This document shows positions 1 to 64,000 of a DNA stretch of 64,000 nt, one piece after another. Numbering within the stretch: position 1 is the first letter of the stretch; the number at the start of each line of letters is the position of its first letter. The notes under the pieces were generated by a model. That model saw only the letters and a program-made list of their open reading frames with translations. It was not told the origin of the DNA and ran no database searches. Source of the DNA: Shewanella decolorationis S12 (GTDB lineage Bacteria > Pseudomonadota > Gammaproteobacteria > Enterobacterales > Shewanellaceae); contig NZ_AXZL01000061.1 of NCBI RefSeq assembly GCF_000485795.1, positions 1 to 64,000 of the forward strand, written 5' to 3'. A program made the position numbers and the translations under genes.

Positions 1-492
1 GAGGGGCGATTCAAATCGCAAGCCCTACTCGATGAAGCCGCGGTATTAGCCTGTATGACTTACGTTGATTTAAATCCGATTCGAGCGCAACTCGCTGATA
101 CGCCAGAACAATCCGACCATACCAGTATCCAACTACGTATTCGGGCCGCATTAAAAGGTGAGCAGCCAAGCAATCTCCTACCTTTTATCGGTAGCGAGTG
201 CGACAACCAACCCAATGGCATTGCGTTTTCATTAATAGATTACCTTCAATTGGTGGATGATACCGGCCGAATCATTCGCAATGATAAACGTGGATACATC
301 AGTGAAAATAGCGCCAAGATACTGAACAGATTAAATATTCCCCATGACAATTGGCTCAAACTGACAACCGAATTTGGCAAGTTATTTCATGGCCCTGTAG
401 GCACATTGCAAGAACTGACCGATTACTGCGAACATCTCGAAAAGCGACGACGGCACTTTGCGGCAAGCTGCCAGCACTTTTACAGCAACTGA
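1..492 (+). pseudogene. Y1 (IS200-like) transposase, 3' part, open at window edge
   Basis: The reading frame is open from base 1 and ends at 492, giving the C-terminal 163 residues of a protein that starts before the window. The segment beginning EGRFKSQALLDE and continuing to YVDLNPIRA is characteristic of the Y1/HUH transposases common in Shewanella (IS200-like or REP-associated, about 320 aa). The catalytic HUH and Tyr region would lie upstream and is not visible, so it cannot be said whether the gene is intact. An internal ATG at 55 is not the real start because the family similarity continues upstream of it. Family call is confident; completeness is unknown. Confidence 0.8.
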
Positions 493-725
493 CAACGGCT
501 GACATCATTTCAAAAGCCCCATCCAGAATACATCCCAAGCACTAAGGGATGACTTATCTCGTCTGAAATACCCGATTTTTAAAGGAATTAGCGCAATTTA
601 TTGCCTTAGATGCTCTCCCCGCGATTGTTGATTACTCCCACTCAAGTCATTTTAGCTTACACAAGTTGTAGGCAAACCGAAAGTGCATTATGTTGTTGAT
701 TTAAAATGGGTGGCTAGATTTATTA

Positions 726-1037
726 TTGCAGGCTGCTTTAGAGCATGATGGGAAAGATATAATTCCAACATATGAGGGAATAGGCAGAACAGATACTACA
801 AAAGTTAGATTCGACAAAAAGGCCGAGTGCGCTGAAAAGCTCGGGTTAATCGAAGAGTGGCTCAAAGATGAAATAATCGAATTTTATGAAGCTAGGAATG
901 CAATACATATTCATGCAGAAATCAGGAAGAGCCTTGAGTATCAACTGGACTTATCAAAAAGAGCTTATAGGCGCATGGAGCCATTTATTGACCAAATCAG
1001 AAGCAACTTGCCAAAAGTGGTGGCCAACAATGCATAA
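726..1037 (+). CDS. Small hypothetical protein, possible HEPN-like fragment
   Basis: A 103-aa frame that would begin with TTG at 726 without a convincing ribosome binding site. In-frame codons continue upstream to a stop at 702, so it may be the C-terminal remnant of a longer protein. The product is charged and helical, and contains RNAIHIH, which fits the R-x(4-6)-H active-site pattern of HEPN domains. That single motif is weak evidence for HEPN ribonuclease activity. The stop codon lies inside the GCATAAC end of the attC-like site at 1032, as expected for the gene of an integron cassette. Not recognised as a named family. Confidence 0.45.
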   Translation: MQAALEHDGKDIIPTYEGIGRTDTTKVRFDKKAECAEKLGLIEEWLKDEIIEFYEARNAIHIHAEIRKSLEYQLDLSKRAYRRMEPFIDQIRSNLPKVVANNA

Positions 1038-1091
1038 CAAGGCGCTCAAGCAAGGACGCAGCAAGCTGCGCCGCTTAGCTTGGCGTTATGC
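1032..1091 (+). repeat. attC-like site 1 (integron cassette recombination site)
   Basis: An imperfect palindrome of about 60 bp bounded by GCATAAC (1032-1038) and GTTATGC (1085-1091), the layout of attC R'' and R' boxes. Inside, GCTCAAGC pairs with the complement of GCTTAGC, leaving one unpaired C, like the extrahelical base of L''. The centre is a perfect CGCAGC/GCTGCG stem (1057-1062, 1065-1070). It begins at the end of one gene and precedes the next, as in cassette arrays. This is a structural reading, not a model score. Confidence 0.75.
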
Positions 1092-1105
1092 ATAAGGAGA
1101 GCTAA

Positions 1106-1288
1106 ATGCAGTGGATAATAGATAACAAAGAATGGGTGTTTAGTGGTATCGGCGTGTTTGTTCTCAGCTTGATAGGTGCTTTTATCTTTAAAGGAAAAAG
1201 CACAACCAGTCAGACCCAGAAATCTGGAAAGAACTCTAAAAACTATCAAGCTGCGGGCGACATTAACATCGGTACTAAAAATGATTAA
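1106..1288 (+). CDS. 60-aa single-span membrane peptide with SGxxSxNxQA motif
   Basis: The ATG at 1106 is preceded by AAGGAGAG, a strong ribosome binding site. Residues about 11-30 form one hydrophobic segment, followed by a polar tail. The tail contains SGKNSKNYQAAGDINIG, a motif type that turns up near the termini of many bacterial proteins of unknown or defence-related role. The end of the gene overlaps the ATG of the next gene (1281) by 8 bases, so the two are probably translationally coupled. Both lie between two attC-like sites and therefore form one cassette. Function unknown; an anchor or partner for the next protein is an inference. Confidence 0.7.
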   Translation: MQWIIDNKEWVFSGIGVFVLSLIGAFIFKGKSTTSQTQKSGKNSKNYQAAGDINIGTKND

Positions 1289-2339
1289 GGATAAGGTTCA
1301 AAAACAAGAGTCAGGAGATGACTCTACAAATCTTCAGGCGCAATCAATTACCATCAATCAAGGCATTACCTACTCAGACGCCAAAGAGATTGCTCTTGAT
1401 GTGTATAAAGCTAATTTCCTACAGCTGTCGCAAGATGCTGCGCAAGTGGCAAGAAAAAGAGCTGAAGAGCTAACAGATGATTTTCTTCAAAAGTTACAAC
1501 AAGAAAACGAGTCTGCAATAGAGTCAATGAATGAGCCATCTATGCAAGCTGCGTTATACGAGGCTCAAAAACAGTATGCAAAGACTGGTGACAAGGACTT
1601 AGAAGGGTTGCTTGTTGATATTTTGGTTGAACGAGCAGCCACACCTATGAGAAATATCCATCAAATTGTATTAGATGAAGCGCTTGAAGTTGCAGCAAAA
1701 CTGACAGCGGAACAAATGGATGCTCTGACAATAAACTTCCTCATAACTCGAACATCCAACGGATCTTTGACAAATCTCCCTGCTATTCCAAATTACATTA
1801 AAACGCATTTGGTTCCATTCATAGCTAATCTCAGTAGCGAGAGCTCATGCTATGAGCATCTAGAGTACGTTGGCTGTGGCTCTCTTATGCATATGGGAGG
1901 GTTAAAGCCCATCGAGAAAATATATCAAGAAGCCTATGGTGGACTATTTTCTAAAGGCTTTGATCGCGAGCGCCTAGAAAATGACATTGCAACTCCTGAC
2001 AGCTATCCACAGCTGATTACTAATTGCCTACATGATTCAAGTTTGCTTCAAGTAAATGCGATAAACGTTGGTGTAATCGACCAAATATCTGAGAGTCAAA
2101 ATATTCCGGCAGATGTAAAACAGAAATTCGTAAACCTATTCAATTCCACCCTGATGAATCCTCAGGAAATTAAAGACTATCTTGTTAAAGTATCACCTGA
2201 AATAGAACCGCTGTTTAAGCTTTGGGGTAAGTCTGGATTATCCAAGCTAGGCCTTACAACAGTGGGCATTGCAATCGCTCAGGCTAATTTCCGAAGAAAG
2301 ACAGGCATAAAACTAGACCTATCAATTTGGATCAAGTAG
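1281..2339 (+). CDS. LPO_1073/Vpar_1526-type protein of unknown function
   Basis: A 352-aa protein starting at the ATG at 1281 inside the end of the previous gene. The frame is open further upstream, but the family-like N-terminus begins MIKDKVQKQESG. The opening SGDDSTNLQAQSITI repeats the motif seen in the 60-aa neighbour. Then comes a stretch of the form YSDAKEIALDVYKANF and a long helical region rich in Glu, Gln and Ala (residues about 45-110). I recall this arrangement from the LPO_1073/Vpar_1526 family, whose function is not established. No catalytic motif or membrane segment was recognised. Placement in a two-gene integron cassette suggests an accessory, possibly defensive, role; that is inference. 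Confidence 0.7.
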   Translation: MIKDKVQKQESGDDSTNLQAQSITINQGITYSDAKEIALDVYKANFLQLSQDAAQVARKRAEELTDDFLQKLQQENESAIESMNEPSMQAALYEAQKQYAKTGDKDLEGLLVDILVERAATPMRNIHQIVLDEALEVAAKLTAEQMDALTINFLITRTSNGSLTNLPAIPNYIKTHLVPFIANLSSESSCYEHLEYVGCGSLMHMGGLKPIEKIYQEAYGGLFSKGFDRERLENDIATPDSYPQLITNCLHDSSLLQVNAINVGVIDQISESQNIPADVKQKFVNLFNSTLMNPQEIKDYLVKVSPEIEPLFKLWGKSGLSKLGLTTVGIAIAQANFRRKTGIKLDLSIWIK

Positions 2340-2341
2340 AT

Positions 2342-2416
2342 GCATAACAAAGCCATCAACTACGCGCCTTCGGCGCCGGACTCAGCAAAGCTGCGCCGGT
2401 TATGGCGGCGTTATCG
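2342..2416 (+). repeat. attC-like site 2
   Basis: It starts GCATAAC (2342-2348), identical to the start of site 1, three bases after the stop codon of the preceding gene. The segment AAGCCATCAAC pairs with GTTATGGCGG further on, leaving one extra unpaired C as in site 1. The right end carries GTTATCG (2410-2416), which would be the R' box and exchange point. A GC-rich centre (2362-2398) can fold into small hairpins. With site 1 it brackets a complete cassette of about 1.3 kb. Confidence 0.7.
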
Positions 2417-2420
2417 CCAT

Positions 2421-2837
2421 ATAAATTTTTATCCGAAATTCACCTGATGCACCCGACGTCCTAACATGCTTTTGTCCCAAAACGAGTTACATATCAGCTT
2501 TAAAACAAACAGGCTATACCGATGTTAAACGGGTGAACCATGGTGATTAGCGAGACAACCGTCCGCCCCACGGACGGGGCGGTCGAGCATCCACGGATGG
2601 ACTTGCTGCGTGTCGGTGAGAGAATGCCATGGCTCATCATAAGCCAGCACTTAAAGAATTAAACGGCCAAGCTTTATCCTTCAGCAGTAGTATCCAGAAA
2701 ATCTAAATGACTTCCTGTAAAACTGAGTTATATGGTGGCGAGTGGAGTTTGTGCGACTAACCCACACTCAACGAAGTAACCAAAACTGCCTATTTGTGTA
2801 TGAGTTCGTTAATGAATGCATTTATAAGTGATACAAA
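2421..2837. other. Gene-free stretch after the cassette array
   Basis: No credible gene is seen. The first 110 bases are A+T-rich and resemble nothing recognised. From about 2535 to 2660 there is a structured, hairpin-rich block (separate entry). The remainder up to the terminator at 2839 has no open frame with a ribosome binding site. It may be decayed mobile DNA. Confidence 0.5.
2535..2640. repeat. Hairpin-rich block, possible dispersed repeat
   Basis: The block contains CCGCCCC(acggac)GGGGCGG at 2565-2584, followed by CATCCACGGATGGAC and ACTTGCTGCGTGTCGGTGAG. It is flanked by two CCATGG hexamers. The last two strings resemble dispersed intergenic repeats I have seen in Shewanella and Vibrio genomes, but copy number cannot be checked here. 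It may relate to REP-like targets of Y1 transposases such as the one at the start of the window; this is inference. Confidence 0.4.
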
Positions 2838-2838
2838 A

Positions 2839-2867
2839 AAGGGGAGTCAGTTAATCTGACTCCCCTT
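2839..2867 (-). terminator. Intrinsic terminator of the YjiH-like gene
   Basis: A perfect 12-bp stem AAGGGGAGTCAG/CTGACTCCCCTT with loop TTAAT. Read on the minus strand it is followed by a run of T, 23 bases after the stop codon at 2890. Confidence 0.9.
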
Positions 2868-2889
2868 GATATTTAAGATGATGTTGCGC

Positions 2890-4248
2890 TTAGAACAGCA
2901 GGTGAGCCACGCCGGCAATCACTGGAAGAGTCACTAAGGTACGTAGTACAAAGACGACAAATAGCTCAACAAAATTCACTGGGATCTTACTGCCAATCAG
3001 CAGCGCGCCCACTTCACTCATGTAAATTAGCTGGGTTACTGATAACGCGGCAATCACAAAGCGTGTCATATCCGATTCGATAGAGCTAGCTAAAATCGAT
3101 GGGATAAACATATCGGCAAAGCCCACAACTATGGTTTTAGAGGCTTCGGTCGCTTCTGGGATATGCAGCAGTTCCAGTAATGGAATAAACGGCATACCTA
3201 AGTAATTGAAGATAGGCGTATGCTCGGCGATGATCAGCGCCGTGGTACCAATGGCCATTACCACTGGGATAATGCCAAATACCATGTCGATAACGTTTTT
3301 AACGCCTTCATTTAAAACGGCTTTCACACCACCAGCACTGGCAGCTTTCTCGAGTGCTTTATCAAAGCCCCAAGAGAGTGCGCCGTGTCCTGCGGGGATC
3401 ATCTCATCGTCGGGTTGACGTGGCGTATCGTCGATATAGTTATCTTTTTTCCACGACAGTGGTGGCAGCTTAGGCACAATCACGGCCGCCGCAAAACCCG
3501 CTAAACATACGGTTAGGTAGAAGGGCACAAACATTTGCTCCAACTTCACCTGAGAGATCACCACTAAGCTGAAGGTAATTGACACCGCCGAGAAGGTAGT
3601 ACCGATAACCGCTGCTTCCCTTTGGGTGTAAAAACGCGCTTCGTATTGCTTGCTGGTCAGCAAAATCCCAACGCTACCATCACCTAACCAAGAGGCCATA
3701 CAGTCGATGGCGCTGCGACCTGGCAGGTTAAACACGGGGCGCATTACCTTGGTCAGCAGGGTGCCAAATAGCTCTAATAGACCGAAGTTTAACAGCAGTG
3801 GCAGTAACATACCGGCGAAGATAAACACCGAGAAGAGTACGGGTAATAGGTCGTTTAGTACTAAGGCGCCAGTGCTTGAAGAGTTGATGGCTTCGGGGCC
3901 AATGCCAAAGTAGGTCAGCACGATAAAGACGGCGCCGACGACACGCGTTGCAAGCCAGAGCGGGCTGATGTTGAGTAAACCATTGAGGAAGTGATTGTTC
4001 AGCACAAACTTAGGTTTGAGTAACTTAGTCAACACAGAGGCCAAGGCCATGGCGACAACAATCACAGTCACGATTAAGGTTAATACATCGCTTAACACGC
4101 TTTGCAGTGCTTTAGAGATGATTGCGATGGGAATAGTAATCGCATCGTTGTAGCTGATAGGGGTCATAAACAGCAGCAGACCGATCAGCGAAGGGACGAT
4201 AAAGGTGAGTATCGTCTTAATGTTGCGGTTTTTATGTTCAGTAGCCAA
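2890..4248 (-). CDS. YjiH family inner membrane protein (nucleoside-recognition/Gate domain)
   Basis: A polytopic membrane protein of about 452 aa with roughly ten hydrophobic segments. A central part of the type NLPGRSAIDCMASWLGDGSVG is typical of the Gate domain found in YjiH and nucleoside transporter-like proteins. The substrate is not established. The longest frame starts with GTG at 4278, but the TTG at 4248 has AGGTG seven bases upstream and gives the N-terminus MATEHKNRN, so that start is preferred. It is monocistronic, ending in a strong terminator. A role in solute uptake is inferred from the fold only. Confidence 0.75.
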   Translation of the reverse strand: MATEHKNRNIKTILTFIVPSLIGLLLFMTPISYNDAITIPIAIISKALQSVLSDVLTLIVTVIVVAMALASVLTKLLKPKFVLNNHFLNGLLNISPLWLATRVVGAVFIVLTYFGIGPEAINSSSTGALVLNDLLPVLFSVFIFAGMLLPLLLNFGLLELFGTLLTKVMRPVFNLPGRSAIDCMASWLGDGSVGILLTSKQYEARFYTQREAAVIGTTFSAVSITFSLVVISQVKLEQMFVPFYLTVCLAGFAAAVIVPKLPPLSWKKDNYIDDTPRQPDDEMIPAGHGALSWGFDKALEKAASAGGVKAVLNEGVKNVIDMVFGIIPVVMAIGTTALIIAEHTPIFNYLGMPFIPLLELLHIPEATEASKTIVVGFADMFIPSILASSIESDMTRFVIAALSVTQLIYMSEVGALLIGSKIPVNFVELFVVFVLRTLVTLPVIAGVAHLLF

Positions 4249-4278
4249 TGGTGTACACCTTAAAAGTACGAGTCGCAC

Positions 4279-4950
4279 AAATAAACTTGAACAAATTGCC
4301 CCTCAAAGCCGCATGCTAGGCGGATGTTAGGTGCATTTTCATTCAACTCAAAATCGAGAAGGGGGAAGATTACTCGCTTAGCGGCGCTATGTAAAACGAT
4401 TCGGAAATTTGTTTGAGATAAGCAGCAAAATAGCATAGTTATTTGAGGGGGTGTCTGTGGTTTACCTTTTGATATGATGATGTGTTATTGTTGCTTTTTA
4501 ATTTAAAATCAGTGTATTACGATGGCTTGTTGCGATGGGTTTATCGAGTTGTGTTATTCTTGATGTTGTTAGCATCCTTACGCTTATTTGTGTAAAACTT
4601 TCTCTTTAAATCTTGCCTTATGATCTTTAAGACGCTTTTTTAGCCATTGTTGGTTAAAAGACCTCATCAGTACCTGCTTGTTGTGAGCCAGTTAACATTC
4701 GCTGTTAAGGAGAGGTTAAAGCCGAGCCCCAAAAGGCACTGTTTGAGTAATTTGTGCGTTTTTATGCATTTTTGAATCGATATTTGCATATGGTGAGTTG
4801 AAAAATGACTAAGCCAAGTATTCCATCAGTAATGACTAAAAAATCGTTTAGAGTGGAGAAATAAAATTTTACGCTAAAGAGGATGCAGCCCGCTTTAATT
4901 CTTTTTAATTCCATGTAAGTTAGTACTACTTTTGTTTAGCTAAATTTTCC
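4279..4950. other. Long intergenic region, no gene seen
   Basis: About 670 A+T-rich bases between the divergent YjiH-like and DUF998 genes. It must contain both promoters. No frame with a ribosome binding site, RNA gene or clear operator was recognised. Confidence 0.5.
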
Positions 4951-5658
4951 ATGACAGTTACAAAAATGAATCTGGCAGTTAGGAGTTCTGCACTCGCGAC
5001 TAAATTTGGGTTTCTTGGTATTTTTGGTTTAGTGCTGGGGATTAGTGTAGCGGTGTTGGGCTTTGATTATTCTGAATCAAAATCTTTCAATTTTTTAAAC
5101 CACACCCTAAGTGAGTTGGGCACTTACGGACATTCTTCTTTTGCGGTTATTCTTAATGGTGGTCTATTTTTTGGTAGCTTAAGTATTGTTTTTTATTGCT
5201 TATCTTCTTTGCAGAGCGTGAATAGCTTTTTAGGATATTTGTTTTTCACCTGTTTGGCCTTAACCTATTTAGCCTTAGCTTGCGCGGGGTTATTTCCGGT
5301 CAATGTGTATCATCTGCATATCCTCGCCCTAAAGTGGTTTTTTTACTTTGGTAGTTTAAGTGCTATCTGCTATTTGCTCTGGGCTGGATTCTGCGGCTTG
5401 AGTATCCGACGCTGGACTGTCTTGTTAGCCTTGATCGTCCTCATTAGCATGCTGACATTTCTTTATGCACCGCAGCTGGAGTTAGGCCTTACGGAAGGTG
5501 ACAGGCCCTTTTATCAAGAAATGGTGCTGCAATTGCCAAGGCCCGATTTATGGTGGCCTGCATTGTTAGAGTGGATTGCGCTTGGGAGTTTATTAAGTTG
5601 GACGGCGGCGCTACTGCTCACCCCACAATCACTCGCTCAGGAGCCAGCTCCCGAGTGA
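4951..5658 (+). CDS. DUF998 family membrane protein
   Basis: A 235-aa protein with about six hydrophobic segments (residues roughly 20-40, 65-85, 95-115, 125-150, 155-175, 205-225). The segment around NHTLSELGTYGHSS in the first loop resembles the DUF998 pattern of small integral membrane proteins. Function is unknown. It stands alone, pointing toward the convergent ubiV gene 42 bases downstream. The ATG at 4951 has no strong Shine-Dalgarno; the later ATG at 4966 is a possible alternative. Confidence 0.65.
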   Translation: MTVTKMNLAVRSSALATKFGFLGIFGLVLGISVAVLGFDYSESKSFNFLNHTLSELGTYGHSSFAVILNGGLFFGSLSIVFYCLSSLQSVNSFLGYLFFTCLALTYLALACAGLFPVNVYHLHILALKWFFYFGSLSAICYLLWAGFCGLSIRRWTVLLALIVLISMLTFLYAPQLELGLTEGDRPFYQEMVLQLPRPDLWWPALLEWIALGSLLSWTAALLLTPQSLAQEPAPE

Positions 5659-5700
5659 GTGATTAAGCTGATAGCCCATCATGCCATCAGCTTAAGGATT

Positions 5701-6573
5701 TCAGTAGCCTAAGGATTTCAGTCCCGCCTCGCCAAACCAGTAACCGTTACAGTGCTCATCGCTAAGAGGAAACTGAGCATCCGTTGCCTCGCTAGTTAAC
5801 GCCTCGACCAGCGCATCGGCCTTAGTGATACTGGCTAAGCTGCTGGGCGAAACCCGAAACACATCGACGCCCATCTTTATCATTTCATTGATTTCGCTGC
5901 GTAAATCGACACAGCTGGCCGACTGGGTTTGGATGCCGTTTAACCTGAGCAAAGGTTGCGCCTCCTGCGTCTGTGCCAGTAAGCCCTTGCTGTATTGGCG
6001 GCAAACGGTTTCGCAGCTGTCCTTCGACAAGTGTTGATGCCTAGCGGTAAAGCAGCGTGCAGAGTGGGCGAGTGGCAAATAGCCATGGCCAAGCACTTCG
6101 ACTTCTAATGCAGGCTTGTTTTCTATCACTTGGCTTAGCCAAGTCTTCGACAGTTCAACTGGCATCACAAAGCGCTGCATACCAAAGCGCTGCAAAATAT
6201 CTAAACTGGCGCGGTTGTAGTTATTGATGCTGGCGCCGCAGACAAAGGGCAGCTTGTGCTCCTTAGCGAGATACACGGCCGCCATGTCGTTGGCCTCAAT
6301 GCTAAATTCGCCATTGTCGACCTGGCGTTTAAGCTCAGTGTATTCAGAGGGCGCTTCGATAAGGGCGAGCGTTGACAGCACCACCTCTTTACCCGCAGAT
6401 TTAAGCATTTTAGCTAGTTCGAGATAGTCGCCAAACTTGAGTTCGCGTCGACGGCTACAAACGGCTTCACCCAGATAAACTAACGGGATCTGACTGTTGG
6501 CCACCTGCTGGTAAAAGTCGATGACCTGCTGTTTTTCCCAGCAATAGAGCAGTGGGCCGAGGGAAATTTTCAT
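5701..6573 (-). CDS. ubiV: UbiV, O2-independent ubiquinone hydroxylation protein
   Basis: A U32-family protein of 290 aa, matching the usual length of UbiV (YhbV). With UbiU it forms the 4Fe-4S complex that hydroxylates the ubiquinone ring without oxygen. Cys39 (GEAVCSRR) and the cluster HSARCF...SCETVCRQY correspond to the four cluster-binding cysteines. The frame is open upstream to 6618, but the product MKISLGPLLYCW is family-like and starts at 6573. It lies 31 bases after the ubiU stop, in the same operon. Expression under anaerobic control is known for E. coli; no clear FNR box was found here. Confidence 0.92.
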   Translation of the reverse strand: MKISLGPLLYCWEKQQVIDFYQQVANSQIPLVYLGEAVCSRRRELKFGDYLELAKMLKSAGKEVVLSTLALIEAPSEYTELKRQVDNGEFSIEANDMAAVYLAKEHKLPFVCGASINNYNRASLDILQRFGMQRFVMPVELSKTWLSQVIENKPALEVEVLGHGYLPLAHSARCFTARHQHLSKDSCETVCRQYSKGLLAQTQEAQPLLRLNGIQTQSASCVDLRSEINEMIKMGVDVFRVSPSSLASITKADALVEALTSEATDAQFPLSDEHCNGYWFGEAGLKSLGY

Positions 6574-6604
6574 AATCGTTTCTTCTTTGTGGTTATTGCT
6601 AGGG

Positions 6605-7606
6605 CTATTGCCAGTCACGCTCGTAGGCGCCTAAGGTGGTAATTTGGCCTTCGGAGACTTTCGCGAGGGCTTGCTCCCAATGGGCCTGCGTCTGGAATTT
6701 ATCTGGATGATTAAGATAAGTATCAATCGCTTGACGCCAAACTTTAGTCACTTGCTCTACATAGGCAGGGCTGCGCTGCCGCCCCTCAATCTTAAGTGAC
6801 ACTATGCCCGCCTTTGCAAGCTCAGGCAGCAAGCTAAGGGTATTTAAGCTGGTGGGAGACTCGAGCAGATATTGCGGCTTATCATCGTCTTGGGTGAGAT
6901 AACGGCCTTTACAGACCACTGGGTAACCCATTTGCTCATCAAGCCCTGACTTATCAATTAAGACCTCGTTGAGGCGGGTCAATCTGTCTTGCCCCTGTTC
7001 CTGCCAGCGCACGTGTTTTGCCGGAGAGCAAGAGCCGCCAGTGTTTGGCGATTGGCCGGTGACATAGGAGGATAAGTGGCAGCGGCCTTCGGCCATGATG
7101 CACAGACTACCAAAGGCAAAGACCTCTAAATCGACTGGGCTGACCTTAGCTAAATCGCGCACTTGTTTCATAGACAGCACTCTGGGTAACACCACCCGCG
7201 CGATATTAAACGCCTCTTTATAAAAGCTCAGTGCGCCCAAGTTGGTGGCGCTCGCCTGTACCGATAAATGCAGCGGAATATGCGGATATTGCCTATGGGC
7301 ATAGTCGAGCAGTGACAGATCGGCGACGATTAAGGCATCGACGCCAATGTTGGCCGCTAAGTCGATGGCTTGATACCAGCGGTGTTCCTCATTCGGCTTA
7401 GGAAAAGTATTCAAGGTGAGGAAGATTTTCTTGCCCCGCTGATGGGTGAGCGTGGCGGCTTCCTGTAATTTTGCGGGGGTGAAGTTTAAGCCCGCGAACG
7501 AACGTGCATTGGTATCATCCTTTAACCCAAGGTAGACAGCATCGGCTCCGGCCTGCAGCGCCGACTTTAGCGAGGCCAGGTTTCCTGCTGGACACAACAA
7601 CTCCAT
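6605..7606 (-). CDS. ubiU: UbiU, O2-independent ubiquinone hydroxylation protein
   Basis: 333 aa, U32 family, beginning MELLCPAGNLASLKSAL. Cysteines occur at the UbiU positions 169, 176 and 193 (SLCIMAEGRC, then GGSC), and a fourth lies in YPVVCKGRY. They bind the 4Fe-4S cluster of the UbiU-UbiV heterodimer. The ATG has GGGAG nine bases upstream. First gene of a ubiU-ubiV operon, divergent from ubiT across a 138-base gap that must hold both promoters. Confidence 0.93.
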   Translation of the reverse strand: MELLCPAGNLASLKSALQAGADAVYLGLKDDTNARSFAGLNFTPAKLQEAATLTHQRGKKIFLTLNTFPKPNEEHRWYQAIDLAANIGVDALIVADLSLLDYAHRQYPHIPLHLSVQASATNLGALSFYKEAFNIARVVLPRVLSMKQVRDLAKVSPVDLEVFAFGSLCIMAEGRCHLSSYVTGQSPNTGGSCSPAKHVRWQEQGQDRLTRLNEVLIDKSGLDEQMGYPVVCKGRYLTQDDDKPQYLLESPTSLNTLSLLPELAKAGIVSLKIEGRQRSPAYVEQVTKVWRQAIDTYLNHPDKFQTQAHWEQALAKVSEGQITTLGAYERDWQ

Positions 7607-7744
7607 AATGGTGCTCCCGATAAAATAACAGGGGCAGAGTGTAGGGAAGATTGATTGGCGGTGAATTGATTTAAAACAGGTTTAAGATCATAAAATCTCG
7701 GTAAACTGGGAGATATAGTGTTTTTTATCCTTAGGTAACTGATT

Positions 7745-8281
7745 ATGTCCGCTGTTTTTTCAGCAAACCTTGCAAAACAACTGCTTGAACTCACCCCAAA
7801 GCTTATCCGCTTACCACTCTCCAAAGTGCCCTTTAGCCTCAAGGCCAAGGTGCTAAGCCAACTCCTAACGCAGCTGCTAGCGCCACAGGCCGAAGACGGC
7901 GAGTTAGATTTCTTGGCGGGCAAGTGGGTTGCGATTCGGGTTGAAGATTTAAATCTGTATTTTGAAGTGAGTTTCGATGGCCGCTGGCAGGTGCGTGAGC
8001 TGACCGATGCCCAGGTCAGCTTCAGTGCCAATTCCGCCGAGCTGTTATTGGTCGCAGCGGCAAAAGAAGATCCTGATACGCTGTTTTTCCAACGCAAACT
8101 GAGCATCGAAGGCGATACCGAGCTAGGGCTTGAAGTGAAAAACCTGCTGCTCAGTATCGAATTTGCCAGCCTGCCGACACCCATTCGCTTAAGCGTTGAA
8201 AAGCTGGCCGATGCCATTGTGCGTTTGCAGCTTGAGGCAAAACCAACGGTGATTTTGGCTAAATCCCCAAGTTTGAGTTAA
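7745..8281 (+). CDS. ubiT: UbiT, SCP2-domain ubiquinone biosynthesis accessory factor
   Basis: 178 aa, close to the length of E. coli UbiT (YhbT). The SCP2-like lipid-binding fold is suggested by the alternating segment around WVAIRVEDLNLYFEVSFDGRW and a final hydrophobic helix. UbiT is thought to bind the quinone precursor for the anaerobic pathway together with UbiU and UbiV, whose genes are divergent immediately upstream. That context supports the assignment. Ends 31 bases before a bidirectional terminator. Confidence 0.85.
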   Translation: MSAVFSANLAKQLLELTPKLIRLPLSKVPFSLKAKVLSQLLTQLLAPQAEDGELDFLAGKWVAIRVEDLNLYFEVSFDGRWQVRELTDAQVSFSANSAELLLVAAAKEDPDTLFFQRKLSIEGDTELGLEVKNLLLSIEFASLPTPIRLSVEKLADAIVRLQLEAKPTVILAKSPSLS

Positions 8282-8311
8282 TGCTATCTTGGCTGTAATC
8301 AAGTGATAAAC

Positions 8312-8338
8312 AAAGCCCCGCTGATATTGCGGGGCTTT
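8312..8338. terminator. Bidirectional terminator between ubiT and the ferredoxin gene
   Basis: Stem AAAGCCCCGC/GCGGGGCTTT with a 7-base loop, followed by T on the plus strand and preceded by A-rich DNA. It serves the convergent ubiT and ferredoxin genes. Confidence 0.9.
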
Positions 8339-8366
8339 TTGTTTAGCTTGGAAGGCTAGCGCCCAC

Positions 8367-8618
8367 TCAAATTTTTTGCGTGAGTATGGCAAATTTGACC
8401 AACAGCTCGTCGTGGGACTCGACGCGGTTAGGGTCGGGGTCAATACAATCAATCGGACAGACGGAGACGCAGGTCGGCTTATCATAGTGGCCTACGCATT
8501 CAGTGCAGCGGTCTGGGTCGATTTCATAGATTTCTTCCCCCATGGTGATGGCCTGATTCGGGCATTCAGGTTCACACATGTCGCAATTGATGCAGCTGTC
8601 GTCGATCAGTAATGCCAT
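8367..8618 (-). CDS. YfhL family 4Fe-4S dicluster ferredoxin
   Basis: 83 aa with two cysteine clusters: CINCDMCEPECP and CTECVGHYDKPTCVSVCP. The second carries the long insertion typical of YfhL/Alvin-type ferredoxins. It should bind two 4Fe-4S clusters and act as a low-potential electron carrier in the cytosol. It begins three bases after the trhP stop codon, so it is co-transcribed with that gene. This suggests it may supply electrons or serve cluster chemistry for tRNA hydroxylation; that link is inference. Confidence 0.9.
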   Translation of the reverse strand: MALLIDDSCINCDMCEPECPNQAITMGEEIYEIDPDRCTECVGHYDKPTCVSVCPIDCIDPDPNRVESHDELLVKFAILTQKI

Positions 8619-8621
8619 GCC

Positions 8622-9986
8622 TTAGCCTGCTTCGTGTGGGTTGCGGGTATCCTGACCTTGGGGCAGGTTACGCAGTAAAATGCCGTGGTTCAGATCAACC
8701 TCTTTCGGCACGGGCAAGTAAACGGTATGGCCCGAACCTAATCCCGCTTCAACCGATTCGGCTTTGCGGTTCTCGAGTTGTTCGATGGTGAGGCTGATAT
8801 TGCCCTGTGGCGTCATTAATTCAACACTATCGCCAACAGAGAATTTGTTCTTCACTTCGATTTCGGCAAGGCCTGCCAGATTGCGTTTACCGGTTAATTC
8901 ACCCACAAATTGTTGGGTATCGCTGACCGAGTAGCCATAGTCGTAGTTTTGATATTCATCATGTACGTGGCGACGTAAGAAACCTTCGGTATAGCCGCGG
9001 TGCGCTAAGCCTTCGAGCTGGTTCATCAAGCTGCGGTCAAAGCTCTTGCCTGAGGCGGCATCGTCGATGGCCTGACGGTATAGCTGTGCGGTACGGGCCA
9101 CATAGTAGAACGACTTAGTACGGCCTTCGATCTTCAGCGAGTCGATGCCCATTTTGGCCAAACGCTCAACGTGTTGAATTGCGCGCAGGTCCTTAGAGTT
9201 CATGATATAAGTGCCATGCTCATCTTCAAACGCTGGCATATATTCGCCGGGGCGATTGGCTTCTTGCAGTAGGAAGATTTGGTCGGTCGCAGGACCTGCG
9301 CCTAAGGTTGGCGTCTCGATTTGCACTGCATTGGGAGTGGCAATGATATCGCCCGAGTCAGTTTGCTGCGCTTCGTGCACATCGTATTTCCAGCGGCAGG
9401 CGTTAGTGCAAGTACCTTGGTTTGGATCGCGCTTATTAATGTAACCCGACAGCAAACAGCGACCCGAGTAGGCCATACACAGGGCGCCGTGGACAAACAC
9501 TTCTAACTCGATATCTGGGCAACGCTGACGGATTTCTTCGATTTCATCCAAGGACAATTCACGGGATAAAATCACCCGTTTAATGCCTTGGGTCTGCCAG
9601 AATTTGACTGATGCCCAGTTAATGGCGTTGGCTTGCACCGATAAATGTACTACCTGCTCAGGGAAGGCCTCACGCACCATCATGATAAGGCCTGGGTCTG
9701 ACATGATCAGCGCATCGGGCTTCATCGCCACCACGGGCTCCATATCTTTGATATAGGTTTTGAGCTTAGCGTTGTGGGGAGCAATGTTACTCACCACATA
9801 AAGCTTTTTACCCAGCGCATGGGCTTCTTCGATACCTGTGGCTAGGTTTTCCATTTTAAAGTCATTATTACGAACCCTTAGGCTATATCTCGGCTGGCCG
9901 GCATACACGGCATCTGCACCATAGGCAAAAGCGTAACGCATGTTTTTCAGCGTCCCAGCGGGAGATAACAACTCAGGTTTGAACAT
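8622..9986 (-). CDS. trhP: TrhP (YegQ), prephenate-dependent tRNA uridine-34 hydroxylase
   Basis: 454 aa, matching E. coli TrhP/YegQ (453 aa). U32 family, starting MFKPELLSPAGTLKNMRYA. Cysteines in HGALCMAYSGRCLLSGY and QGTCTNACRW fit the Fe-S ligands of this group. TrhP forms 5-hydroxyuridine at the wobble position of certain tRNAs, the first step toward cmo5U or mcmo5U, using prephenate-derived chemistry. First gene of a two-gene unit with the ferredoxin. It is the third U32 protein within 4.3 kb, after ubiU and ubiV. Confidence 0.92.
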   Translation of the reverse strand: MFKPELLSPAGTLKNMRYAFAYGADAVYAGQPRYSLRVRNNDFKMENLATGIEEAHALGKKLYVVSNIAPHNAKLKTYIKDMEPVVAMKPDALIMSDPGLIMMVREAFPEQVVHLSVQANAINWASVKFWQTQGIKRVILSRELSLDEIEEIRQRCPDIELEVFVHGALCMAYSGRCLLSGYINKRDPNQGTCTNACRWKYDVHEAQQTDSGDIIATPNAVQIETPTLGAGPATDQIFLLQEANRPGEYMPAFEDEHGTYIMNSKDLRAIQHVERLAKMGIDSLKIEGRTKSFYYVARTAQLYRQAIDDAASGKSFDRSLMNQLEGLAHRGYTEGFLRRHVHDEYQNYDYGYSVSDTQQFVGELTGKRNLAGLAEIEVKNKFSVGDSVELMTPQGNISLTIEQLENRKAESVEAGLGSGHTVYLPVPKEVDLNHGILLRNLPQGQDTRNPHEAG

Positions 9987-10370
9987 AATGACTCTCGAAT
10001 TGGTTGGTAGATGGAGGCGCAGTGCGCGGGGGCGGCATTTTACACAATCAAAGTAGGGTTATGCAAATCACCTCGCCTAAGATTAGGTATAGTTCGCATT
10101 TTACGAATATACCTAGAAGCCTTATGATGGCGTTGGCTTTTGCATTGAAGTTGATGAGGGATTAATGGTATCTAACTTTGCTCATTTTTAGGTTTTTCAA
10201 TCGACTATAACTTAAACGCTAACGGCAAAGTTAAGGGGGATTTGGATGAAATTGATAACAGAGTCATACAAATAATTAACCTCTGTCGCTTTTTTCTACC
10301 CATCAAATGATAGCCAACTGGTATACTCCAATGACGATAGATTTATGTTTGCAGATTGATGGGAGATAAG
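9987..10370. other. Intergenic region between trhP and the HDOD gene
   Basis: About 380 bases between divergent genes. No reading frame longer than a few codons has a ribosome binding site, and no RNA gene was recognised. It should carry both promoters. Confidence 0.5.
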
Positions 10371-11210
10371 ATGTCTACTGAACATCTACTGTTAGTCGGA
10401 TTACTTAAAAAATTAAAAGATGATGCGTTAGTATTGCCGACCTTGCCTGAAGTGGCCATGCGAGTGCAGGAAGTGGTGAGCCGCTCCGATGCGAGCCTAA
10501 AGCAAGTTGCCGATGTGATTGGCCAAGATGCCGCTATCTCGGCACGTATCATCAAAGTCGCTAATAGTGCGTTATATAGCCGAGGGATCCCCGCCGAAAG
10601 CATTAATAATGCGGTATCCCGTATTGGCTTGATTCAAATTAAAAGTATTGCTACCTCTGTTGCCATGGAGCAGCTGTTTATTTCCACCAATGAAATGGTG
10701 TGGGAAGTGATGGATGAAGTATGGCGCACTTCTATCGATGTGACTGCTGCCGCTTGCGCTATGTTACAGATTTACAATAAGCGTCACCCAGGCTTACTCA
10801 ATTTAGATACACTCACGCTTGCGGGTCTTGTGCATAATATTGGAGCCTTGCCAGTATTGACTGAGGCGGAAGCCCATCCTGAGTTGTTTACCAGTATTGA
10901 ACAATTGCGCTCTTTAGTTCGTAAAATGCAAGGTCCGCTTGGACGTGCGGTATTAAAGAGTTGGGATTTTGCCCCTGAGGTGATGGAAGTGGTTGAGCGC
11001 TGGGCTGATTTACCTTATCTGCCTGACCATGTGACCTACTTAGATTTCATTCGTGCCGCGGCATTTTATACCGGAGAATTACGTGCAGGCGCCGAACTTG
11101 AACAAAGGTTAGAGGTCTTTGCAAGTCGGGGATTACCCGTTTCGGCAAATGATTTAGCTAGTGATGAATTTATGGATAAATTCCATTCAATTAAAGAAAG
11201 TTACCAGTAG
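10371..11210 (+). CDS. HDOD domain signalling protein
   Basis: About 279 aa. The segment LPTLPEVAMRVQEVVSRSDASLKQVADVIGQDAAISARIIKVANSALY, spread over residues about 23-70, is typical of HDOD domains (an HD-GYP-related fold without the metal-binding HD pair). HDOD proteins act in signalling and regulation, often with c-di-GMP enzymes. The ATG at 10371 has GGGAG five bases upstream and is preferred over the in-frame TTG at 10356. A GGDEF/EAL gene follows 83 bases downstream on the same strand, fitting a shared signalling role. Confidence 0.85.
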   Translation: MSTEHLLLVGLLKKLKDDALVLPTLPEVAMRVQEVVSRSDASLKQVADVIGQDAAISARIIKVANSALYSRGIPAESINNAVSRIGLIQIKSIATSVAMEQLFISTNEMVWEVMDEVWRTSIDVTAAACAMLQIYNKRHPGLLNLDTLTLAGLVHNIGALPVLTEAEAHPELFTSIEQLRSLVRKMQGPLGRAVLKSWDFAPEVMEVVERWADLPYLPDHVTYLDFIRAAAFYTGELRAGAELEQRLEVFASRGLPVSANDLASDEFMDKFHSIKESYQ

Positions 11211-11293
11211 TCGTTGGGCCAAAGGGAAGCCAATCCTTGCTGAGTGATAAGTGGGATAGCGAGTAAGCTTACGCGGTAAATAGAGGCCTGAAT

Positions 11294-12820
11294 ATGGTTG
11301 TTTTAGGGGGTATAGGTATAGTACTTATTATCGTTTTGATAGCGGTGCTGTACCTTTTACAGACGAGATATAAAACCTTGCGTCAACAAAGGCAATTTTT
11401 GGCGCAATTATGCCCTCAGCTCGAACAGCAAAAAAGCGATCGTCGCCCCCTTAATATTCCAATTGTGCCGCAGGAGTTTGCGCCGCTGTACCATTCCTTA
11501 AATGAGATGCTTGCTGCACTACCAGCGGGCATGGGTAAGGATAAACTCACAGGTTTAAATAATCGTGTTGGGCTTAAGCGCGCGCTTGCTTCGTTAATGC
11601 CGATTACCCAAGGAACCTTGGTACTGATAGATATCTATCGTTTTCGGTATGTAAATGATCTATTTGGCTTTGTGTTTGGGGATATTCTGCTTAAACAATT
11701 TGCGGATAGATTAACCAGCTTGAGCTTAAAGCCTAAATTGATTGCGCGTCTAAACGGCGATGAGTTTTTTCTCTACTACGAGCAAAGTTTGTCGCAGGAG
11801 CAATTGCTGCACTTACGTGGTCGTTTGCAGGTGCCATTTAAAATTAATGATACGCCAGTAAGTGTGCGTTTGCAGATTGGTTGTGTGCAGTTAGCTAAGC
11901 ATCATACTGATGTGAGCAATATGCTTAGAAGACTCGACTTGGCATTGAAAAAAGCAAGAACAACCCGAATTGCGATTGCCTGTTACAGTGAGAATGACGA
12001 TATCCGCCAATTGCGAGAGCTTAAAATTATCGACAGTCTTCCCAGTAGCTTGCAGCGCAATCTTCTATATATGGTGTATCAACCTAAGTTGGACGTGCAA
12101 ACCGGAGTCTGTACCCAAGTCGAGGCGCTGATCCGTTGGGAGCATGAAGAATTAGGCTTGATCTCACCGGGTGAATTTATACCGCTTGCTGAATGTGCGG
12201 GAATGATAGATTTAGTTAGCCATTGGGCGTTAGAGCAGGTGTTGCAGCAGCAAGTTAAATGGCGTGCTGCCGGAATGTATGTTTGTGTTGCATTAAACTT
12301 GTCAACTCGGGATCTGGATAGTGACACCTTACCGCAGGATATTGCCGCCCGTCTCGAGCATTATAAATTACCACCAGAATGCTTAATGATTGAAATCACT
12401 GAAAGCACCCTGATGGCAGATTTAAATAAGACCGTCGATACCTTAGCGCAAATTCGTCAGCTAGGAATAAAACTGGCGATTGATGATTTTGGCACAGGTC
12501 ATTCATCCCTTGCTTATCTTAAGCACTTACCCGCCAATGAAGTGAAGATTGATAAAGCGTTTTTAGCCGATCTTGAGCCGAATCAACCCTCTGAATACAT
12601 CCTTGAGGCTAGTATCAATATCGCCAAAAAGTTAGGGTACGAGGTGACAGTCGAAGGTGTTGAAACTCAAGATATTCTAAGCCTTTTAATCAAAATGGGT
12701 GTCGACCGTATTCAAGGGCTATGTTTCGCCAAACCGATGAGAGCCGTAGAGCTTGAAATGCATTGGAACAGATTCGGTCCGAAGCAAGCAGTGCTTCGCG
12801 CTAATGGTTCACATTCCTAG
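11294..12820 (+). CDS. GGDEF/EAL protein, degenerate cyclase with intact phosphodiesterase domain
   Basis: 508 aa: one N-terminal membrane helix (residues about 2-23), a GGDEF domain (about 90-235) and an EAL domain (about 245-495). The cyclase signature reads NGDEF instead of GGDEF, and no RxxD inhibitory site is visible just upstream. The EAL domain keeps EALIRW, the DDFGTGHSS loop, KIDKAFL and TVEGVE, so c-di-GMP hydrolysis is the likely activity. The altered GGDEF part may bind GTP as a regulator; that is inference. Convergent with the next gene, only 8 bases apart. Confidence 0.9.
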   Translation: MVVLGGIGIVLIIVLIAVLYLLQTRYKTLRQQRQFLAQLCPQLEQQKSDRRPLNIPIVPQEFAPLYHSLNEMLAALPAGMGKDKLTGLNNRVGLKRALASLMPITQGTLVLIDIYRFRYVNDLFGFVFGDILLKQFADRLTSLSLKPKLIARLNGDEFFLYYEQSLSQEQLLHLRGRLQVPFKINDTPVSVRLQIGCVQLAKHHTDVSNMLRRLDLALKKARTTRIAIACYSENDDIRQLRELKIIDSLPSSLQRNLLYMVYQPKLDVQTGVCTQVEALIRWEHEELGLISPGEFIPLAECAGMIDLVSHWALEQVLQQQVKWRAAGMYVCVALNLSTRDLDSDTLPQDIAARLEHYKLPPECLMIEITESTLMADLNKTVDTLAQIRQLGIKLAIDDFGTGHSSLAYLKHLPANEVKIDKAFLADLEPNQPSEYILEASINIAKKLGYEVTVEGVETQDILSLLIKMGVDRIQGLCFAKPMRAVELEMHWNRFGPKQAVLRANGSHS

Positions 12821-12828
12821 ACTTAGCT

Positions 12829-13242
12829 TCACATCCCTAGGCTTAATTGGGCGATTAACTCTGCTGGCATGGGCGCAAGTTGTCGTGCCTGATTCATACA
12901 GACCATTTCAATGGTGGCGGTGACCGCCGGTTTTTTACCATTCGGGCGCCAAATTTCCTGATGCCAGACGGTGCGGTACTTACTCTCAAAGTAGAACTTA
13001 GTGCGAATATCGATGATATCGGCAAACTCTACGCCTTCGTGGCACAACATATCGCTGCGATACACCGCAAACCCCAATTGCTGCTGTTGCCAGAGGTCGC
13101 GTAAGCGCTCGGCGCCAATCACGTGCTCACGGGCGCGCTCGAAGTACTTTAAAAAATTTGGGTGATACACCACGCCAGAAAAATCCGTATCTTCGTAGTA
13201 AATTTGCACAGGAAAAGAATAAGTCGGGCTAAATTGCGGCAT
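12829..13242 (-). CDS. YbgC-type acyl-CoA thioesterase (hotdog fold)
   Basis: 137 aa. YYEDTDFSGVVYHPNFLKYF is the 4-hydroxybenzoyl-CoA thioesterase family signature, including the catalytic Asp. It should hydrolyse short acyl-CoA thioesters in the cytosol. Unlike the classic ybgC, it is not next to tol-pal genes, so it is probably a paralogue with another substrate. It lies downstream of the adenylosuccinate synthetase paralogue but is separated from it by a strong terminator. Confidence 0.8.
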   Translation of the reverse strand: MPQFSPTYSFPVQIYYEDTDFSGVVYHPNFLKYFERAREHVIGAERLRDLWQQQQLGFAVYRSDMLCHEGVEFADIIDIRTKFYFESKYRTVWHQEIWRPNGKKPAVTATIEMVCMNQARQLAPMPAELIAQLSLGM

Positions 13243-13362
13243 AGCGTTTTCGATATCAAGTATGTTGGTTGAGCGCAGTCTAGCGGTTTATCGGTTTGAA
13301 CAAAACCCAATATATTGGCGAAATCCAGCGGTTTGATTGAAATGCCATTAATTACGCAAAGT

Positions 13363-13399
13363 AAAAAGCCATATCCGCCGAAACGGATATGGCTTTTTT
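13363..13399 (-). terminator. Terminator of the adenylosuccinate synthetase paralogue
   Basis: 15-bp stem AAAAAGCCATATCCG/CGGATATGGCTTTTT with a 6-base loop. On the minus strand it ends in T residues, 18 bases after the stop codon at 13417. Confidence 0.9.
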
Positions 13400-13416
13400 G
13401 TAGGGTAACCGATGGG

Positions 13417-14673
13417 TTAGCGAATGATCATTTGATCGCGCTCAGGTCCCACTGACACCATGCTCACGCGTACGCCCATCAGGGCTTCGATGCGTTCAAC
13501 ATAGTGTTGTGCAGCCTTTGGCAGGCTTTCAAAGGTGCGACAGCCAGTAATGTCTTCGCTCCAACTTTCCATTTGTTCGTACACTGGGCTTAATGCAGCC
13601 GTTTGTGGCCAAATCGGATTCTCAGTGTGCTCACCGTCGTAGGCAACACAAATCTTGAGATCTTTCATGCCTGTCAGACAGTCAATCTTGGTTAGGGCGA
13701 TTTCAGTTGCGGCTTGCAGCTCAACACCATTGCGAGTAGCAACAGCATCGAAGTAACCCATATCACGTGGACGACCCGTGGTTGCGCCAAACTCGTTAGC
13801 GTTTTTACGGAAATCATCCTGCTCTTCCATCGCCGTGACTAAGGTGCCAGTACCAACGGATGAGCTGAAGGCTTTAGCTACGGCAATCACGCGCTCTGGG
13901 CGCAGAGCCGGTAAACCACTACCTAGACCTGCGAAAGCCGCTGTAACGTTAGAAGAGGTCGTGTAAGGATACTCACCATAAATCAAGTCACGACCCGCGC
14001 CTAATTGCGCTTCAAATAACAAGTTAGCATCTTGTTTTTGTAAGGCTTTTAATGGCTCGGTGACGTTGCAAATAAATGGACGCCATGGCGCGGTCACCTC
14101 TAATAACCACTGAGTCATTTCTTCTGCTGTTTGGTTGAAGTCACAGCTTGGGTACAGTGCTTTTAACTGTGGCAGCTTCCAGTCGAGCATAAATTGAATG
14201 CGTTCTTTCAGCACTTCCGGTTGCTTTAGCCAGCCAACCAGAATGCCTTTTTTCATCACGCGATCGCCATAGGCAGGGGCGATACCTTGACGAGTTGAAC
14301 CGTAGGCCAGATCGCCTAAACGTTGTTCTTCTAAGGTATCTTCCAGCGCGTGGATTGGTAAGCAAAGGGTTGCGCGGTCAGAAATACATAACTTAACTTC
14401 AATGCCAGCCGCTTCGACTTCGGCGATTTCAACACTGAGTTTTTCAGGGCTGATTACCATGCCAGGGCCAAGTACTGCAACGCAGTTTGGATTGAAAATA
14501 CCGCTAGGTAATTGGTGTAATTTAAAGGTGCCAAAGTCGTTCACGACCGTATGGCCTGCGTTGTTACCGCCTTGGAAGCGGACACTCGCTGCAGCATCTG
14601 CGGCTAAATAATCTACGATGCGGCCTTTGCCTTCATCACCCCAATTTGCACCCACAACTACGATAGACGGCAT
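13417..14673 (-). CDS. Adenylosuccinate synthetase family protein, diverged paralogue
   Basis: 418 aa. PurA makes adenylosuccinate from IMP, Asp and GTP. The catalytic Asp13 (NWGDEGKGR) and His41 (NNAGHT) are in their exact positions, and PYTTSSN and GATTGR loops are present. The IMP loop reads GSTRQGIAPAYGDR rather than the usual GTTGRGIGPAYEDK. It also departs from E. coli PurA around EAQLGAGRDLIYGEYPY, and is shorter. It is not beside hflKC, where gammaproteobacterial purA normally lies, and it faces a divergent LysR regulator. This suggests a second, regulated copy, possibly with altered substrate use. The retained Asp argues against the phage PurZ type. Confidence 0.85.
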   Translation of the reverse strand: MPSIVVVGANWGDEGKGRIVDYLAADAAASVRFQGGNNAGHTVVNDFGTFKLHQLPSGIFNPNCVAVLGPGMVISPEKLSVEIAEVEAAGIEVKLCISDRATLCLPIHALEDTLEEQRLGDLAYGSTRQGIAPAYGDRVMKKGILVGWLKQPEVLKERIQFMLDWKLPQLKALYPSCDFNQTAEEMTQWLLEVTAPWRPFICNVTEPLKALQKQDANLLFEAQLGAGRDLIYGEYPYTTSSNVTAAFAGLGSGLPALRPERVIAVAKAFSSSVGTGTLVTAMEEQDDFRKNANEFGATTGRPRDMGYFDAVATRNGVELQAATEIALTKIDCLTGMKDLKICVAYDGEHTENPIWPQTAALSPVYEQMESWSEDITGCRTFESLPKAAQHYVERIEALMGVRVSMVSVGPERDQMIIR

Positions 14674-14808
14674 AACATCATCTCCACAGGAATTAAGCGG
14701 TTATGCTAGACCTGCTTAATGAATAAGAGAAATTAATTATAGTTATCGTCGTGATAAGGAAATCATATATCATAGTATGAGCTGAATTGATGGATGGAGA
14801 TGAATGTG

Positions 14809-15702
14809 ATGCTCGAACTTCATTGGTTAAAGACCTTCGTAACCTTGGCCGAGTGTAAGCACTTCGGTAAGGCGGCGGCTGCGCTGCATATGACTCAGCC
14901 CAATGTCAGCTTGCATATCAAGCAATTGGAGCAGAACACTCGAGTTAAGTTGATTGAGCGCAATCCGTTTAGGTTAACTCAGGCGGGGTTTCGTTTGCTT
15001 GAGAGTAGCCAGAAGACCTTGATGGAACTGCAAGTGTGTCAGGCGGATCTGAATGCCATCAACGATCTAAGCCAAGGCACGCTAACTATTGCGGCCAGCG
15101 ATATTATTTCGCGTTTGCTGCTTATTCAGCCATTTCAGTTATTTAAAGCGGAATTTCCTGGGATTGATTTTTCCCTGCTTAATACGACGTCGTTTCAAGC
15201 CTCGGAACTGGTCACTAATGCCGAGGCGGATTTAGGCTTTGTGATTGCGCAAAAGGAGAGTCAGCCGCTGCATTTTACCGAGTTGCAGCAAATCAAGTGG
15301 TGTGCCCTTGGGGATAATTTAGAGCTGTGGCAACAGAGTAAAGAAAGTGACGATATGCCACTGGCGGAGCGGCCGACGTTAATTCTGCTCGGGCATGATA
15401 CTCGCACCCGCGAACTGCTGGATCCCGCATTGCCCTCATTAAATCTGCCAAGGTATAGGATCATGGAAGTCGGCAGTGTGGATGCACAAATCGACTGGGC
15501 CGAGGCGGGTTTTGGGGTGGCGATTGTGCCTGAGTTTTCGATTTACACTAAGAAGCATTTAAAGAGTAAAGTCACGCCTCTGCCGCAATTCCCGAGCACC
15601 AGTTTAGGCTATATCGTGCGGCAGAATCAGATTTTATCGAAAGCGATAAAGCAGTTATTGCATTGGGTGAACCAAGAAATTATCCGTACCCAGGGTATGT
15701 AA
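14809..15702 (+). CDS. LysR family transcriptional regulator
   Basis: About 297 aa. The N-terminal winged helix (residues about 1-60) includes FVTLAECKHFGKAAAALHMTQ and NVSLHIKQLE. The rest is a two-lobed effector domain. The ATG at 14809 has GGAGA eight bases upstream, so it is preferred over the earlier in-frame ATGs at 14794 and 14800. It is divergent from the adenylosuccinate synthetase paralogue with about 135 bases between them, the classic arrangement for a LysR regulator and its target. Effector unknown. Confidence 0.88.
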   Translation: MLELHWLKTFVTLAECKHFGKAAAALHMTQPNVSLHIKQLEQNTRVKLIERNPFRLTQAGFRLLESSQKTLMELQVCQADLNAINDLSQGTLTIAASDIISRLLLIQPFQLFKAEFPGIDFSLLNTTSFQASELVTNAEADLGFVIAQKESQPLHFTELQQIKWCALGDNLELWQQSKESDDMPLAERPTLILLGHDTRTRELLDPALPSLNLPRYRIMEVGSVDAQIDWAEAGFGVAIVPEFSIYTKKHLKSKVTPLPQFPSTSLGYIVRQNQILSKAIKQLLHWVNQEIIRTQGM

Positions 15703-15754
15703 TACCAATTGTATTAAATATCTGAACTGATTAGATATTTAATGTGATTGGTAT
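15702..15754. repeat. Palindromic intergenic repeat
   Basis: Arms of 22 bases (15702-15723 and 15733-15754) pair with three mismatches around the 9-base loop GAACTGATT. The ends read ATACCAAT and ATTGGTAT. Similar ATACCAAT-to-ATTGGTAT palindromes are frequent between Shewanella genes. A related half, GATTGGTATAA, occurs near 55192. It lies directly after the LysR stop codon and may also end transcription. Confidence 0.6.
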
Positions 15755-15790
15755 AATGCGCGAACTAAGTTTTGATTGTTAATGTGGGGA

Positions 15791-16612
15791 TTATTTTGCG
15801 CTGAGCAGTAGCTGATATTGGCCGTTGGCTTTAAGCGCAGACAAACCTTGATCAAGTGCTTTAGCCAATAAGATTGCTTTAGGATTTTCTTTAGAGAAAG
15901 CTAAGTAAATATTACTGGTATGGTTATCAAATGCGGGGATGACTTCATCATTCACGCCCATTTTTTGTAGATTTTCTTGGGCGACTAAGTCGAACATGAC
16001 GGCGGCATCAATTCTGCCGATTAACAACAGGTTAATTAACTGTTGCTGAGTGGCGACGGTAACAATATTTAATTGGCGTTGTTTAACCAATTCAGGAAAC
16101 TCGTCACCATACTCATAGCTTTTTATCACACCTATAATACTACCCTTGGGTATTTTCCATTTGTTTTCAGCAAGTAAAGAGCGTTGCTTTCGTTGATAGA
16201 AAGACGCTTTAGCGACAAATAATGGCATCTCCCCAAAGACGAAACGTTGCTCTGTACTCGCTTCTCGGGTGACATTAAATACTCCATCTACAGCACCTTT
16301 TTCGGCCATCATCAATGCGCGACTATAGGGTACGACTAAACTGTTGACCTCGATTTGAGATTGCTTAAAGGCTGCTTCGATGAGTCGATGTGAAATCCCT
16401 TGCCCAAGCTGGTTTGCAAATGGGGGCCAACTGTCTTCTGCGGCTAAGGTGATAATCTTTGGCTGGTTAGGTTTTGGAAAATTGAGGCTTTCATTGGCGA
16501 TAGCAGAATGGCTGATAGTGAGTAAGCAGAATAATGAAGTGCTAAGTAATAATGCCAGCGGTGTATTGAATTGCTGCTGGATTTTACCGATTGCTCCACT
16601 ATAAGCACACAT
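15791..16612 (-). CDS. Periplasmic solute-binding protein, SBP_bac_3-like, orphan
   Basis: 273 aa. A signal peptide covers residues about 18-40 (TPLALLLSTSLFCLLT, then HSAIANE). The mature part has IITLAAEDSWPPFAN and the LLIGRIDAAVMFDLVAQENL region near the C-terminus, both typical of family 3 amino-acid-binding proteins. No ABC permease or ATPase is nearby, so it may be a stand-alone binding or sensory protein. The ATG at 16612 has GGAAAT upstream. Ligand unknown. Confidence 0.75.
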   Translation of the reverse strand: MCAYSGAIGKIQQQFNTPLALLLSTSLFCLLTISHSAIANESLNFPKPNQPKIITLAAEDSWPPFANQLGQGISHRLIEAAFKQSQIEVNSLVVPYSRALMMAEKGAVDGVFNVTREASTEQRFVFGEMPLFVAKASFYQRKQRSLLAENKWKIPKGSIIGVIKSYEYGDEFPELVKQRQLNIVTVATQQQLINLLLIGRIDAAVMFDLVAQENLQKMGVNDEVIPAFDNHTSNIYLAFSKENPKAILLAKALDQGLSALKANGQYQLLLSAK

Positions 16613-16913
16613 TTTATTTCCATATTAGCCTATTCCTAATGGGGGATTTATAACATAAGTCTTTATAATGAGGCTAATTATTTTATGTTTAGAGTGCTGT
16701 AGTGTGTGATATAGCACTAAGTAAACTTGATACTCGCCAAGTAAACCTCAATACGCCTTAGATATAGCCACTTCCACCAGTGGGAAAATCGTTTTTAGGA
16801 CAGTAATAGTTTTATTTGTCTATTCTGCTTAACCTTTTGGTCGTATTTAGTGCAAGATGGGCTCAGCCAAATTTGGGTAGATTATTAGCTATAGCAATCT
16901 TTAAGGACAGCCA
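16613..16913. other. Intergenic region, no gene seen
   Basis: About 300 A+T-rich bases between the divergent solute-binding protein and sulfurtransferase genes. No RNA gene or clear operator was recognised. Confidence 0.5.
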
Positions 16914-17771
16914 ATGGAATATCCTCTCGTGAGCACTCAATGGCTCGAAGAGCACCTCACCTCGCCAGATCTCGTGTTACTCGATGCCAGCATGGCCGTG
17001 GTGTTGGGCAAAGAGCCAATCCTCTATTCCGAACCTGTGTGCATTCCGCGCTCGAGGCGCTTTGATGTCGAAACGGATTTTTGCGATAAAACCTCTTCTC
17101 AAATCCACGCCTTACCAAGGTTTGAACAGTTTGTAGAAGGCATTGCCAAGCTCGGAATAGACCCGCAAAGCGTGGTGGTTATCTATGATAATCAAGGGAT
17201 TTATTCTTCTCCGCGCGCTTGGTGGATATTCAAGGTGATGGGATTTCATCGTGTGTATGTGCTCGACGGTGGCTTACCCCAATGGATGGCTGAAGACAGG
17301 GTCACCTCATCCCGCTATCAGGAAGAAGGGATAGATTATGGTGCAAGCGATAGTGAAGAACTCACTGCTGTACTGGAATATCAGCCTTCCAAGGTGATGG
17401 ATGCTGAGGCCGTGTTGGCCAAGCTCGATGATAGCGACAGCGCGATTATCGATGCCCGCGGCGCCGCCCGCTTTTTAGGCCAAGTGAGTGAGCCGCGCCC
17501 CGGTGTGCGTAGTGGGCATATTCCCCATTCGGTTAATTTACCTTTTACAGAGGTGCTCGATGGCTTCAAAATCAAAAGCTCGGCCGAATTACAAGCCCTA
17601 TTTCAAGGGCTTGCTGGTGATAAACCGTTAAGGATTTTCAGCTGTGGTTCGGGGATTACTGCTTGTATCTTAATCTTAGCTTCGATCGCTTCTGGCCATG
17701 CCGATGCTGCACTCTACGATGGCTCATGGGCGGACTGGGGCAGTCGAATCGATTTACCCATAGCGCAATAA
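16914..17771 (+). CDS. 3-mercaptopyruvate sulfurtransferase (tandem rhodanese)
   Basis: 285 aa with two rhodanese domains (about 1-135 and 155-285). The C-terminal active loop is CGSGITAC, the mercaptopyruvate-type signature (thiosulfate-type rhodaneses have CRKGVT). It transfers sulfur from 3-mercaptopyruvate to acceptors such as thiols or cyanide in the cytosol. The N-terminal domain has no catalytic Cys, as usual. AAGGA precedes the ATG. It resembles SseA. A DUF2937 gene follows 127 bases later. Confidence 0.9.
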   Translation: MEYPLVSTQWLEEHLTSPDLVLLDASMAVVLGKEPILYSEPVCIPRSRRFDVETDFCDKTSSQIHALPRFEQFVEGIAKLGIDPQSVVVIYDNQGIYSSPRAWWIFKVMGFHRVYVLDGGLPQWMAEDRVTSSRYQEEGIDYGASDSEELTAVLEYQPSKVMDAEAVLAKLDDSDSAIIDARGAARFLGQVSEPRPGVRSGHIPHSVNLPFTEVLDGFKIKSSAELQALFQGLAGDKPLRIFSCGSGITACILILASIASGHADAALYDGSWADWGSRIDLPIAQ

Positions 17772-17898
17772 GCGCTGATAGCTGGAGTGCTGAGCAAGAT
17801 AACTATGACGTGCTGCAAAAATAACCCTGAAACGTCAACACGCCCTAGCAGCACTCCATTGGCAGTGATATATCCTTTGACTTATCAAGGAGTTTGCC

Positions 17899-18402
17899 AT
17901 GATAACCCGGTTGTTCGATAAGCTGATTTTCGGCTTTATCTTAGTGATGGCGCTGCAACTTCCCCAATTAGCCGACCATTATCAGCAATTTTTGGCAGGC
18001 CTCTATACTTCGACTCAATGGCAAGTTGAGGGCTATGAGGCCACGGCGAAGGAATATCACTACGGCGATGTGGAAACCATGATTGCCCGCCATTTACAAA
18101 ACGAGGAGCCTAGCGTCAGGGCGGATGCCGAGCAAAAGCGCCAGACGCTAGCCTTGTATCAAGCACTGCAGCAAGGAATGCAGACCTTTGCGCAGGGGAA
18201 TCTCTTCGAGAAAACCGCCTACATGTTCAATCCTGCTCGTTTTGAATATTTACAGCAAACCATAGTTAACTTTAAGCCTGGCATTCCGTTAACCACCAGC
18301 GGGATTGGCTTTGGCGTGTTGGTGGCCTTAGTAGTCCATTATCTTGGCTCGCTGCCCTTTATTCTGTGGGCAAGGCGGCGTAACGCAAGTAGTACCCTTT
18401 AG
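17899..18402 (+). CDS. DUF2937 family protein
   Basis: 167 aa with hydrophobic segments at about residues 7-25 and 133-157, and a predicted helical periplasmic or cytosolic middle part. The order MITRLFDKLIFGFILV and PQLADHYQQFLAG matches what I recall of DUF2937 proteins. Function unknown. The ATG is preceded by AAGGAG. It converges on the oxidase gene downstream. Confidence 0.7.
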   Translation: MITRLFDKLIFGFILVMALQLPQLADHYQQFLAGLYTSTQWQVEGYEATAKEYHYGDVETMIARHLQNEEPSVRADAEQKRQTLALYQALQQGMQTFAQGNLFEKTAYMFNPARFEYLQQTIVNFKPGIPLTTSGIGFGVLVALVVHYLGSLPFILWARRRNASSTL

Positions 18403-18437
18403 TGTCGTTGGATATTGTGCTCGCTTATCCAACGACA
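18403..18437. terminator. Hairpin between convergent genes
   Basis: Perfect 12-bp stem TGTCGTTGGATA/TATCCAACGACA with an 11-base loop. T-tracts are poor on both sides, so termination strength is uncertain. Confidence 0.55.
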
Positions 18438-18446
18438 GGACAAACC

Positions 18447-19754
18447 TTAGAATAAATCCTTAAACCTGTGGTACAGCATACCCGCCGCCAGCATTGGTGA
18501 GCGGAATGTGGGGCCGCCGGGGAAGGTCATATGCTTGATTTTGGCGAACACATCAAAATATCCCGCCTGCTGACAAATAGCTTCGGCAAGCAGTTTGGCA
18601 GCCATATGGGTGGCATTTACGCCATGTCCTGCGTAGGCTTGGGCGTAAAAAATATTGCTCGCATCGGGGAGGCGACCGATTTGGGGCATACGGTTGGCGC
18701 CAATGCCTATCATGCCGCCCCATTCGTAATCGATGCGTACGCCTTTTAACTGTGGGAATACCTTCTCAAGGTTCGGTCTGAGCGCTGCCTCAATATCCTT
18801 TGGATCTTTGCCTGAATAAGTACAAAGTCCGCCGAAGAGTAAACGTCTATCCGCCGATAAGTGGAAGTAATCTAAGGCGATTCTCATATCTGCAAAGGCC
18901 ATGTTTTGCGGGATAATGCTTTGGCATTGCGCTTCTGTCAGTGGCTCGGTTGCAAGCAGATAACTCCCTGCAGGAAGCACCTTACCGCCGATGTAGCTAT
19001 TCAACTTATGGCCAATGTAGGCGTTACCTGCGAGTACAAGATATTGGCAAGTCACTTCGCCCTTCGCCGTTAATACTCGTGGTTTATCGCCAGGAATAAT
19101 CTTCTCTGCGGCGCTGTATTCAAATAATTGAGCGCCCAAGTCACGGGCTACACGGGCCTCGCCCAAGGCTAAGTTAAGTGGATGTAAATGGCCACTGCCC
19201 ATATCCACTAGGGCGCCCTGATAAAATTCAGAGCCGATAACTTCACTGAGTTGGGATTGGGTAAGCAGTTTTATTTCATGCTGATATCCAAGACGCTTAA
19301 GACTGTCAAATTCTTCTTGAAGTTCAAGCATATGCCGAGGCTTTACCGCAAGATCGCAATAGCCCATCTGTAAGTCGCAATCGATATGATGGGTCTGTAT
19401 CCGATTTCTAACTATCTCCACGGCTTCAAAGCCCATTTGCTGGATTGCGCTAACGCCTTCTTGCCCTATTTCGTTGATAAATTGCGCGGGGTCATGGCCT
19501 ATACCGCGGATCAGCTCTCCGCCATTGCGCCCTGAAGCGCCCCAGCCAATACGTTTTGCCTCAAGCAACACCACACTTAAGCCTCGCTGTCTTAGCTCAA
19601 TCGCCGTGTTGATACCGCTAAAGCCGCCGCCCACAATACAGACATCGGCACTTATCTTACCTTCCAGTTGAGGGTGAGCAAAAATTTCTTTAGCAGTATC
19701 AAGATAATAAGACTGGGGATATTGTTCACTATGAACAGGGGATTTCGTGGCCAT
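18447..19754 (-). CDS. PuuB-like FAD oxidoreductase (first of two)
   Basis: 435 aa, DAO superfamily. The FAD-binding motif is CIVGGGFSGINTAIEL (residues about 39-54), then LEAKRIGWGASGRNGGE. It resembles gamma-glutamylputrescine oxidase, which oxidises gamma-glutamylputrescine to the aldehyde with H2O2 release. A second, closer-placed copy is at 28041. This one is divergent from puuR, and a PuuR-like box lies between. It may serve another glutamylated polyamine; that is inference. GGAG precedes the ATG. Confidence 0.8.
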   Translation of the reverse strand: MATKSPVHSEQYPQSYYLDTAKEIFAHPQLEGKISADVCIVGGGFSGINTAIELRQRGLSVVLLEAKRIGWGASGRNGGELIRGIGHDPAQFINEIGQEGVSAIQQMGFEAVEIVRNRIQTHHIDCDLQMGYCDLAVKPRHMLELQEEFDSLKRLGYQHEIKLLTQSQLSEVIGSEFYQGALVDMGSGHLHPLNLALGEARVARDLGAQLFEYSAAEKIIPGDKPRVLTAKGEVTCQYLVLAGNAYIGHKLNSYIGGKVLPAGSYLLATEPLTEAQCQSIIPQNMAFADMRIALDYFHLSADRRLLFGGLCTYSGKDPKDIEAALRPNLEKVFPQLKGVRIDYEWGGMIGIGANRMPQIGRLPDASNIFYAQAYAGHGVNATHMAAKLLAEAICQQAGYFDVFAKIKHMTFPGGPTFRSPMLAAGMLYHRFKDLF

Positions 19755-19835
19755 TAGGGCTCCAAAAAATTGTTTTTATTGTAAATTGGGCTTGTCTCAG
19801 TATACTCATCACACTTTTATGATACTGCTAAAAAG

Positions 19836-19850
19836 TGTTCGTTTTATTTA
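19836..19850 (-). promoter_or_regulatory. PuuR-like operator between the oxidase and puuR
   Basis: On the minus strand it reads TAAATAAAACGAACA, matching 12 of 15 positions of the E. coli PuuR box AAAATATAATGAACA. It lies 81 bases upstream of the oxidase start and 138 bases upstream of puuR, so it could control both. Confidence 0.6.
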
Positions 19851-19987
19851 ACACATTTTTTAGATAGAATACAACGGAAGCGTGTAAACTCACGCTTTGG
19901 GGCTAAAATGTGTTTAGGATGGTGTTTATCCTGAACAACCTGTTCTTCATCTATCGGGATGACCGATCCTTTGGGGAGATGTGAAAT

Positions 19988-20536
19988 TTGGATATTGGAG
20001 CCAGTCTCAGAACTGTTCGAAAAATGAAAGGCTTATCCCAGCGTGAGCTGGCTAAGCGTGCTGGTGTGACTAACAGTACGATTTCAATGATCGAAAAAAA
20101 CAGTGTTAGCCCATCCGTCAGTTCTTTGAAAAAAGTATTGTCGGGTATCCCTATGTCTTTAGTGGATTTTTTCTCAATTGAAGCCTCGATTGAGAGCGAG
20201 CAAAAAGTAGTTTACCGCTCCGATGAACTCCTCGATATAGGTACTGGGCCTTTAGAATTTAAGTTAATTGGCCGCGACTTTCCCAATCGTGCCATGTCGG
20301 TGATGAGTGAAACCTATCCGCCGGGTTCGGACACGGGCGAGGAAATGCTGAAACACGAAGGTGAAGAGGCGGCCATGGTGATCGAAGGCAAATTCGAACT
20401 GACCGTTGGTGATGAGGTATATATCTTAGAAGCGGGTGATAGTTACTACTTTAACAGTGAGTTACCCCATAGATTTCGTAACCCTTTCGATGAACCCTGT
20501 CGACTGGTCAGTGCAACAACTCCTGCAAACTTCTAA
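19988..20536 (+). CDS. puuR: PuuR, putrescine-responsive repressor
   Basis: 182 aa (E. coli PuuR is 185). An XRE helix-turn-helix (about 5-60, with LSQRELAKRAGVTNSTIS) is followed by a cupin domain (about 105-180, with YPPGSDTGEEMLKHEGEE and ELPHRF). It represses putrescine utilisation genes and is released by putrescine. The start is TTG at 19988, preceded by GGGGAG nine bases upstream; the nearby ATG at 19979 runs into an immediate stop. Operators of the right type lie upstream of the oxidase, puuD and puuB genes. Confidence 0.9.
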   Translation: MDIGASLRTVRKMKGLSQRELAKRAGVTNSTISMIEKNSVSPSVSSLKKVLSGIPMSLVDFFSIEASIESEQKVVYRSDELLDIGTGPLEFKLIGRDFPNRAMSVMSETYPPGSDTGEEMLKHEGEEAAMVIEGKFELTVGDEVYILEAGDSYYFNSELPHRFRNPFDEPCRLVSATTPANF

Positions 20537-20912
20537 TCAGTACAGCGCTGCCCTAGATTAGGGGGCGCTATCTCTGAATTTTCTCAACATTGATCTCATT
20601 CAAAGCCGGCTTTGGATTGCAATATATTGCCCAAAGTGTAAATAATTTTATTCAAATTGAGTTGGGTTATCTGACTTAAGTCTTGTCTTATTTTTGTTCA
20701 ATCGATTGGGTTTATCGTGGGCCTATCCCGTTAAAACTGCTCTATCCCTCCTAATATCCTGTATTAACTCTCAAAATTACTTCTTAAGCCTAAAGCCTCA
20801 TTAACAAGTGTTTAACCTCTTGCTTGAGGTTAAAATTCGGTGTACTGTGTGAAAAAATGAACATTAAAACTTAACATGTTCATTATGCAGTCATTCAAGG
20901 TGAAGGTGAGTT
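20537..20912. other. puuR-puuD intergenic region
   Basis: About 375 bases with a weak GC-rich hairpin after puuR (20544-20569), an A+T-rich stretch and the inverted PuuR-type operator at 20856-20884. No gene seen. Confidence 0.55.
20856..20884. promoter_or_regulatory. Inverted PuuR-like operator upstream of puuDA
   Basis: A perfect inverted repeat AATGAACAT (20856-20864) and ATGTTCATT (20876-20884) separated by 11 bases. AATGAACA is the conserved core of the E. coli PuuR box. It ends 28 bases before the puuD start, suited to repression. Confidence 0.7.
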
Positions 20913-21674
20913 ATGTCTGTCGAGTTGCCCCTTATTGGTGTTATTGCGTGTAATCAACAATTGGGAGCGCATCCCTTTAATATCGTTGGCGAAAAATACC
21001 TCTTAGGTGTCGTGAATGGTGCTAAGGGCTGGCCCTTAGTGATCCCCTCATTAGGTGCTGAACAACCTATAGCGGCGATTCTGGCCCGTCTTGATGGCAT
21101 TCTTTTTACTGGCTCGCCTTCGAATGTTGAACCCCATCTGTATGCGGGTAAACCGAGTGAAGCCGGTACTCATCATGATCCCAAACGCGATGCGACCACC
21201 TTACCGCTTATCCGTGCAGCGATTGCGGCGGGTGTGCCTGTGCTTGGGATTTGTCGTGGCTTTCAAGAGATGAACGTGGCTTTTGGTGGCAGTTTGCACC
21301 AGAAGTTACACGAAGTGGGTGGTTTTATTGAACACAGAGAAGATAAAGAGGCCTCATTAGAGGTGCAATATGGGCCATCCCACAGTATCACTGTGGAGCC
21401 TGGGGGGGTCATTTACGAGGCCTGGGGCCGTAACTCGGCAGAGGTAAACTCTGTACATACTCAGGGCGTGGAGCGCCTTGGGATTGGGTTGCGGCCAGAA
21501 GCTTATGCTCCAGACGGTCTAGTGGAGGCCTTCTCCGTTATAGACGCAAATGAATTCGCTCTCGGTGTGCAATGGCATCCTGAATGGAAGGTAAGTGAAA
21601 ATCCATTTTTCCTTTCTATATTCAATGCTTTTGGTGATGCGTGCCGTCGTAGGGCTACAACTCGAGTGAAATAA
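20913..21674 (+). CDS. puuD: PuuD, gamma-glutamyl-GABA hydrolase
   Basis: 253 aa, class I glutamine amidotransferase-like. The nucleophile Cys is in LGICRGFQEMN, and the His/Glu pair is in GVQWHPEW. It releases GABA and glutamate from gamma-glutamyl-GABA in the cytosol. E. coli PuuD is 254 aa. First gene of the puuDA unit, one base before puuA. GTGAAGGTGAG precedes the ATG. Confidence 0.92.
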   Translation: MSVELPLIGVIACNQQLGAHPFNIVGEKYLLGVVNGAKGWPLVIPSLGAEQPIAAILARLDGILFTGSPSNVEPHLYAGKPSEAGTHHDPKRDATTLPLIRAAIAAGVPVLGICRGFQEMNVAFGGSLHQKLHEVGGFIEHREDKEASLEVQYGPSHSITVEPGGVIYEAWGRNSAEVNSVHTQGVERLGIGLRPEAYAPDGLVEAFSVIDANEFALGVQWHPEWKVSENPFFLSIFNAFGDACRRRATTRVK

Positions 21675-21675
21675 A

Positions 21676-23031
21676 ATGAATAAGCTAATCGCTTTTTTAA
21701 AAGAACGAAAAATCACAGAAGTCGAATGTGTTATCAGCGATATGACAGGTATCGCCCGCGGAAAAATTGCCCCAGTGGATAAGTTCCTCGACGAAAAAGG
21801 CATGCGCTTACCCGAAAGCGTGTTGCTGCAAACCGTGACCGGTGACTTTGTCGACGATGATATTTATTACAGTTTGCTCGACGATGCGGATATCGATTTT
21901 GTCTGTGTCCCCGATGAAAATGCGGTGTTTATGCTGCCTTGGACCATTGAAGCGACGGCGCAAGTGATCCACGATTGCTACGACAGAATGGGTAATCCGA
22001 TTGAATTATCGCCGCGTAATGTGTTGAAGAAAGTGCTTTCGTTATACGAGCAAAAAGGCTGGGAGCCTGTGATTGCGCCTGAGATGGAGTTTTATCTGAC
22101 CAGCCGTAGCGATGACCACGATTTACCCCTTAAGCCACCTATTGGTCGTTCAGGCAGGCCAGAAGCGGGGCGTCAGTCTTTCTCGATTGATGCAGCCAAC
22201 GAATACGATCCGCTTTTTGAAGACATGTATGACTGGTGCGAGCTGCAAGGTTTAGATATCGATACGCTGATCCACGAAGACGGCCCAGCGCAAATGGAGA
22301 TTAACTTTAGCCACGGTAACCCGTTATCACTTGCAGATCAGGTATTTGTATTTAAACGAACCCTGCGTGAGGCGGCATTAAAGCATGATGTGTGTGCTAC
22401 CTTTATGGCAAAACCTGTAACTGATGAGCCAGGCAGTGCTATGCACATTCATCAAAGCGTCATTAATAAAGAGACGGGTAAAAATATCTTTACTAATGAA
22501 GATGGTACCCAAAGCTCGTTATTCTTAAGTTACATTGCAGGCTTACAAAAGTTTATTCCTGAACTCCTGCCCTTGATGGCGCCAAACGCCAACTCGTTCC
22601 GTCGTTTCTTACCTGGCACTTCTGCGCCAGTTAACTTGGAATGGGGGGTTGAGAACAGAACCTGCGGTCTGCGTATTCCTGAGTCTTCACCGCAAAATCG
22701 CCGCATCGAAAACCGTATTCCGGGAGCGGATGCTAACTGCTATTTAGCTATCGCAGCGAGCTTACTCTGTGGCTACATCGGCATGGTTGAAGGGTTAAAG
22801 CCTTCGACGCCAGTGCAGGGTAAATCGAACGAAAGCCGTAGCAACAATCCACATTGCCTGCCATTAACCTTAGAAGAGGCATTGGCTGCGATGGAAGAGA
22901 GTGATGCCTGTAAGGAATATTTAGGTGAAGCCTTCACCACCGGCTTTGTGGCGGTTAAGCAGGCCGAGCTTGAAAATTTCCGCCGTGTTGTGAGTTCGTG
23001 GGAGCGGGAGTTCCTGTTACTCAGTGTGTAA
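21676..23031 (+). CDS. puuA: PuuA, gamma-glutamylputrescine synthetase
   Basis: 451 aa, glutamine synthetase fold. It ligates glutamate to putrescine with ATP, the entry step of the pathway. Glutamine synthetase-type motifs include APEMEFYLTS, GPAQMEINFSHG, AMHIHQS and NRTCGLRIP. The N-terminus (EVECVISDMTGIARGK) is typical of PuuA-like members rather than GlnA. Its position next to puuD, puuR and potFGHI supports the substrate. A terminator follows. Confidence 0.9.
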   Translation: MNKLIAFLKERKITEVECVISDMTGIARGKIAPVDKFLDEKGMRLPESVLLQTVTGDFVDDDIYYSLLDDADIDFVCVPDENAVFMLPWTIEATAQVIHDCYDRMGNPIELSPRNVLKKVLSLYEQKGWEPVIAPEMEFYLTSRSDDHDLPLKPPIGRSGRPEAGRQSFSIDAANEYDPLFEDMYDWCELQGLDIDTLIHEDGPAQMEINFSHGNPLSLADQVFVFKRTLREAALKHDVCATFMAKPVTDEPGSAMHIHQSVINKETGKNIFTNEDGTQSSLFLSYIAGLQKFIPELLPLMAPNANSFRRFLPGTSAPVNLEWGVENRTCGLRIPESSPQNRRIENRIPGADANCYLAIAASLLCGYIGMVEGLKPSTPVQGKSNESRSNNPHCLPLTLEEALAAMEESDACKEYLGEAFTTGFVAVKQAELENFRRVVSSWEREFLLLSV

Positions 23032-24748
<1,717 letters not shown>

Positions 24749-24754
24749 TCGAGG

Positions 24755-24777
24755 TGGGGCAAGCTTTGCTTGCCCCA
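24755..24777 (+). terminator. Hairpin between potF and potG
   Basis: Perfect 10-bp stem TGGGGCAAGC/GCTTGCCCCA with loop TTT, followed by only three T. It probably terminates partially or stabilises the potF message, giving more binding protein than membrane components. Confidence 0.75.
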
Positions 24778-24909
24778 TTTGATAGTACAAACAACTGGCT
24801 ATACGCCGTTAAAAATAAGCCGACAGATTTAACCTCTATTCATTAATTCATTGTGTAAATCCTAAGTTTTGAAGGCACTCCTGTCTCAACACTCGGGTGG
24901 AGAAGTACT

Positions 24910-26046
24910 ATGGCAAGCACTCTGGGCGTCACCAATAAACCCACTACAAAGACGCAAGAAAAAGTCCTGCTTAAGATTGAGCGGGTCAGTAAATTATTCG
25001 ACGATGTACGCGCGGTTGACGACGTATCATTGACTATTAATAAGGGTGAGATTTTTGCTTTGCTTGGGGGCTCTGGCTCGGGTAAATCAACCTTGCTACG
25101 TATGCTCGCAGGATTTGAAAGACCCACTACCGGTAGGATTTATCTGGATGGCGAAGATATTACCGATCTTCCTCCCTACGAACGTCCTATCAATATGATG
25201 TTCCAATCCTATGCGCTCTTCCCCCATATGACGGTCGCACAAAATATCGCCTTCGGTTTAAAGCAAGATAAATTGCCTAAAGCGGAAATTGAGCAAAGGG
25301 TGCAAGAAATGCTCAAGCTGGTGCATATGGAGCAATATGGTAAACGTAAACCACATCAGCTTTCCGGTGGGCAGCGCCAACGGGTGGCGTTAGCTCGCTC
25401 CCTCGCGAAACGTCCTAAATTATTACTGCTCGATGAGCCGATGGGCGCGCTAGATAAAAAGCTGCGCACTCAAATGCAGTTAGAAGTAGTTGAAATTCTT
25501 GAGCGTGTTGGCGTGACCTGTGTAATGGTGACCCATGATCAGGAAGAAGCTATGACCATGGCGGGCCGAATTTCGATTATGAGTGACGGTTGGATTGCCC
25601 AAACCGGCTCACCTATGGACATTTACGAGAGTCCCAACAGCCGCATGATTGCCGAATTTATCGGTTCAGTGAATCTCTTTGGCGGCGAGATTGAAGTGGA
25701 CGAAGTCGACCACCTTATCATTAAACCCAATGATTTAGCTCAGTCTTTCTATGTGGGTTACGGGGTAACGACCAGTGCTGAAGAAAAGCATGTGTGGTTA
25801 GCGGTACGTCCCGAAAAAACCATTATCAGCCGTGAGCAACCTGAGGGCGAGTACAACTGGGCCAAGGGCATAGTGCATGACATCGCCTACTTAGGTGGCA
25901 TTTCTGTGTATTACATTCGCCTCGAAAACGGCCAAATAGTGCAATGCAGTATGACCAACCGTGAACGCCGTGCCGACCATGCGACATGGGATGATGAAGT
26001 GTTCATCAGCTGGGAGGACACCAGTGGCGTGGTGTTAAGATCATGA
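24910..26046 (+). CDS. potG: PotG, putrescine ABC transporter ATPase
   Basis: 378 aa. Walker A GGSGSGKST, signature LSGGQRQRVALARSLA, Walker B LLLLDEP and the switch His in VTHDQEEA are all present, followed by a C-terminal TOBE regulatory domain (about 300-375). It powers putrescine uptake through PotH and PotI. GGAG lies upstream of the ATG. Its last four bases overlap potH (ATGA). Confidence 0.92.
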   Translation: MASTLGVTNKPTTKTQEKVLLKIERVSKLFDDVRAVDDVSLTINKGEIFALLGGSGSGKSTLLRMLAGFERPTTGRIYLDGEDITDLPPYERPINMMFQSYALFPHMTVAQNIAFGLKQDKLPKAEIEQRVQEMLKLVHMEQYGKRKPHQLSGGQRQRVALARSLAKRPKLLLLDEPMGALDKKLRTQMQLEVVEILERVGVTCVMVTHDQEEAMTMAGRISIMSDGWIAQTGSPMDIYESPNSRMIAEFIGSVNLFGGEIEVDEVDHLIIKPNDLAQSFYVGYGVTTSAEEKHVWLAVRPEKTIISREQPEGEYNWAKGIVHDIAYLGGISVYYIRLENGQIVQCSMTNRERRADHATWDDEVFISWEDTSGVVLRS

Positions 26047-26948
26047 AGATAAAGTCAAAACTAAAATGGCTTAAGGGACGTTTCTGGACGATTAGCTTCC
26101 CCTACGCTTGGTTGTTGTTGTTCTTCGCCTTGCCCTTTGCCATTGTTCTTAAGATCAGTTTTTCGACGGCGGCGATTTCGATTCCACCCTATGAGGCGAC
26201 CTTCCAATATGCGGATGATGTATTAAACATCTTCCTGCATTTAGGTAACTATTTGATGTTGCTAGATGATTCGCTGTATTACACCGCGTATCTCAGCTCA
26301 TTAAAAATGGCGCTCATTTCGACCATTGGCTGTTTGATCATTGGTTATCCCATGGCCTATGCCATTGCCCGTGCGCCAGCAAGGTTGCAAACCGTGCTGC
26401 TGCTATTGGTGATGCTACCTTCTTGGACCTCGTTCTTAATCCGCGTTTATGCCTGGATGGGGATCTTGAGCAATACGGGGATTATCAATAACACATTGAT
26501 GTGGTTAGGAATCATTTCTGAACCATTGCAAATCCTTAACACCAATATCGCCGTCTATATCGGGATTATCTATGCCTATTTGCCCTTTATGATTTTGCCG
26601 CTGTACGCGACCTTAGTGAAGTTAGATATGAGCTTGATTGAGGCCGCATCTGACTTAGGGTCGAGCCGTTTAAATACCTTCTGGAAAATCACTTTCCCAT
26701 TATCGAAGAGCGGAGTGATTGCAGGTTCTATGTTGGTATTTATTCCGGCGGTAGGGGAGTTTGTGATCCCTGAGCTGCTTGGCGGCCCAGATTCTCTGAT
26801 GATAGGTAAAGTACTGTGGCAGGAATTCTTCAATAACCGTGACTGGCCAGTGGCCTCATCACTGGCGATTGTGATGCTGGCACTCTTGATTATTCCTATT
26901 ACCTTATTCCATCGCTATCAGGCACGTAGTTTGGAGAAAGACCTATGA
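26043..26948 (+). CDS. potH: PotH, putrescine ABC transporter permease
   Basis: 301 aa with about six membrane segments. The permease EAA loop is EAASDLGSSRLNTFWKITFP (residues about 199-218), which docks on PotG. Overlaps potG by 4 bases at its start and potI by 4 bases at its end, showing tight translational coupling. Confidence 0.92.
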   Translation: MKIKSKLKWLKGRFWTISFPYAWLLLFFALPFAIVLKISFSTAAISIPPYEATFQYADDVLNIFLHLGNYLMLLDDSLYYTAYLSSLKMALISTIGCLIIGYPMAYAIARAPARLQTVLLLLVMLPSWTSFLIRVYAWMGILSNTGIINNTLMWLGIISEPLQILNTNIAVYIGIIYAYLPFMILPLYATLVKLDMSLIEAASDLGSSRLNTFWKITFPLSKSGVIAGSMLVFIPAVGEFVIPELLGGPDSLMIGKVLWQEFFNNRDWPVASSLAIVMLALLIIPITLFHRYQARSLEKDL

Positions 26949-27760
26949 AAAAGCTGAGTTTTTCTTCGGTGATGCTGTGGTTCGGCTTGTTCTTCTTGTA
27001 CGCGCCTATGCTGATCCTAGTAATTTATTCGTTTAACGAATCTAAGTTAGTAACTGTGTGGGGCGGGTTTTCACCTAAATGGTACGGCGAGTTATTTGCC
27101 GATCAGCAGATTCTCGATGCGGTTTGGACCAGCCTTCGGATTGCCTTTTACAGCTCAACCATGGCGGTGATTATCGGCACTATGGCCGCCTTTGTGATGA
27201 CGCGGTTTAAGCGCTCCTGGGCCAAGCTCACTTTGTCGAACATGATCACTGCGCCTTTGGTTATGCCAGAGGTGATCACGGGGCTGTCCTTGCTGCTGCT
27301 GTTTGTGCATATGGCGGATCTCTTAGGTTGGCCGAAAGAGCGTGGCATGGTGACAGTTTGGATTGCCCACTCGACCTTCTGCGCGGCCTATGTGGCTGTG
27401 GTAGTGTCGTCAAGATTGCGTGAGTTAGACATGTCAATCGAAGAGGCGGCAATGGATTTAGGCGCAACGCCGCTTAAGACCTTCTTCCTGATCACTGTGC
27501 CCATGATTTCACCGGCATTAGTGGCGGGTTGGTTGTTATCCTTTAGTCTGTCACTCGATGACTTAGTGATCGCAAGCTTTGCCTCAGGCCCAGGTGCAAC
27601 TACCTTACCTATGGTGGTGTTCTCCTCGGTGCGCTTGGGTGTATCGCCTAAGATCAACGCCTTGGCAACACTTATCATTCTATGTGTGTCGTTAATCGCC
27701 TTCCTGTCTTGGTACATGGCAAGACGCGCCGAAAAACGTGAGCGTATGCCGCTGAACTAA
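26945..27760 (+). CDS. potI: PotI, putrescine ABC transporter permease
   Basis: 271 aa with about six membrane segments, beginning with a helix at residues 8-30. The EAA loop reads EEAAMDLGATPLKTFFLIT. It pairs with PotH to form the membrane channel. Last gene of potGHI; a terminator follows at 27817. Confidence 0.92.
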   Translation: MKKLSFSSVMLWFGLFFLYAPMLILVIYSFNESKLVTVWGGFSPKWYGELFADQQILDAVWTSLRIAFYSSTMAVIIGTMAAFVMTRFKRSWAKLTLSNMITAPLVMPEVITGLSLLLLFVHMADLLGWPKERGMVTVWIAHSTFCAAYVAVVVSSRLRELDMSIEEAAMDLGATPLKTFFLITVPMISPALVAGWLLSFSLSLDDLVIASFASGPGATTLPMVVFSSVRLGVSPKINALATLIILCVSLIAFLSWYMARRAEKRERMPLN

Positions 27761-27816
27761 TACGCTAGGATGCAGTTATTAGTGGTAAGCACCTAGTCAA
27801 AAGTGCTTAGCGACAA

Positions 27817-27846
27817 AAGGATGGCCTGATTGCCAAGGCCATCCTT
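27817..27846 (+). terminator. Terminator after potI
   Basis: 11-bp stem AAGGATGGCCT/AGGCCATCCTT with an 8-base loop, followed by CTCTCT rather than a clean T run. Confidence 0.7.
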
Positions 27847-27921
27847 CTCTCTGCCCTCCAAGTCTTCTTATTTGTACCTCCACATTCAATTTCAAATCTG
27901 TTTAAGGCATGAAGGATATTT

Positions 27922-27939
27922 TGTTTGAAATATCAAACA
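27922..27939. promoter_or_regulatory. Short palindrome upstream of puuB
   Basis: TGTTTGA(AATA)TCAAACA, perfect 7-bp arms, about 100 bases before puuB and 68 before the PuuR-like box. Could be an operator of another regulator; nothing identifies which. Confidence 0.35.
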
Positions 27940-28006
27940 TTGTGTAAATTATTGTGCTTTTATGGCTAGTGTTTCCCGATATGAAGGTGTAGGATGTGAT
28001 AGTTGT

Positions 28007-28021
28007 TTAAAATAATGAACA
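28007..28021 (+). promoter_or_regulatory. PuuR-like operator upstream of puuB
   Basis: TTAAAATAATGAACA matches 12 of 15 positions of the E. coli PuuR box and carries the intact AATGAACA core. It ends 20 bases before the puuB ATG. Confidence 0.65.
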
Positions 28022-28040
28022 TAAAAATCAAGGGAACATC

Positions 28041-29327
28041 ATGTCTGCCATACCTCACACTGGATCATATTATGCGGCATCTGCCAACGATAAGGTTGAG
28101 CGCGCGCGTTTACAGGAATCGATTGAAGCCGATGTTTGTGTGATTGGCGCTGGATACACAGGCCTTTCTGCCGCACTGCATTTACTCGAATCTGGCTTTA
28201 GTGTGGTGGTGCTCGAAGCGGCGCGGATTGGCTGGGGAGCATCGGGGCGTAATGGCGGACAGATCGTCAACAGCTATAGCCGTGACATTGATACCATTGA
28301 AAAAACCGTCGGCAAAGAACAAGCCAAGCTTTTCGGTCAAATGGCCTTCGAGGGCGGACGCATCATCCGTGAACGTATCGCTAAGTACAATATTGACTGC
28401 GATCTAAAGGATGGCGGCGTATTTGCGGCGATGAACGAAAAGCAAATGGGTCATTTACGCCATCAAAAGCAGTTATGGGAAAGCCATGGTCACGTGGGCA
28501 AACTTGAGCTGCTCGATGCAAACAGCATTCGTTCTGTGGTAAATACTGAGCGCTATGTCGGCGGTATGTTGGATAAGAGCGGCGGCCATATTCACCCGCT
28601 GAATTTAGCCTTGGGTGAAGCCCGCGCGGTAGAATCCCTCGGTGGAAAAATTTTTGAAGACTCAGCGGTTTTGCAGGTCGACGAAGGCGATAGCCCTGTG
28701 GTACACACCGCTAAGGGCAGCGTAAAAGCTAAGTTTGTGGTGGTGGCGGGTAACGCTTACCTCGGTAAACTCATGCCTGAATTGCAAGCCAAGTCTATGC
28801 CCTGCGGTACCCAAGTGATCACCACTGAACCCTTAGACGAAGAGCTGGCAGCAAGCCTGTTACCTCAAGACTACTGCGTCGAAGATTGTAACTATCTGCT
28901 CGATTATTTTAGGCTGTCTGGCGATAAGCGCCTGATCTACGGCGGTGGTGTAGTGTATGGTGCCCGCGATCCCGCGGATATCGAATCTCTGATTATCCCG
29001 AATATGCTCAAAACCTTCCCGCAGTTAAAAGGGGTTAAGGTTGATTACGCCTGGACGGGTAACTTTTTATTGACCTTATCGCGTTTACCACAGGTCGGCC
29101 GTATTGGTAAAAATATCTATTATTCACAGGGTTGTAGTGGCCATGGCGTCACTTATACCCACTTGGCAGGCAAGTTAATCGCCGAAATGCTCAATGGTCA
29201 GGCTACGCGTTTCGATGCTTTTGCGGCGCTGCCCCATTATCCCTTCCCTGGCGGTCACGCCTTACGTGTGCCTTTTAGTGCGCTGGGGGCATGGTATTAC
29301 AGTCTAAGAGATAAATTAGGTATCTAA
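28041..29327 (+). CDS. puuB: PuuB, gamma-glutamylputrescine oxidase
   Basis: 428 aa, DAO family (E. coli PuuB 426). FAD-binding CVIGAGYTGLSAALHL, then LEAARIGWGASGRNGGQ. Oxidises gamma-glutamylputrescine to gamma-glutamyl-aminobutyraldehyde. AAGGGA precedes the ATG, and a PuuR-like box lies just upstream. It leads the puuB-gabD-gabT gene series. The paralogue at 18447 shares the same motifs but with a changed N-terminus. Confidence 0.88.
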   Translation: MSAIPHTGSYYAASANDKVERARLQESIEADVCVIGAGYTGLSAALHLLESGFSVVVLEAARIGWGASGRNGGQIVNSYSRDIDTIEKTVGKEQAKLFGQMAFEGGRIIRERIAKYNIDCDLKDGGVFAAMNEKQMGHLRHQKQLWESHGHVGKLELLDANSIRSVVNTERYVGGMLDKSGGHIHPLNLALGEARAVESLGGKIFEDSAVLQVDEGDSPVVHTAKGSVKAKFVVVAGNAYLGKLMPELQAKSMPCGTQVITTEPLDEELAASLLPQDYCVEDCNYLLDYFRLSGDKRLIYGGGVVYGARDPADIESLIIPNMLKTFPQLKGVKVDYAWTGNFLLTLSRLPQVGRIGKNIYYSQGCSGHGVTYTHLAGKLIAEMLNGQATRFDAFAALPHYPFPGGHALRVPFSALGAWYYSLRDKLGI

Positions 29328-29383
29328 TTTATTTAATTTTTTATACGAGGTAAGGCATTACCTCGCAGCGAGAGGAATTTCCT

Positions 29384-30832
29384 GTGTTGTTAAAAGACCC
29401 GAGTCTGCTGCGTCAGCAATGTTATATCAATGGTAAGTGGTGCGATGCACAGTCAAAAGAAACCGTCGCTATCGCCAATCCTGCGACGGGCGCGGTGATC
29501 GCCAGTGTCCCTGTGATGGGGCAAGCCGAAACTCAAGCGGCGATTGCGGCAGCCGAAGAGGCATTGCCCGCATGGCGAGCACTTACTGCAAAAGAGCGTG
29601 GTGCCAAGCTGCGTCGCTGGTTTGAATTACTCAATGAAAACAGTGATGACTTAGCGTTAATGATGACCACTGAGCAGGGCAAACCCCTTGCCGAAGCTAA
29701 GGGTGAAGTCACCTACGCCGCCTCCTTTATCGAATGGTTCGCCGAAGAAGCAAAACGCGTCTATGGCGATACGATTCCTGGGCATCAGGGCGATAAACGT
29801 ATCATGGTGATCAAGCAGCCCGTGGGCGTGACTGCGGCCATTACTCCCTGGAACTTCCCTGCGGCGATGATCACTCGTAAAGCCGCGCCAGCACTGGCTG
29901 CCGGTTGTACTATGGTGGTGAAACCTGCCCCGCAAACGCCTTTTACCGCATTAGCCTTGGCCGTGCTTGCCGAGCGCGCTGGGATCCCCGCTGGGGTATT
30001 CAGCGTGATCACTGGCGATGCCATCGGCATTGGTAATGAGATGTGTAGCAATCCAGTCGTGCGTAAGTTGTCTTTCACCGGCTCGACCCAAGTGGGCATT
30101 AAGTTGATGGAACAATGCGCGCCGACACTGAAGAAATTATCTTTAGAATTAGGCGGTAACGCGCCATTTATCGTATTCGACGATGCCAATATTGATGCGG
30201 CGGTCGAAGGCGCCATGATCGCTAAGTATCGCAATGCGGGGCAAACCTGTGTCTGCGCTAACCGCATTTATGTTCAGGCGGGCGTCTATGACGAATTTGC
30301 CCGCAAGCTCAGTATTGCCGTGGGTAAATTAAAGGTGGGTGAGGGCATTGGTGAGGGCGTAACTACTGGACCGCTTATCAATCGCGCGGCGGTCGAAAAA
30401 GTCCAGAGCCATCTCGAGGATGCGCTCAGTAAAGGGGCGACTGTGGTTGCGGGCGGTAAGCCCCATAGCTTAGGTGGCAACTTCTTCGAACCCACGGTAC
30501 TGACACATGTTGATAGCAGTATGCGTGTCGCCCGTGAAGAAACCTTTGGCCCACTGGCGCCGCTGTTTAAGTTTACCGATGTGGACGATGTGATTAAACA
30601 AGCCAATGATACCGAGTTTGGCTTAGCGGCTTATTTTTATGGCCGTGATATTTCACTCGTATGGAAAGTGGCCGAGGCATTGGAATACGGCATGGTGGGC
30701 GTCAACACTGGGTTGATTTCCACCGAAGTCGCGCCGTTTGGCGGAATGAAATCCTCAGGGCTCGGCCGTGAAGGCTCTAAGTACGGCATCGAAGAATATT
30801 TAGAAATCAAATATATCTGTATGTCTGTTTAA
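29384..30832 (+). CDS. gabD: GabD, succinate-semialdehyde dehydrogenase (NADP-type)
   Basis: 482 aa, the same length as E. coli GabD and very similar throughout. ALDH motifs: LELGGNAPF (general base Glu), NAGQTCVCANR (catalytic Cys), EETFGPLAPLF. Converts succinic semialdehyde to succinate. The start is GTG at 29384 with GAGGA upstream. It might also accept the PuuC substrate, since no puuC is present in the window; that is inference. Confidence 0.92.
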   Translation: MLLKDPSLLRQQCYINGKWCDAQSKETVAIANPATGAVIASVPVMGQAETQAAIAAAEEALPAWRALTAKERGAKLRRWFELLNENSDDLALMMTTEQGKPLAEAKGEVTYAASFIEWFAEEAKRVYGDTIPGHQGDKRIMVIKQPVGVTAAITPWNFPAAMITRKAAPALAAGCTMVVKPAPQTPFTALALAVLAERAGIPAGVFSVITGDAIGIGNEMCSNPVVRKLSFTGSTQVGIKLMEQCAPTLKKLSLELGGNAPFIVFDDANIDAAVEGAMIAKYRNAGQTCVCANRIYVQAGVYDEFARKLSIAVGKLKVGEGIGEGVTTGPLINRAAVEKVQSHLEDALSKGATVVAGGKPHSLGGNFFEPTVLTHVDSSMRVAREETFGPLAPLFKFTDVDDVIKQANDTEFGLAAYFYGRDISLVWKVAEALEYGMVGVNTGLISTEVAPFGGMKSSGLGREGSKYGIEEYLEIKYICMSV

Positions 30833-30933
30833 GCATCAGTTTGGAATAGACCGCCAGTGGTAGCCCTTTGGGCATAGGCATTGTTATCGACATTTTGTAT
30901 AGCCAAGTTAGGCATGCGAGCAAGGAATACTAA

Positions 30934-32211
30934 ATGAGCACAACCAATGATTCATTGATGGCACGTCGCCAAGCCGCCGTCGCAGGCGGTGTTGGTCAAA
31001 TTCATCCTGTTTTTACCGCTCGCGCCGAAAACGCGACCGTGTGGGATGTTGAAGGTCGAGAGTTTATTGACTTTGCGGGTGGTATTGCAGTGCTTAACAC
31101 TGGGCATTTACATCCTAAGGTTAAGGCAGCCGTTGCGGCGCAGCTTGAGGACTTCTCCCACACCTGTTTTATGGTGCTTGGCTATGAAAGTTATATTCAA
31201 GTCTGTGAAAAACTGAATCAGTTAGTGCCGGGTGATTTTGCTAAGAAAACGGCCTTATTCACCAGCGGCTCAGAAGCCGTTGAAAACGCGGTTAAAGTTG
31301 CTCGTGCATACACTAAGCGGGCGGGTGTGATTGCCTTTACCTCGGGTTACCATGGTCGCACTATGGCGGCGCTCGCATTAACGGGAAAGGTCGCGCCTTA
31401 CAGTAAAGGCATGGGATTAATGTCGGCCAATGTGTTCCGCGCCGAGTTTCCCTGTGCGCTGCACGGCGTATCCGATGATGATGCGATGGCCTCTATCGAA
31501 CGCATCTTTAAAAATGATGCCGAGCCGAGCGATATCGCGGCCATCATCCTCGAGCCTGTGCAGGGTGAGGGCGGATTCTATGCCGCATCGCCAGCCTTTA
31601 TGCAACGTTTACGTGCGCTTTGCGACCGTGAAGGCATTATGCTGATCGCCGATGAAGTGCAAACGGGTGCGGGTCGCACTGGAACCTTCTTCGCGATGGA
31701 GCAAATGGGCGTGAGCGCCGATATCACCACCTTTGCGAAATCTATTGCTGGTGGCTTCCCACTATCGGGTATTACGGGTAAAGCGGAAGTCATGGATGCC
31801 ATCGGTCCCGGTGGCCTTGGCGGCACCTACGGTGGTAATCCGCTGGCCTGTGCGGCGGCGCTCGCCGTACTCGAAGTGTTTGAAGAGGAAAAGCTGCTTG
31901 AACGTGCCAATGCAATTGGCGAGCGGATTAAGTCGGCGCTAAATACTATGCAGGTTGAACATCCACAAATTGCTGATGTGCGTGGTCTAGGGGCGATGAT
32001 CGCTATTGAATTGATGGAAGAGGGCAAACCCGCGCCTCAGTACTGTGCCCAAATTTTAGCTGAGGCAAGAAACCGAGGTTTGATCCTCCTCTCCTGCGGC
32101 ACCTACGGTAACGTGCTGCGTATATTGGTGCCATTGACAGTACCAGACGAGCAGCTTGCTGCGGGGCTGGGCATTCTTAAGGCCAGTTTCGATGCCGTGT
32201 TAAAAGGTTAA
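30934..32211 (+). CDS. gabT: GabT, 4-aminobutyrate transaminase
   Basis: 425 aa, class III PLP aminotransferase. The cofactor Lys lies in TTFAKSIAGGFPLSG, preceded by LIADEVQTGAGRTG. Converts GABA and 2-oxoglutarate to succinic semialdehyde and glutamate. It starts 101 bases after gabD and is followed by a strong terminator. Confidence 0.93.
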   Translation: MSTTNDSLMARRQAAVAGGVGQIHPVFTARAENATVWDVEGREFIDFAGGIAVLNTGHLHPKVKAAVAAQLEDFSHTCFMVLGYESYIQVCEKLNQLVPGDFAKKTALFTSGSEAVENAVKVARAYTKRAGVIAFTSGYHGRTMAALALTGKVAPYSKGMGLMSANVFRAEFPCALHGVSDDDAMASIERIFKNDAEPSDIAAIILEPVQGEGGFYAASPAFMQRLRALCDREGIMLIADEVQTGAGRTGTFFAMEQMGVSADITTFAKSIAGGFPLSGITGKAEVMDAIGPGGLGGTYGGNPLACAAALAVLEVFEEEKLLERANAIGERIKSALNTMQVEHPQIADVRGLGAMIAIELMEEGKPAPQYCAQILAEARNRGLILLSCGTYGNVLRILVPLTVPDEQLAAGLGILKASFDAVLKG

Positions 32212-32218
32212 CAGAGAT

Positions 32219-32246
32219 AAAAAATCCCGCTTAGGCGGGATTTTTT
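32219..32246. terminator. Bidirectional terminator after gabT
   Basis: Stem AAAAAATCCCGC/GCGGGATTTTTT with loop TTAG, between the convergent gabT and YhbW-like genes. Confidence 0.92.
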
Positions 32247-32263
32247 ATGGCGTGGTTTAACGC

Positions 32264-33313
32264 TTAAGTGCCTTTAATTTCCATTAGGATTTGCAGTGCA
32301 CGTTCGCGTTTTTGCTGATCATACAAATCGTTAGTAAAGATAAATTCATCGACACCTAGCTCCTTCACTATCATCTCTAAGCGGTGCTTAATGGTGGTGG
32401 GGCCACCTGTGACGGATAAGCCTAAGAAGTTATCGACATAGGTTTTTTCCTGCTCGCTCCACAGGCCATCCATGCTGTCCACGGGCGGTTTTAACCAAAG
32501 CGGTTCACCACGGATCAGCGCAAGCACCCGTTGCTTGGAGGTGGTGCTTAAGTATTCGGCTTCGGCGTCTGTCTCGGCGGCGATAAGTGGCAGGCCAAGC
32601 ATGACATAGGGCTTATCCAACACCTTAGATGGCTTAAAGTCGCGGCGGTAAATCTCTATCGCATCATAGAGGAACCTTGGCGCAAAATGCCCTGCAAAGA
32701 CATAGGGTAAGCCGCGCTGGGCTGCAAGCTGGGCGCTAAAGAGGCTAGAGCCAAGTAGCCAAATCGGCACATGGGTGCCTTCGCCGGGAATCGCTCTTAC
32801 GGGATGATGGCCATTGTAGTCGCCGAGTAAGGTTTGTAACTCGCTCACCTCGGCGGGAAATTGCTCCGCGCGACTCATATCGCGGTTAAGGGCGCGGCTG
32901 GTGATTTGATCGCTCCCAGGGGCGCGGCCAAGCCCTAAATCGATACGCCCCGGATAAAGACTCTCGAGCGTACCAAACTGCTCGGCAACCACTAAGGGCG
33001 CATGATTGGGCAGCATAATCCCACCCGCGCCGACGCGAATGCGTTTAGTATTCTCGGCAATATAGCCAATTAATACCGATGTCGCGGCGCTGGCGATACC
33101 GGGCATATTGTGGTGCTCGGCAAACCAGAATCGGTTAAAACCTAACTCATCGGCCACCTTAGCGTATTGTAGGCTGGCGCGCAGCGTGTCTCCGATGCTC
33201 GCGCCTTGGCGTACAGGGGCGAGCTCTAAGAGTGAAAAGGGAGTATCCGCTAGGGGAGATTTAGTCACAGCCTGCGATGGGGCGGCAGATGTCGAAGTCG
33301 ATGATGTAGCCAT
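32264..33313 (-). CDS. YhbW-like LLM-class flavin-dependent oxidoreductase
   Basis: 349 aa, luciferase-like fold. Motifs [34 protein letters not shown] and [16 protein letters not shown] closely follow E. coli YhbW. Such proteins use reduced flavin; the substrate is not known. A short Ser/Thr/Ala-rich stretch (about 1-18) precedes the domain. Alone on the minus strand. Confidence 0.85.
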
Positions 33314-33677
33314 AAATTAAGCGCCTCTTTGCGTGAGTCAGCTCTGTGGCAGCTGCTTTATCCTGTCTCCCTCGGATGAATGTGGTGGACGCTAAAGCGA
33401 TTGCTCAGTCAGTGCTGATGGAGTCTTACCCTAGGATATGGTGTCGTATCAATGATAAACAAGCTTAATGCTTGAACTTAACACCACCCTAAAATTGGAA
33501 CCGAACATCTTAGTTTTGCAAACAGGGCGAAAGCCTTATCCCAAGCCGATGCATGAAAAATCACCACAGAAAGTTCAGATTGTTTGGTGCTGAGCTGTAA
33601 CCTAAAGGTATAAAAAAACTGCCGCAAGCGCGGCTTGTCGGCAGTTTTTAGCGCTCACATGTATGTGAGTGGGAGGA
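33314..33677. other. Intergenic region between the YhbW-like and peptide transporter genes
   Basis: About 360 bases holding the transporter terminator (33614-33649) and presumably the promoter of the YhbW-like gene. No gene or RNA recognised. Confidence 0.5.
33614..33649 (-). terminator. Terminator of the peptide transporter gene
   Basis: Stem AAAAACTGCCG/CGGCAGTTTTT enclosing a GC-rich inner loop. On the minus strand it ends in T residues, 29 bases after the stop codon. Confidence 0.85.
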
Positions 33678-35228
33678 TTATTGCTCGGCTTTCACATCAC
33701 GTAGTGAGGCCGCCGCGTTATCTTCAATGTTGTTATGGGCGTGATGACTTTCGGTCAAACGGCGCATCAGAGGTAATACGGCTAAGGCGATAAAAGTACA
33801 GACCACGGCCGCAATACCTAATTTATTGAATAGATTGGTATAAACGGGCAGCGTTTGCAGTGGGTCGACTAAGTCCTGTGGCACGCTAGCAAAGTTAGCT
33901 ACAACGCCGCCCAAGTACTGGGAAATACCCGATGCCACGAAATACGCGCCCATCATAAAGCCGCCCATGCGAGCGGGGACATAGCGGGCGATCATGGCTA
34001 AACCAAGACCACTCACCAGCAGTTCGCCGAGTGAGTAAGAGGCGTAACCCCAAATCATCACCCAAGAAGAGGTTTTACCTTCAACGGCAAATTGGCCTGC
34101 AAAACCGTAGATAAAGAAGCCAATCGCGACAACCGCAAAACCTAAGGCGAACTTTGCGGCAATCGAAAAGTCCTTATTATTGCGGCCAGCCCATGAATAA
34201 CTCCAAGCCAGAACTGGGCTTAACACCATGATCCAGATGGGGTTCAGTGCTTGGAACTGTGCAGGGGACCAAGTCCACAAATGGGTACCAAAGACTTGGA
34301 AATCCCAATCGACATTACGCAGCGCAAACAGGGCCAGTGAGGTCGACATTTGTTGATAGAAGATAAAGAAGAAAACGGTTTGCACAGTGAGGATTAGCGC
34401 TGCGATAAGGCCGGCACGCTCACTTGGCTCACTGGTACGAATTAAGTGGAAGAAAATCCCTAATACCGCCACACCCGCGGCATACACGAATACTCGGGCT
34501 ACATCTTCATATTCAAGAATAATGGCTGAAGCAACAACGGAAAGCGCCGCTAATACCAACACGATAGCAAGATTCTTCTTGTTGACTGGGCGAGTATCTG
34601 GCTCAGAACCATAATTGGCGAGACTCTTGTGCATCAGGGCATAGTTACCTAAGCCGACGATTAAGCCCACACAGCACACGGCAAAGGCGGCATGCCAGCC
34701 AAATTCGTTACCGTATTGCGCGTTAACATAGTCCTTAATCCAAGGCGTTAACAGCATAGAGAAGGTTGAACCTACGTTTACCGCCATGTAGTAAATGGTA
34801 AAGGCGCTGTCGATTTTAGAATCGTCACCTTCGTAAATCTTACGGACTAAGTTACCAGCATTGGGTTTAAATAGGCCGTTACCGACCACAATTACCCCAA
34901 GGGCGGAGAACATAAACCAAGTGTTTTCGGTCGGCACTGTCATCAATGCATAACCTACCGACAAAATCCCTGCTCCGAGCAGCATAGTGCGTTTGGTGCC
35001 GAGAATTTTATCCCCAACCCAACCGCCGATGGCCGGCGACACGTAAATCAGCGCCGCACAGGCACTCCAAACTAAGTTTGCACGGGAGTCATCAAAGCCA
35101 AGACGCTGCACCATAAAGTACACGATCAGCGCCTGCATGCCGTAATAACCAAAACGTTCCCACAATTCGATAAGTGACACTGTCATAAACGAATGTGTCT
35201 TGCTTACCTGATTGGTACCAAGAGTCAT
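33678..35228 (-). CDS. POT/PTR2 family proton-coupled di/tripeptide transporter
   Basis: 516 aa with about 14 membrane segments. The proton-coupling motif ELWERFGYYG (ExxERFxYY) is in helix 1, and the PTR2 signature region reads FTIYYMAVNVGS. It imports di- and tripeptides with protons, like the Shewanella PepT carriers. The ATG at 35228 (MTLGTNQVSKTHSF) has GGAAG upstream and is family-like; the frame extends to 35294 without a good ribosome binding site. Close to E. coli DtpA in type. Confidence 0.9.
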   Translation of the reverse strand: MTLGTNQVSKTHSFMTVSLIELWERFGYYGMQALIVYFMVQRLGFDDSRANLVWSACAALIYVSPAIGGWVGDKILGTKRTMLLGAGILSVGYALMTVPTENTWFMFSALGVIVVGNGLFKPNAGNLVRKIYEGDDSKIDSAFTIYYMAVNVGSTFSMLLTPWIKDYVNAQYGNEFGWHAAFAVCCVGLIVGLGNYALMHKSLANYGSEPDTRPVNKKNLAIVLVLAALSVVASAIILEYEDVARVFVYAAGVAVLGIFFHLIRTSEPSERAGLIAALILTVQTVFFFIFYQQMSTSLALFALRNVDWDFQVFGTHLWTWSPAQFQALNPIWIMVLSPVLAWSYSWAGRNNKDFSIAAKFALGFAVVAIGFFIYGFAGQFAVEGKTSSWVMIWGYASYSLGELLVSGLGLAMIARYVPARMGGFMMGAYFVASGISQYLGGVVANFASVPQDLVDPLQTLPVYTNLFNKLGIAAVVCTFIALAVLPLMRRLTESHHAHNNIEDNAAASLRDVKAEQ

Positions 35229-35643
35229 AAAGCTTGCTTCCGTTATTGTTGTTTTGTGTTTAGGGACAAGAGTATAAGGTGATAGTCCGTTCAAACCAAT
35301 GCCACAACGCCAAAGAATAGACTTTGTTACAAATGAAATGGGTGTTTTTAATCTGGAATTAATTTTTGTAAAAAAAGTGCGGCTCGCTAATCCTTACGGT
35401 TTGTGAGTTTGGTCATGTTTGCGTTCAGCGATTTGGGATAAATATCAAATTACCGCCTATTGGGATAAAGGTCGCAATTGGCCTGAATCTGTCAGTGAAA
35501 AGTTTTACTTATAGTTAACAATTCACTATCTTAAAGACTGGTAATCCCGACGCAGAGTGCTATTTTTTAAATTAGTCAGCAAAAATAAAAATGAACTAGA
35601 TCAAAATTATTAGGCTCTTGACCTTCTATTTGGAGTTTACTCG
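35229..35643. other. Intergenic region between the peptide transporter and chemoreceptor genes
   Basis: About 415 A+T-rich bases between divergent genes. Contains both promoters; no specific site recognised. Confidence 0.5.
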
Positions 35644-37764
35644 ATGAAGCATTTGTCCATCAGTACTAAGTTGTTGTGGATCACTTCCGCCTTATTTCTA
35701 TCCATTGTCGCGATTCTTTCCATCAGCCTATGGTGGACCCTTTCGGAGCAAAATGCTGAACTTTCCCATCAGGTGCAGGAAACATTACAAACCGAGACCC
35801 ACGATAAGCTTGAAGCGCGGGCAGGTGAGTATGGTGAAATGGTGGCGGGATTTATCAATGAAGCCTATCGAATCCCATATTCTTTTGCCGGCATACTTGA
35901 AAGCACCGCTGAAGAATTACCACTCAAACGTGACCGTTTGGAGCTGGCGGTGGCGGCGGTATTAAAGAAAAACACGCAAGTTTCATCAATGTATGCTCAG
36001 TTTGACGCTAACGGTTACGATGGCTTAGATAGCGAATTTTTAAACGTGAATGTGAGCCACAGCGTTGCTTCCTCGGGGGCATTGGAAGTGTACTACACTC
36101 GCAACGATGACGGCACGGTTGAGCATAACCAAGTTGATGATTCTGCTGAAAAATATTTAACAACACTCAATGAATTTGGTATCCGAGATGCTGAGTGGTA
36201 CCTGTGTGCCAAGGAAACGCTTAAACCCTGCTTGATGGAACCCTATCTCTACGAAATTACTCCCGGCAACACAGCGTTAATGACATCGTTGACGGTTCCT
36301 GTACTAAAGCATAAACAATTTATTGGTGTAGTTGGGGTGGATCTCAACTTGCCAGTATTCCAAGTGTTAATTGATAAACTGTCGAAAAGCCTTTACGACG
36401 GTCAAGCAAAAGTCACCTTGCTGAGCACTCGAGGTTTAGTGGTTGCTGCGAGTCATTACAGTAAAAAAGCCCGCCCGTTGGCAGAATCTATTGATCCTAA
36501 GCTCGCCTCACAGATAATCGGATTACACAAAAATGGCGGTTACATGGAGAACGATAATGAAATTATCGTAGCCTATCCCATCAATATTCCCTTAGCTAAA
36601 GCCGAGTGGTCGTTAGCAATACAAGTGCCTAAATCCATGGCGCTTAAGAGCTCTATTGAGCTGAATGACAAAATGGATGAAATGGCAACATCCCTTGGCA
36701 GCATCTTGTTGATTGTAGGATTAGCGGTTTCGATACTTGCCGTTGTAACCATTAGCATTGTGATCCGCAGTGTAATCGCTCCGCTTAAAGTGATCCAAGG
36801 ACGCGTTGAGAATTTAGCAAGTGCTGATGGCGACTTAACTCAATCCATAGAAGTGGACGCACATGCTGAGCTTATTGCGTTAGGTAAAGGCTTTAACTCC
36901 TTTATCCATAAACTAAAAGATTTAATCTCAGAGTTGAAAGCGCTTGCTGGTCAAACGCAGGAAGAAAGTCTCTCTTCTGCGCAAATTGCGGAATTAACCC
37001 GCGACAGCGTCCATCGTCAGTACGGCGAAATTGAAAGTGTAGTCACTGCCGTTAATGAGATGAGTGCAACAGCGTTGGAAGTGGCAAAAGCTTCTGAGCA
37101 AACGGCATCAGAAACCGAAGCCATGTCGCGTAATATTCGCTTGAGTGAAGAGAGTCTAACGAAAGCGATGGACTATGTGACCACCATGTCGCAGGAGTCA
37201 ATGCAAGCGAAAGTGGCGGTGAGCAAAGTGGCTGAAAGTAGCACGAATATCAGCCGTATTCTCGAGGTGATTAGCTCGATTGCCGCGCAAACAAACTTAC
37301 TTGCCCTAAACGCTGCGATTGAGGCTGCTCGTGCCGGTGAGCAAGGTCGGGGGTTTGCCGTGGTAGCGGATGAGGTGAGGGCACTCGCCTCTAAAACCCA
37401 AAGTTCAACGGATGATATTAGCGTGTTAATTGATGCGCTCCAAAAAGAAGTACACAGCGCCTCAGGCATTATTGATAAAGGTGCTGAACGTGCACAAATG
37501 GCGGTATCACAAACGGAACAAGCACTGACATCACTTAACTCTATGGTGAGTCAAATTGAAGAGATCTCGGCGCAAGTGACCCATATCGCCGCTGCGGCAG
37601 AGGAACAAAGTGCCGTGACAGAAGAAGTTAATCGGAATATTACGGGTATTTCCGACTCAGCATCTGAACTTGCACGTCTTGCTGGTGAAGCACAGCAAAG
37701 TAGCGCTGTTCTTGCAGACCTTGTTAAGCAACAACATCAGCAATTAGGTAAGCTAAAAACCTAA
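35644..37764 (+). CDS. Methyl-accepting chemotaxis protein with dCache-type sensor
   Basis: 706 aa: membrane helix 1 (about 9-31), a large periplasmic sensor of about 320 residues consistent with a dCache domain, membrane helix 2 (about 352-376), HAMP (about 377-430) and a signalling domain. The hairpin tip carries [19 protein letters not shown] (about 551-569). There is no C-terminal CheR-binding pentapeptide; it ends [15 protein letters not shown] precedes the ATG. Ligand unknown; an amino-acid-like ligand is common for dCache but is inference. Confidence 0.9.
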
Positions 37765-38101
37765 TAACCAACAGTCGATTGTTAAAGAATGTAATAGGCG
37801 CCGATTAAATGTCGGCGCCTATTTTAATGTCAATTTCATTCCACTAAATCAATCTCTTTAACCCTATAGTCATTAACTCACTATGTTAATTACAAAGAAT
37901 TCCGTTGCGGTATAGATGAAGGGCAAGCTAGCTAGATTTTTTGGGTTATACAGCAAAATTGTGGGAATAAGCTGGCGTATTAATGTCTGCTGGGGGGATT
38001 GCCTATCCATCGACAGTATCGAAGACCATCAATCGACATAGTGAATTCCGTTAAATGAAAAAGGCGTAGCGGTGATTAACCTGCTACGCCTTATCGGAAT
38101 T
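37765..38101. other. Intergenic region with chemoreceptor terminator
   Basis: About 340 bases between the chemoreceptor and the tRNA gene. Apart from the terminator at 37793 nothing recognised. Confidence 0.5.
37793..37823 (+). terminator. Terminator of the chemoreceptor gene
   Basis: 12-bp stem AATAGGCGCCGA/TCGGCGCCTATT with a 7-base loop, followed by TTAATGT. Confidence 0.85.
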
Positions 38102-38178
38102 TGGTGGCCCCTCACGGACTTGAACCGTGGACCTAACGATTATGAGTCGTGTGCTCTAACCAACTGAGCTAAGGGGCC
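38102..38178 (-). tRNA. tRNA-Ile(CAU), the lysidine-modified isoleucine tRNA
   Basis: A 77-nt cloverleaf on the minus strand with encoded CCA. It starts GGCCCCTTAGCTCAGTTGG, has anticodon loop CTCATAATC (anticodon CAT) and T-arm GGTTCAAGTCC. The acceptor stem GGCCCC/GGGGCC and the body match E. coli ileX rather than metT (GGCTACG start). So it is most likely tRNA-Ile2, whose C34 is changed to lysidine by TilS to read AUA codons. A generic caller could label it tRNA-Met. Confidence 0.93.
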
Positions 38179-38427
38179 GACTAAAGGCAATCGTCATTAC
38201 CTAAAGCGAGTGGCAGTATACTAAGCTTGTTTGCGCTTGTCACCCGTGTTTTTTGATGAAATTCACCGAATTGATTCAAGTGGTTATCTGTTAATCAACT
38301 GTGGTTTTTTCTTCTGGGCTTCATATCGTCTGAATGGGAAAGAAATTTTTAACCATTTGATTTTGAAAGAGAGCTTGGCAATAGTTATTCAGGGGATATT
38401 TTAGGAAATGTTAATGGGGGCAATAAA

Positions 38428-38448
38428 AAGCCCCGCGAGGCGGGGCTT
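38428..38448 (-). terminator. Terminator of the rpoD operon
   Basis: Stem AAGCCCCGC/GCGGGGCTT with loop GAG. Read on the minus strand it runs into TTTTATTG, 20 bases after the rpoD stop. Confidence 0.9.
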
Positions 38449-38468
38449 AGAATCGATGCTTCGGTTGA

Positions 38469-40319
38469 CTATTCGTCTAAGAAGGACTTTAAGATTTCCG
38501 AACGTGAAGGATGGCGCAGTTTACGCAGGGCTTTCGCCTCGATTTGACGGATACGCTCACGGGTTACGTCAAATTGTTTGCCCACTTCTTCCAGCGTGTG
38601 GTCGGTATTCATATCGATACCAAAACGCATACGCAGTACTTTCGCTTCACGGGCCGTTAAGCCTGCTAATACCTCATGGGTGGCGCTCTTCAGGCTTTCG
38701 CTGGTGGCGCTGTCCAGTGGTAATTCGAGGGTGGTATCCTCGATAAAATCACCTAAATGCGAATCTTCATCGTCACCGATTGGGGTTTCCATGGAGATAG
38801 GTTCTTTAGCGATTTTCAGTACCTTACGGATCTTATCTTCCGGCATCATCATACGCTCTGCCAGTTCTTCAGGTGAGGGCTCACGACCCATTTCCTGCAG
38901 CATTTGGCGAGAGATACGGTTCAGCTTGTTGATGGTTTCGATCATATGTACTGGAATACGGATCGTACGGGCTTGGTCCGCGATTGAGCGGGTGATTGCC
39001 TGACGGATCCACCAAGTCGCATAGGTCGAGAACTTGTAACCACGACGGTATTCGAACTTATCTACAGCCTTCATCAGACCGATGTTACCTTCTTGGATAA
39101 GATCCAAGAATTGCAGACCACGGTTGGTGTATTTCTTCGCGATAGAAATTACCAGACGTAAGTTTGCCTCAACCATTTCTTTCTTCGCACGGCGAGCCTT
39201 GGCTTCACCGATTGACATACGACGGTTGATGTCTTTAATGGCGGCAATGACTAAGCCGGTTTCTTCTTCGATGGCGGCCAGCTTGCTACGGCAACGCTGA
39301 ACGTCTTCTTCAACCATTCTTAAGCCTTCGGCATAAGGCTTGTTTGAGTTCTTTTCTGCGTCGAACCAATCGAGATTGGTTTCGTTACCGGTGAAGAATT
39401 TAACAAAGTTCTTCTTCGGCATTTTAGCCTGCTCGACACAGAGCTTCATCAGTAGACGCTCTTGAACGCGCACGCGGTCCATCATAGAGCGCATGCCCTT
39501 AACTAAGCGGTCGAATTGCTTAGGTACGAGGCGGAACTCTTTGAAAATCTCGCCGATTTCAAACAGAGCTTGAATCGACTCAGGATGTTCACGACCTTTA
39601 GCATCGATGATTTTTAGCGCATTTTCGTAGGCGGTTCTTAATTGGCTAAAGCGTTCACGCGCTTCTTCAGGATCGGGACCCTTGTTGCCATCGTCATCGC
39701 CTTCGCCATCACCGTCTTCATCTTCGTCGTCTTCATCGTCATCTTCATCATCGAGATCTTCTTCCGATAATTCAGAACCGATATGGGTCGCGGTTGGACC
39801 TAGGTCTTCTTCGTCCGGGTTAACAAATCCAGAGATAATATCAGACAGGCGCAGTTCGTCGGCTTCGTATTGGTCGTACTGCTCAAGGATCATGGCGATC
39901 GCTTGTGGGTATTCGGCGACAGAGCTTTGAACTGTGTTGATGCCTTCTTCGATGCGTTTGGCGATAACGATTTCGCCTTCACGGGTGAGCAGTTCAACGG
40001 TACCCATTTCGCGCATGTACATACGCACTGGGTCTGTGGTGCGGCCTAGCTCACTTTCTACAGTAGCAAGGGCGGCTGCGGCTTCTTCCGCTGCATCTTC
40101 GTCTGTGTTGTCTTCCGACATCATCATGTCATCGGCATCTGGTGCTTCTTCGAACACCCGAATACCCATGTCATTTATCATCTGGATAATATCTTCGATC
40201 TGGTCAGAATCGACCATGTCTGCAGGTAAGTGATCGTTCACTTCTGCATAGGTTAAGTAACCTTGCTCTTTACCTTTGGCAAGCAACAGCTTGAGTTGCG
40301 ACTGCGGAGTATGATCCAT
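38469..40319 (-). CDS. rpoD: RNA polymerase sigma-70 factor RpoD
   Basis: 616 aa (E. coli 613). Region 1.1 begins [20 protein letters not shown]. An acidic tract of Asp and Glu lies at about residues 185-210. Region 2 ([19 protein letters not shown], then [17 protein letters not shown]) and region 4 ([20 protein letters not shown]) are near identical to E. coli. The ATG at 40319 matches the E. coli start; ATG at 40328 would add three residues. Last gene of the macromolecular synthesis operon. Confidence 0.97.
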
Positions 40320-40454
40320 AGATATCATCCAAGTTGGGAAACTGTTACAACGACGGACAGTTAGCTTGTGCTAAGTGCCGCGCAAATCGTCAATTATAGC
40401 CATGTGCACTTACCTGTGCTAGTCACTGGGATACTGATTGAGGACATTTTTGCC

Positions 40455-42179
40455 TCAGTTTAGTCCTTTCATGACCGAGATCAGCTTCTGCAGCTGGATC
40501 TTCTCTTCCTTAGTATGGGTCTGTTTTAGACTCAATTCCTGATATCGTTGCTCAATATATTGATTGTTCAACCAAACCAGGGTCTGTTTAAACTTCTCGA
40601 GCAGGTTTTCATCCGCCACTTGATGGTCCCATTGGGCTAATTTATGCAGCGTCCCGCTGTGGGGGCTGTCTCTGAATTGCTCAAGTAGTTGTGCGCTGTT
40701 TAACCTATGCTCTCGTGTTAATTCCAACAGCAAAGGCAGCAAGTCGATGCCTGGCATTTGCAGATGGTTTAATGCCGGTTGTGGGGATAATCCCACGCCC
40801 AGCTCGGGATGCTGTACTAACAAGGCGATGGCAAGTCGCAATGGCGTACCGCGTCCTTTGAGTCCCGTTGATGCTGTGGGCTTAGTTTGTTTGACACTAA
40901 AACCCAGTTTTTTCTTCATATCGTCTGAGCTGTTCATGCCTAACTTGTGAGCTAAGTTCTCAAGCAGTAGGTTTTGCAGCACAGTATCTTGAATTTTTTC
41001 AATTAGGCCAAAGGCTTGTTTGGCTAAGTTACCTTTATCGGTACCAAATTTTGTCGCTAATGTATCAAACAAAAATTCGGGCAGGGTGATGGCACTTTCC
41101 ATCATTTGCTCGAAGGCGTCTTTACCAATCTTACGAACCATTGAATCCGGATCTTCAGATTGGGGTAAAAACATAAAACGCACTTTGTCCCCTGGTTTGA
41201 GTAGGGGCAAAGCGGTTTCTAAGGCGCGCCAGGCGGCCTCATTACCGGCTCTATCGCCGTCATAACAACAAATCACTTCCTTGGCACTACGCAGCAACAA
41301 TTGGAATTGTTCAGCCGTCGTCGAGGTGCCAAGGGAGGCGACCGCGTAATCCACGCCATATTGGGCGAGGGCGACCACATCCATATAGCCTTCGACAATC
41401 AGTACCTTATCGGGATCGCGATGACGTTGCTTTAGCTCGTATAGGCCGTAGAGCTCATTGCCCTTATGAAATATGGGCGTTTCTGGCGAATTCAAGTACT
41501 TGGGAGTGCCATCTCCCAATACTCTGCCACCAAATCCAATCACACGACCACGGCGGTCGCGAATAGGGAACATCAGGCGGTCACGGAATCTGTCGTATCT
41601 TTTACCGCTGTCATTGCTGATCAGCATGCCTGCGGTCAGGAGTTTATCCTGTGCATCTTGACTGTGTCGGTAGCGGCTTAATAAGCCATCCCAACCGTCG
41701 GGCGCAAAACCAATCCCAAAATGCTCAACAATATCATCGGATAATCCGCGATAGGCGAGGTAGTCGATGACTTTTTGCTTGTCTTGGTGTTGTCTTAACT
41801 GAGTTTGAAAAAAGCGGCTCGCTTCTTCCATTAATTGGTATAGATCACGGCTTAAGCCATCGTCTTGGCGTTTTCCCGTGCCTTGTTCCCTTGGGACTTC
41901 TAAGCCCAGTTGTCCGGCAAGTTCTTCTATGGCATCGACAAAGTCGAGTCTGTCATACTCCATCACAAAATCGATGGCATTGCCGTGGGCACCGCAGCCA
42001 AAACAATGATAAAACTGTTTATCGCGGCTAACGGTAAACGAAGGTGATTTTTCGCTATGAAAAGGACAACAGGCCGAGTAGTTTTTACCCGCCTTTTTCA
42101 AGGGCACCTTACGGTCGATAAGCTCGACAATGTCGGTGCGAGCGATTAGCTCATTGATAAAATCACGAGGTATTGCCAT
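40455..42179 (-). CDS. dnaG: DNA primase DnaG
   Basis: 574 aa. The zinc-binding domain has CCPFHSEKSPSF and FYHCFGCGAHGNAIDF, the TOPRIM domain VLIVEGYMDVVAL and CYDGDRAGNEAA, and a C-terminal helicase-binding domain (about 440-574). It makes primers for replication forks. Lies between yqeY and rpoD in the usual operon. Confidence 0.96.
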   Translation of the reverse strand: MAIPRDFINELIARTDIVELIDRKVPLKKAGKNYSACCPFHSEKSPSFTVSRDKQFYHCFGCGAHGNAIDFVMEYDRLDFVDAIEELAGQLGLEVPREQGTGKRQDDGLSRDLYQLMEEASRFFQTQLRQHQDKQKVIDYLAYRGLSDDIVEHFGIGFAPDGWDGLLSRYRHSQDAQDKLLTAGMLISNDSGKRYDRFRDRLMFPIRDRRGRVIGFGGRVLGDGTPKYLNSPETPIFHKGNELYGLYELKQRHRDPDKVLIVEGYMDVVALAQYGVDYAVASLGTSTTAEQFQLLLRSAKEVICCYDGDRAGNEAAWRALETALPLLKPGDKVRFMFLPQSEDPDSMVRKIGKDAFEQMMESAITLPEFLFDTLATKFGTDKGNLAKQAFGLIEKIQDTVLQNLLLENLAHKLGMNSSDDMKKKLGFSVKQTKPTASTGLKGRGTPLRLAIALLVQHPELGVGLSPQPALNHLQMPGIDLLPLLLELTREHRLNSAQLLEQFRDSPHSGTLHKLAQWDHQVADENLLEKFKQTLVWLNNQYIEQRYQELSLKQTHTKEEKIQLQKLISVMKGLN

Positions 42180-42217
42180 TGAGTGCTTAAAATCTCGCCT
42201 TGCGCGAATTTAAACAA

Positions 42218-42243
42218 ACAAGCCGCGCATAGGCACGGCTTGT
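42218..42243 (-). terminator. Hairpin between yqeY and dnaG
   Basis: 8-bp stem ACAAGCCG/CGGCTTGT with a 10-base loop; on the minus strand followed by TTGTTTAA. E. coli has an internal terminator between rpsU and dnaG that lowers primase expression, so an analogous role is likely. Confidence 0.65.
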
Positions 42244-42262
42244 TCATACATTGAAACGCTAA

Positions 42263-42706
42263 TTATTGCAATTTTGCACGGATCATAGCGCCGATAGCGC
42301 CCATGTCTGCACGTCCTTGAACTTTAGGTTTTAATGCTCCCATTACTTTGCCCATATCCGCCATGGAGGATGCGCCTATTTCAGCAATAGCGGCATCGAT
42401 AAACGCAGCAATTTCCGCCTCAGAGAGGGGAGTAGGCAGGAAAGTTTCAATAACTTGAATCTCTTCTGCTTCTGCTGCGGCCAACTCGCTACGACCCGCT
42501 GCTTCATATTGAGCAATCGAATCGCGACGTTGTTTCACCATTTTGGTTAAGACAGCTATAACCTGCTCATCATTCAGAGTTTCGCGGGTATCCACTTCAA
42601 TCTGTTTGATGGCTGCAAGTGCCATACGAATAGTGCTCAATCTCGCCTTCTCTTTGGCGATCATGGCCTGTTTCATATGGTCTTTTAGCTGATCAATTAG
42701 GCTCAT
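42263..42706 (-). CDS. GatB/YqeY domain protein
   Basis: 147 aa, starting MSLIDQLKDHMKQAMIAKEK and ending with KPKVQGRADMGAIGAMIRAKL, the YqeY pattern of helical bundle plus a C-terminal tRNA-binding-like domain related to GatB. Possibly influences tRNA-dependent amidation; role uncertain. It lies 6 bases after rpsU. E. coli lacks this gene at this place, but Shewanella and Vibrio commonly have it. Confidence 0.9.
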   Translation of the reverse strand: MSLIDQLKDHMKQAMIAKEKARLSTIRMALAAIKQIEVDTRETLNDEQVIAVLTKMVKQRRDSIAQYEAAGRSELAAAEAEEIQVIETFLPTPLSEAEIAAFIDAAIAEIGASSMADMGKVMGALKPKVQGRADMGAIGAMIRAKLQ

Positions 42707-42712
42707 AAGAGA

Positions 42713-42928
42713 TTAGTATAAACGTACGCGACGTGCGTTTTCGCGAGAAAGCTTTTTAGCTAAACGTTTAACTGCAGCTGCTTTAGCGCGCTTACGTGCA
42801 GTAGTTGGCTTCTCGTAGAATTCACGAGCACGCACGTCATCTAAAATACCAGCTTTTTCACAAGAGCGCTTGAAACGACGCAGAGCTACGTCGAATGGTT
42901 CGTTTTCACGTACTTTAATAATTGGCAT
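42713..42928 (-). CDS. rpsU: 30S ribosomal protein S21
   Basis: 71 aa, strongly basic, with [20 protein letters not shown] and the C-terminal ENARRVRLY of S21. First gene of the rpsU-yqeY-dnaG-rpoD operon, divergent from tsaD. S21 helps start-site selection on the 30S subunit. Confidence 0.97.
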
Positions 42929-43142
42929 ACGCCATCACCCCTTAGGTGTAGGTTGTGTGGTTCAATTGCTTGAACCAAGTGTATTTAAAATGGTGCGGAA
43001 TTTTATACCGAGACAACTAGGCTTGTAAAGCCCTAATCCTTTGTGGCGGGTTTTGCCACGGGAATATGATGATCGGCGACTGGAGTAATTGCCATCATAC
43101 AGGTAGAATTAGCACCCTTTGGTAATTTGGATATGAGGCACC

Positions 43143-44159
43143 ATGCGGGTTCTAGGTATTGAGACATCTTGTGACGAGACAGGTATTGCCGTCTATGACG
43201 ATAAGCTGGGATTGCTCTCCCATGCTTTATATAGTCAGGTTAAGTTGCATGCGGATTATGGTGGGGTTGTGCCTGAACTGGCTTCCCGCGACCATGTGCG
43301 CAAAATTGTCCCGCTGATCCGCCAAGCGCTGAAAAATGCCAATACCGAGATTGCCGATTTAGATGGGATTGCCTACACCAAAGGCCCAGGCCTTATCGGT
43401 GCTTTATTAGTGGGCGCCTGTGTTGGTCGCTCACTTGCCTTTGCTTGGAACAAACCTGCCATAGGTGTGCACCATATGGAAGGGCATCTGCTGGCGCCAA
43501 TGCTGGAAGACGATGCGCCTGAATTTCCCTTTGTGGCATTGTTAGTGTCTGGCGGCCACTCCATGTTAGTAAAGGTCGATGGTATCGGCCTTTATGAAGT
43601 CTTAGGTGAGTCGGTGGATGACGCCGCCGGTGAAGCCTTTGATAAAACGGCTAAGTTAATGGGGCTTGATTATCCTGGCGGCCCACGGCTGGCAAAACTG
43701 GCCGCCAAAGGTGAGCCAGCAGGTTATCAATTTCCGCGGCCAATGGCCGACAGACCCGGACTCGATTTTAGTTTCTCAGGCCTGAAAACCTTTACCGCCA
43801 ATACCATTGCCGCCGAGCCCGATGATGAGCAAACCCGCGCGAACATCGCCCGCGCCTTTGAAGAAGCGGTCGTCGATACGCTCGCGATTAAATGTCGCCG
43901 CGCGTTAAAACAAACCGGCTATAACCGTTTAGTGATCGCGGGTGGCGTGAGTGCCAACACGCGCTTACGTGAAACCTTGGCCGAGATGATGACCTCTATC
44001 GGTGGCCGAGTTTATTATCCTCGTGGTGAGTTTTGTACTGACAATGGCGCCATGATCGCCTTCGCTGGCCTGCAGCGTTTAAAGGCGGGGCAACAGGAAG
44101 ACTTAGCGGTCAAAGGGCAACCCAGATGGCCGCTCGATACTTTACCGCCTGTTGCATGA
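43143..44159 (+). CDS. tsaD: TsaD, tRNA N6-threonylcarbamoyladenosine transferase
   Basis: 338 aa, ASKHA fold. Begins [19 protein letters not shown]. Metal-binding HHMEGH and the nucleotide motif [10 protein letters not shown] are present. It transfers threonylcarbamoyl to A37 of ANN-reading tRNAs, with TsaB and TsaE. Divergent from rpsU, the usual gammaproteobacterial arrangement. Confidence 0.97.
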
Positions 44160-44185
44160 GTTATCGCAGGCTAAGTCAGCAAAAT

Positions 44186-44216
44186 AAAAAAACAGCGCAT
44201 GATGCGCTGTTTTTTT
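44186..44216. terminator. Bidirectional terminator between tsaD and plsY
   Basis: 13-bp stem AAAAAAACAGCGC/GCGCTGTTTTTTT with loop ATGAT, between convergent genes. Confidence 0.92.
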
Positions 44217-44253
44217 ATTGTTTTCTTGGATTAGTCACTATGACGTTGCGTGA

Positions 44254-44865
44254 CTAAGGTGCTTTAGGACGCTTTTTACGTGACACCTTAGACTCCTCAC
44301 CTTTCAGCAGCCGCTGAATATTTTCTTTATGACGGATGATAATCAAGGTTGAGAGCATAGCGACGGGGATCGTAAATCTGTCATCCAGCCACCAAGTATA
44401 AAGGGGTGCCAGCAGGGCGGTAATAATAGCTGCGAGGGAAGAGTAGCGGCTGATCAGGACTAAGACAACCCAAGAAGCCATCAAGCAGATGGCTAAGTCA
44501 TCACCAATCGGTGCCATAGCACCAAAAGCGGTCGCCACGCCTTTGCCACCTTTAAAACCAAAAAATATCGGATAGATATGGCCAAGACAGGCGGCGATTG
44601 CGATCAAACCGAGGGAAATGGCGTCAATTCCCATTAAATAGGCAAGATAAGTGGGTAAGGCGCCCTTAAGCATATCGAAAAATAACACCATGGCAGCCGA
44701 GCTTGCGCCGCCAATGCGCAGCACATTGGTGGCTCCGGGGTTGCCTGAGCCTTGCGATCTGGGGTCGGGTAGGCCTCTCATCCTACACACTAGCACAGCA
44801 CTTGAGACAGAACCGGCTAAATAGGCGGCCACAATCATCAAAAGTGTCAGTGTTAATTGACTCAC
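44254..44865 (-). CDS. plsY: PlsY, glycerol-3-phosphate acyltransferase
   Basis: 203 aa, about five membrane segments. Motifs [11 protein letters not shown] and FKGGKGVAT are the PlsY active-site loops. It uses acyl-phosphate to acylate glycerol-3-phosphate, starting phospholipid synthesis. A basic tail (KVSRKKRPK) closes it. Divergent from folB, as in related bacteria. Confidence 0.95.
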
Positions 44866-45126
44866 ATTGGTTTCCTTACACGTCTTAAGGTATTATCGCG
44901 CCACAATTAAACAGCCTCTTGGCAAGCATTCAGTCATAAGCGATAGCGATAACGCGACTTATCAAGTTGCGATAGTTTCTGAACGAACAAATCCATTTGG
45001 GCGTTATCCTACTTCGGATTGGTCCGAGTAGAAAGTAAATTAGTCGTTCCATCGAACGGCGGATTATACAGACACTATCGCGTTTAGCTTATCAGACCTC
45101 ATCGGCATGAGTTAGTAGGAATTAGT

Positions 45127-45477
45127 ATGGATAAAGTGCTTATTCGACAATTACGTATTGATACTGTGATTGGCGTCTATGAATGGGAAAAGAAAATCCA
45201 GCAGAGCCTGTTTTTGGATCTCGACATGGCTTGGGACAATAAAGCCGCCGCGGCAAGCGACGACTATCAATACGCGCTTTGCTATGAGACGGTTTCAAAC
45301 CGTCTGACTCAGCTCGTCACCGAAAAGCCCATCGAGTTAATCGAAACCGTTGCCGAGCGAGTGGCCGAATGTGTGCTCAACGAGTTTAAGGTCAATTGGG
45401 TGAAAGTCGTGGTGATGAAACCCGGCGCCGTGCCTTCGGCCGCTGCCGTTGGGGTTGAGATTGAACGCTCACGCTAA
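45127..45477 (+). CDS. folB: FolB, dihydroneopterin aldolase
   Basis: 116 aa. Pattern IDTVIGVYEWEKKIQQSLFLDLDM at the start, with the substrate-binding Glu of the family near the ELIETVAE segment. Cleaves 7,8-dihydroneopterin in folate synthesis. AGGAATT precedes the ATG. folK follows 49 bases later. Confidence 0.95.
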   Translation: MDKVLIRQLRIDTVIGVYEWEKKIQQSLFLDLDMAWDNKAAAASDDYQYALCYETVSNRLTQLVTEKPIELIETVAERVAECVLNEFKVNWVKVVVMKPGAVPSAAAVGVEIERSR

Positions 45478-45526
45478 TCGTTACTGTAGATTTGGGTTTT
45501 AGCTTAGTTAGGCAGACGGTTCGGAC

Positions 45527-46036
45527 ATGGGTATGGCACGTATATACATTAGTTTAGGCAGTAATATAGAACCTTCTCGCTATCTAAAGGCGGGTTTGCA
45601 GTCATTACGAGAGCACTTTGGTGCACTGCAACTTTCCTCCATGTATGAGAGTGAAGCCGTAGGGTTTGATGGCACTAACTTTTTAAACATGGTGGCCTGT
45701 GCACAAACGAGCCTGAATATTGCTGAGGTAGTTGCGCAGTTTAAGCAAATCGAGCAAAATCACGGCCGGTTGGTGGGGGCCAAAAAGTTTAGTCCAAGAA
45801 CCTTAGATATTGACCTATTGCTTTACGATGATGTCGTTTGTCAGACACCAGTCGTCCTGCCCCGCGCCGAAATTGTCACTAATGCTTTTGTGCTTTGGCC
45901 TTTAGCGGAAATCGCCCCTAATTTGGTTCACCCATTGCAGCAGAAAACCTATGCCGTAATGTGGGATGAATATGATAAGGCGTCGCAGAAGCTGTGGCCG
46001 GTAGCCTTTGAATGGCCTCATGGGCTCACTTTTTAA
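45527..46036 (+). CDS. folK: FolK, HPPK (pterin pyrophosphokinase)
   Basis: 169 aa. [10 protein letters not shown] near the N-terminus and [15 protein letters not shown] are HPPK signatures with the two Mg-binding Asp residues. It phosphorylates hydroxymethyl-dihydropterin, the step after FolB. The ATG at 45533 is an alternative start two codons later. Confidence 0.93.
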
Positions 46037-46050
46037 TTGATAGGATTGTA

Positions 46051-46851
46051 ATGGATACGTTTCAGGTAATTATTTTAGCGTTAATCCAAGGATTAACAGA
46101 GTTCCTCCCCATTTCAAGTTCGGCGCACCTTATCCTACCCGCACAGCTTTTAGGCTGGGAAGACCAAGGCTTATCCTTCGATGTTGCCGTGAACACGGGC
46201 TCATTATTCGCCGTGGTGATTTATTTTCGCAATGAACTCTGGGCCATGTTTAAGGCTTGGATTGCCAGCATGGTAAAAGGTCAGCATTCCGATGACAGTA
46301 AGTTAGCCTGGTGGATCATTCTTGCCACTTTACCCGCAGTGTTTTTTGGCTTTATGGCCAAAGATTTTATCGAAACCCATCTGCGCAGCGCTGGCGTGAT
46401 CGCCGTGACGACTGTGGTCTTTGGTTTACTGCTTTGGTGGGCGGATAAGATGTCACGCCGTGACTTAACGGTTTATCAAACGGGTTGGCGCAAGGCGCTA
46501 TTAATTGGTTTTGCTCAGGCGCTAGCGTTAATTCCTGGTACTTCACGCTCGGGCGCGACGATGACTGCCGCGCTGATGTTAGGTCTTAGCCGTGATGCCG
46601 CTGCGCGTTTCTCGTTCTTAATGTCTGTGCCTGTCAGCTTGGGCGCGGCTATTCTAGTGGGTAAAGATTTGGCTGAAAGCCCGCTTCCAATTGATTATCA
46701 AGCACTAACACTCGGCACAGTGATTTCATTTGTGGCCGCTTATCTGTGTATTCACTATTTCTTAAAAATCATCAGCCGTATGGGTATGACGCCATTTGTG
46801 ATTTACCGCCTCATCCTCGGTGCTGTGTTATGTGGATTTATCTTCCTATAA
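46051..46851 (+). CDS. uppP: UppP (BacA), undecaprenyl-diphosphate phosphatase
   Basis: 266 aa, about eight membrane segments. [10 protein letters not shown] and [10 protein letters not shown] are the two catalytic motifs. It recycles undecaprenyl-PP to the lipid carrier for cell wall building. The start at 46051 ([14 protein letters not shown]) follows TAGGA; the frame is open upstream to 46012 but lies within folK. The spacing of 14 bases to folK suggests one operon. Confidence 0.95.
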
Positions 46852-46871
46852 TGCAGGGGCGCCATGGCTAA

Positions 46872-46898
46872 AAAAATCGGGTCTAGTACCCGATTTTT
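46872..46898 (+). terminator. Terminator after uppP
   Basis: 11-bp stem AAAAATCGGGT/ACCCGATTTTT with a 5-base loop, followed by GTGTTTTT. Confidence 0.9.
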
Positions 46899-46936
46899 GT
46901 GTTTTTAGGTGCGGATTTTCGTTAACGGAGTAAGTT

Positions 46937-47776
46937 ATGGGCCTTCAATTTCAATGTCCTACCTGTGGTTTGGCACTGATGCAACATCAGGCATCCCAAG
47001 GTTTTTACTGTGCGAATAAGCATCATTTTGATAAAAGCGAAGCGGGTTATTGGATTTTCACTAAACCAGCACGACAGAAGCCGACTGGCGACTCCCGTCA
47101 GCAAGTGCGCGCAAAGCGCTTCTTGCTTGAGTCGGGGATTTTTTCACCTTTAGTTGAAAAAATGGCGGCGATGATCGCTCCCCATTTGAAAGCGGATGAT
47201 TGTCTATTGGACTACGAGTGCGCTGACGGCTTCTATTTGCGTGCTTTAGCTTCTGCGCTATCTAATCTCACAAACGAGCTAAACGTCCAGTACAGTGGCG
47301 TAGCGGACGCAGAAAATACTATTTTTGCTGCGGCCAAAGCGCAAACCCCTGCAACACTGTGCTTAAGCACCTCAAAAGTGCTGCCTTTTGCTGACAATTG
47401 CATTGACCTTATCACTGTGGTCGATAAGCCGTTGAAGGGGAAGGAATGCGTTCGGGTACTGAAAGATCAGGGCTTGATGTTACAGGTAATCCCGGGGGCG
47501 CGGCATTTGTGGCAAATCAGGGAGTGTATTTATCCGGAACTGACTGAAAAAACTCCCCAAATTAATTTGCCTTCAGGATTAATTGTCAAAGAGCAGCAGC
47601 GATTGCAATTTAGTTTGTCCGTTACGGGTGAACAAGCGCTTGTCTTGCTGGATATGACTCCCTATGCGTGGCGAGCCTCTGAACAAGTCAAACACCTTAT
47701 TCGGATGAAATCCTTCGATGTGCTGGAAATTGATTTTGTATTGGTCTTAGCGCAAAAGACTTTTATTGAGTCTTAA
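46937..47776 (+). CDS. RlmA-like rRNA guanine methyltransferase, diverged SAM site
   Basis: 279 aa. The N-terminal zinc knuckle FQCPTCGLAL...FYCANKHHFD and the Rossmann domain resemble E. coli RlmA, which methylates G745 of 23S rRNA. The SAM-binding motif I, LDIGCGEGYY in E. coli, reads LDYECADGFY here, losing two of the glycines. Later motifs (PGARHLWQ, LLDMTPYAWRA) are kept. So it may be weak or altered in activity, or may bind something else. Confidence 0.75.
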   Translation: MGLQFQCPTCGLALMQHQASQGFYCANKHHFDKSEAGYWIFTKPARQKPTGDSRQQVRAKRFLLESGIFSPLVEKMAAMIAPHLKADDCLLDYECADGFYLRALASALSNLTNELNVQYSGVADAENTIFAAAKAQTPATLCLSTSKVLPFADNCIDLITVVDKPLKGKECVRVLKDQGLMLQVIPGARHLWQIRECIYPELTEKTPQINLPSGLIVKEQQRLQFSLSVTGEQALVLLDMTPYAWRASEQVKHLIRMKSFDVLEIDFVLVLAQKTFIES

Positions 47777-48399
47777 CGGGCCAAAATATCAAACATAATA
47801 GGATGTTTTTTAGTCTATTCATTGACTTAGGGGAAGTGTTTTTTGATGCTTAAATAGTTGTAGTTTTGCAAGTATATGATACTAATCGAGCTTTTTATGT
47901 TGTTTTAATGTAAATGCGAAACTACCCGCCTCAAACTTTATCTTTATTGTTCTTCATTTGGTTACAGATATAACTTATTTGTTGCCTTAGTCGCCTAAAT
48001 AGCCTTGATTTTAGGTTATTGCACTTTCTTTAAAATGCGAGTTAAAAGATTTTATAAAAAATAAAGTTTTCAGCGAAAATTTGGGAAAGGATTAAACAAC
48101 TAAATGAGCGGTTTTATTGCAGAGATAAAATTTAAAAAACATTATAAAACTATCGCGTCCTTTTCTTGCGCTAAAAGTTAATCTCGACCTGTTGTGATGA
48201 AAGTTTTATATCGAGGGGAAATCCAGAAATAGCAGAAATTGGCATGCCGAGCGATAACGTTAGTCTGTTTCTAAAGGGCGTAATTTGTCAAACGTTAAAC
48301 ATAGGCCATAAAAAAAGGCTTGGATGGATGTGCTATTCGCTTTCATCTCTCTCAAGCCTTTTATCTTAACCTACTGAATTGTAGGTTAATTACCTATCA
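47777..48399. other. Long intergenic region between rlmA-like gene and lpp
   Basis: About 620 A+T-rich bases. It contains the lpp terminator (48313-48362). No gene with a ribosome binding site was seen; a small RNA cannot be ruled out. Confidence 0.5.
48313..48362 (-). terminator. Terminator of lpp
   Basis: 10-bp stem AAAAGGCTTG/CAAGCCTTTT around a long 30-base loop. On the minus strand it ends in T residues. Confidence 0.8.
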
Positions 48400-48666
48400 T
48401 TACTTCTTGTAACGAGAAGCAACGTTGTCTAGACGGTCGTTAGCGCGTTTAGCTTCTGCTTGTGCGTCCATAGCTGCTGCTTTAGCATCTTTAACGTCTG
48501 CAGACAGTTTGCTTTGCTCTGATTTCAGAGAGCTAACATCAGCTGACAATTGATCAACTTTGTTGCCCAGAGTTGCAACGCTTTCTTCCAGAGCAGTAGT
48601 GTTTGCACAACCACCTAGTAGGGCAGTCATTGCTAAACCAGCAATCATCAGTACTTTTTTGTTCAT
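48400..48666 (-). CDS. lpp: Lpp, major outer membrane (Braun) lipoprotein
   Basis: 88 aa. Signal peptide with lipobox ALLGGC (residues about 15-20), then a heptad-repeat coiled coil rich in Leu, Val, Ser and Ala, and C-terminal KK, the likely peptidoglycan anchor. It is about ten residues longer than E. coli Lpp, with an Ala-rich insertion (DAKAAAMDAQAEAKR). AAGGGA precedes the ATG at 48666. Confidence 0.9.
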   Translation of the reverse strand: MNKKVLMIAGLAMTALLGGCANTTALEESVATLGNKVDQLSADVSSLKSEQSKLSADVKDAKAAAMDAQAEAKRANDRLDNVASRYKK

Positions 48667-48900
48667 TGTAAAAAATCCCTTAAAATAGGTTGGATTTGAA
48701 TGTTTCGTCACTTTGGAATCGAAACTGCCTAATTATGACATAGCTATTTTAATTTGCTACGAATATTAATGCGTTTAACCACTATAGACATATAAATTTT
48801 TTTTAAAAGCGTTTTTTCACGGTTATATCGGCCTTTTTCATCGAAAAATGGCACTGTATTTACCAGAAAGTGTGGTCGCGTTTACAAAAATATTACAATT

Positions 48901-50151
48901 TTATGGCGTTTGTTTGGCTTCGGATTGCTGCCAGTTGAGTTTCAGTTGCTCAACGACCTCTATCCGCTTCGAATTGAGCGCCTGTTTTATCTGTGCACCT
49001 TGAAAACCTGCCGCAATAATAGCCTTTACATCGACCGTATTGGCGGCTAAAAAACAAGCAGAAAGATAATCGCCTTGTGGATAGGCATGATGCTCGAATC
49101 CGGTTCGGCCACGCATATCGGCGATGCAGGCTAATAGTAGTTGCTCCAGCCGTTCTGGTTTACGCCAAAAATCGGCTTTATCGAAGAGCTTGATGATGGT
49201 CTCGGCCCTCAACTCAAAAGCTTGGTGCACATTCTGATGCTGATCGCTCACTAAGAGCGCCAGATCGCGATATTCGTTGGGGATCCGCAAGCGTTCACAC
49301 AGACTTTTTATGACGGGTAAGCCCTTCTGTCCATGACCATGGTGTTTAGGCCAATGCTCTTTAGGGCTTAATGCTTTACCCAAATCATGCACTAAGGCAG
49401 CAAAGCGCACGGCTTTTTCCTCTGTCAGAGAGCTGGCTTGGGCTAACACCAACATAGTATGTAACCCCGTGTCTATTTCTGGATGCCATTTTTCCGGTTG
49501 TGGCACACCAAAAAGCGCCTCAATCTCAGGGAACAGAATATTCAAGGCGCCACATTGGCGTAGTACTTCGAAAAAGACTTCTGGGTGAGGGCCGCCAAGA
49601 CTCTTATCGACTTCTTGCCAGACGCGCTCAGGCGTCAGCGCTGTTAATTCCTCGGTTTGGCTCATGTGCCGCATTAACGCCATGGTTTCAGCGGCAATCT
49701 CGAAACCTAAGTCATGAAAACGTGCGGCAAAGCGGGCCACCCTTAATACTCGCAGCGGATCTTCAGCAAAGGCGGCCGACACATGTCGCAGCTGACGCGC
49801 GTTGATATCTGCGATGCCATGGTAGGGATCGTACAAGTTACCCGCCTCATCTTGGGCGATGGCATTAATGGTTAAATCGCGTCTCAGCAGGTCTTGCTCT
49901 AGGGTGACGTCCGGACTGGCATAACAGCTAAAGCCGCCATAGCCGAGGCCGACTTTGCGCTCCGTTCGCGCTAAGGCATATTCTTGTTGGGTTTTAGGGT
50001 GTAAAAAGACGGGGAAGTCTTTACCCACCTGGCGATAGCCTAACTGCTGCATTTGCTCAGGAGTGGCACCGACAACCATAAAATCTTTATCTTTTATTGG
50101 GAGATTGAGCAGGCTGTCTCGTACAGCGCCGCCCACTAAATAAATTTTCAC
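48901..50151 (-). CDS. cca: Cca, multifunctional CCA-adding enzyme with HD domain
   Basis: 416 aa. The nucleotidyltransferase core has [20 protein letters not shown], with the DxD metal site as DKD. An HD phosphohydrolase domain follows, with [11 protein letters not shown] and LVSDQHQ. It adds or repairs the tRNA 3' CCA and removes 2',3'-cyclic phosphates. The E. coli enzyme is of similar build (412 aa). Alone on the minus strand. Confidence 0.95.
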
Positions 50152-50325
50152 AGGAATATTTTAGCTAGTGTGTCATAAAGCTAGCTTAACATGATGAGGC
50201 GATGGCGAGGCGAATTTGGATGCAGATATTTATTGGGATGTCACATCCATGTTGCGGATGTTTTGACAATATCCCTGGGACGTTTTAACGTGGGGCGTTA
50301 TTTTTAGCTTAGGATGATTGGTGGT

Positions 50326-52014
50326 ATGTACAAGGCCTTTTATGGACTCAGTGATAACCCTTTTTCGATTGCACCCAATCCCCATTATTTATTTTTGAGT
50401 GACAGGCACAGAGAGGCCTTAGCCCATTTGACCTATGGACTGGGAGAAACTGGGGGCTTTGTGTTGTTGACGGGGGAGGTCGGCACGGGGAAGACGACAG
50501 TATCTCGTTGTTTGCTTGGGCAATTACCCGATCATACCGATACGGCGTTTATCTTAAATCCTTCGCTGACGGAGTTGGAATTACTCGCCACACTCTGTGA
50601 TGAATTGAAGATTAGCTATGGTGAAAACCCAACCCTTAAACAGCTCACTGACCATCTGAGTCGTTTCTTACTGGCCAATCATGAGAAAGGCCGTAATACG
50701 GTACTCATCATCGATGAGGCGCAGCATCTGCGCCCCGAAGTATTAGAGCAGTTAAGGCTGCTCACCAATCTTGAGACCGATACTAAAAAACTGCTGCAGG
50801 TGATCTTAATTGGTCAGCCTGAGTTGCAATTGTTGCTTAAACGGCAAGAGCTTAGACAGTTAGCCCAGCGTATTACCGCTCGTTATCATCTATTGCCTCT
50901 TAATGAAGATGAAATCGCACTCTATGTGTTGCACCGTTTACAGGTGGCGGGTCGTTTTGAACCGCTATTTACCCGTAAAGCCATTAAAGTGCTGCACAAA
51001 TACAGTGGCGGCATTCCGCGGTTAATTAACTTGCTGTGTGAACGTGCTTTGATGGCGGGTTATGCACAATCTAAGGTGCCAATCGATCACCATATGGTAA
51101 GACAAGCGGCGGCCGAGGTGCTCGGCGAAGAAGAACCACAGCCAAATAAACTCTTGTGGCCGAGCGCTATCGCGGCGGCATTGGTTGTGGCTTTCGGTGT
51201 GTCTTATTGGTTATTTACCGAAAGCCCTGCGGTTGCCAATGTGGTCAACTCATCTGTGACACAAGCGAGTCAAGCGACTCAGGCAGTGACTCAAGCATCG
51301 ATTCAAAAGAAGAGTATTCAGCCTGAGCAAACACTGGCTTCGATGCCTAGTGCGTCAGTGGCTAGCGAGCCGCAAACCCTTGCCGCGCCGGATCCGAGTG
51401 TGCGGGTGTTGCAGGAGGCCATCAAACAAAGCCGCAGTATCGATACCGCCTTTGCAAGCCTCTTTAATGTGTGGGGAAAAGTCCCTTTCAAAGGTCTTAC
51501 CGCATGTCAGTCTGCCCTTGAACAAGGACTTTCCTGCTATCAACAGCAGGGCAATTGGATGTCGCTCACAAGGCTCAATTACCCCGCGGTTGTGTATTTA
51601 GTAGATGATAATCAACAAGATTTTTATGGCGCCGTGATAGCTGTCGATGGTGATCAGCTATTGATGCAGTTGGGCGAGCAGCAGCTTTGGGTCGATAGGG
51701 CTTGGTTCAATCAACACTTTAGCGGCACCTTTGAAATTCTCTGGCAGGCGCCTAATTTACCTATGCTGGAAATCAGCCAGAAATCGAGCCCTGGGCAATT
51801 ACAATGGCTTGAAAACGCCCTTGCCCATGTCGCTAACCGACCTTCGCGCCGTGTGTCTCAATTCGATCTGAAATTAGAGAACGATCTGAAAGCCTTCCAA
51901 AGCCAACATGGTTTAAAGGCCGACGGTATTGCAGGTAATCAAACCTTAGTGAGACTGAATTTGTATTTAAGCGATCAGGGACCGCGCCTCACCGATAAGG
52001 GAGCGCAGAGTTAA
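50326..52014 (+). CDS. ExeA/GspA family ATPase with peptidoglycan-binding domain
   Basis: 562 aa. AAA ATPase domain with Walker A GEVGTGKTT (about 49) and Walker B VLIIDEAQH. One membrane helix (about 278-300), then a periplasmic part with a C39-like region and a peptidoglycan-binding domain at the end (DLKAFQSQHGLKADGIAGNQT). With GspB, it helps insert the type II secretion secretin through the cell wall. The family start MYKAFYGLSDNPF is at 50326; the earlier ATG at 50314 lacks a ribosome binding site. Overlaps gspB by one base (TAATG). Confidence 0.9.
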   Translation: MYKAFYGLSDNPFSIAPNPHYLFLSDRHREALAHLTYGLGETGGFVLLTGEVGTGKTTVSRCLLGQLPDHTDTAFILNPSLTELELLATLCDELKISYGENPTLKQLTDHLSRFLLANHEKGRNTVLIIDEAQHLRPEVLEQLRLLTNLETDTKKLLQVILIGQPELQLLLKRQELRQLAQRITARYHLLPLNEDEIALYVLHRLQVAGRFEPLFTRKAIKVLHKYSGGIPRLINLLCERALMAGYAQSKVPIDHHMVRQAAAEVLGEEEPQPNKLLWPSAIAAALVVAFGVSYWLFTESPAVANVVNSSVTQASQATQAVTQASIQKKSIQPEQTLASMPSASVASEPQTLAAPDPSVRVLQEAIKQSRSIDTAFASLFNVWGKVPFKGLTACQSALEQGLSCYQQQGNWMSLTRLNYPAVVYLVDDNQQDFYGAVIAVDGDQLLMQLGEQQLWVDRAWFNQHFSGTFEILWQAPNLPMLEISQKSSPGQLQWLENALAHVANRPSRRVSQFDLKLENDLKAFQSQHGLKADGIAGNQTLVRLNLYLSDQGPRLTDKGAQS

Positions 52015-53114
52015 TGTCCATTTTACTCGATGCGGTAACCCGTAATAAGCAGCAACAAACCTCGCCCTTACCGGATGCGGTATTAACACCAAGGGCAAGT
52101 TATCCTACGGCGCGTAAACCTGCATTCCCCGTGGCCAAGTTATCCTTACTCGCCGTTGCTGTGGCGCTGGGTGTGGGCGTGGCGTGGGGCGTGGCGAATT
52201 GGCAGCAGCAAAACGCGATGCCGATAGTAAATGTGGCGCCTAGCAGTATCAATCCAAGCATGGCTGATACAAATGCTGAAAACTCGCCACAGACAGCCTC
52301 TATTGCGCAGCCATCTGTCGAAGGTGTTCGCGCCTCATCAGGTGCCGTTACTAAGGCTGCGTTGCAAACTAGTGGATCAGGGCAAACCTCAGCAGAATCG
52401 TCGGGATTTCGATTAGCGGGCAAAGTGGCACTGCCAAGGGAGCAGGTATTAAATGAAGCGCCTGCAAACGTGCAGCCTTATCTGAACTCGAACATGAGTT
52501 CGACTCAGGCTGCTACGGCATCCGCTTCTGCGAGTGCGGACCCGAGCTATGACGACTATCTGGCAACCTCTGCCGCCTTAGATGAAACGACCCGAACGCA
52601 GCAATCCTCAGTCGAAAACGTTGCGCCACAGGATACGAGCGAGTCAGAGCCTATTATGCTGGGCGCTAATGCAAATCGTCAGGGCTTAGCGACACTCGAG
52701 GCACTGCGTGAGCAAGTCAATGCAGCAGCGGCCGATGTGGGCTTAGAGACGGCGCAGAGCCGCAAAGAGGATGAGTTAGTCGCGAATTTTCAGGATGCGC
52801 TCAAGGATGTGGAATATGTTAAAGCAGCTAAGACGCCAGTAACTGAGCCCAAGCTTGATCCTATTCCTAAGGTCGAAAACGACGATATTCCTAAATATGG
52901 GCAACTGCCCGCGGGGTTACAGCTTCAAGTTCCTGAATTTAATATTGTTGCCCACGTTTATTCGACGGATGCGAGTCAGCGTTGGTTGAATGTCGATGGC
53001 GCAGAGTTACAGGAAGGCGATAAGATTGGAGGCAAATTAAAGATTATTGCGATTCGCCCACGGGATGTGGTGCTCGAAATCCAAGGTACACAGTTTAGAG
53101 TACCTGCGATTTAA
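52014..53114 (+). CDS. GspB/ExeB-like type II secretion assembly protein
   Basis: 366 aa. A membrane helix (about 42-62), a long low-complexity Ser/Ala/Thr/Gln region, and a C-terminal GspB domain of about 75 residues with LPAGLQLQVPEFNIVAHVYS and VVLEIQGTQFRVP. It partners the ExeA-like ATPase, whose gene stops at its start codon. The other gsp genes are not in this window. Confidence 0.88.
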   Translation: MSILLDAVTRNKQQQTSPLPDAVLTPRASYPTARKPAFPVAKLSLLAVAVALGVGVAWGVANWQQQNAMPIVNVAPSSINPSMADTNAENSPQTASIAQPSVEGVRASSGAVTKAALQTSGSGQTSAESSGFRLAGKVALPREQVLNEAPANVQPYLNSNMSSTQAATASASASADPSYDDYLATSAALDETTRTQQSSVENVAPQDTSESEPIMLGANANRQGLATLEALREQVNAAAADVGLETAQSRKEDELVANFQDALKDVEYVKAAKTPVTEPKLDPIPKVENDDIPKYGQLPAGLQLQVPEFNIVAHVYSTDASQRWLNVDGAELQEGDKIGGKLKIIAIRPRDVVLEIQGTQFRVPAI

Positions 53115-53134
53115 CTTGCTCAGTTACCAATATA

Positions 53135-53156
53135 AAAGGCGCCGATGGGCGCCTTT
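53135..53156. terminator. Bidirectional terminator between gspB and nhaD
   Basis: 9-bp stem AAAGGCGCC/GGCGCCTTT with a short GATG loop, between convergent genes. Confidence 0.85.
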
Positions 53157-53179
53157 CGTTTATGGCTTAAGATAAAAGC

Positions 53180-54427
53180 TTAAGCGAAGAAGTTGTAAGC
53201 TAGGAATAAGGTCAGGGCGTAACCCACGGTGTAGCATAGGAACAAGGCTGGCACATATTTCAGGTAGCTTACGAAAGTCAGCTCTTTTACTTTGCTCATG
53301 GCGACGATACCCGCAGCCGAACCAATCACTAACAACGAACCACCTACGCCCACACTGTAGGTTAAGCCTAACCATTCTGGGGTGTTGAGTACAGGTTCTG
53401 CTTTAAGCAGCGCAGCCGTCAATGGCACGTTATCGATCAGGGCTGAACCCATACCTGTAACGAAGTTAGAGATGTTTGGATTAAACAGGCTGTAAGCTTC
53501 GGTCAGCATATCTAAGGTGCCGATTTCTTTAAGCATACCCACCAGCAGTAAAATCCCCAGGAAGAACAACAGGGTATCGTACTCGACTTGGCGAATATAT
53601 TCGAGGATCTTGATTTCTTCTTTGTCGCTGCGGGTGGTGTGGCCGATAAGGAACATAATCGACAGGCCAGTTAAGAAGGTTAGTACCGGTGGAATACCGA
53701 AGAGAATGTTCAGCAGCATGGTCATCAGAATTGTGCAGAAGAACACTAAGGCAATTAGCAGATCCACGGTTTGATAGCTGTGCTTAATTGGAGTGGTGGA
53801 AACCACGCCTTCAGCCTTCAGCGAAAACAGCGTCGCTAGTAAAACTACACTCACGGCAGATGGGATAAAAAGCATCAACAGTTCGGAGATGTGTACGTGG
53901 CCGCCTAAGAAGATCATCAGAGTGGTAACGTCACCGGTGATCAGAGCCACACCGCCAGAGTTGACGGCGAAAATAATCAACACCGCCATTCTGCGGCGCA
54001 TTTGTTTTTCGAGCTTAAAGGTCGTTAACAAGCCTAAAGACACTAAGGTCGCAGTGACGTTATCACAGAAAGCCGACAGGATAAGCGCGAATAAGGCCAC
54101 TTGGATCATTAACAAGCGTACAGAAACCTTCTGCGGAAACAGCTTCTGCACCATGATTTGGATCATACCTTTGGCGTTAAGATAGGCCACAAAGGTCATT
54201 GTCGACATCAAAAACAGCCACAGGGTGGCAATTTCTAGCAAGTTTTCATTGAGTTGATGGGCAACGAGTTTTTCGTGGTTAGCATCTCCGGCTGCCATAA
54301 AAAGTGCTACCCAGGAAATACAGCCAAAGAATAAGGTGGTTTTTGCTTTATTAAGATGGGTGACTTCTTCGAAAATAATACTGAGCAATGCGAGCACCGC
54401 CAGTATGATCAGAAAGGTATATAACAT
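53180..54427 (-). CDS. nhaD: NhaD family Na+/H+ antiporter
   Basis: 415 aa with about eleven membrane segments, ion-transporter superfamily. LSAFCDNVTATL, VNSGGVALITGDVTTLMIF and ALIDNVPLTAAL are the conserved NhaD motifs with polar residues in the membrane. It exports Na+ or Li+ in exchange for H+. ATG at 54427 follows GGAATTG; a longer frame to 54496 would give an atypical polar start. Confidence 0.9.
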   Translation of the reverse strand: MLYTFLIILAVLALLSIIFEEVTHLNKAKTTLFFGCISWVALFMAAGDANHEKLVAHQLNENLLEIATLWLFLMSTMTFVAYLNAKGMIQIMVQKLFPQKVSVRLLMIQVALFALILSAFCDNVTATLVSLGLLTTFKLEKQMRRRMAVLIIFAVNSGGVALITGDVTTLMIFLGGHVHISELLMLFIPSAVSVVLLATLFSLKAEGVVSTTPIKHSYQTVDLLIALVFFCTILMTMLLNILFGIPPVLTFLTGLSIMFLIGHTTRSDKEEIKILEYIRQVEYDTLLFFLGILLLVGMLKEIGTLDMLTEAYSLFNPNISNFVTGMGSALIDNVPLTAALLKAEPVLNTPEWLGLTYSVGVGGSLLVIGSAAGIVAMSKVKELTFVSYLKYVPALFLCYTVGYALTLFLAYNFFA

Positions 54428-54960
54428 AACTGCAATTCCAACTGCTGTTTTAATGTCGTGGCAAGCCAAAGGCGAGCTATTGAGTGGCATTATCAAGGCT
54501 AAATTAAGCTTGCCGTGTTAACGCGTGCGGATCAGAACATAATGGGGCGAATAACGCAACTGTTAGCTGTAACTCGGTTTTGCGTCATTTTGTGATATTG
54601 CTCTCAGTGAAATTGGTTTGATTTTAGCGTTAACCGCTGTTTTTATTTTGATTGCTAGTTAATTATCTTGTTTGCTTGAGATTGCCAAAGGACTGTAAAG
54701 TAAGATCTACGATTAAAGTCTAAGCAGTTATTTTGCCGATCCCGCAATTAATTTTTCTTTATGAAGCAAATCTTGAACGAAAATGCAGTCAATCAAGTAA
54801 AGGATTGGATTTCGTGCTGATTACGGAGCTGTGTACGGGAATCTCTAGCCATGTCACAAATATGACGTAGTCAAAAGATTGACTGAGCATAAAGTGGGCG
54901 GTATCTTGTGTCTCTGAAATGTTTTAGACACTGGATGTTGTATTTTGAGGATGATGCAAA
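54428..54960. other. Intergenic region upstream of nhaD and a small ORF
   Basis: About 530 bases with the nhaD promoter side and A+T-rich DNA. No gene or RNA recognised. Confidence 0.5.
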
Positions 54961-55158
54961 ATGAACTTTGTACTCCGGAGTCTCTTACTATTAGGCTCTT
55001 TAGTTTGGCTGATCTACAGCGGGAAACAATTACTTGCTTTGGGAGTATTCCATAATCCTAGCTTAGTTATTGATCACCTTACGTTAACTCTACAGGCTTT
55101 AGTCGCAGCGATTATATTTAAGTCTGCTTTAGGCTCAAAAAAGTCTGATAGCTATTAA
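54961..55158 (+). CDS. Small two-span membrane protein, hypothetical
   Basis: 65 aa with hydrophobic segments at about 4-20 and 38-55. ATG preceded by TGAGGATGATGCAAA, a fair ribosome binding site. Not recognised. It lies alone between nhaD and hemL; may be a small membrane regulator or unexpressed. Confidence 0.5.
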   Translation: MNFVLRSLLLLGSLVWLIYSGKQLLALGVFHNPSLVIDHLTLTLQALVAAIIFKSALGSKKSDSY

Positions 55159-55218
55159 CGGGGGCTATGTTTCCCCATACGGCATTTAATACGATTGGTA
55201 TAAAAGCTAAGCAATAAA

Positions 55219-55240
55219 AAGGGACGCTAATGCGTCCCTT
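55219..55240 (-). terminator. Terminator of hemL
   Basis: 9-bp stem AAGGGACGC/GCGTCCCTT with loop TAAT. On the minus strand followed by TTTATTGC. Confidence 0.88.
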
Positions 55241-55258
55241 AGTGTTTTAAGCTCTCGC

Positions 55259-56551
55259 TTACATTGCCGCTTTCATACGACCTAATACACGGTCCGCCGC
55301 TTCAAGCGTGAGGCGCAGTTCTTCTTCGCCATGGGCCATCGACAGGAAGCCTGCTTCATAGGCACTCGGCGCTAGGTAAACGCCTTCATCTAGCATGCCG
55401 TGATAGAAAGTACGGAAGTGTTCAATATTGCACTTAGTCACTTGGTCGAAGCGCGTGATCTGCTCTTGCTCGGTGAAGAAGAAACCGAACATGCCACCGA
55501 CATAGTTGATGGCCATTGGAATACCGTGTTTATCGGCCGCCGCTTTAAAGCCTTCGGCAATACGTTTGGTTTTCGCGCTTAGCGCTTCGTACAGACCTTC
55601 TTCACACAGGGCTTCCATTTGCGCTAGACCCGCTGACATCGCAATGGGGTTACCTGACAGGGTACCTGCTTGGTACACAGGGCCGGTTGGTGCGATAAAC
55701 TGCATCACTTCTTTACGGCCACCAAATGCACCCACAGGCATGCCGCCGCCGATGACTTTACCCAGTGTGGTTAAGTCAGGAGTTACGCCATAGTGGCCTT
55801 GAGCACCGCTTCTTGATACACGGAAACCTGTCATCACTTCGTCGATAATGAGCAGCGCACCAAACTCATCACACAGGCTACGCAGACCTTCGAGGAAGCC
55901 TGGGATAGGTGGGATACAGTTCATGTTGCCAGCGACAGGCTCGATGATGATACAAGAGATTTCGGTCGGATATTGTTCGAACAGGCTACGAACAGAATCA
56001 AGATCGTTATACACAGCGGTTAAGGTGTGCTTGGCGAAATCTTCAGGAATACCTGGAGAGCTTGGTTGGCCTAAGGTCAAAGCACCAGAACCAGCTTTAA
56101 CTAATAGGCAGTCCGCGTGACCGTGGTAGCAGCCTTCAAACTTTAAGATCTTGTCGCGATTGGTAAAACCACGCGCTAAACGAATTGCACTCATGGTGGC
56201 TTCAGTGCCTGAGCTTACCATGCGTACTTGTTCGATAGAAGGCACCATGGCGATGACTTTCTCAGCCATTTGCACTTCCAGCTCGGTTGGTGCACCAAAA
56301 GACAGACCATTGTGCACCGCAGCTAATACGGCTTCACGGATCTTCGGATGGTTGTGGCCTAAAATCATCGGGCCCCAAGAGCCAACATAGTCGATATAAG
56401 CTTTGCCATCGGCATCGTAAATATAAGCGCCATCAGCTTTTTCAATAAACAGCGGCGAACCACCTACACCGTTAAATGCACGAACCGGAGAGTTAACACC
56501 GCCGGGGATGGTTTTTTTAGCCTGTTCAAATAGCGCTTCGGAACGGGTCAT
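55259..56551 (-). CDS. hemL: HemL, glutamate-1-semialdehyde aminomutase
   Basis: 430 aa, PLP fold. Motifs [36 protein letters not shown] and the cofactor Lys in [17 protein letters not shown]. It makes 5-aminolevulinate for haem. A pyrB gene ends 27 bases before its start codon on the same strand. Confidence 0.96.
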
Positions 56552-56577
56552 GTTAAGTCCTTAAAGTAAGTAGCCGA

Positions 56578-57597
56578 TTAGCGATCGGCTTTACGTGAAT
56601 ACCAATTAACGGGACACTCATATTTTTCGAGTTGCGAGTCAACCCCGAGTGTCAATGCAAACAGTGCCATACGAATTAGCAGTCCATTGTCCGCCTGTCT
56701 GAAGATAGCGAGATTAGGATGGCTGTTCAAATCATTATCTAACTCATTAGCTTGCGCACGCGAATCCCGTGGCAGCGGGTGCATGATCACAGTGTTAGAT
56801 TTGCAATGTTGGGTATAAATACTGCGGTTCAAACGGAATTTACCGCGGTATTTGTTCGCTTCTTCCTGGGATGGGAAGCGCTCTTCTTGAATGCGGGTCA
56901 GATAAAGAATGTCGGCTTTATCTAAGTGGCCTTCAAGCTGGTCTGTTATTTTGATGCTATGGCCAGCATTTTCAATGTCGGAGATCACATAGTCAGGCAT
57001 TGCTAATTCAGTTGGCGAAATCAGTGTGAAGCTGATGTTCTTATACATGCACAGCAGGCGCGACAGAGAATGAACTGTACGACCAAATTTTAAGTCGCCG
57101 ACCATAGCGATATGCATGCCATCGATACCGCGGCCAGCATGGCCTAACTCTTTTTGAATGGTGAATAAATCGAGCAGGGCTTGAGTCGGGTGCTCGTTCG
57201 AACCATCACCACCGTTGATTACTGGCACGCGGCTACCTTCAGCAAACTCTTTCACCGAATAAGAGTCGGGGTGGCGCATCGCAATCACATCGGAATAGGT
57301 TGAGAGTACACGTGCGGTATCGTACAGTGACTCGCCCTTAGATAAGGACGAAGAGGCCATGCCAGTGGTTTCACGCACATGGCCGCCGAGTAAGTTAAAG
57401 GCACAGCCAAAACTCACGCGGGTACGGGTACTAGGCTCGAAAAACAGGTTACCTAAAATGGCGCCTTCGAGCACCTTAGTGCGCTTCTCACGAAGTGCAT
57501 AGGGCATCATACGATGGGCAACATTAAAAATAGTTTGGATTGAATCAAGATCTAACTGGTTTACGGAGAGGATATGGGATCCTTCGAACTGGTTCAT
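56578..57597 (-). CDS. pyrB: PyrB, aspartate carbamoyltransferase
   Basis: 339 aa. Carbamoyl-phosphate loop FFEPSTRTRVSF, active-site loop SSLSKGES, GGDGSNEHPTQ, and MHPLPR near the end. It makes carbamoyl-aspartate for pyrimidines. No pyrI regulatory gene lies next to it, and it is about 30 residues longer than E. coli PyrB. ATG at 57597 (MNQFEGSHIL) follows a GGAAAACAGG; the TTG at 57612 is less likely. Confidence 0.93.
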   Translation of the reverse strand: MNQFEGSHILSVNQLDLDSIQTIFNVAHRMMPYALREKRTKVLEGAILGNLFFEPSTRTRVSFGCAFNLLGGHVRETTGMASSSLSKGESLYDTARVLSTYSDVIAMRHPDSYSVKEFAEGSRVPVINGGDGSNEHPTQALLDLFTIQKELGHAGRGIDGMHIAMVGDLKFGRTVHSLSRLLCMYKNISFTLISPTELAMPDYVISDIENAGHSIKITDQLEGHLDKADILYLTRIQEERFPSQEEANKYRGKFRLNRSIYTQHCKSNTVIMHPLPRDSRAQANELDNDLNSHPNLAIFRQADNGLLIRMALFALTLGVDSQLEKYECPVNWYSRKADR

Positions 57598-57788
57598 CAG
57601 CCTGTTTTCCAATTGCTAGGGGGCGTTAAAGTGCAATGTCGCGCTTTGTGCCCTGATGTATATGTAGGGTGGCTGAGGCGCGATTGTAACAGATGCACAG
57701 GGGCAGCGAAATAGTCGCCGCGCCCTCGTATAGATTTTTTAAGCAGCTAATACAGGATTTTGTGAATCTAAGCTCATCTTTACAGGGC

Positions 57789-59513
57789 TTAGACTTGGCC
57801 GGAGCGAATTTCCTGTTGTAGGTTCGACCAACTGACTACTCCCACCACATTGTCTGGGGTGTCTTGGTAGATAAATACCTCACCGCTGCGCTTGGGCGAC
57901 AACAAGTTATACACCTCATCGAGGGTTTTAGTGTCACTCAAGCCCTGCATCGGATGGCGCGAGAGGGTGATGTTGTCATCGTAGGATTGCATCTCGAGGC
58001 TGAGCATTTCAATCACCCCATCGGCGTTACGCACTAACACTGGGCGACCTTCGGCGCGTTTTAACACTTCGAGCAGCAGCTCGTCGTTGTTGTTGACGAT
58101 AACAAAACGCTTATCCATCAGGGCGCGCACGCCTTTTTTCTGTAGCGCTAGATTTACCGGGGCGACTTTATAGCCTAAGCCCATAATCTCTAACTGCTTG
58201 AAGAAAATAGAGTTGGTTTTAAACCCTTGATAGGCAATCAAGAAGGCGGGAATGGTCACAAACATTGCCGGCAGAATGATACTGGCATCGTTGGTCATCT
58301 CAAGTAGCGCCACTAGGGCGGCGAGCGGCGCACTGAGGCAAACCCCCATCATCGCTGTCATGCCGATAACCGTATAGAGGCCAACATAAGGCGCAATCGA
58401 AGGGAATAGAATGGCGCTAACTAAAGCTAAGATGGCACCGATCAAGGCGCCAATGCCGTAGAGCGGACCAATCAAGCCGCCCGGGATCCCAAGTCCGATT
58501 GCCGCTATGGTGGCGATAATCTTGGCCGCAAGCAGGGCGATGAGTAGTAATAAACTAGGGTGCTCGCTAATGGCTTCACTGATGGCCAAATCCCCAGTGC
58601 CGAGGGCTTGGGGCAAGATTAAGCCAATCAGTGTAGTGATACTGCCCGCCAGTAATAGCCGATAAATCAGTGGCCAGTTTTGCCCTGTGGCGGTGACTTT
58701 AAGGAGCGCGTAGTTGAAGAAGGCGGCGGCGCAGCCCAGTGCAATGCCGCCCAAGGCTAAAATGGGATAGTGATCCAATGGAATATGGATTACTTGAATA
58801 CGGTCAAACTCGTGCACATTACCAAAAACCAACTGGCTGGAAACTGCGCCACAAATCGCGGACAGCATAATCGGGAAGAAGTAATGCACCTTGTACTCGC
58901 GCACTATCACTTCGAGTACAAATATCACTGCCGCGAGCGGTGCGTTAAAGGTGGCGGCAATCCCAGCGGCAATGCCGCTCGCGCACATTATCCGCACACT
59001 ATTGTCGGGAAGATTAAATTTTTCGGCCAAAACGCTGGCACTTACGGCGCCAAGGTGAATGGCAGGCCCTTCGCGTCCTACCGAGAAATTGGTGCCTAAG
59101 GCAAACAGGGCTTGAAAAAATTGCCCTGCGGCAGATTGCAGCGGAATTTTGCCATAGTGCAATTTAACTCTATGTAATACATAGGCAATCCCCATACGCT
59201 TGTAACGTTTGGAGCCGAGTTTGGCGACAATCCAGATCAACAAGGCACCAAAAAGTGGCAACAGGGCTCGCCAGTCGGCGATGTTACCCGTAAAATCCAG
59301 CGTCTCGATTTGGGTGTAATGGTTCGCCCACAGGAGCAAGAGTCGAAACAATAGGATCACGCAGGAGGCGAAGATGGCGAATAGCAAGGCCAGTAAGCAC
59401 AACTGCGCACTGATCTTGGCTTGGGATAAATGATCGCGCAGCTCATTAGTTAAGTACTTTTTAGCTGTGCTGATGGCGTCTTGAATCGCGGCTTTATTTA
59501 TCGTTAATTGCAC
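57789..59513 (-). CDS. ClC family protein with CBS domains, channel-like residues
   Basis: About 574 aa: ClC membrane core (about 20-440) and a C-terminal CBS pair (about 450-570). The gating Glu is kept (GREGPAIHLGA). The inner proton Glu of E. coli ClC (203, in NAPLAGILFIIEEM) is Val here (NAPLAAVIFVLEVI), as in eukaryotic ClC channels. The GSGIP selectivity loop is altered to RMGIAY. GTG at 59513 has an AGG upstream; a TTG at 59594 would make 601 aa but would overlap the divergent gene. Confidence 0.88.
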   Translation of the reverse strand: MQLTINKAAIQDAISTAKKYLTNELRDHLSQAKISAQLCLLALLFAIFASCVILLFRLLLLWANHYTQIETLDFTGNIADWRALLPLFGALLIWIVAKLGSKRYKRMGIAYVLHRVKLHYGKIPLQSAAGQFFQALFALGTNFSVGREGPAIHLGAVSASVLAEKFNLPDNSVRIMCASGIAAGIAATFNAPLAAVIFVLEVIVREYKVHYFFPIMLSAICGAVSSQLVFGNVHEFDRIQVIHIPLDHYPILALGGIALGCAAAFFNYALLKVTATGQNWPLIYRLLLAGSITTLIGLILPQALGTGDLAISEAISEHPSLLLLIALLAAKIIATIAAIGLGIPGGLIGPLYGIGALIGAILALVSAILFPSIAPYVGLYTVIGMTAMMGVCLSAPLAALVALLEMTNDASIILPAMFVTIPAFLIAYQGFKTNSIFFKQLEIMGLGYKVAPVNLALQKKGVRALMDKRFVIVNNNDELLLEVLKRAEGRPVLVRNADGVIEMLSLEMQSYDDNITLSRHPMQGLSDTKTLDEVYNLLSPKRSGEVFIYQDTPDNVVGVVSWSNLQQEIRSGQV

Positions 59514-59587
59514 TGCATTGGCCTGAGTTGTATTGTATCGAACTCGTTCTTGAGTTGATTGTATTTTATATAAGGGGCTGTTACCTA

Positions 59588-60394
59588 ATGCCAAATTATC
59601 ATCGTTGGCTAGATCGGCTGCAAGTCATGGATTTAAAGTATCGTCCATCGACCAAGTATTTATTGTCGTTAGTCTTAGTGGCATTTCTATTAGGGGCTTG
59701 GGTGAGCTTTATTGTGCTCAACAGTGACGAGCCCGTCGTAAAGCATATTGGCGGCGGTAAGCTGCAACGTGTTACCGCCGAACTTGAGGCGCAAACCCAG
59801 GAACTTGCAACACGCAATTTAGAATTATCTGTCGAGCGCGAAGCCAATGCGCAAATGCAAGATATGTTTGCACAGCAGATGAAGAAACAAAAAGAGCTAG
59901 AGCACGAATTAGCCTTTTATCGCAGTATTATGTCGCCGGATGACAATGCCGAAGGGGTGGCCATTCACGGCTTAGAAATGACGCCGGGCGCCTTGGCAGA
60001 TGAGTATAATTTCAAGTTGATTTTAACTCAGCTGCAAAAACGTAAGCAGGCGATTCAAGGTCGTACCGAAATCACCCTCATTGGGGTGCAAGACGGAAAA
60101 TCCGTTGAGCTAAGTGTGAACAAACTCACGGGTTCTAAGCTCGAATTTGATTTTCGCTATTTTCAGGTCATAGATACCAAAGTGAGTGTGCCTGCGGGAT
60201 TTAACCTAGTGCAGGTCAAAGTCAAAGTGGTGGTGCCTTCGAGCCGCTGGACCAAAAATTCACAGACAGAACATGTCTATAGTGTCCCTGAGCTTTTACA
60301 GGGTGAAAAAGAACCGCGGGTAATACTTGAACAAAACAGTCAGGTAACGGATAATTTGCCCCAGAAAACTGATGTAAGAGGTAGTAATGACTGA
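59588..60394 (+). CDS. DUF6776-like protein with one membrane helix and coiled coil
   Basis: 268 aa, starting [20 protein letters not shown]; a membrane helix (about 24-42), then a coiled coil rich in Glu, Gln and Leu (about 55-115), then a beta-rich C-terminal region. AGGGG lies upstream of ATG 59588. Role unknown. It overlaps erpA by 8 bases, so both may be translated together. The family name is from memory and should be checked. Confidence 0.7.
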
Positions 60395-60737
60395 TCAAGC
60401 TGACGCAGCAATGCCTATCAAATTTACCGATGCGGCAGCCGCTAAGGTAAAAGGCTTGTTGGAAGAAGAGCAAAATCCTGCACTTAAACTACGTGTGTAC
60501 GTGACGGGTGGTGGTTGTTCTGGATTTCAGTACGGCTTTACCTTTGATGAAAAGGTCAACGAAGGCGACTTCACCGTTGAGAAGCAAGGCGTCCAATTGG
60601 TCGTCGATCCCATGAGCTTACAATACCTCGTTGGCGGTGAAGTGGATTATACTTCTGGCCTCGAAGGTTCGCGTTTCTTTGTGAAGAACCCGAATGCGAC
60701 AACGACTTGTGGTTGTGGCGCAAGTTTCTCTGTGTAA
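60387..60737 (+). CDS. erpA: ErpA, A-type iron-sulfur cluster insertion protein
   Basis: 116 aa. HesB/IscA family: [13 protein letters not shown] and C-terminal [11 protein letters not shown] carry the three cluster-binding Cys residues. It delivers Fe-S clusters to target proteins. The window also has UbiU, UbiV and a ferredoxin that need such clusters. Coupled to the upstream DUF6776-like gene. Confidence 0.95.
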
Positions 60738-60774
60738 GTTTGTTCTACGCATGTAGTGAACTGATATAGAAGAT

Positions 60775-60803
60775 AAAAAAGCCGTCGAAATGACGGCTTT
60801 TTT
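60775..60803. terminator. Bidirectional terminator after erpA
   Basis: 12-bp stem AAAAAAGCCGTC/GACGGCTTTTTT with loop GAAAT, between convergent genes. Confidence 0.92.
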
Positions 60804-60863
60804 GTTGGTCTTTCCTGTGTTGCAAGTATTGGTAAAGCAAGGCGTAAGCGCCTTGCTTTGGAG

Positions 60864-61319
60864 TTAATTCATAATATTCAGATTAAGCTTAGGTTTAAAC
60901 CAAGCTTTCACTTTCTTATCGAATGCCACCCACACCTGCAATAAAGATAAGACAATCAACACGATAAAAATCACGTAATCGGGTAGCTTTTCTTGCCACT
61001 TGCCAAGGTGCACTGTGGTTGGCCCTGCGACTAGGTTATCAGGATCATAAAGGATCACTGGTAACATGCTGACTAGCGCCAATTGCACTAAGGTGTAACC
61101 CCTTAACATAATCAACCCAGCCTTTTGGCGACCGATAATCCCGAGCACCATCAATAGGGTTAACAGGCAGAAGAGTACCCCTTGTTTAGCAATTAAGCCG
61201 CTTACCGATGCTGCGACATAGAGCAGCAGCAAAGCAATTAAGCGTTTAGGTAAACGGGCTTTAGCCAAGGGCTGCGTAGCCTGAGTTGCCAAAGAGGATT
61301 CTTGCTCGTTCAGCGACAT
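60864..61319 (-). CDS. Hypothetical membrane protein, four spans
   Basis: 151 aa with hydrophobic segments at about residues 26-42, 47-63, 73-92 and 115-133, and a basic C-terminus (FKPKLNLN). Not recognised as a named family. It follows the DUF2750 gene 19 bases later, so both are probably in one operon. Confidence 0.65.
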   Translation of the reverse strand: MSLNEQESSLATQATQPLAKARLPKRLIALLLLYVAASVSGLIAKQGVLFCLLTLLMVLGIIGRQKAGLIMLRGYTLVQLALVSMLPVILYDPDNLVAGPTTVHLGKWQEKLPDYVIFIVLIVLSLLQVWVAFDKKVKAWFKPKLNLNIMN

Positions 61320-61338
61320 TGTGGTTTGCCCTTATGGA

Positions 61339-61719
61339 TTAGTGGCTTTGTTTAGTGACTAAACGTTGATCTAATTCATAGGGTGGAATGACCACACCTA
61401 AGTCATCCTGTACTGGGAAGACGGCAACGAACAAGTCGTCTTCTTCCATGCCCGGAACCCATCTTTCATGCCACTCATCATAGGGAATCGCTAAAGTTTG
61501 GCAGTCACTCCAGTCATCGACTGCCCATGACTCGGCCGCTTCTTCGGTTGGCCACATAGGGATGCAATCTTCATCTTCTGTGGTCAGCATGACGCAACCA
61601 TCTTGGTCCTGTAGCGTCCATAACACTTTGTGTTGTTTAACTTGTTCAACGAGGTAATCGTAACGACCTTCTGGAGTCATGCCAGCGGCTTCTGCAAAAG
61701 TTTTAACAGTCTTGCTCAT
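61339..61719 (-). CDS. DUF2750 family protein
   Basis: 126 aa from ATG 61719 (MSKTVKTFAEAAGM), acidic, with VLWTLQDQDGCVMLTTEDEDCIPMWP spread over residues about 32-57 and many Trp residues. This matches the DUF2750 pattern as recalled. Soluble, function unknown. An AAGAGA lies upstream. The frame stays open to 61764 without a ribosome binding site. Confidence 0.78.
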   Translation of the reverse strand: MSKTVKTFAEAAGMTPEGRYDYLVEQVKQHKVLWTLQDQDGCVMLTTEDEDCIPMWPTEEAAESWAVDDWSDCQTLAIPYDEWHERWVPGMEEDDLFVAVFPVQDDLGVVIPPYELDQRLVTKQSH

Positions 61720-61838
61720 GAAAATATCTCTTATGCGTGAATAGGGCGAAGCCTGTTGTGCCACTCATGTATAGCGTCAGCACAGCAAAACTCACCAGTT
61801 GGCAAGATGGTAACATTAGAGCGGGGTTTGAAAAAGCA

Positions 61839-61863
61839 CAACAGCGCCGCGAAGGCGCTGTTG
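61839..61863 (-). terminator. Terminator of aqpZ
   Basis: Perfect 10-bp stem CAACAGCGCC/GGCGCTGTTG with a 5-base loop. On the minus strand it runs into TGCTTTTT. Confidence 0.88.
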
Positions 61864-61874
61864 CTAGCGGGGAA

Positions 61875-62570
61875 TTACTCAGCTGCGTTGAAATAACGGT
61901 AAATCACACCAGCGAGAATAGCGCCTACGATAGGAGCAACCCAGAAAATCCACAGTTGTGATACGGCCCAATCGCCGACAAAGAGCGCAGGGCCAGTACT
62001 GCGGGCAGGATTCACTGAGGTGTTTGATACGGGAATACTGATCAAGTGAATAAGGGTTAAACATAGACCAATTGCAATCGGCGCAAAGCCTTTAGGTGCG
62101 CGCTCATCGGTCGCCCCTAAAATCACCAATAAGAAGAACAAGGTCATCACGATTTCACAGATCAACACCGACATCATGCTGTAACCGCCGGGGGAATGTT
62201 CGCCAAAGCCGTTAGAAGCAAAGCCCGCCGCAAGACTAAAACCTTCTTGCCCTGAGGCGATTGCGTACAATACACCCGCGCCGACAATACCACCCGCCAC
62301 TTGGGCAATGATATAAGGTAGCAGTTCCGAGGCTGGAAAACGTCCGCCAGCCCAGAGTCCAAAGGATACCGCTGGGTTTAAGTGGCAACCTGAAATATGA
62401 CCAATGGCAAACGCCATCGTCAGAACTGTTAAACCAAAGGCTAAGGCCACCCCGAGTAAGCCTATCCCAACTTCCGGAAAGGCTGCCGCCAGCACTGCGC
62501 TGCCGCAGCCGCCGAGAACGAGCCACAGAGTGCCCAAAAATTCTGCCGCCATTTTTTGTGACATATTCAT
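61875..62570 (-). CDS. aqpZ: AqpZ, aquaporin
   Basis: 231 aa with six membrane segments. The two pore loops are HLNPAVSFG and [12 protein letters not shown]. The Arg after the second NPA and the pattern of the filter (including GHISGCHL) fit a water-selective aquaporin Z. Stand-alone gene on the minus strand. Confidence 0.95.
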
Positions 62571-63064
62571 TGATTGATTTCCTATTCAGACGATTTATGC
62601 GGACAAACGCTTCACGCTTTTTGCATAAACCCTTGTTTATCTTGCTGGTTAAGTTGAGCTAGATAAATAACCACTCCCTTAATTGGTATGTTTGTGCGCC
62701 CAGAATGTGCAGGCACGAGTTGGCCTTCACAGTGAGTCAGTTGTGTATTTACTGCTTAGTTAACAATCACTTTAGCGAGTTTAGATGACACAACTGTGAT
62801 CAAGCATAGATGGGTTTTTATATTGTGCATTTTTGAGCGAGTGTCATTGGCGCCATTTAAAGCATTTTTAGGCATAGTCTCTGTTGTTTTGTTATGCCTT
62901 ATCTTGTCTCTGTTCGGTAAAAGAACAGTGGTTCTCTTACCACCCAACGAAGATTTTTTTGCATATTCAATAGTCGATTTATTCTCTTTGTCCATCTGTA
63001 ATGTATTGAAAATAAATGAATAGATATTTAATAGATATAAAACGGGGAAAGAAACGAGGGACAG
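62571..63064. other. Intergenic region between aqpZ and the TonB receptor
   Basis: About 490 A+T-rich bases upstream of aqpZ. Only overlapping weak frames are present; none has a convincing ribosome binding site. No Fur box recognised. Confidence 0.5.
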
Positions 63065-63196
63065 ATGATTGCCGCTCTTCACTTGGCAAAGTACAAGGTC
63101 TTGGTTGCTGAAATGTTAATTGTGTTTTTGTGGTGTTGCGGCCTCATGTTCAAAGAACTTGATGGATTAGAAAACACTGTTAGCGAGACGAAGTAA
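63065..63196 (+). CDS. Possible 43-aa membrane peptide
   Basis: ATG at 63065 preceded by GAGGG, five bases away. It encodes MIAALHLAKYKVLVAEMLIV and a further FLWCCGLMFKEL, one hydrophobic helix of about 20 residues, and ends TAA at 63194-63196. Too short to judge by homology; it sits 54 bases ahead of the TonB receptor gene and could be a leader or regulator. Could equally be chance. Confidence 0.35.
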   Translation: MIAALHLAKYKVLVAEMLIVFLWCCGLMFKELDGLENTVSETK

Positions 63197-63250
63197 CAGC
63201 TTTAAATAACAACAAGAATGGCTTGCGCTGTAAAAGTGAAGGTGGGAAGG

Positions 63251-64000
63251 ATGAAGAAGAAATTATTGACCTTGGCAATCCAAGCTTCGATGTTTGGTAT
63301 TGCTCCTTCGGTAGCTTGGGCTGCCGATCCAATTGAAGTGAATGCGGTGAATGAGAGCGCTAATCGGGTTGAAGTCGAGGTAGCGGATAAGCAAGAAAGC
63401 ATTGAAAAAGTCACTGTCACGGGCTCGCGGATTAAGCGCGACAGCTTTTCCCTTAGTACTCCATTACAGGGGTTAGATGCCAAGGATATCGCCGATAGCG
63501 GTATTGGTTCATTGGCGGATATTTTAGTTGATCAAATTCCTGCCTTGGCCGAAGGGGTTAGCAGCACCAATAGCCAATCGAGTGTGCAAAATACCGGCCT
63601 ATCAACCATTGACCTACGTAACTTAGGCACGGATCGTACCTTAACCCTTATCGATGGTCGTCGTGTTGTTTCTAATAGTTATAGTGGTAACTATGTCAGC
63701 TTAAGCACGATTCCTGCCGCTATGGTCGATAAGGTCGAAATCATTACCGGCGGGGCGTCGGCTGTGTATGGTTCGGATGCTATTGCAGGTGTGGTCAATA
63801 TTATCACTCAGCAGAATAAGACTGGGTTTGAGATTAACGCCCGTGGCGGCGAAACCACCGAAGGTGGTGGCCGAGAAACCACAGTCGATGTAGGTTATGG
63901 CACTGATTTTAATAGCGATAAAGGTTATATCTTTGCCAGTGCGACTTACGATAAGCAGCATGGGTTATTTGCAACCGACAGGGAAAGAGCCCTGTATGAG
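63251..64000 (+). CDS. TonB-dependent outer membrane receptor, 5' part
   Basis: The first 250 residues before the window edge. Signal peptide of about 24 residues (MKKKLLTLAIQASMFGIAPS, cleaved after AWA). Then a TonB-box-like region (IEKVTVTGSRI) and the plug domain, with TLTLIDGRRVV, VEIITGGASAVYGSDAIAGVVNI. GGGAAGG precedes the ATG. Substrate not determinable from this part; this subtype (GSRIKR) is common among Shewanella receptors for varied substrates. Confidence 0.9.
   Translation, partial: MKKKLLTLAIQASMFGIAPSVAWAADPIEVNAVNESANRVEVEVADKQESIEKVTVTGSRIKRDSFSLSTPLQGLDAKDIADSGIGSLADILVDQIPALAEGVSSTNSQSSVQNTGLSTIDLRNLGTDRTLTLIDGRRVVSNSYSGNYVSLSTIPAAMVDKVEIITGGASAVYGSDAIAGVVNIITQQNKTGFEINARGGETTEGGGRETTVDVGYGTDFNSDKGYIFASATYDKQHGLFATDRERALYE

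Follow-up and report, generated by a model that had tools for sequence, protein, structure and literature searches.

A small membrane protein and an LPO_1073/Vpar_1526-type protein encoded side by side carry a co-varying motif at their facing termini

Here we report a two-gene unit in which a small membrane protein and a soluble LPO_1073/Vpar_1526-type protein carry the same short motif, the former at its probably cytoplasmic C-terminus and the latter at its N-terminus. The motifs of the two partners change together, and from their sequences we consider it probable that the two proteins pair through them. The unit was identified in Shewanella decolorationis S12, in a stretch of 64,000 nucleotides (hereafter the window) whose position 1 is a contig end, and related paired loci were found in Gammaproteobacteria, Burkholderiales, Actinomycetota and prophages. 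A two-part membrane alarm, in which one half would template the other through the motif, is the best explanation that we can offer, and we offer it tentatively.

The gene pair and its cassette

The pair comprises the following features, given in window coordinates.

1030..1096, + strand: attC-like site, left cassette edge, with perfectly complementary ends TGCATAAC / GTTATGCA
1094..1099, + strand: Shine-Dalgarno sequence AAGGAG of the small gene, read from the sequence and overlapping the right end of the left attC-like site
1106..1288, + strand: small gene (P0001), encoding a 60-aa single-helix membrane peptide
1133..1189, + strand: predicted transmembrane helix, P0001 residues ~10-28, hydropathy 2.42 over 17 residues
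1211..1270, + strand: C-terminal putative pairing motif QTQKSGKNSKNYQAAGDINI, P0001 residues 36-55, conserved in relatives and co-varying with the partner motif
1281..2339, + strand: large gene (P0002), encoding a 352-aa soluble LPO_1073/Vpar_1526 protein (NCBIfam NF045477)
1299..1358, + strand: N-terminal putative pairing motif QKQESGDDSTNLQAQSITIN, P0002 residues 7-26, predicted to lie outside the folded domain
1362..2333, + strand: LPO_1073 alpha-helical domain, P0002 residues 28-351, putative sensor, pLDDT ~90
2338-2418, + strand: attC-like site, right cassette edge, sequence TGCATAAC...GTTATCGCC

P0001 consists of a hydrophobic helix, a KGK directly after it, which makes a cytoplasmic C-terminus probable, and a polar tail, while P0002 is soluble. 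An earlier note on this DNA had described one partner with a membrane helix and one without, and genes overlapping by 8 bases; both descriptions hold, the genes at 1106-1288 and 1281-2339 overlapping by ATGATTAA. It had also reported the same spacing of Ser, Gly, Asn, Gln and Ala in the two proteins, and the S, G, S, N, Q and A of SGKNSKNYQAAGDINI (residues 40-55 of P0001) and SGDDSTNLQA (residues 11-20 of P0002) are indeed identically spaced, but the motif is not the very start of the large protein, as MIKDKVQKQE stands before SGDD. Taken alone, the match between P0001 and P0002 is modest (shuffle P = 0.0045), and BLASTP of P0001 against P0002 gave no alignment of the motif. A profile built only from the small proteins and run on whole genomes picks the N-terminus of the P0002 gene (E 0.0045) and that of a Legionella LPO_1073 gene (E 7e-4). 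Judged by sequence comparison, the motif match goes far beyond chance once the comparative data presented below are added.

The two attC-like sites bracket exactly both genes, so that the pair looks like one integron cassette, in agreement with the claim that the genes move as one. The DNA of the left site folds with a z of -3.85 (bottom strand), one of 200 shuffles folding as well, and that of the right site more weakly, with a z of -2.45 (bottom strand). In a relative from the same bacterial family as the window genome (L005), the pair lies within an array of three attC repeats. A search for an integron integrase gave nothing over the TIGR02249 cut-off in an assembly that consists of 77 contigs, with the window starting at a contig end. 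The open reading frame at 1-492 of the window is truncated by the contig start; its sequence recalls REP-associated tyrosine transposases, but a Pfam search with it gave no match. A 103-aa open reading frame at 726-1037, upstream of the left attC-like site, is probably the leftover of a preceding cassette and matched no family among the NCBIfam, Pfam and PADLOC profiles. Just downstream of the cassette, at 2500-2660, there is a palindromic REP- or MITE-like stretch (ccgtccgccccacggacgg...).

The two protein families and their motif

The first genome scan, made with a single protein, gave no match, and an alignment was required to find relatives. A total of 33 non-redundant LPO_1073 proteins was collected from whole genomes, GTDB contigs, IMG/VR and E. 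coli records, and 26 two-gene loci were assessable after exclusion of the contig-edge loci L055 and L057, the fusions L039 and L040, the truncated copy L041 and second tandem LPO_1073 copies. A short membrane-protein gene is directly adjacent at all 26 loci; the set test against the pair, that homologues rarely have the small partner, therefore failed to refute it. The adjacent membrane reading frame fits the small-protein-tail profile at 25 of these loci, where the motifs occupy the facing termini described above, and that of Nocardia vaccinii was recognised by eye: it encodes a membrane protein of 144 aa, in which two stretches resemble a diverged motif, next to two tandem LPO_1073 genes (L024 5555-8111). 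In L075 (1288-3370), too, two tandem LPO_1073 genes come after one small membrane gene, and gene order is inverted at a single locus, L052. Starting from the small proteins alone, searches arrived at these gene pairs as well, in every case in which the neighbour was examined. The LPO_1073 family is rare and patchy, occurring in 1/117 genomes of the genus, 2/321 of the class and 3/398 of the phylum, the genome under study included. A DNA-pattern search for the motif in viral contigs returned two known loci and two chance matches in phage structural genes.

Co-variation was analysed in 21 pairs whose large-protein motifs are <70% identical to one another. The mean local alignment score was 51.6 for the motifs of true partners and 39.0 for re-paired ones (0/100,000 permutations as high), and P was still 0.0005 when the five strongest pairs were left out. 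Large-protein motifs shuffled at the same composition gave an excess of only 1.4, compared with the 13.3 observed. Examples of matched motifs are KASSGSTVIQSGRDTN / RASSDSHIIQSARDTN in L011 and KGGIGSKNIQ / KGGIGSTNIQ in L051. As true partners have motifs more alike than re-paired ones, the motifs of partners change together, and this pair-specific similarity, combined with the constant adjacency of the genes, supports the earlier suggestion that the partners assemble, and presumably touch, through a shared tag, perhaps at the membrane.

At least two kinds of membrane part occur among the small proteins, namely class A, a single helix (xxNKEWxFSGIGV), and class B, two hydrophobic segments (W...PGFDS). 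On well-supported branches of the LPO_1073-domain tree at least two exchanges between the classes are needed, with the class A locus L051 falling inside an otherwise class B clade, which implies that the motif is kept when one membrane module is exchanged for another. In Legionella (L039 and L040), the membrane helix, an Asn/Gln-rich linker and the LPO_1073 domain form a single chain. The class A segment also heads two otherwise unrelated proteins (L082 913-1596, - strand; L083 1498-2205), one with an SPFH/Band 7 domain and the other of unknown kind, and thus behaves as a reusable N-terminal helix that may be only an anchor. The profile of the PADLOC phage defence candidate PDC-M43A (203 positions) did not match P0001 as a whole: positions 1-49, which consist mainly of the membrane segment, align with an E of 1.7e-8, and the remaining ~150 are missing from P0001. 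Other PDC-M43A matches in the genomes cover positions 34-197, outside the membrane segment, and look like chance or coiled-coil.

P0002 matched NF045477 with 312 bits against a cut-off of 45, covering profile positions 1-257, and the same model is matched by all 23 aligned relatives; phrog_19542 likewise matches the LPO_1073 protein. Neither entry names a partner gene or a function, and we found no literature on the function of LPO_1073/Vpar_1526; one Veillonella proteome paper names Vpar_1526. The curated NCBIfam domain starts at residue 28 of P0002, just after the motif. In the AlphaFold2 model residues 28-352 form one confident, almost wholly helical domain and residues 1-27 are disordered (pLDDT ~36-46), so by this prediction the motif sits outside the folded domain. 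The tail of the E. coli relative P0005 was modelled, at low confidence, as a strand-turn-strand, with strands at 5-11 and 14-19 and a pLDDT of only ~60.

Pfam and NCBIfam searches of P0002 and 22 relatives found no NTPase, nucleotide-binding or repeat domain, and the sequence itself consequently says nothing of sensing or oligomerising. Foldseek searches gave nothing significant with the P0002 and P0005 models against the PDB or with the P0002 model against viral models, and no solved relative of the LPO_1073 domain was found by sequence or fold search; VIA-align rows were helical-bundle look-alikes (Z <8). Abi_alpha (PF14337) has a C-terminal LTxxG pattern that we take to be like that of LPO_1073, and was rejected as a relative at an hhalign probability of 0.1-0.2%, obtained with a set of only six sequences, one of them probably a wrong reading frame. 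Also rejected were AbiLii (E 0.011 for P0002), a match attributed to chance because it was shared by 1/23 relatives only, the SidC lipid-binding domain (E 0.051, 1/23 relatives) and chorismate mutase, a chance match in the PDB sequence search (E 0.5).

Candidate mechanism and alternatives

Bacterial and fungal amyloid signalosomes are encoded by adjacent or overlapping genes, with a motif at the C-terminus of the effector and at the N-terminus of the receptor (PMC7889193, PMC12261475). As in the bacterial BASS NLR/Bell and the fungal NWD2/HET-S systems, a motif of ~20 residues stands here on the C-terminus of a small, putatively membrane-acting protein and on the N-terminus of its partner, and the pairs are heterotypic pairs of similar motifs (PMC7889193, PMC12261475). 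The two-gene layout with a shared motif was found at 26/26 assessable loci, including the one with inverted order. The motif is closer to a published BASS3 peptide than shuffled sequences are, yet the likeness is weak and may reflect a common N/Q/G/S-rich make-up. Unlike in BASS, the partner is an LPO_1073 protein in which neither an NTPase nor a repeat domain is detectable, the putative effector is a one- or two-helix peptide of 60-90 aa, and most hosts are unicellular Proteobacteria and prophages, whereas BASS occurs chiefly in filamentous Actinobacteria or Cyanobacteria. The Bell domain is a helical bundle with a membrane helix; the proteins described here have the membrane helix within only 60-90 aa. 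Because the NLR part was searched for and is absent, we do not class the pair as a BASS/NLR system. Death-like and effector-associated domains likewise join neighbouring effector and sensor genes homotypically, but they are folded alpha-helical domains, whereas the pairing element here is a short tail; such domains, which couple adjacent immunity genes, are treated in PMC8195603.

Given the amyloid-signalosome-like layout, homotypic templating is judged the likeliest mechanism, with amyloid templating between the tails rated a little below an even chance. The two halves of the proposed alarm would be joined by the homotypic short motif, the LPO_1073 protein acting as a soluble helical sensor that carries it on an N-terminal tail outside its folded domain, and the small protein acting as a membrane effector that carries it on its cytoplasmic C-terminal tail. 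A trigger, probably phage infection, would lead LPO_1073 to oligomerise, whereupon its N-terminal tails would form stacks of amyloid-like strand-turn-strand (beta-arch) units that serve as templates for those of the small protein; the membrane helices would then cluster and cause membrane damage or growth arrest. Bacterial amyloid signalling has so far been found via NLR receptors, and a review named its existence without them an open question (PMC7889193). We regard it as possible, though speculative, that the pairs described here are NLR-free amyloid-signalling immune systems whose LPO_1073 sensor templates the tails of a minimal effector in the membrane, and that integrons and prophages have distributed them over unicellular bacteria. 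Such a reading, if true, would answer the question raised in PMC7889193 on signalling amyloids outside NLR pathways. The pair combines the amyloid-signalosome layout with a different, uncharacterised putative sensor, is very small (~1.3 kb) and is present in P2-like prophages of E. coli, and its natural motif variants allow tests of specificity in common laboratory strains.

The strongest alternative is a plain membrane tether, in which the tail of the small protein would pair one-to-one with the LPO_1073 tail, by beta-strand addition or similar, and would keep the soluble LPO_1073 protein at the membrane as the active part; no polymer would form, and the small protein itself would not kill. 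The single-chain fusions of Legionella are no harder to reconcile with such simple tethering than with templating, and the interchangeable membrane modules and the reuse of the class A helix at the head of unrelated proteins also speak for it. A plain tether, however, would require neither a common sequence on the two sides nor a likeness of the tails within each lineage, and the homotypic motif points instead to like-with-like stacking; tethering is thus held to be somewhat unlikely. Even if the pair is a tether only, the finding would still link two functionally uncharacterised protein families as partners and identify the motif that pairs them.

Ranked below the tether, and considered unlikely, is a toxin-antitoxin addiction module, with the small peptide as a holin- or TisB-like toxin whose tail is capped by LPO_1073. 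Toxin-antitoxin pairs are frequent in integron cassettes, and the small gene placed first with the second gene overlapping it, as well as the tandem large genes that accompany a single small gene in L024 and L075, would suit such a module. An antitoxin of 285-355 aa for a toxin of 60-80 aa would nevertheless be unusual, the fused chain of Legionella and the inverted order of L052 are atypical, and an antitoxin that mimics the tail of its toxin is left unexplained. Prophage housekeeping, as superinfection exclusion at the membrane or as a lysis accessory, appears improbable. It would account for several prophages that carry the pair with tail genes on one side and holin or endolysin genes on the other, with endolysin downstream in L010, L050 and L062 and tail or minor head genes upstream in L007 and L050, but not for the pairs in integron cassettes without lysis genes, in the P2 hotspot and near an integrase-like gene in Legionella. 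Among the viral-contig loci, the pair precedes an endolysin gene in three and an integrase-like gene in one.

Genomic neighbourhood and the anti-phage question

The intact pair occurs in six E. coli genomes (four chromosomes and two phage-plasmids) and, at the three intact loci examined for annotation, is flanked by the genes for the replication endonuclease and the portal protein of a P2-like prophage. Three genes adjoin it, which PADLOC, run on the L002 copy, where the pair spans 5746-6858, identified as Hp1-Hp3 (520-820 bits). The P2 gpA-gpQ locus is a described defence hotspot that has been tested for phage defence; one system encoded there, of three genes, confers protection against phage P1 (PMC9122126). 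From the PADLOC names we infer that Hp1-Hp3 are this system, which occupies the same gpA-gpQ locus as the E. coli pair and consists of different proteins encoded on the opposite strand. In Marinobacter (L020 8674-11157), an 827-aa protein with SIR2 and STAND NTPase domains, likely a defence protein, is encoded ~1.6 kb downstream of the pair. The suggestion of an anti-phage function in the earlier note finds its support only in the locations of the pair, in the P2 hotspot, in prophages, in integron arrays and near one SIR2-STAND gene; no phage challenge data for the pair were found. We see roughly even odds that the pair brings about anti-phage cell death. In one further E. coli record (L060, LT883142), an IS5-like element, ISKpn26, stands at 5873-7084 where most of the pair would be, and the last 84 bases of the large gene are left beside the portal gene.
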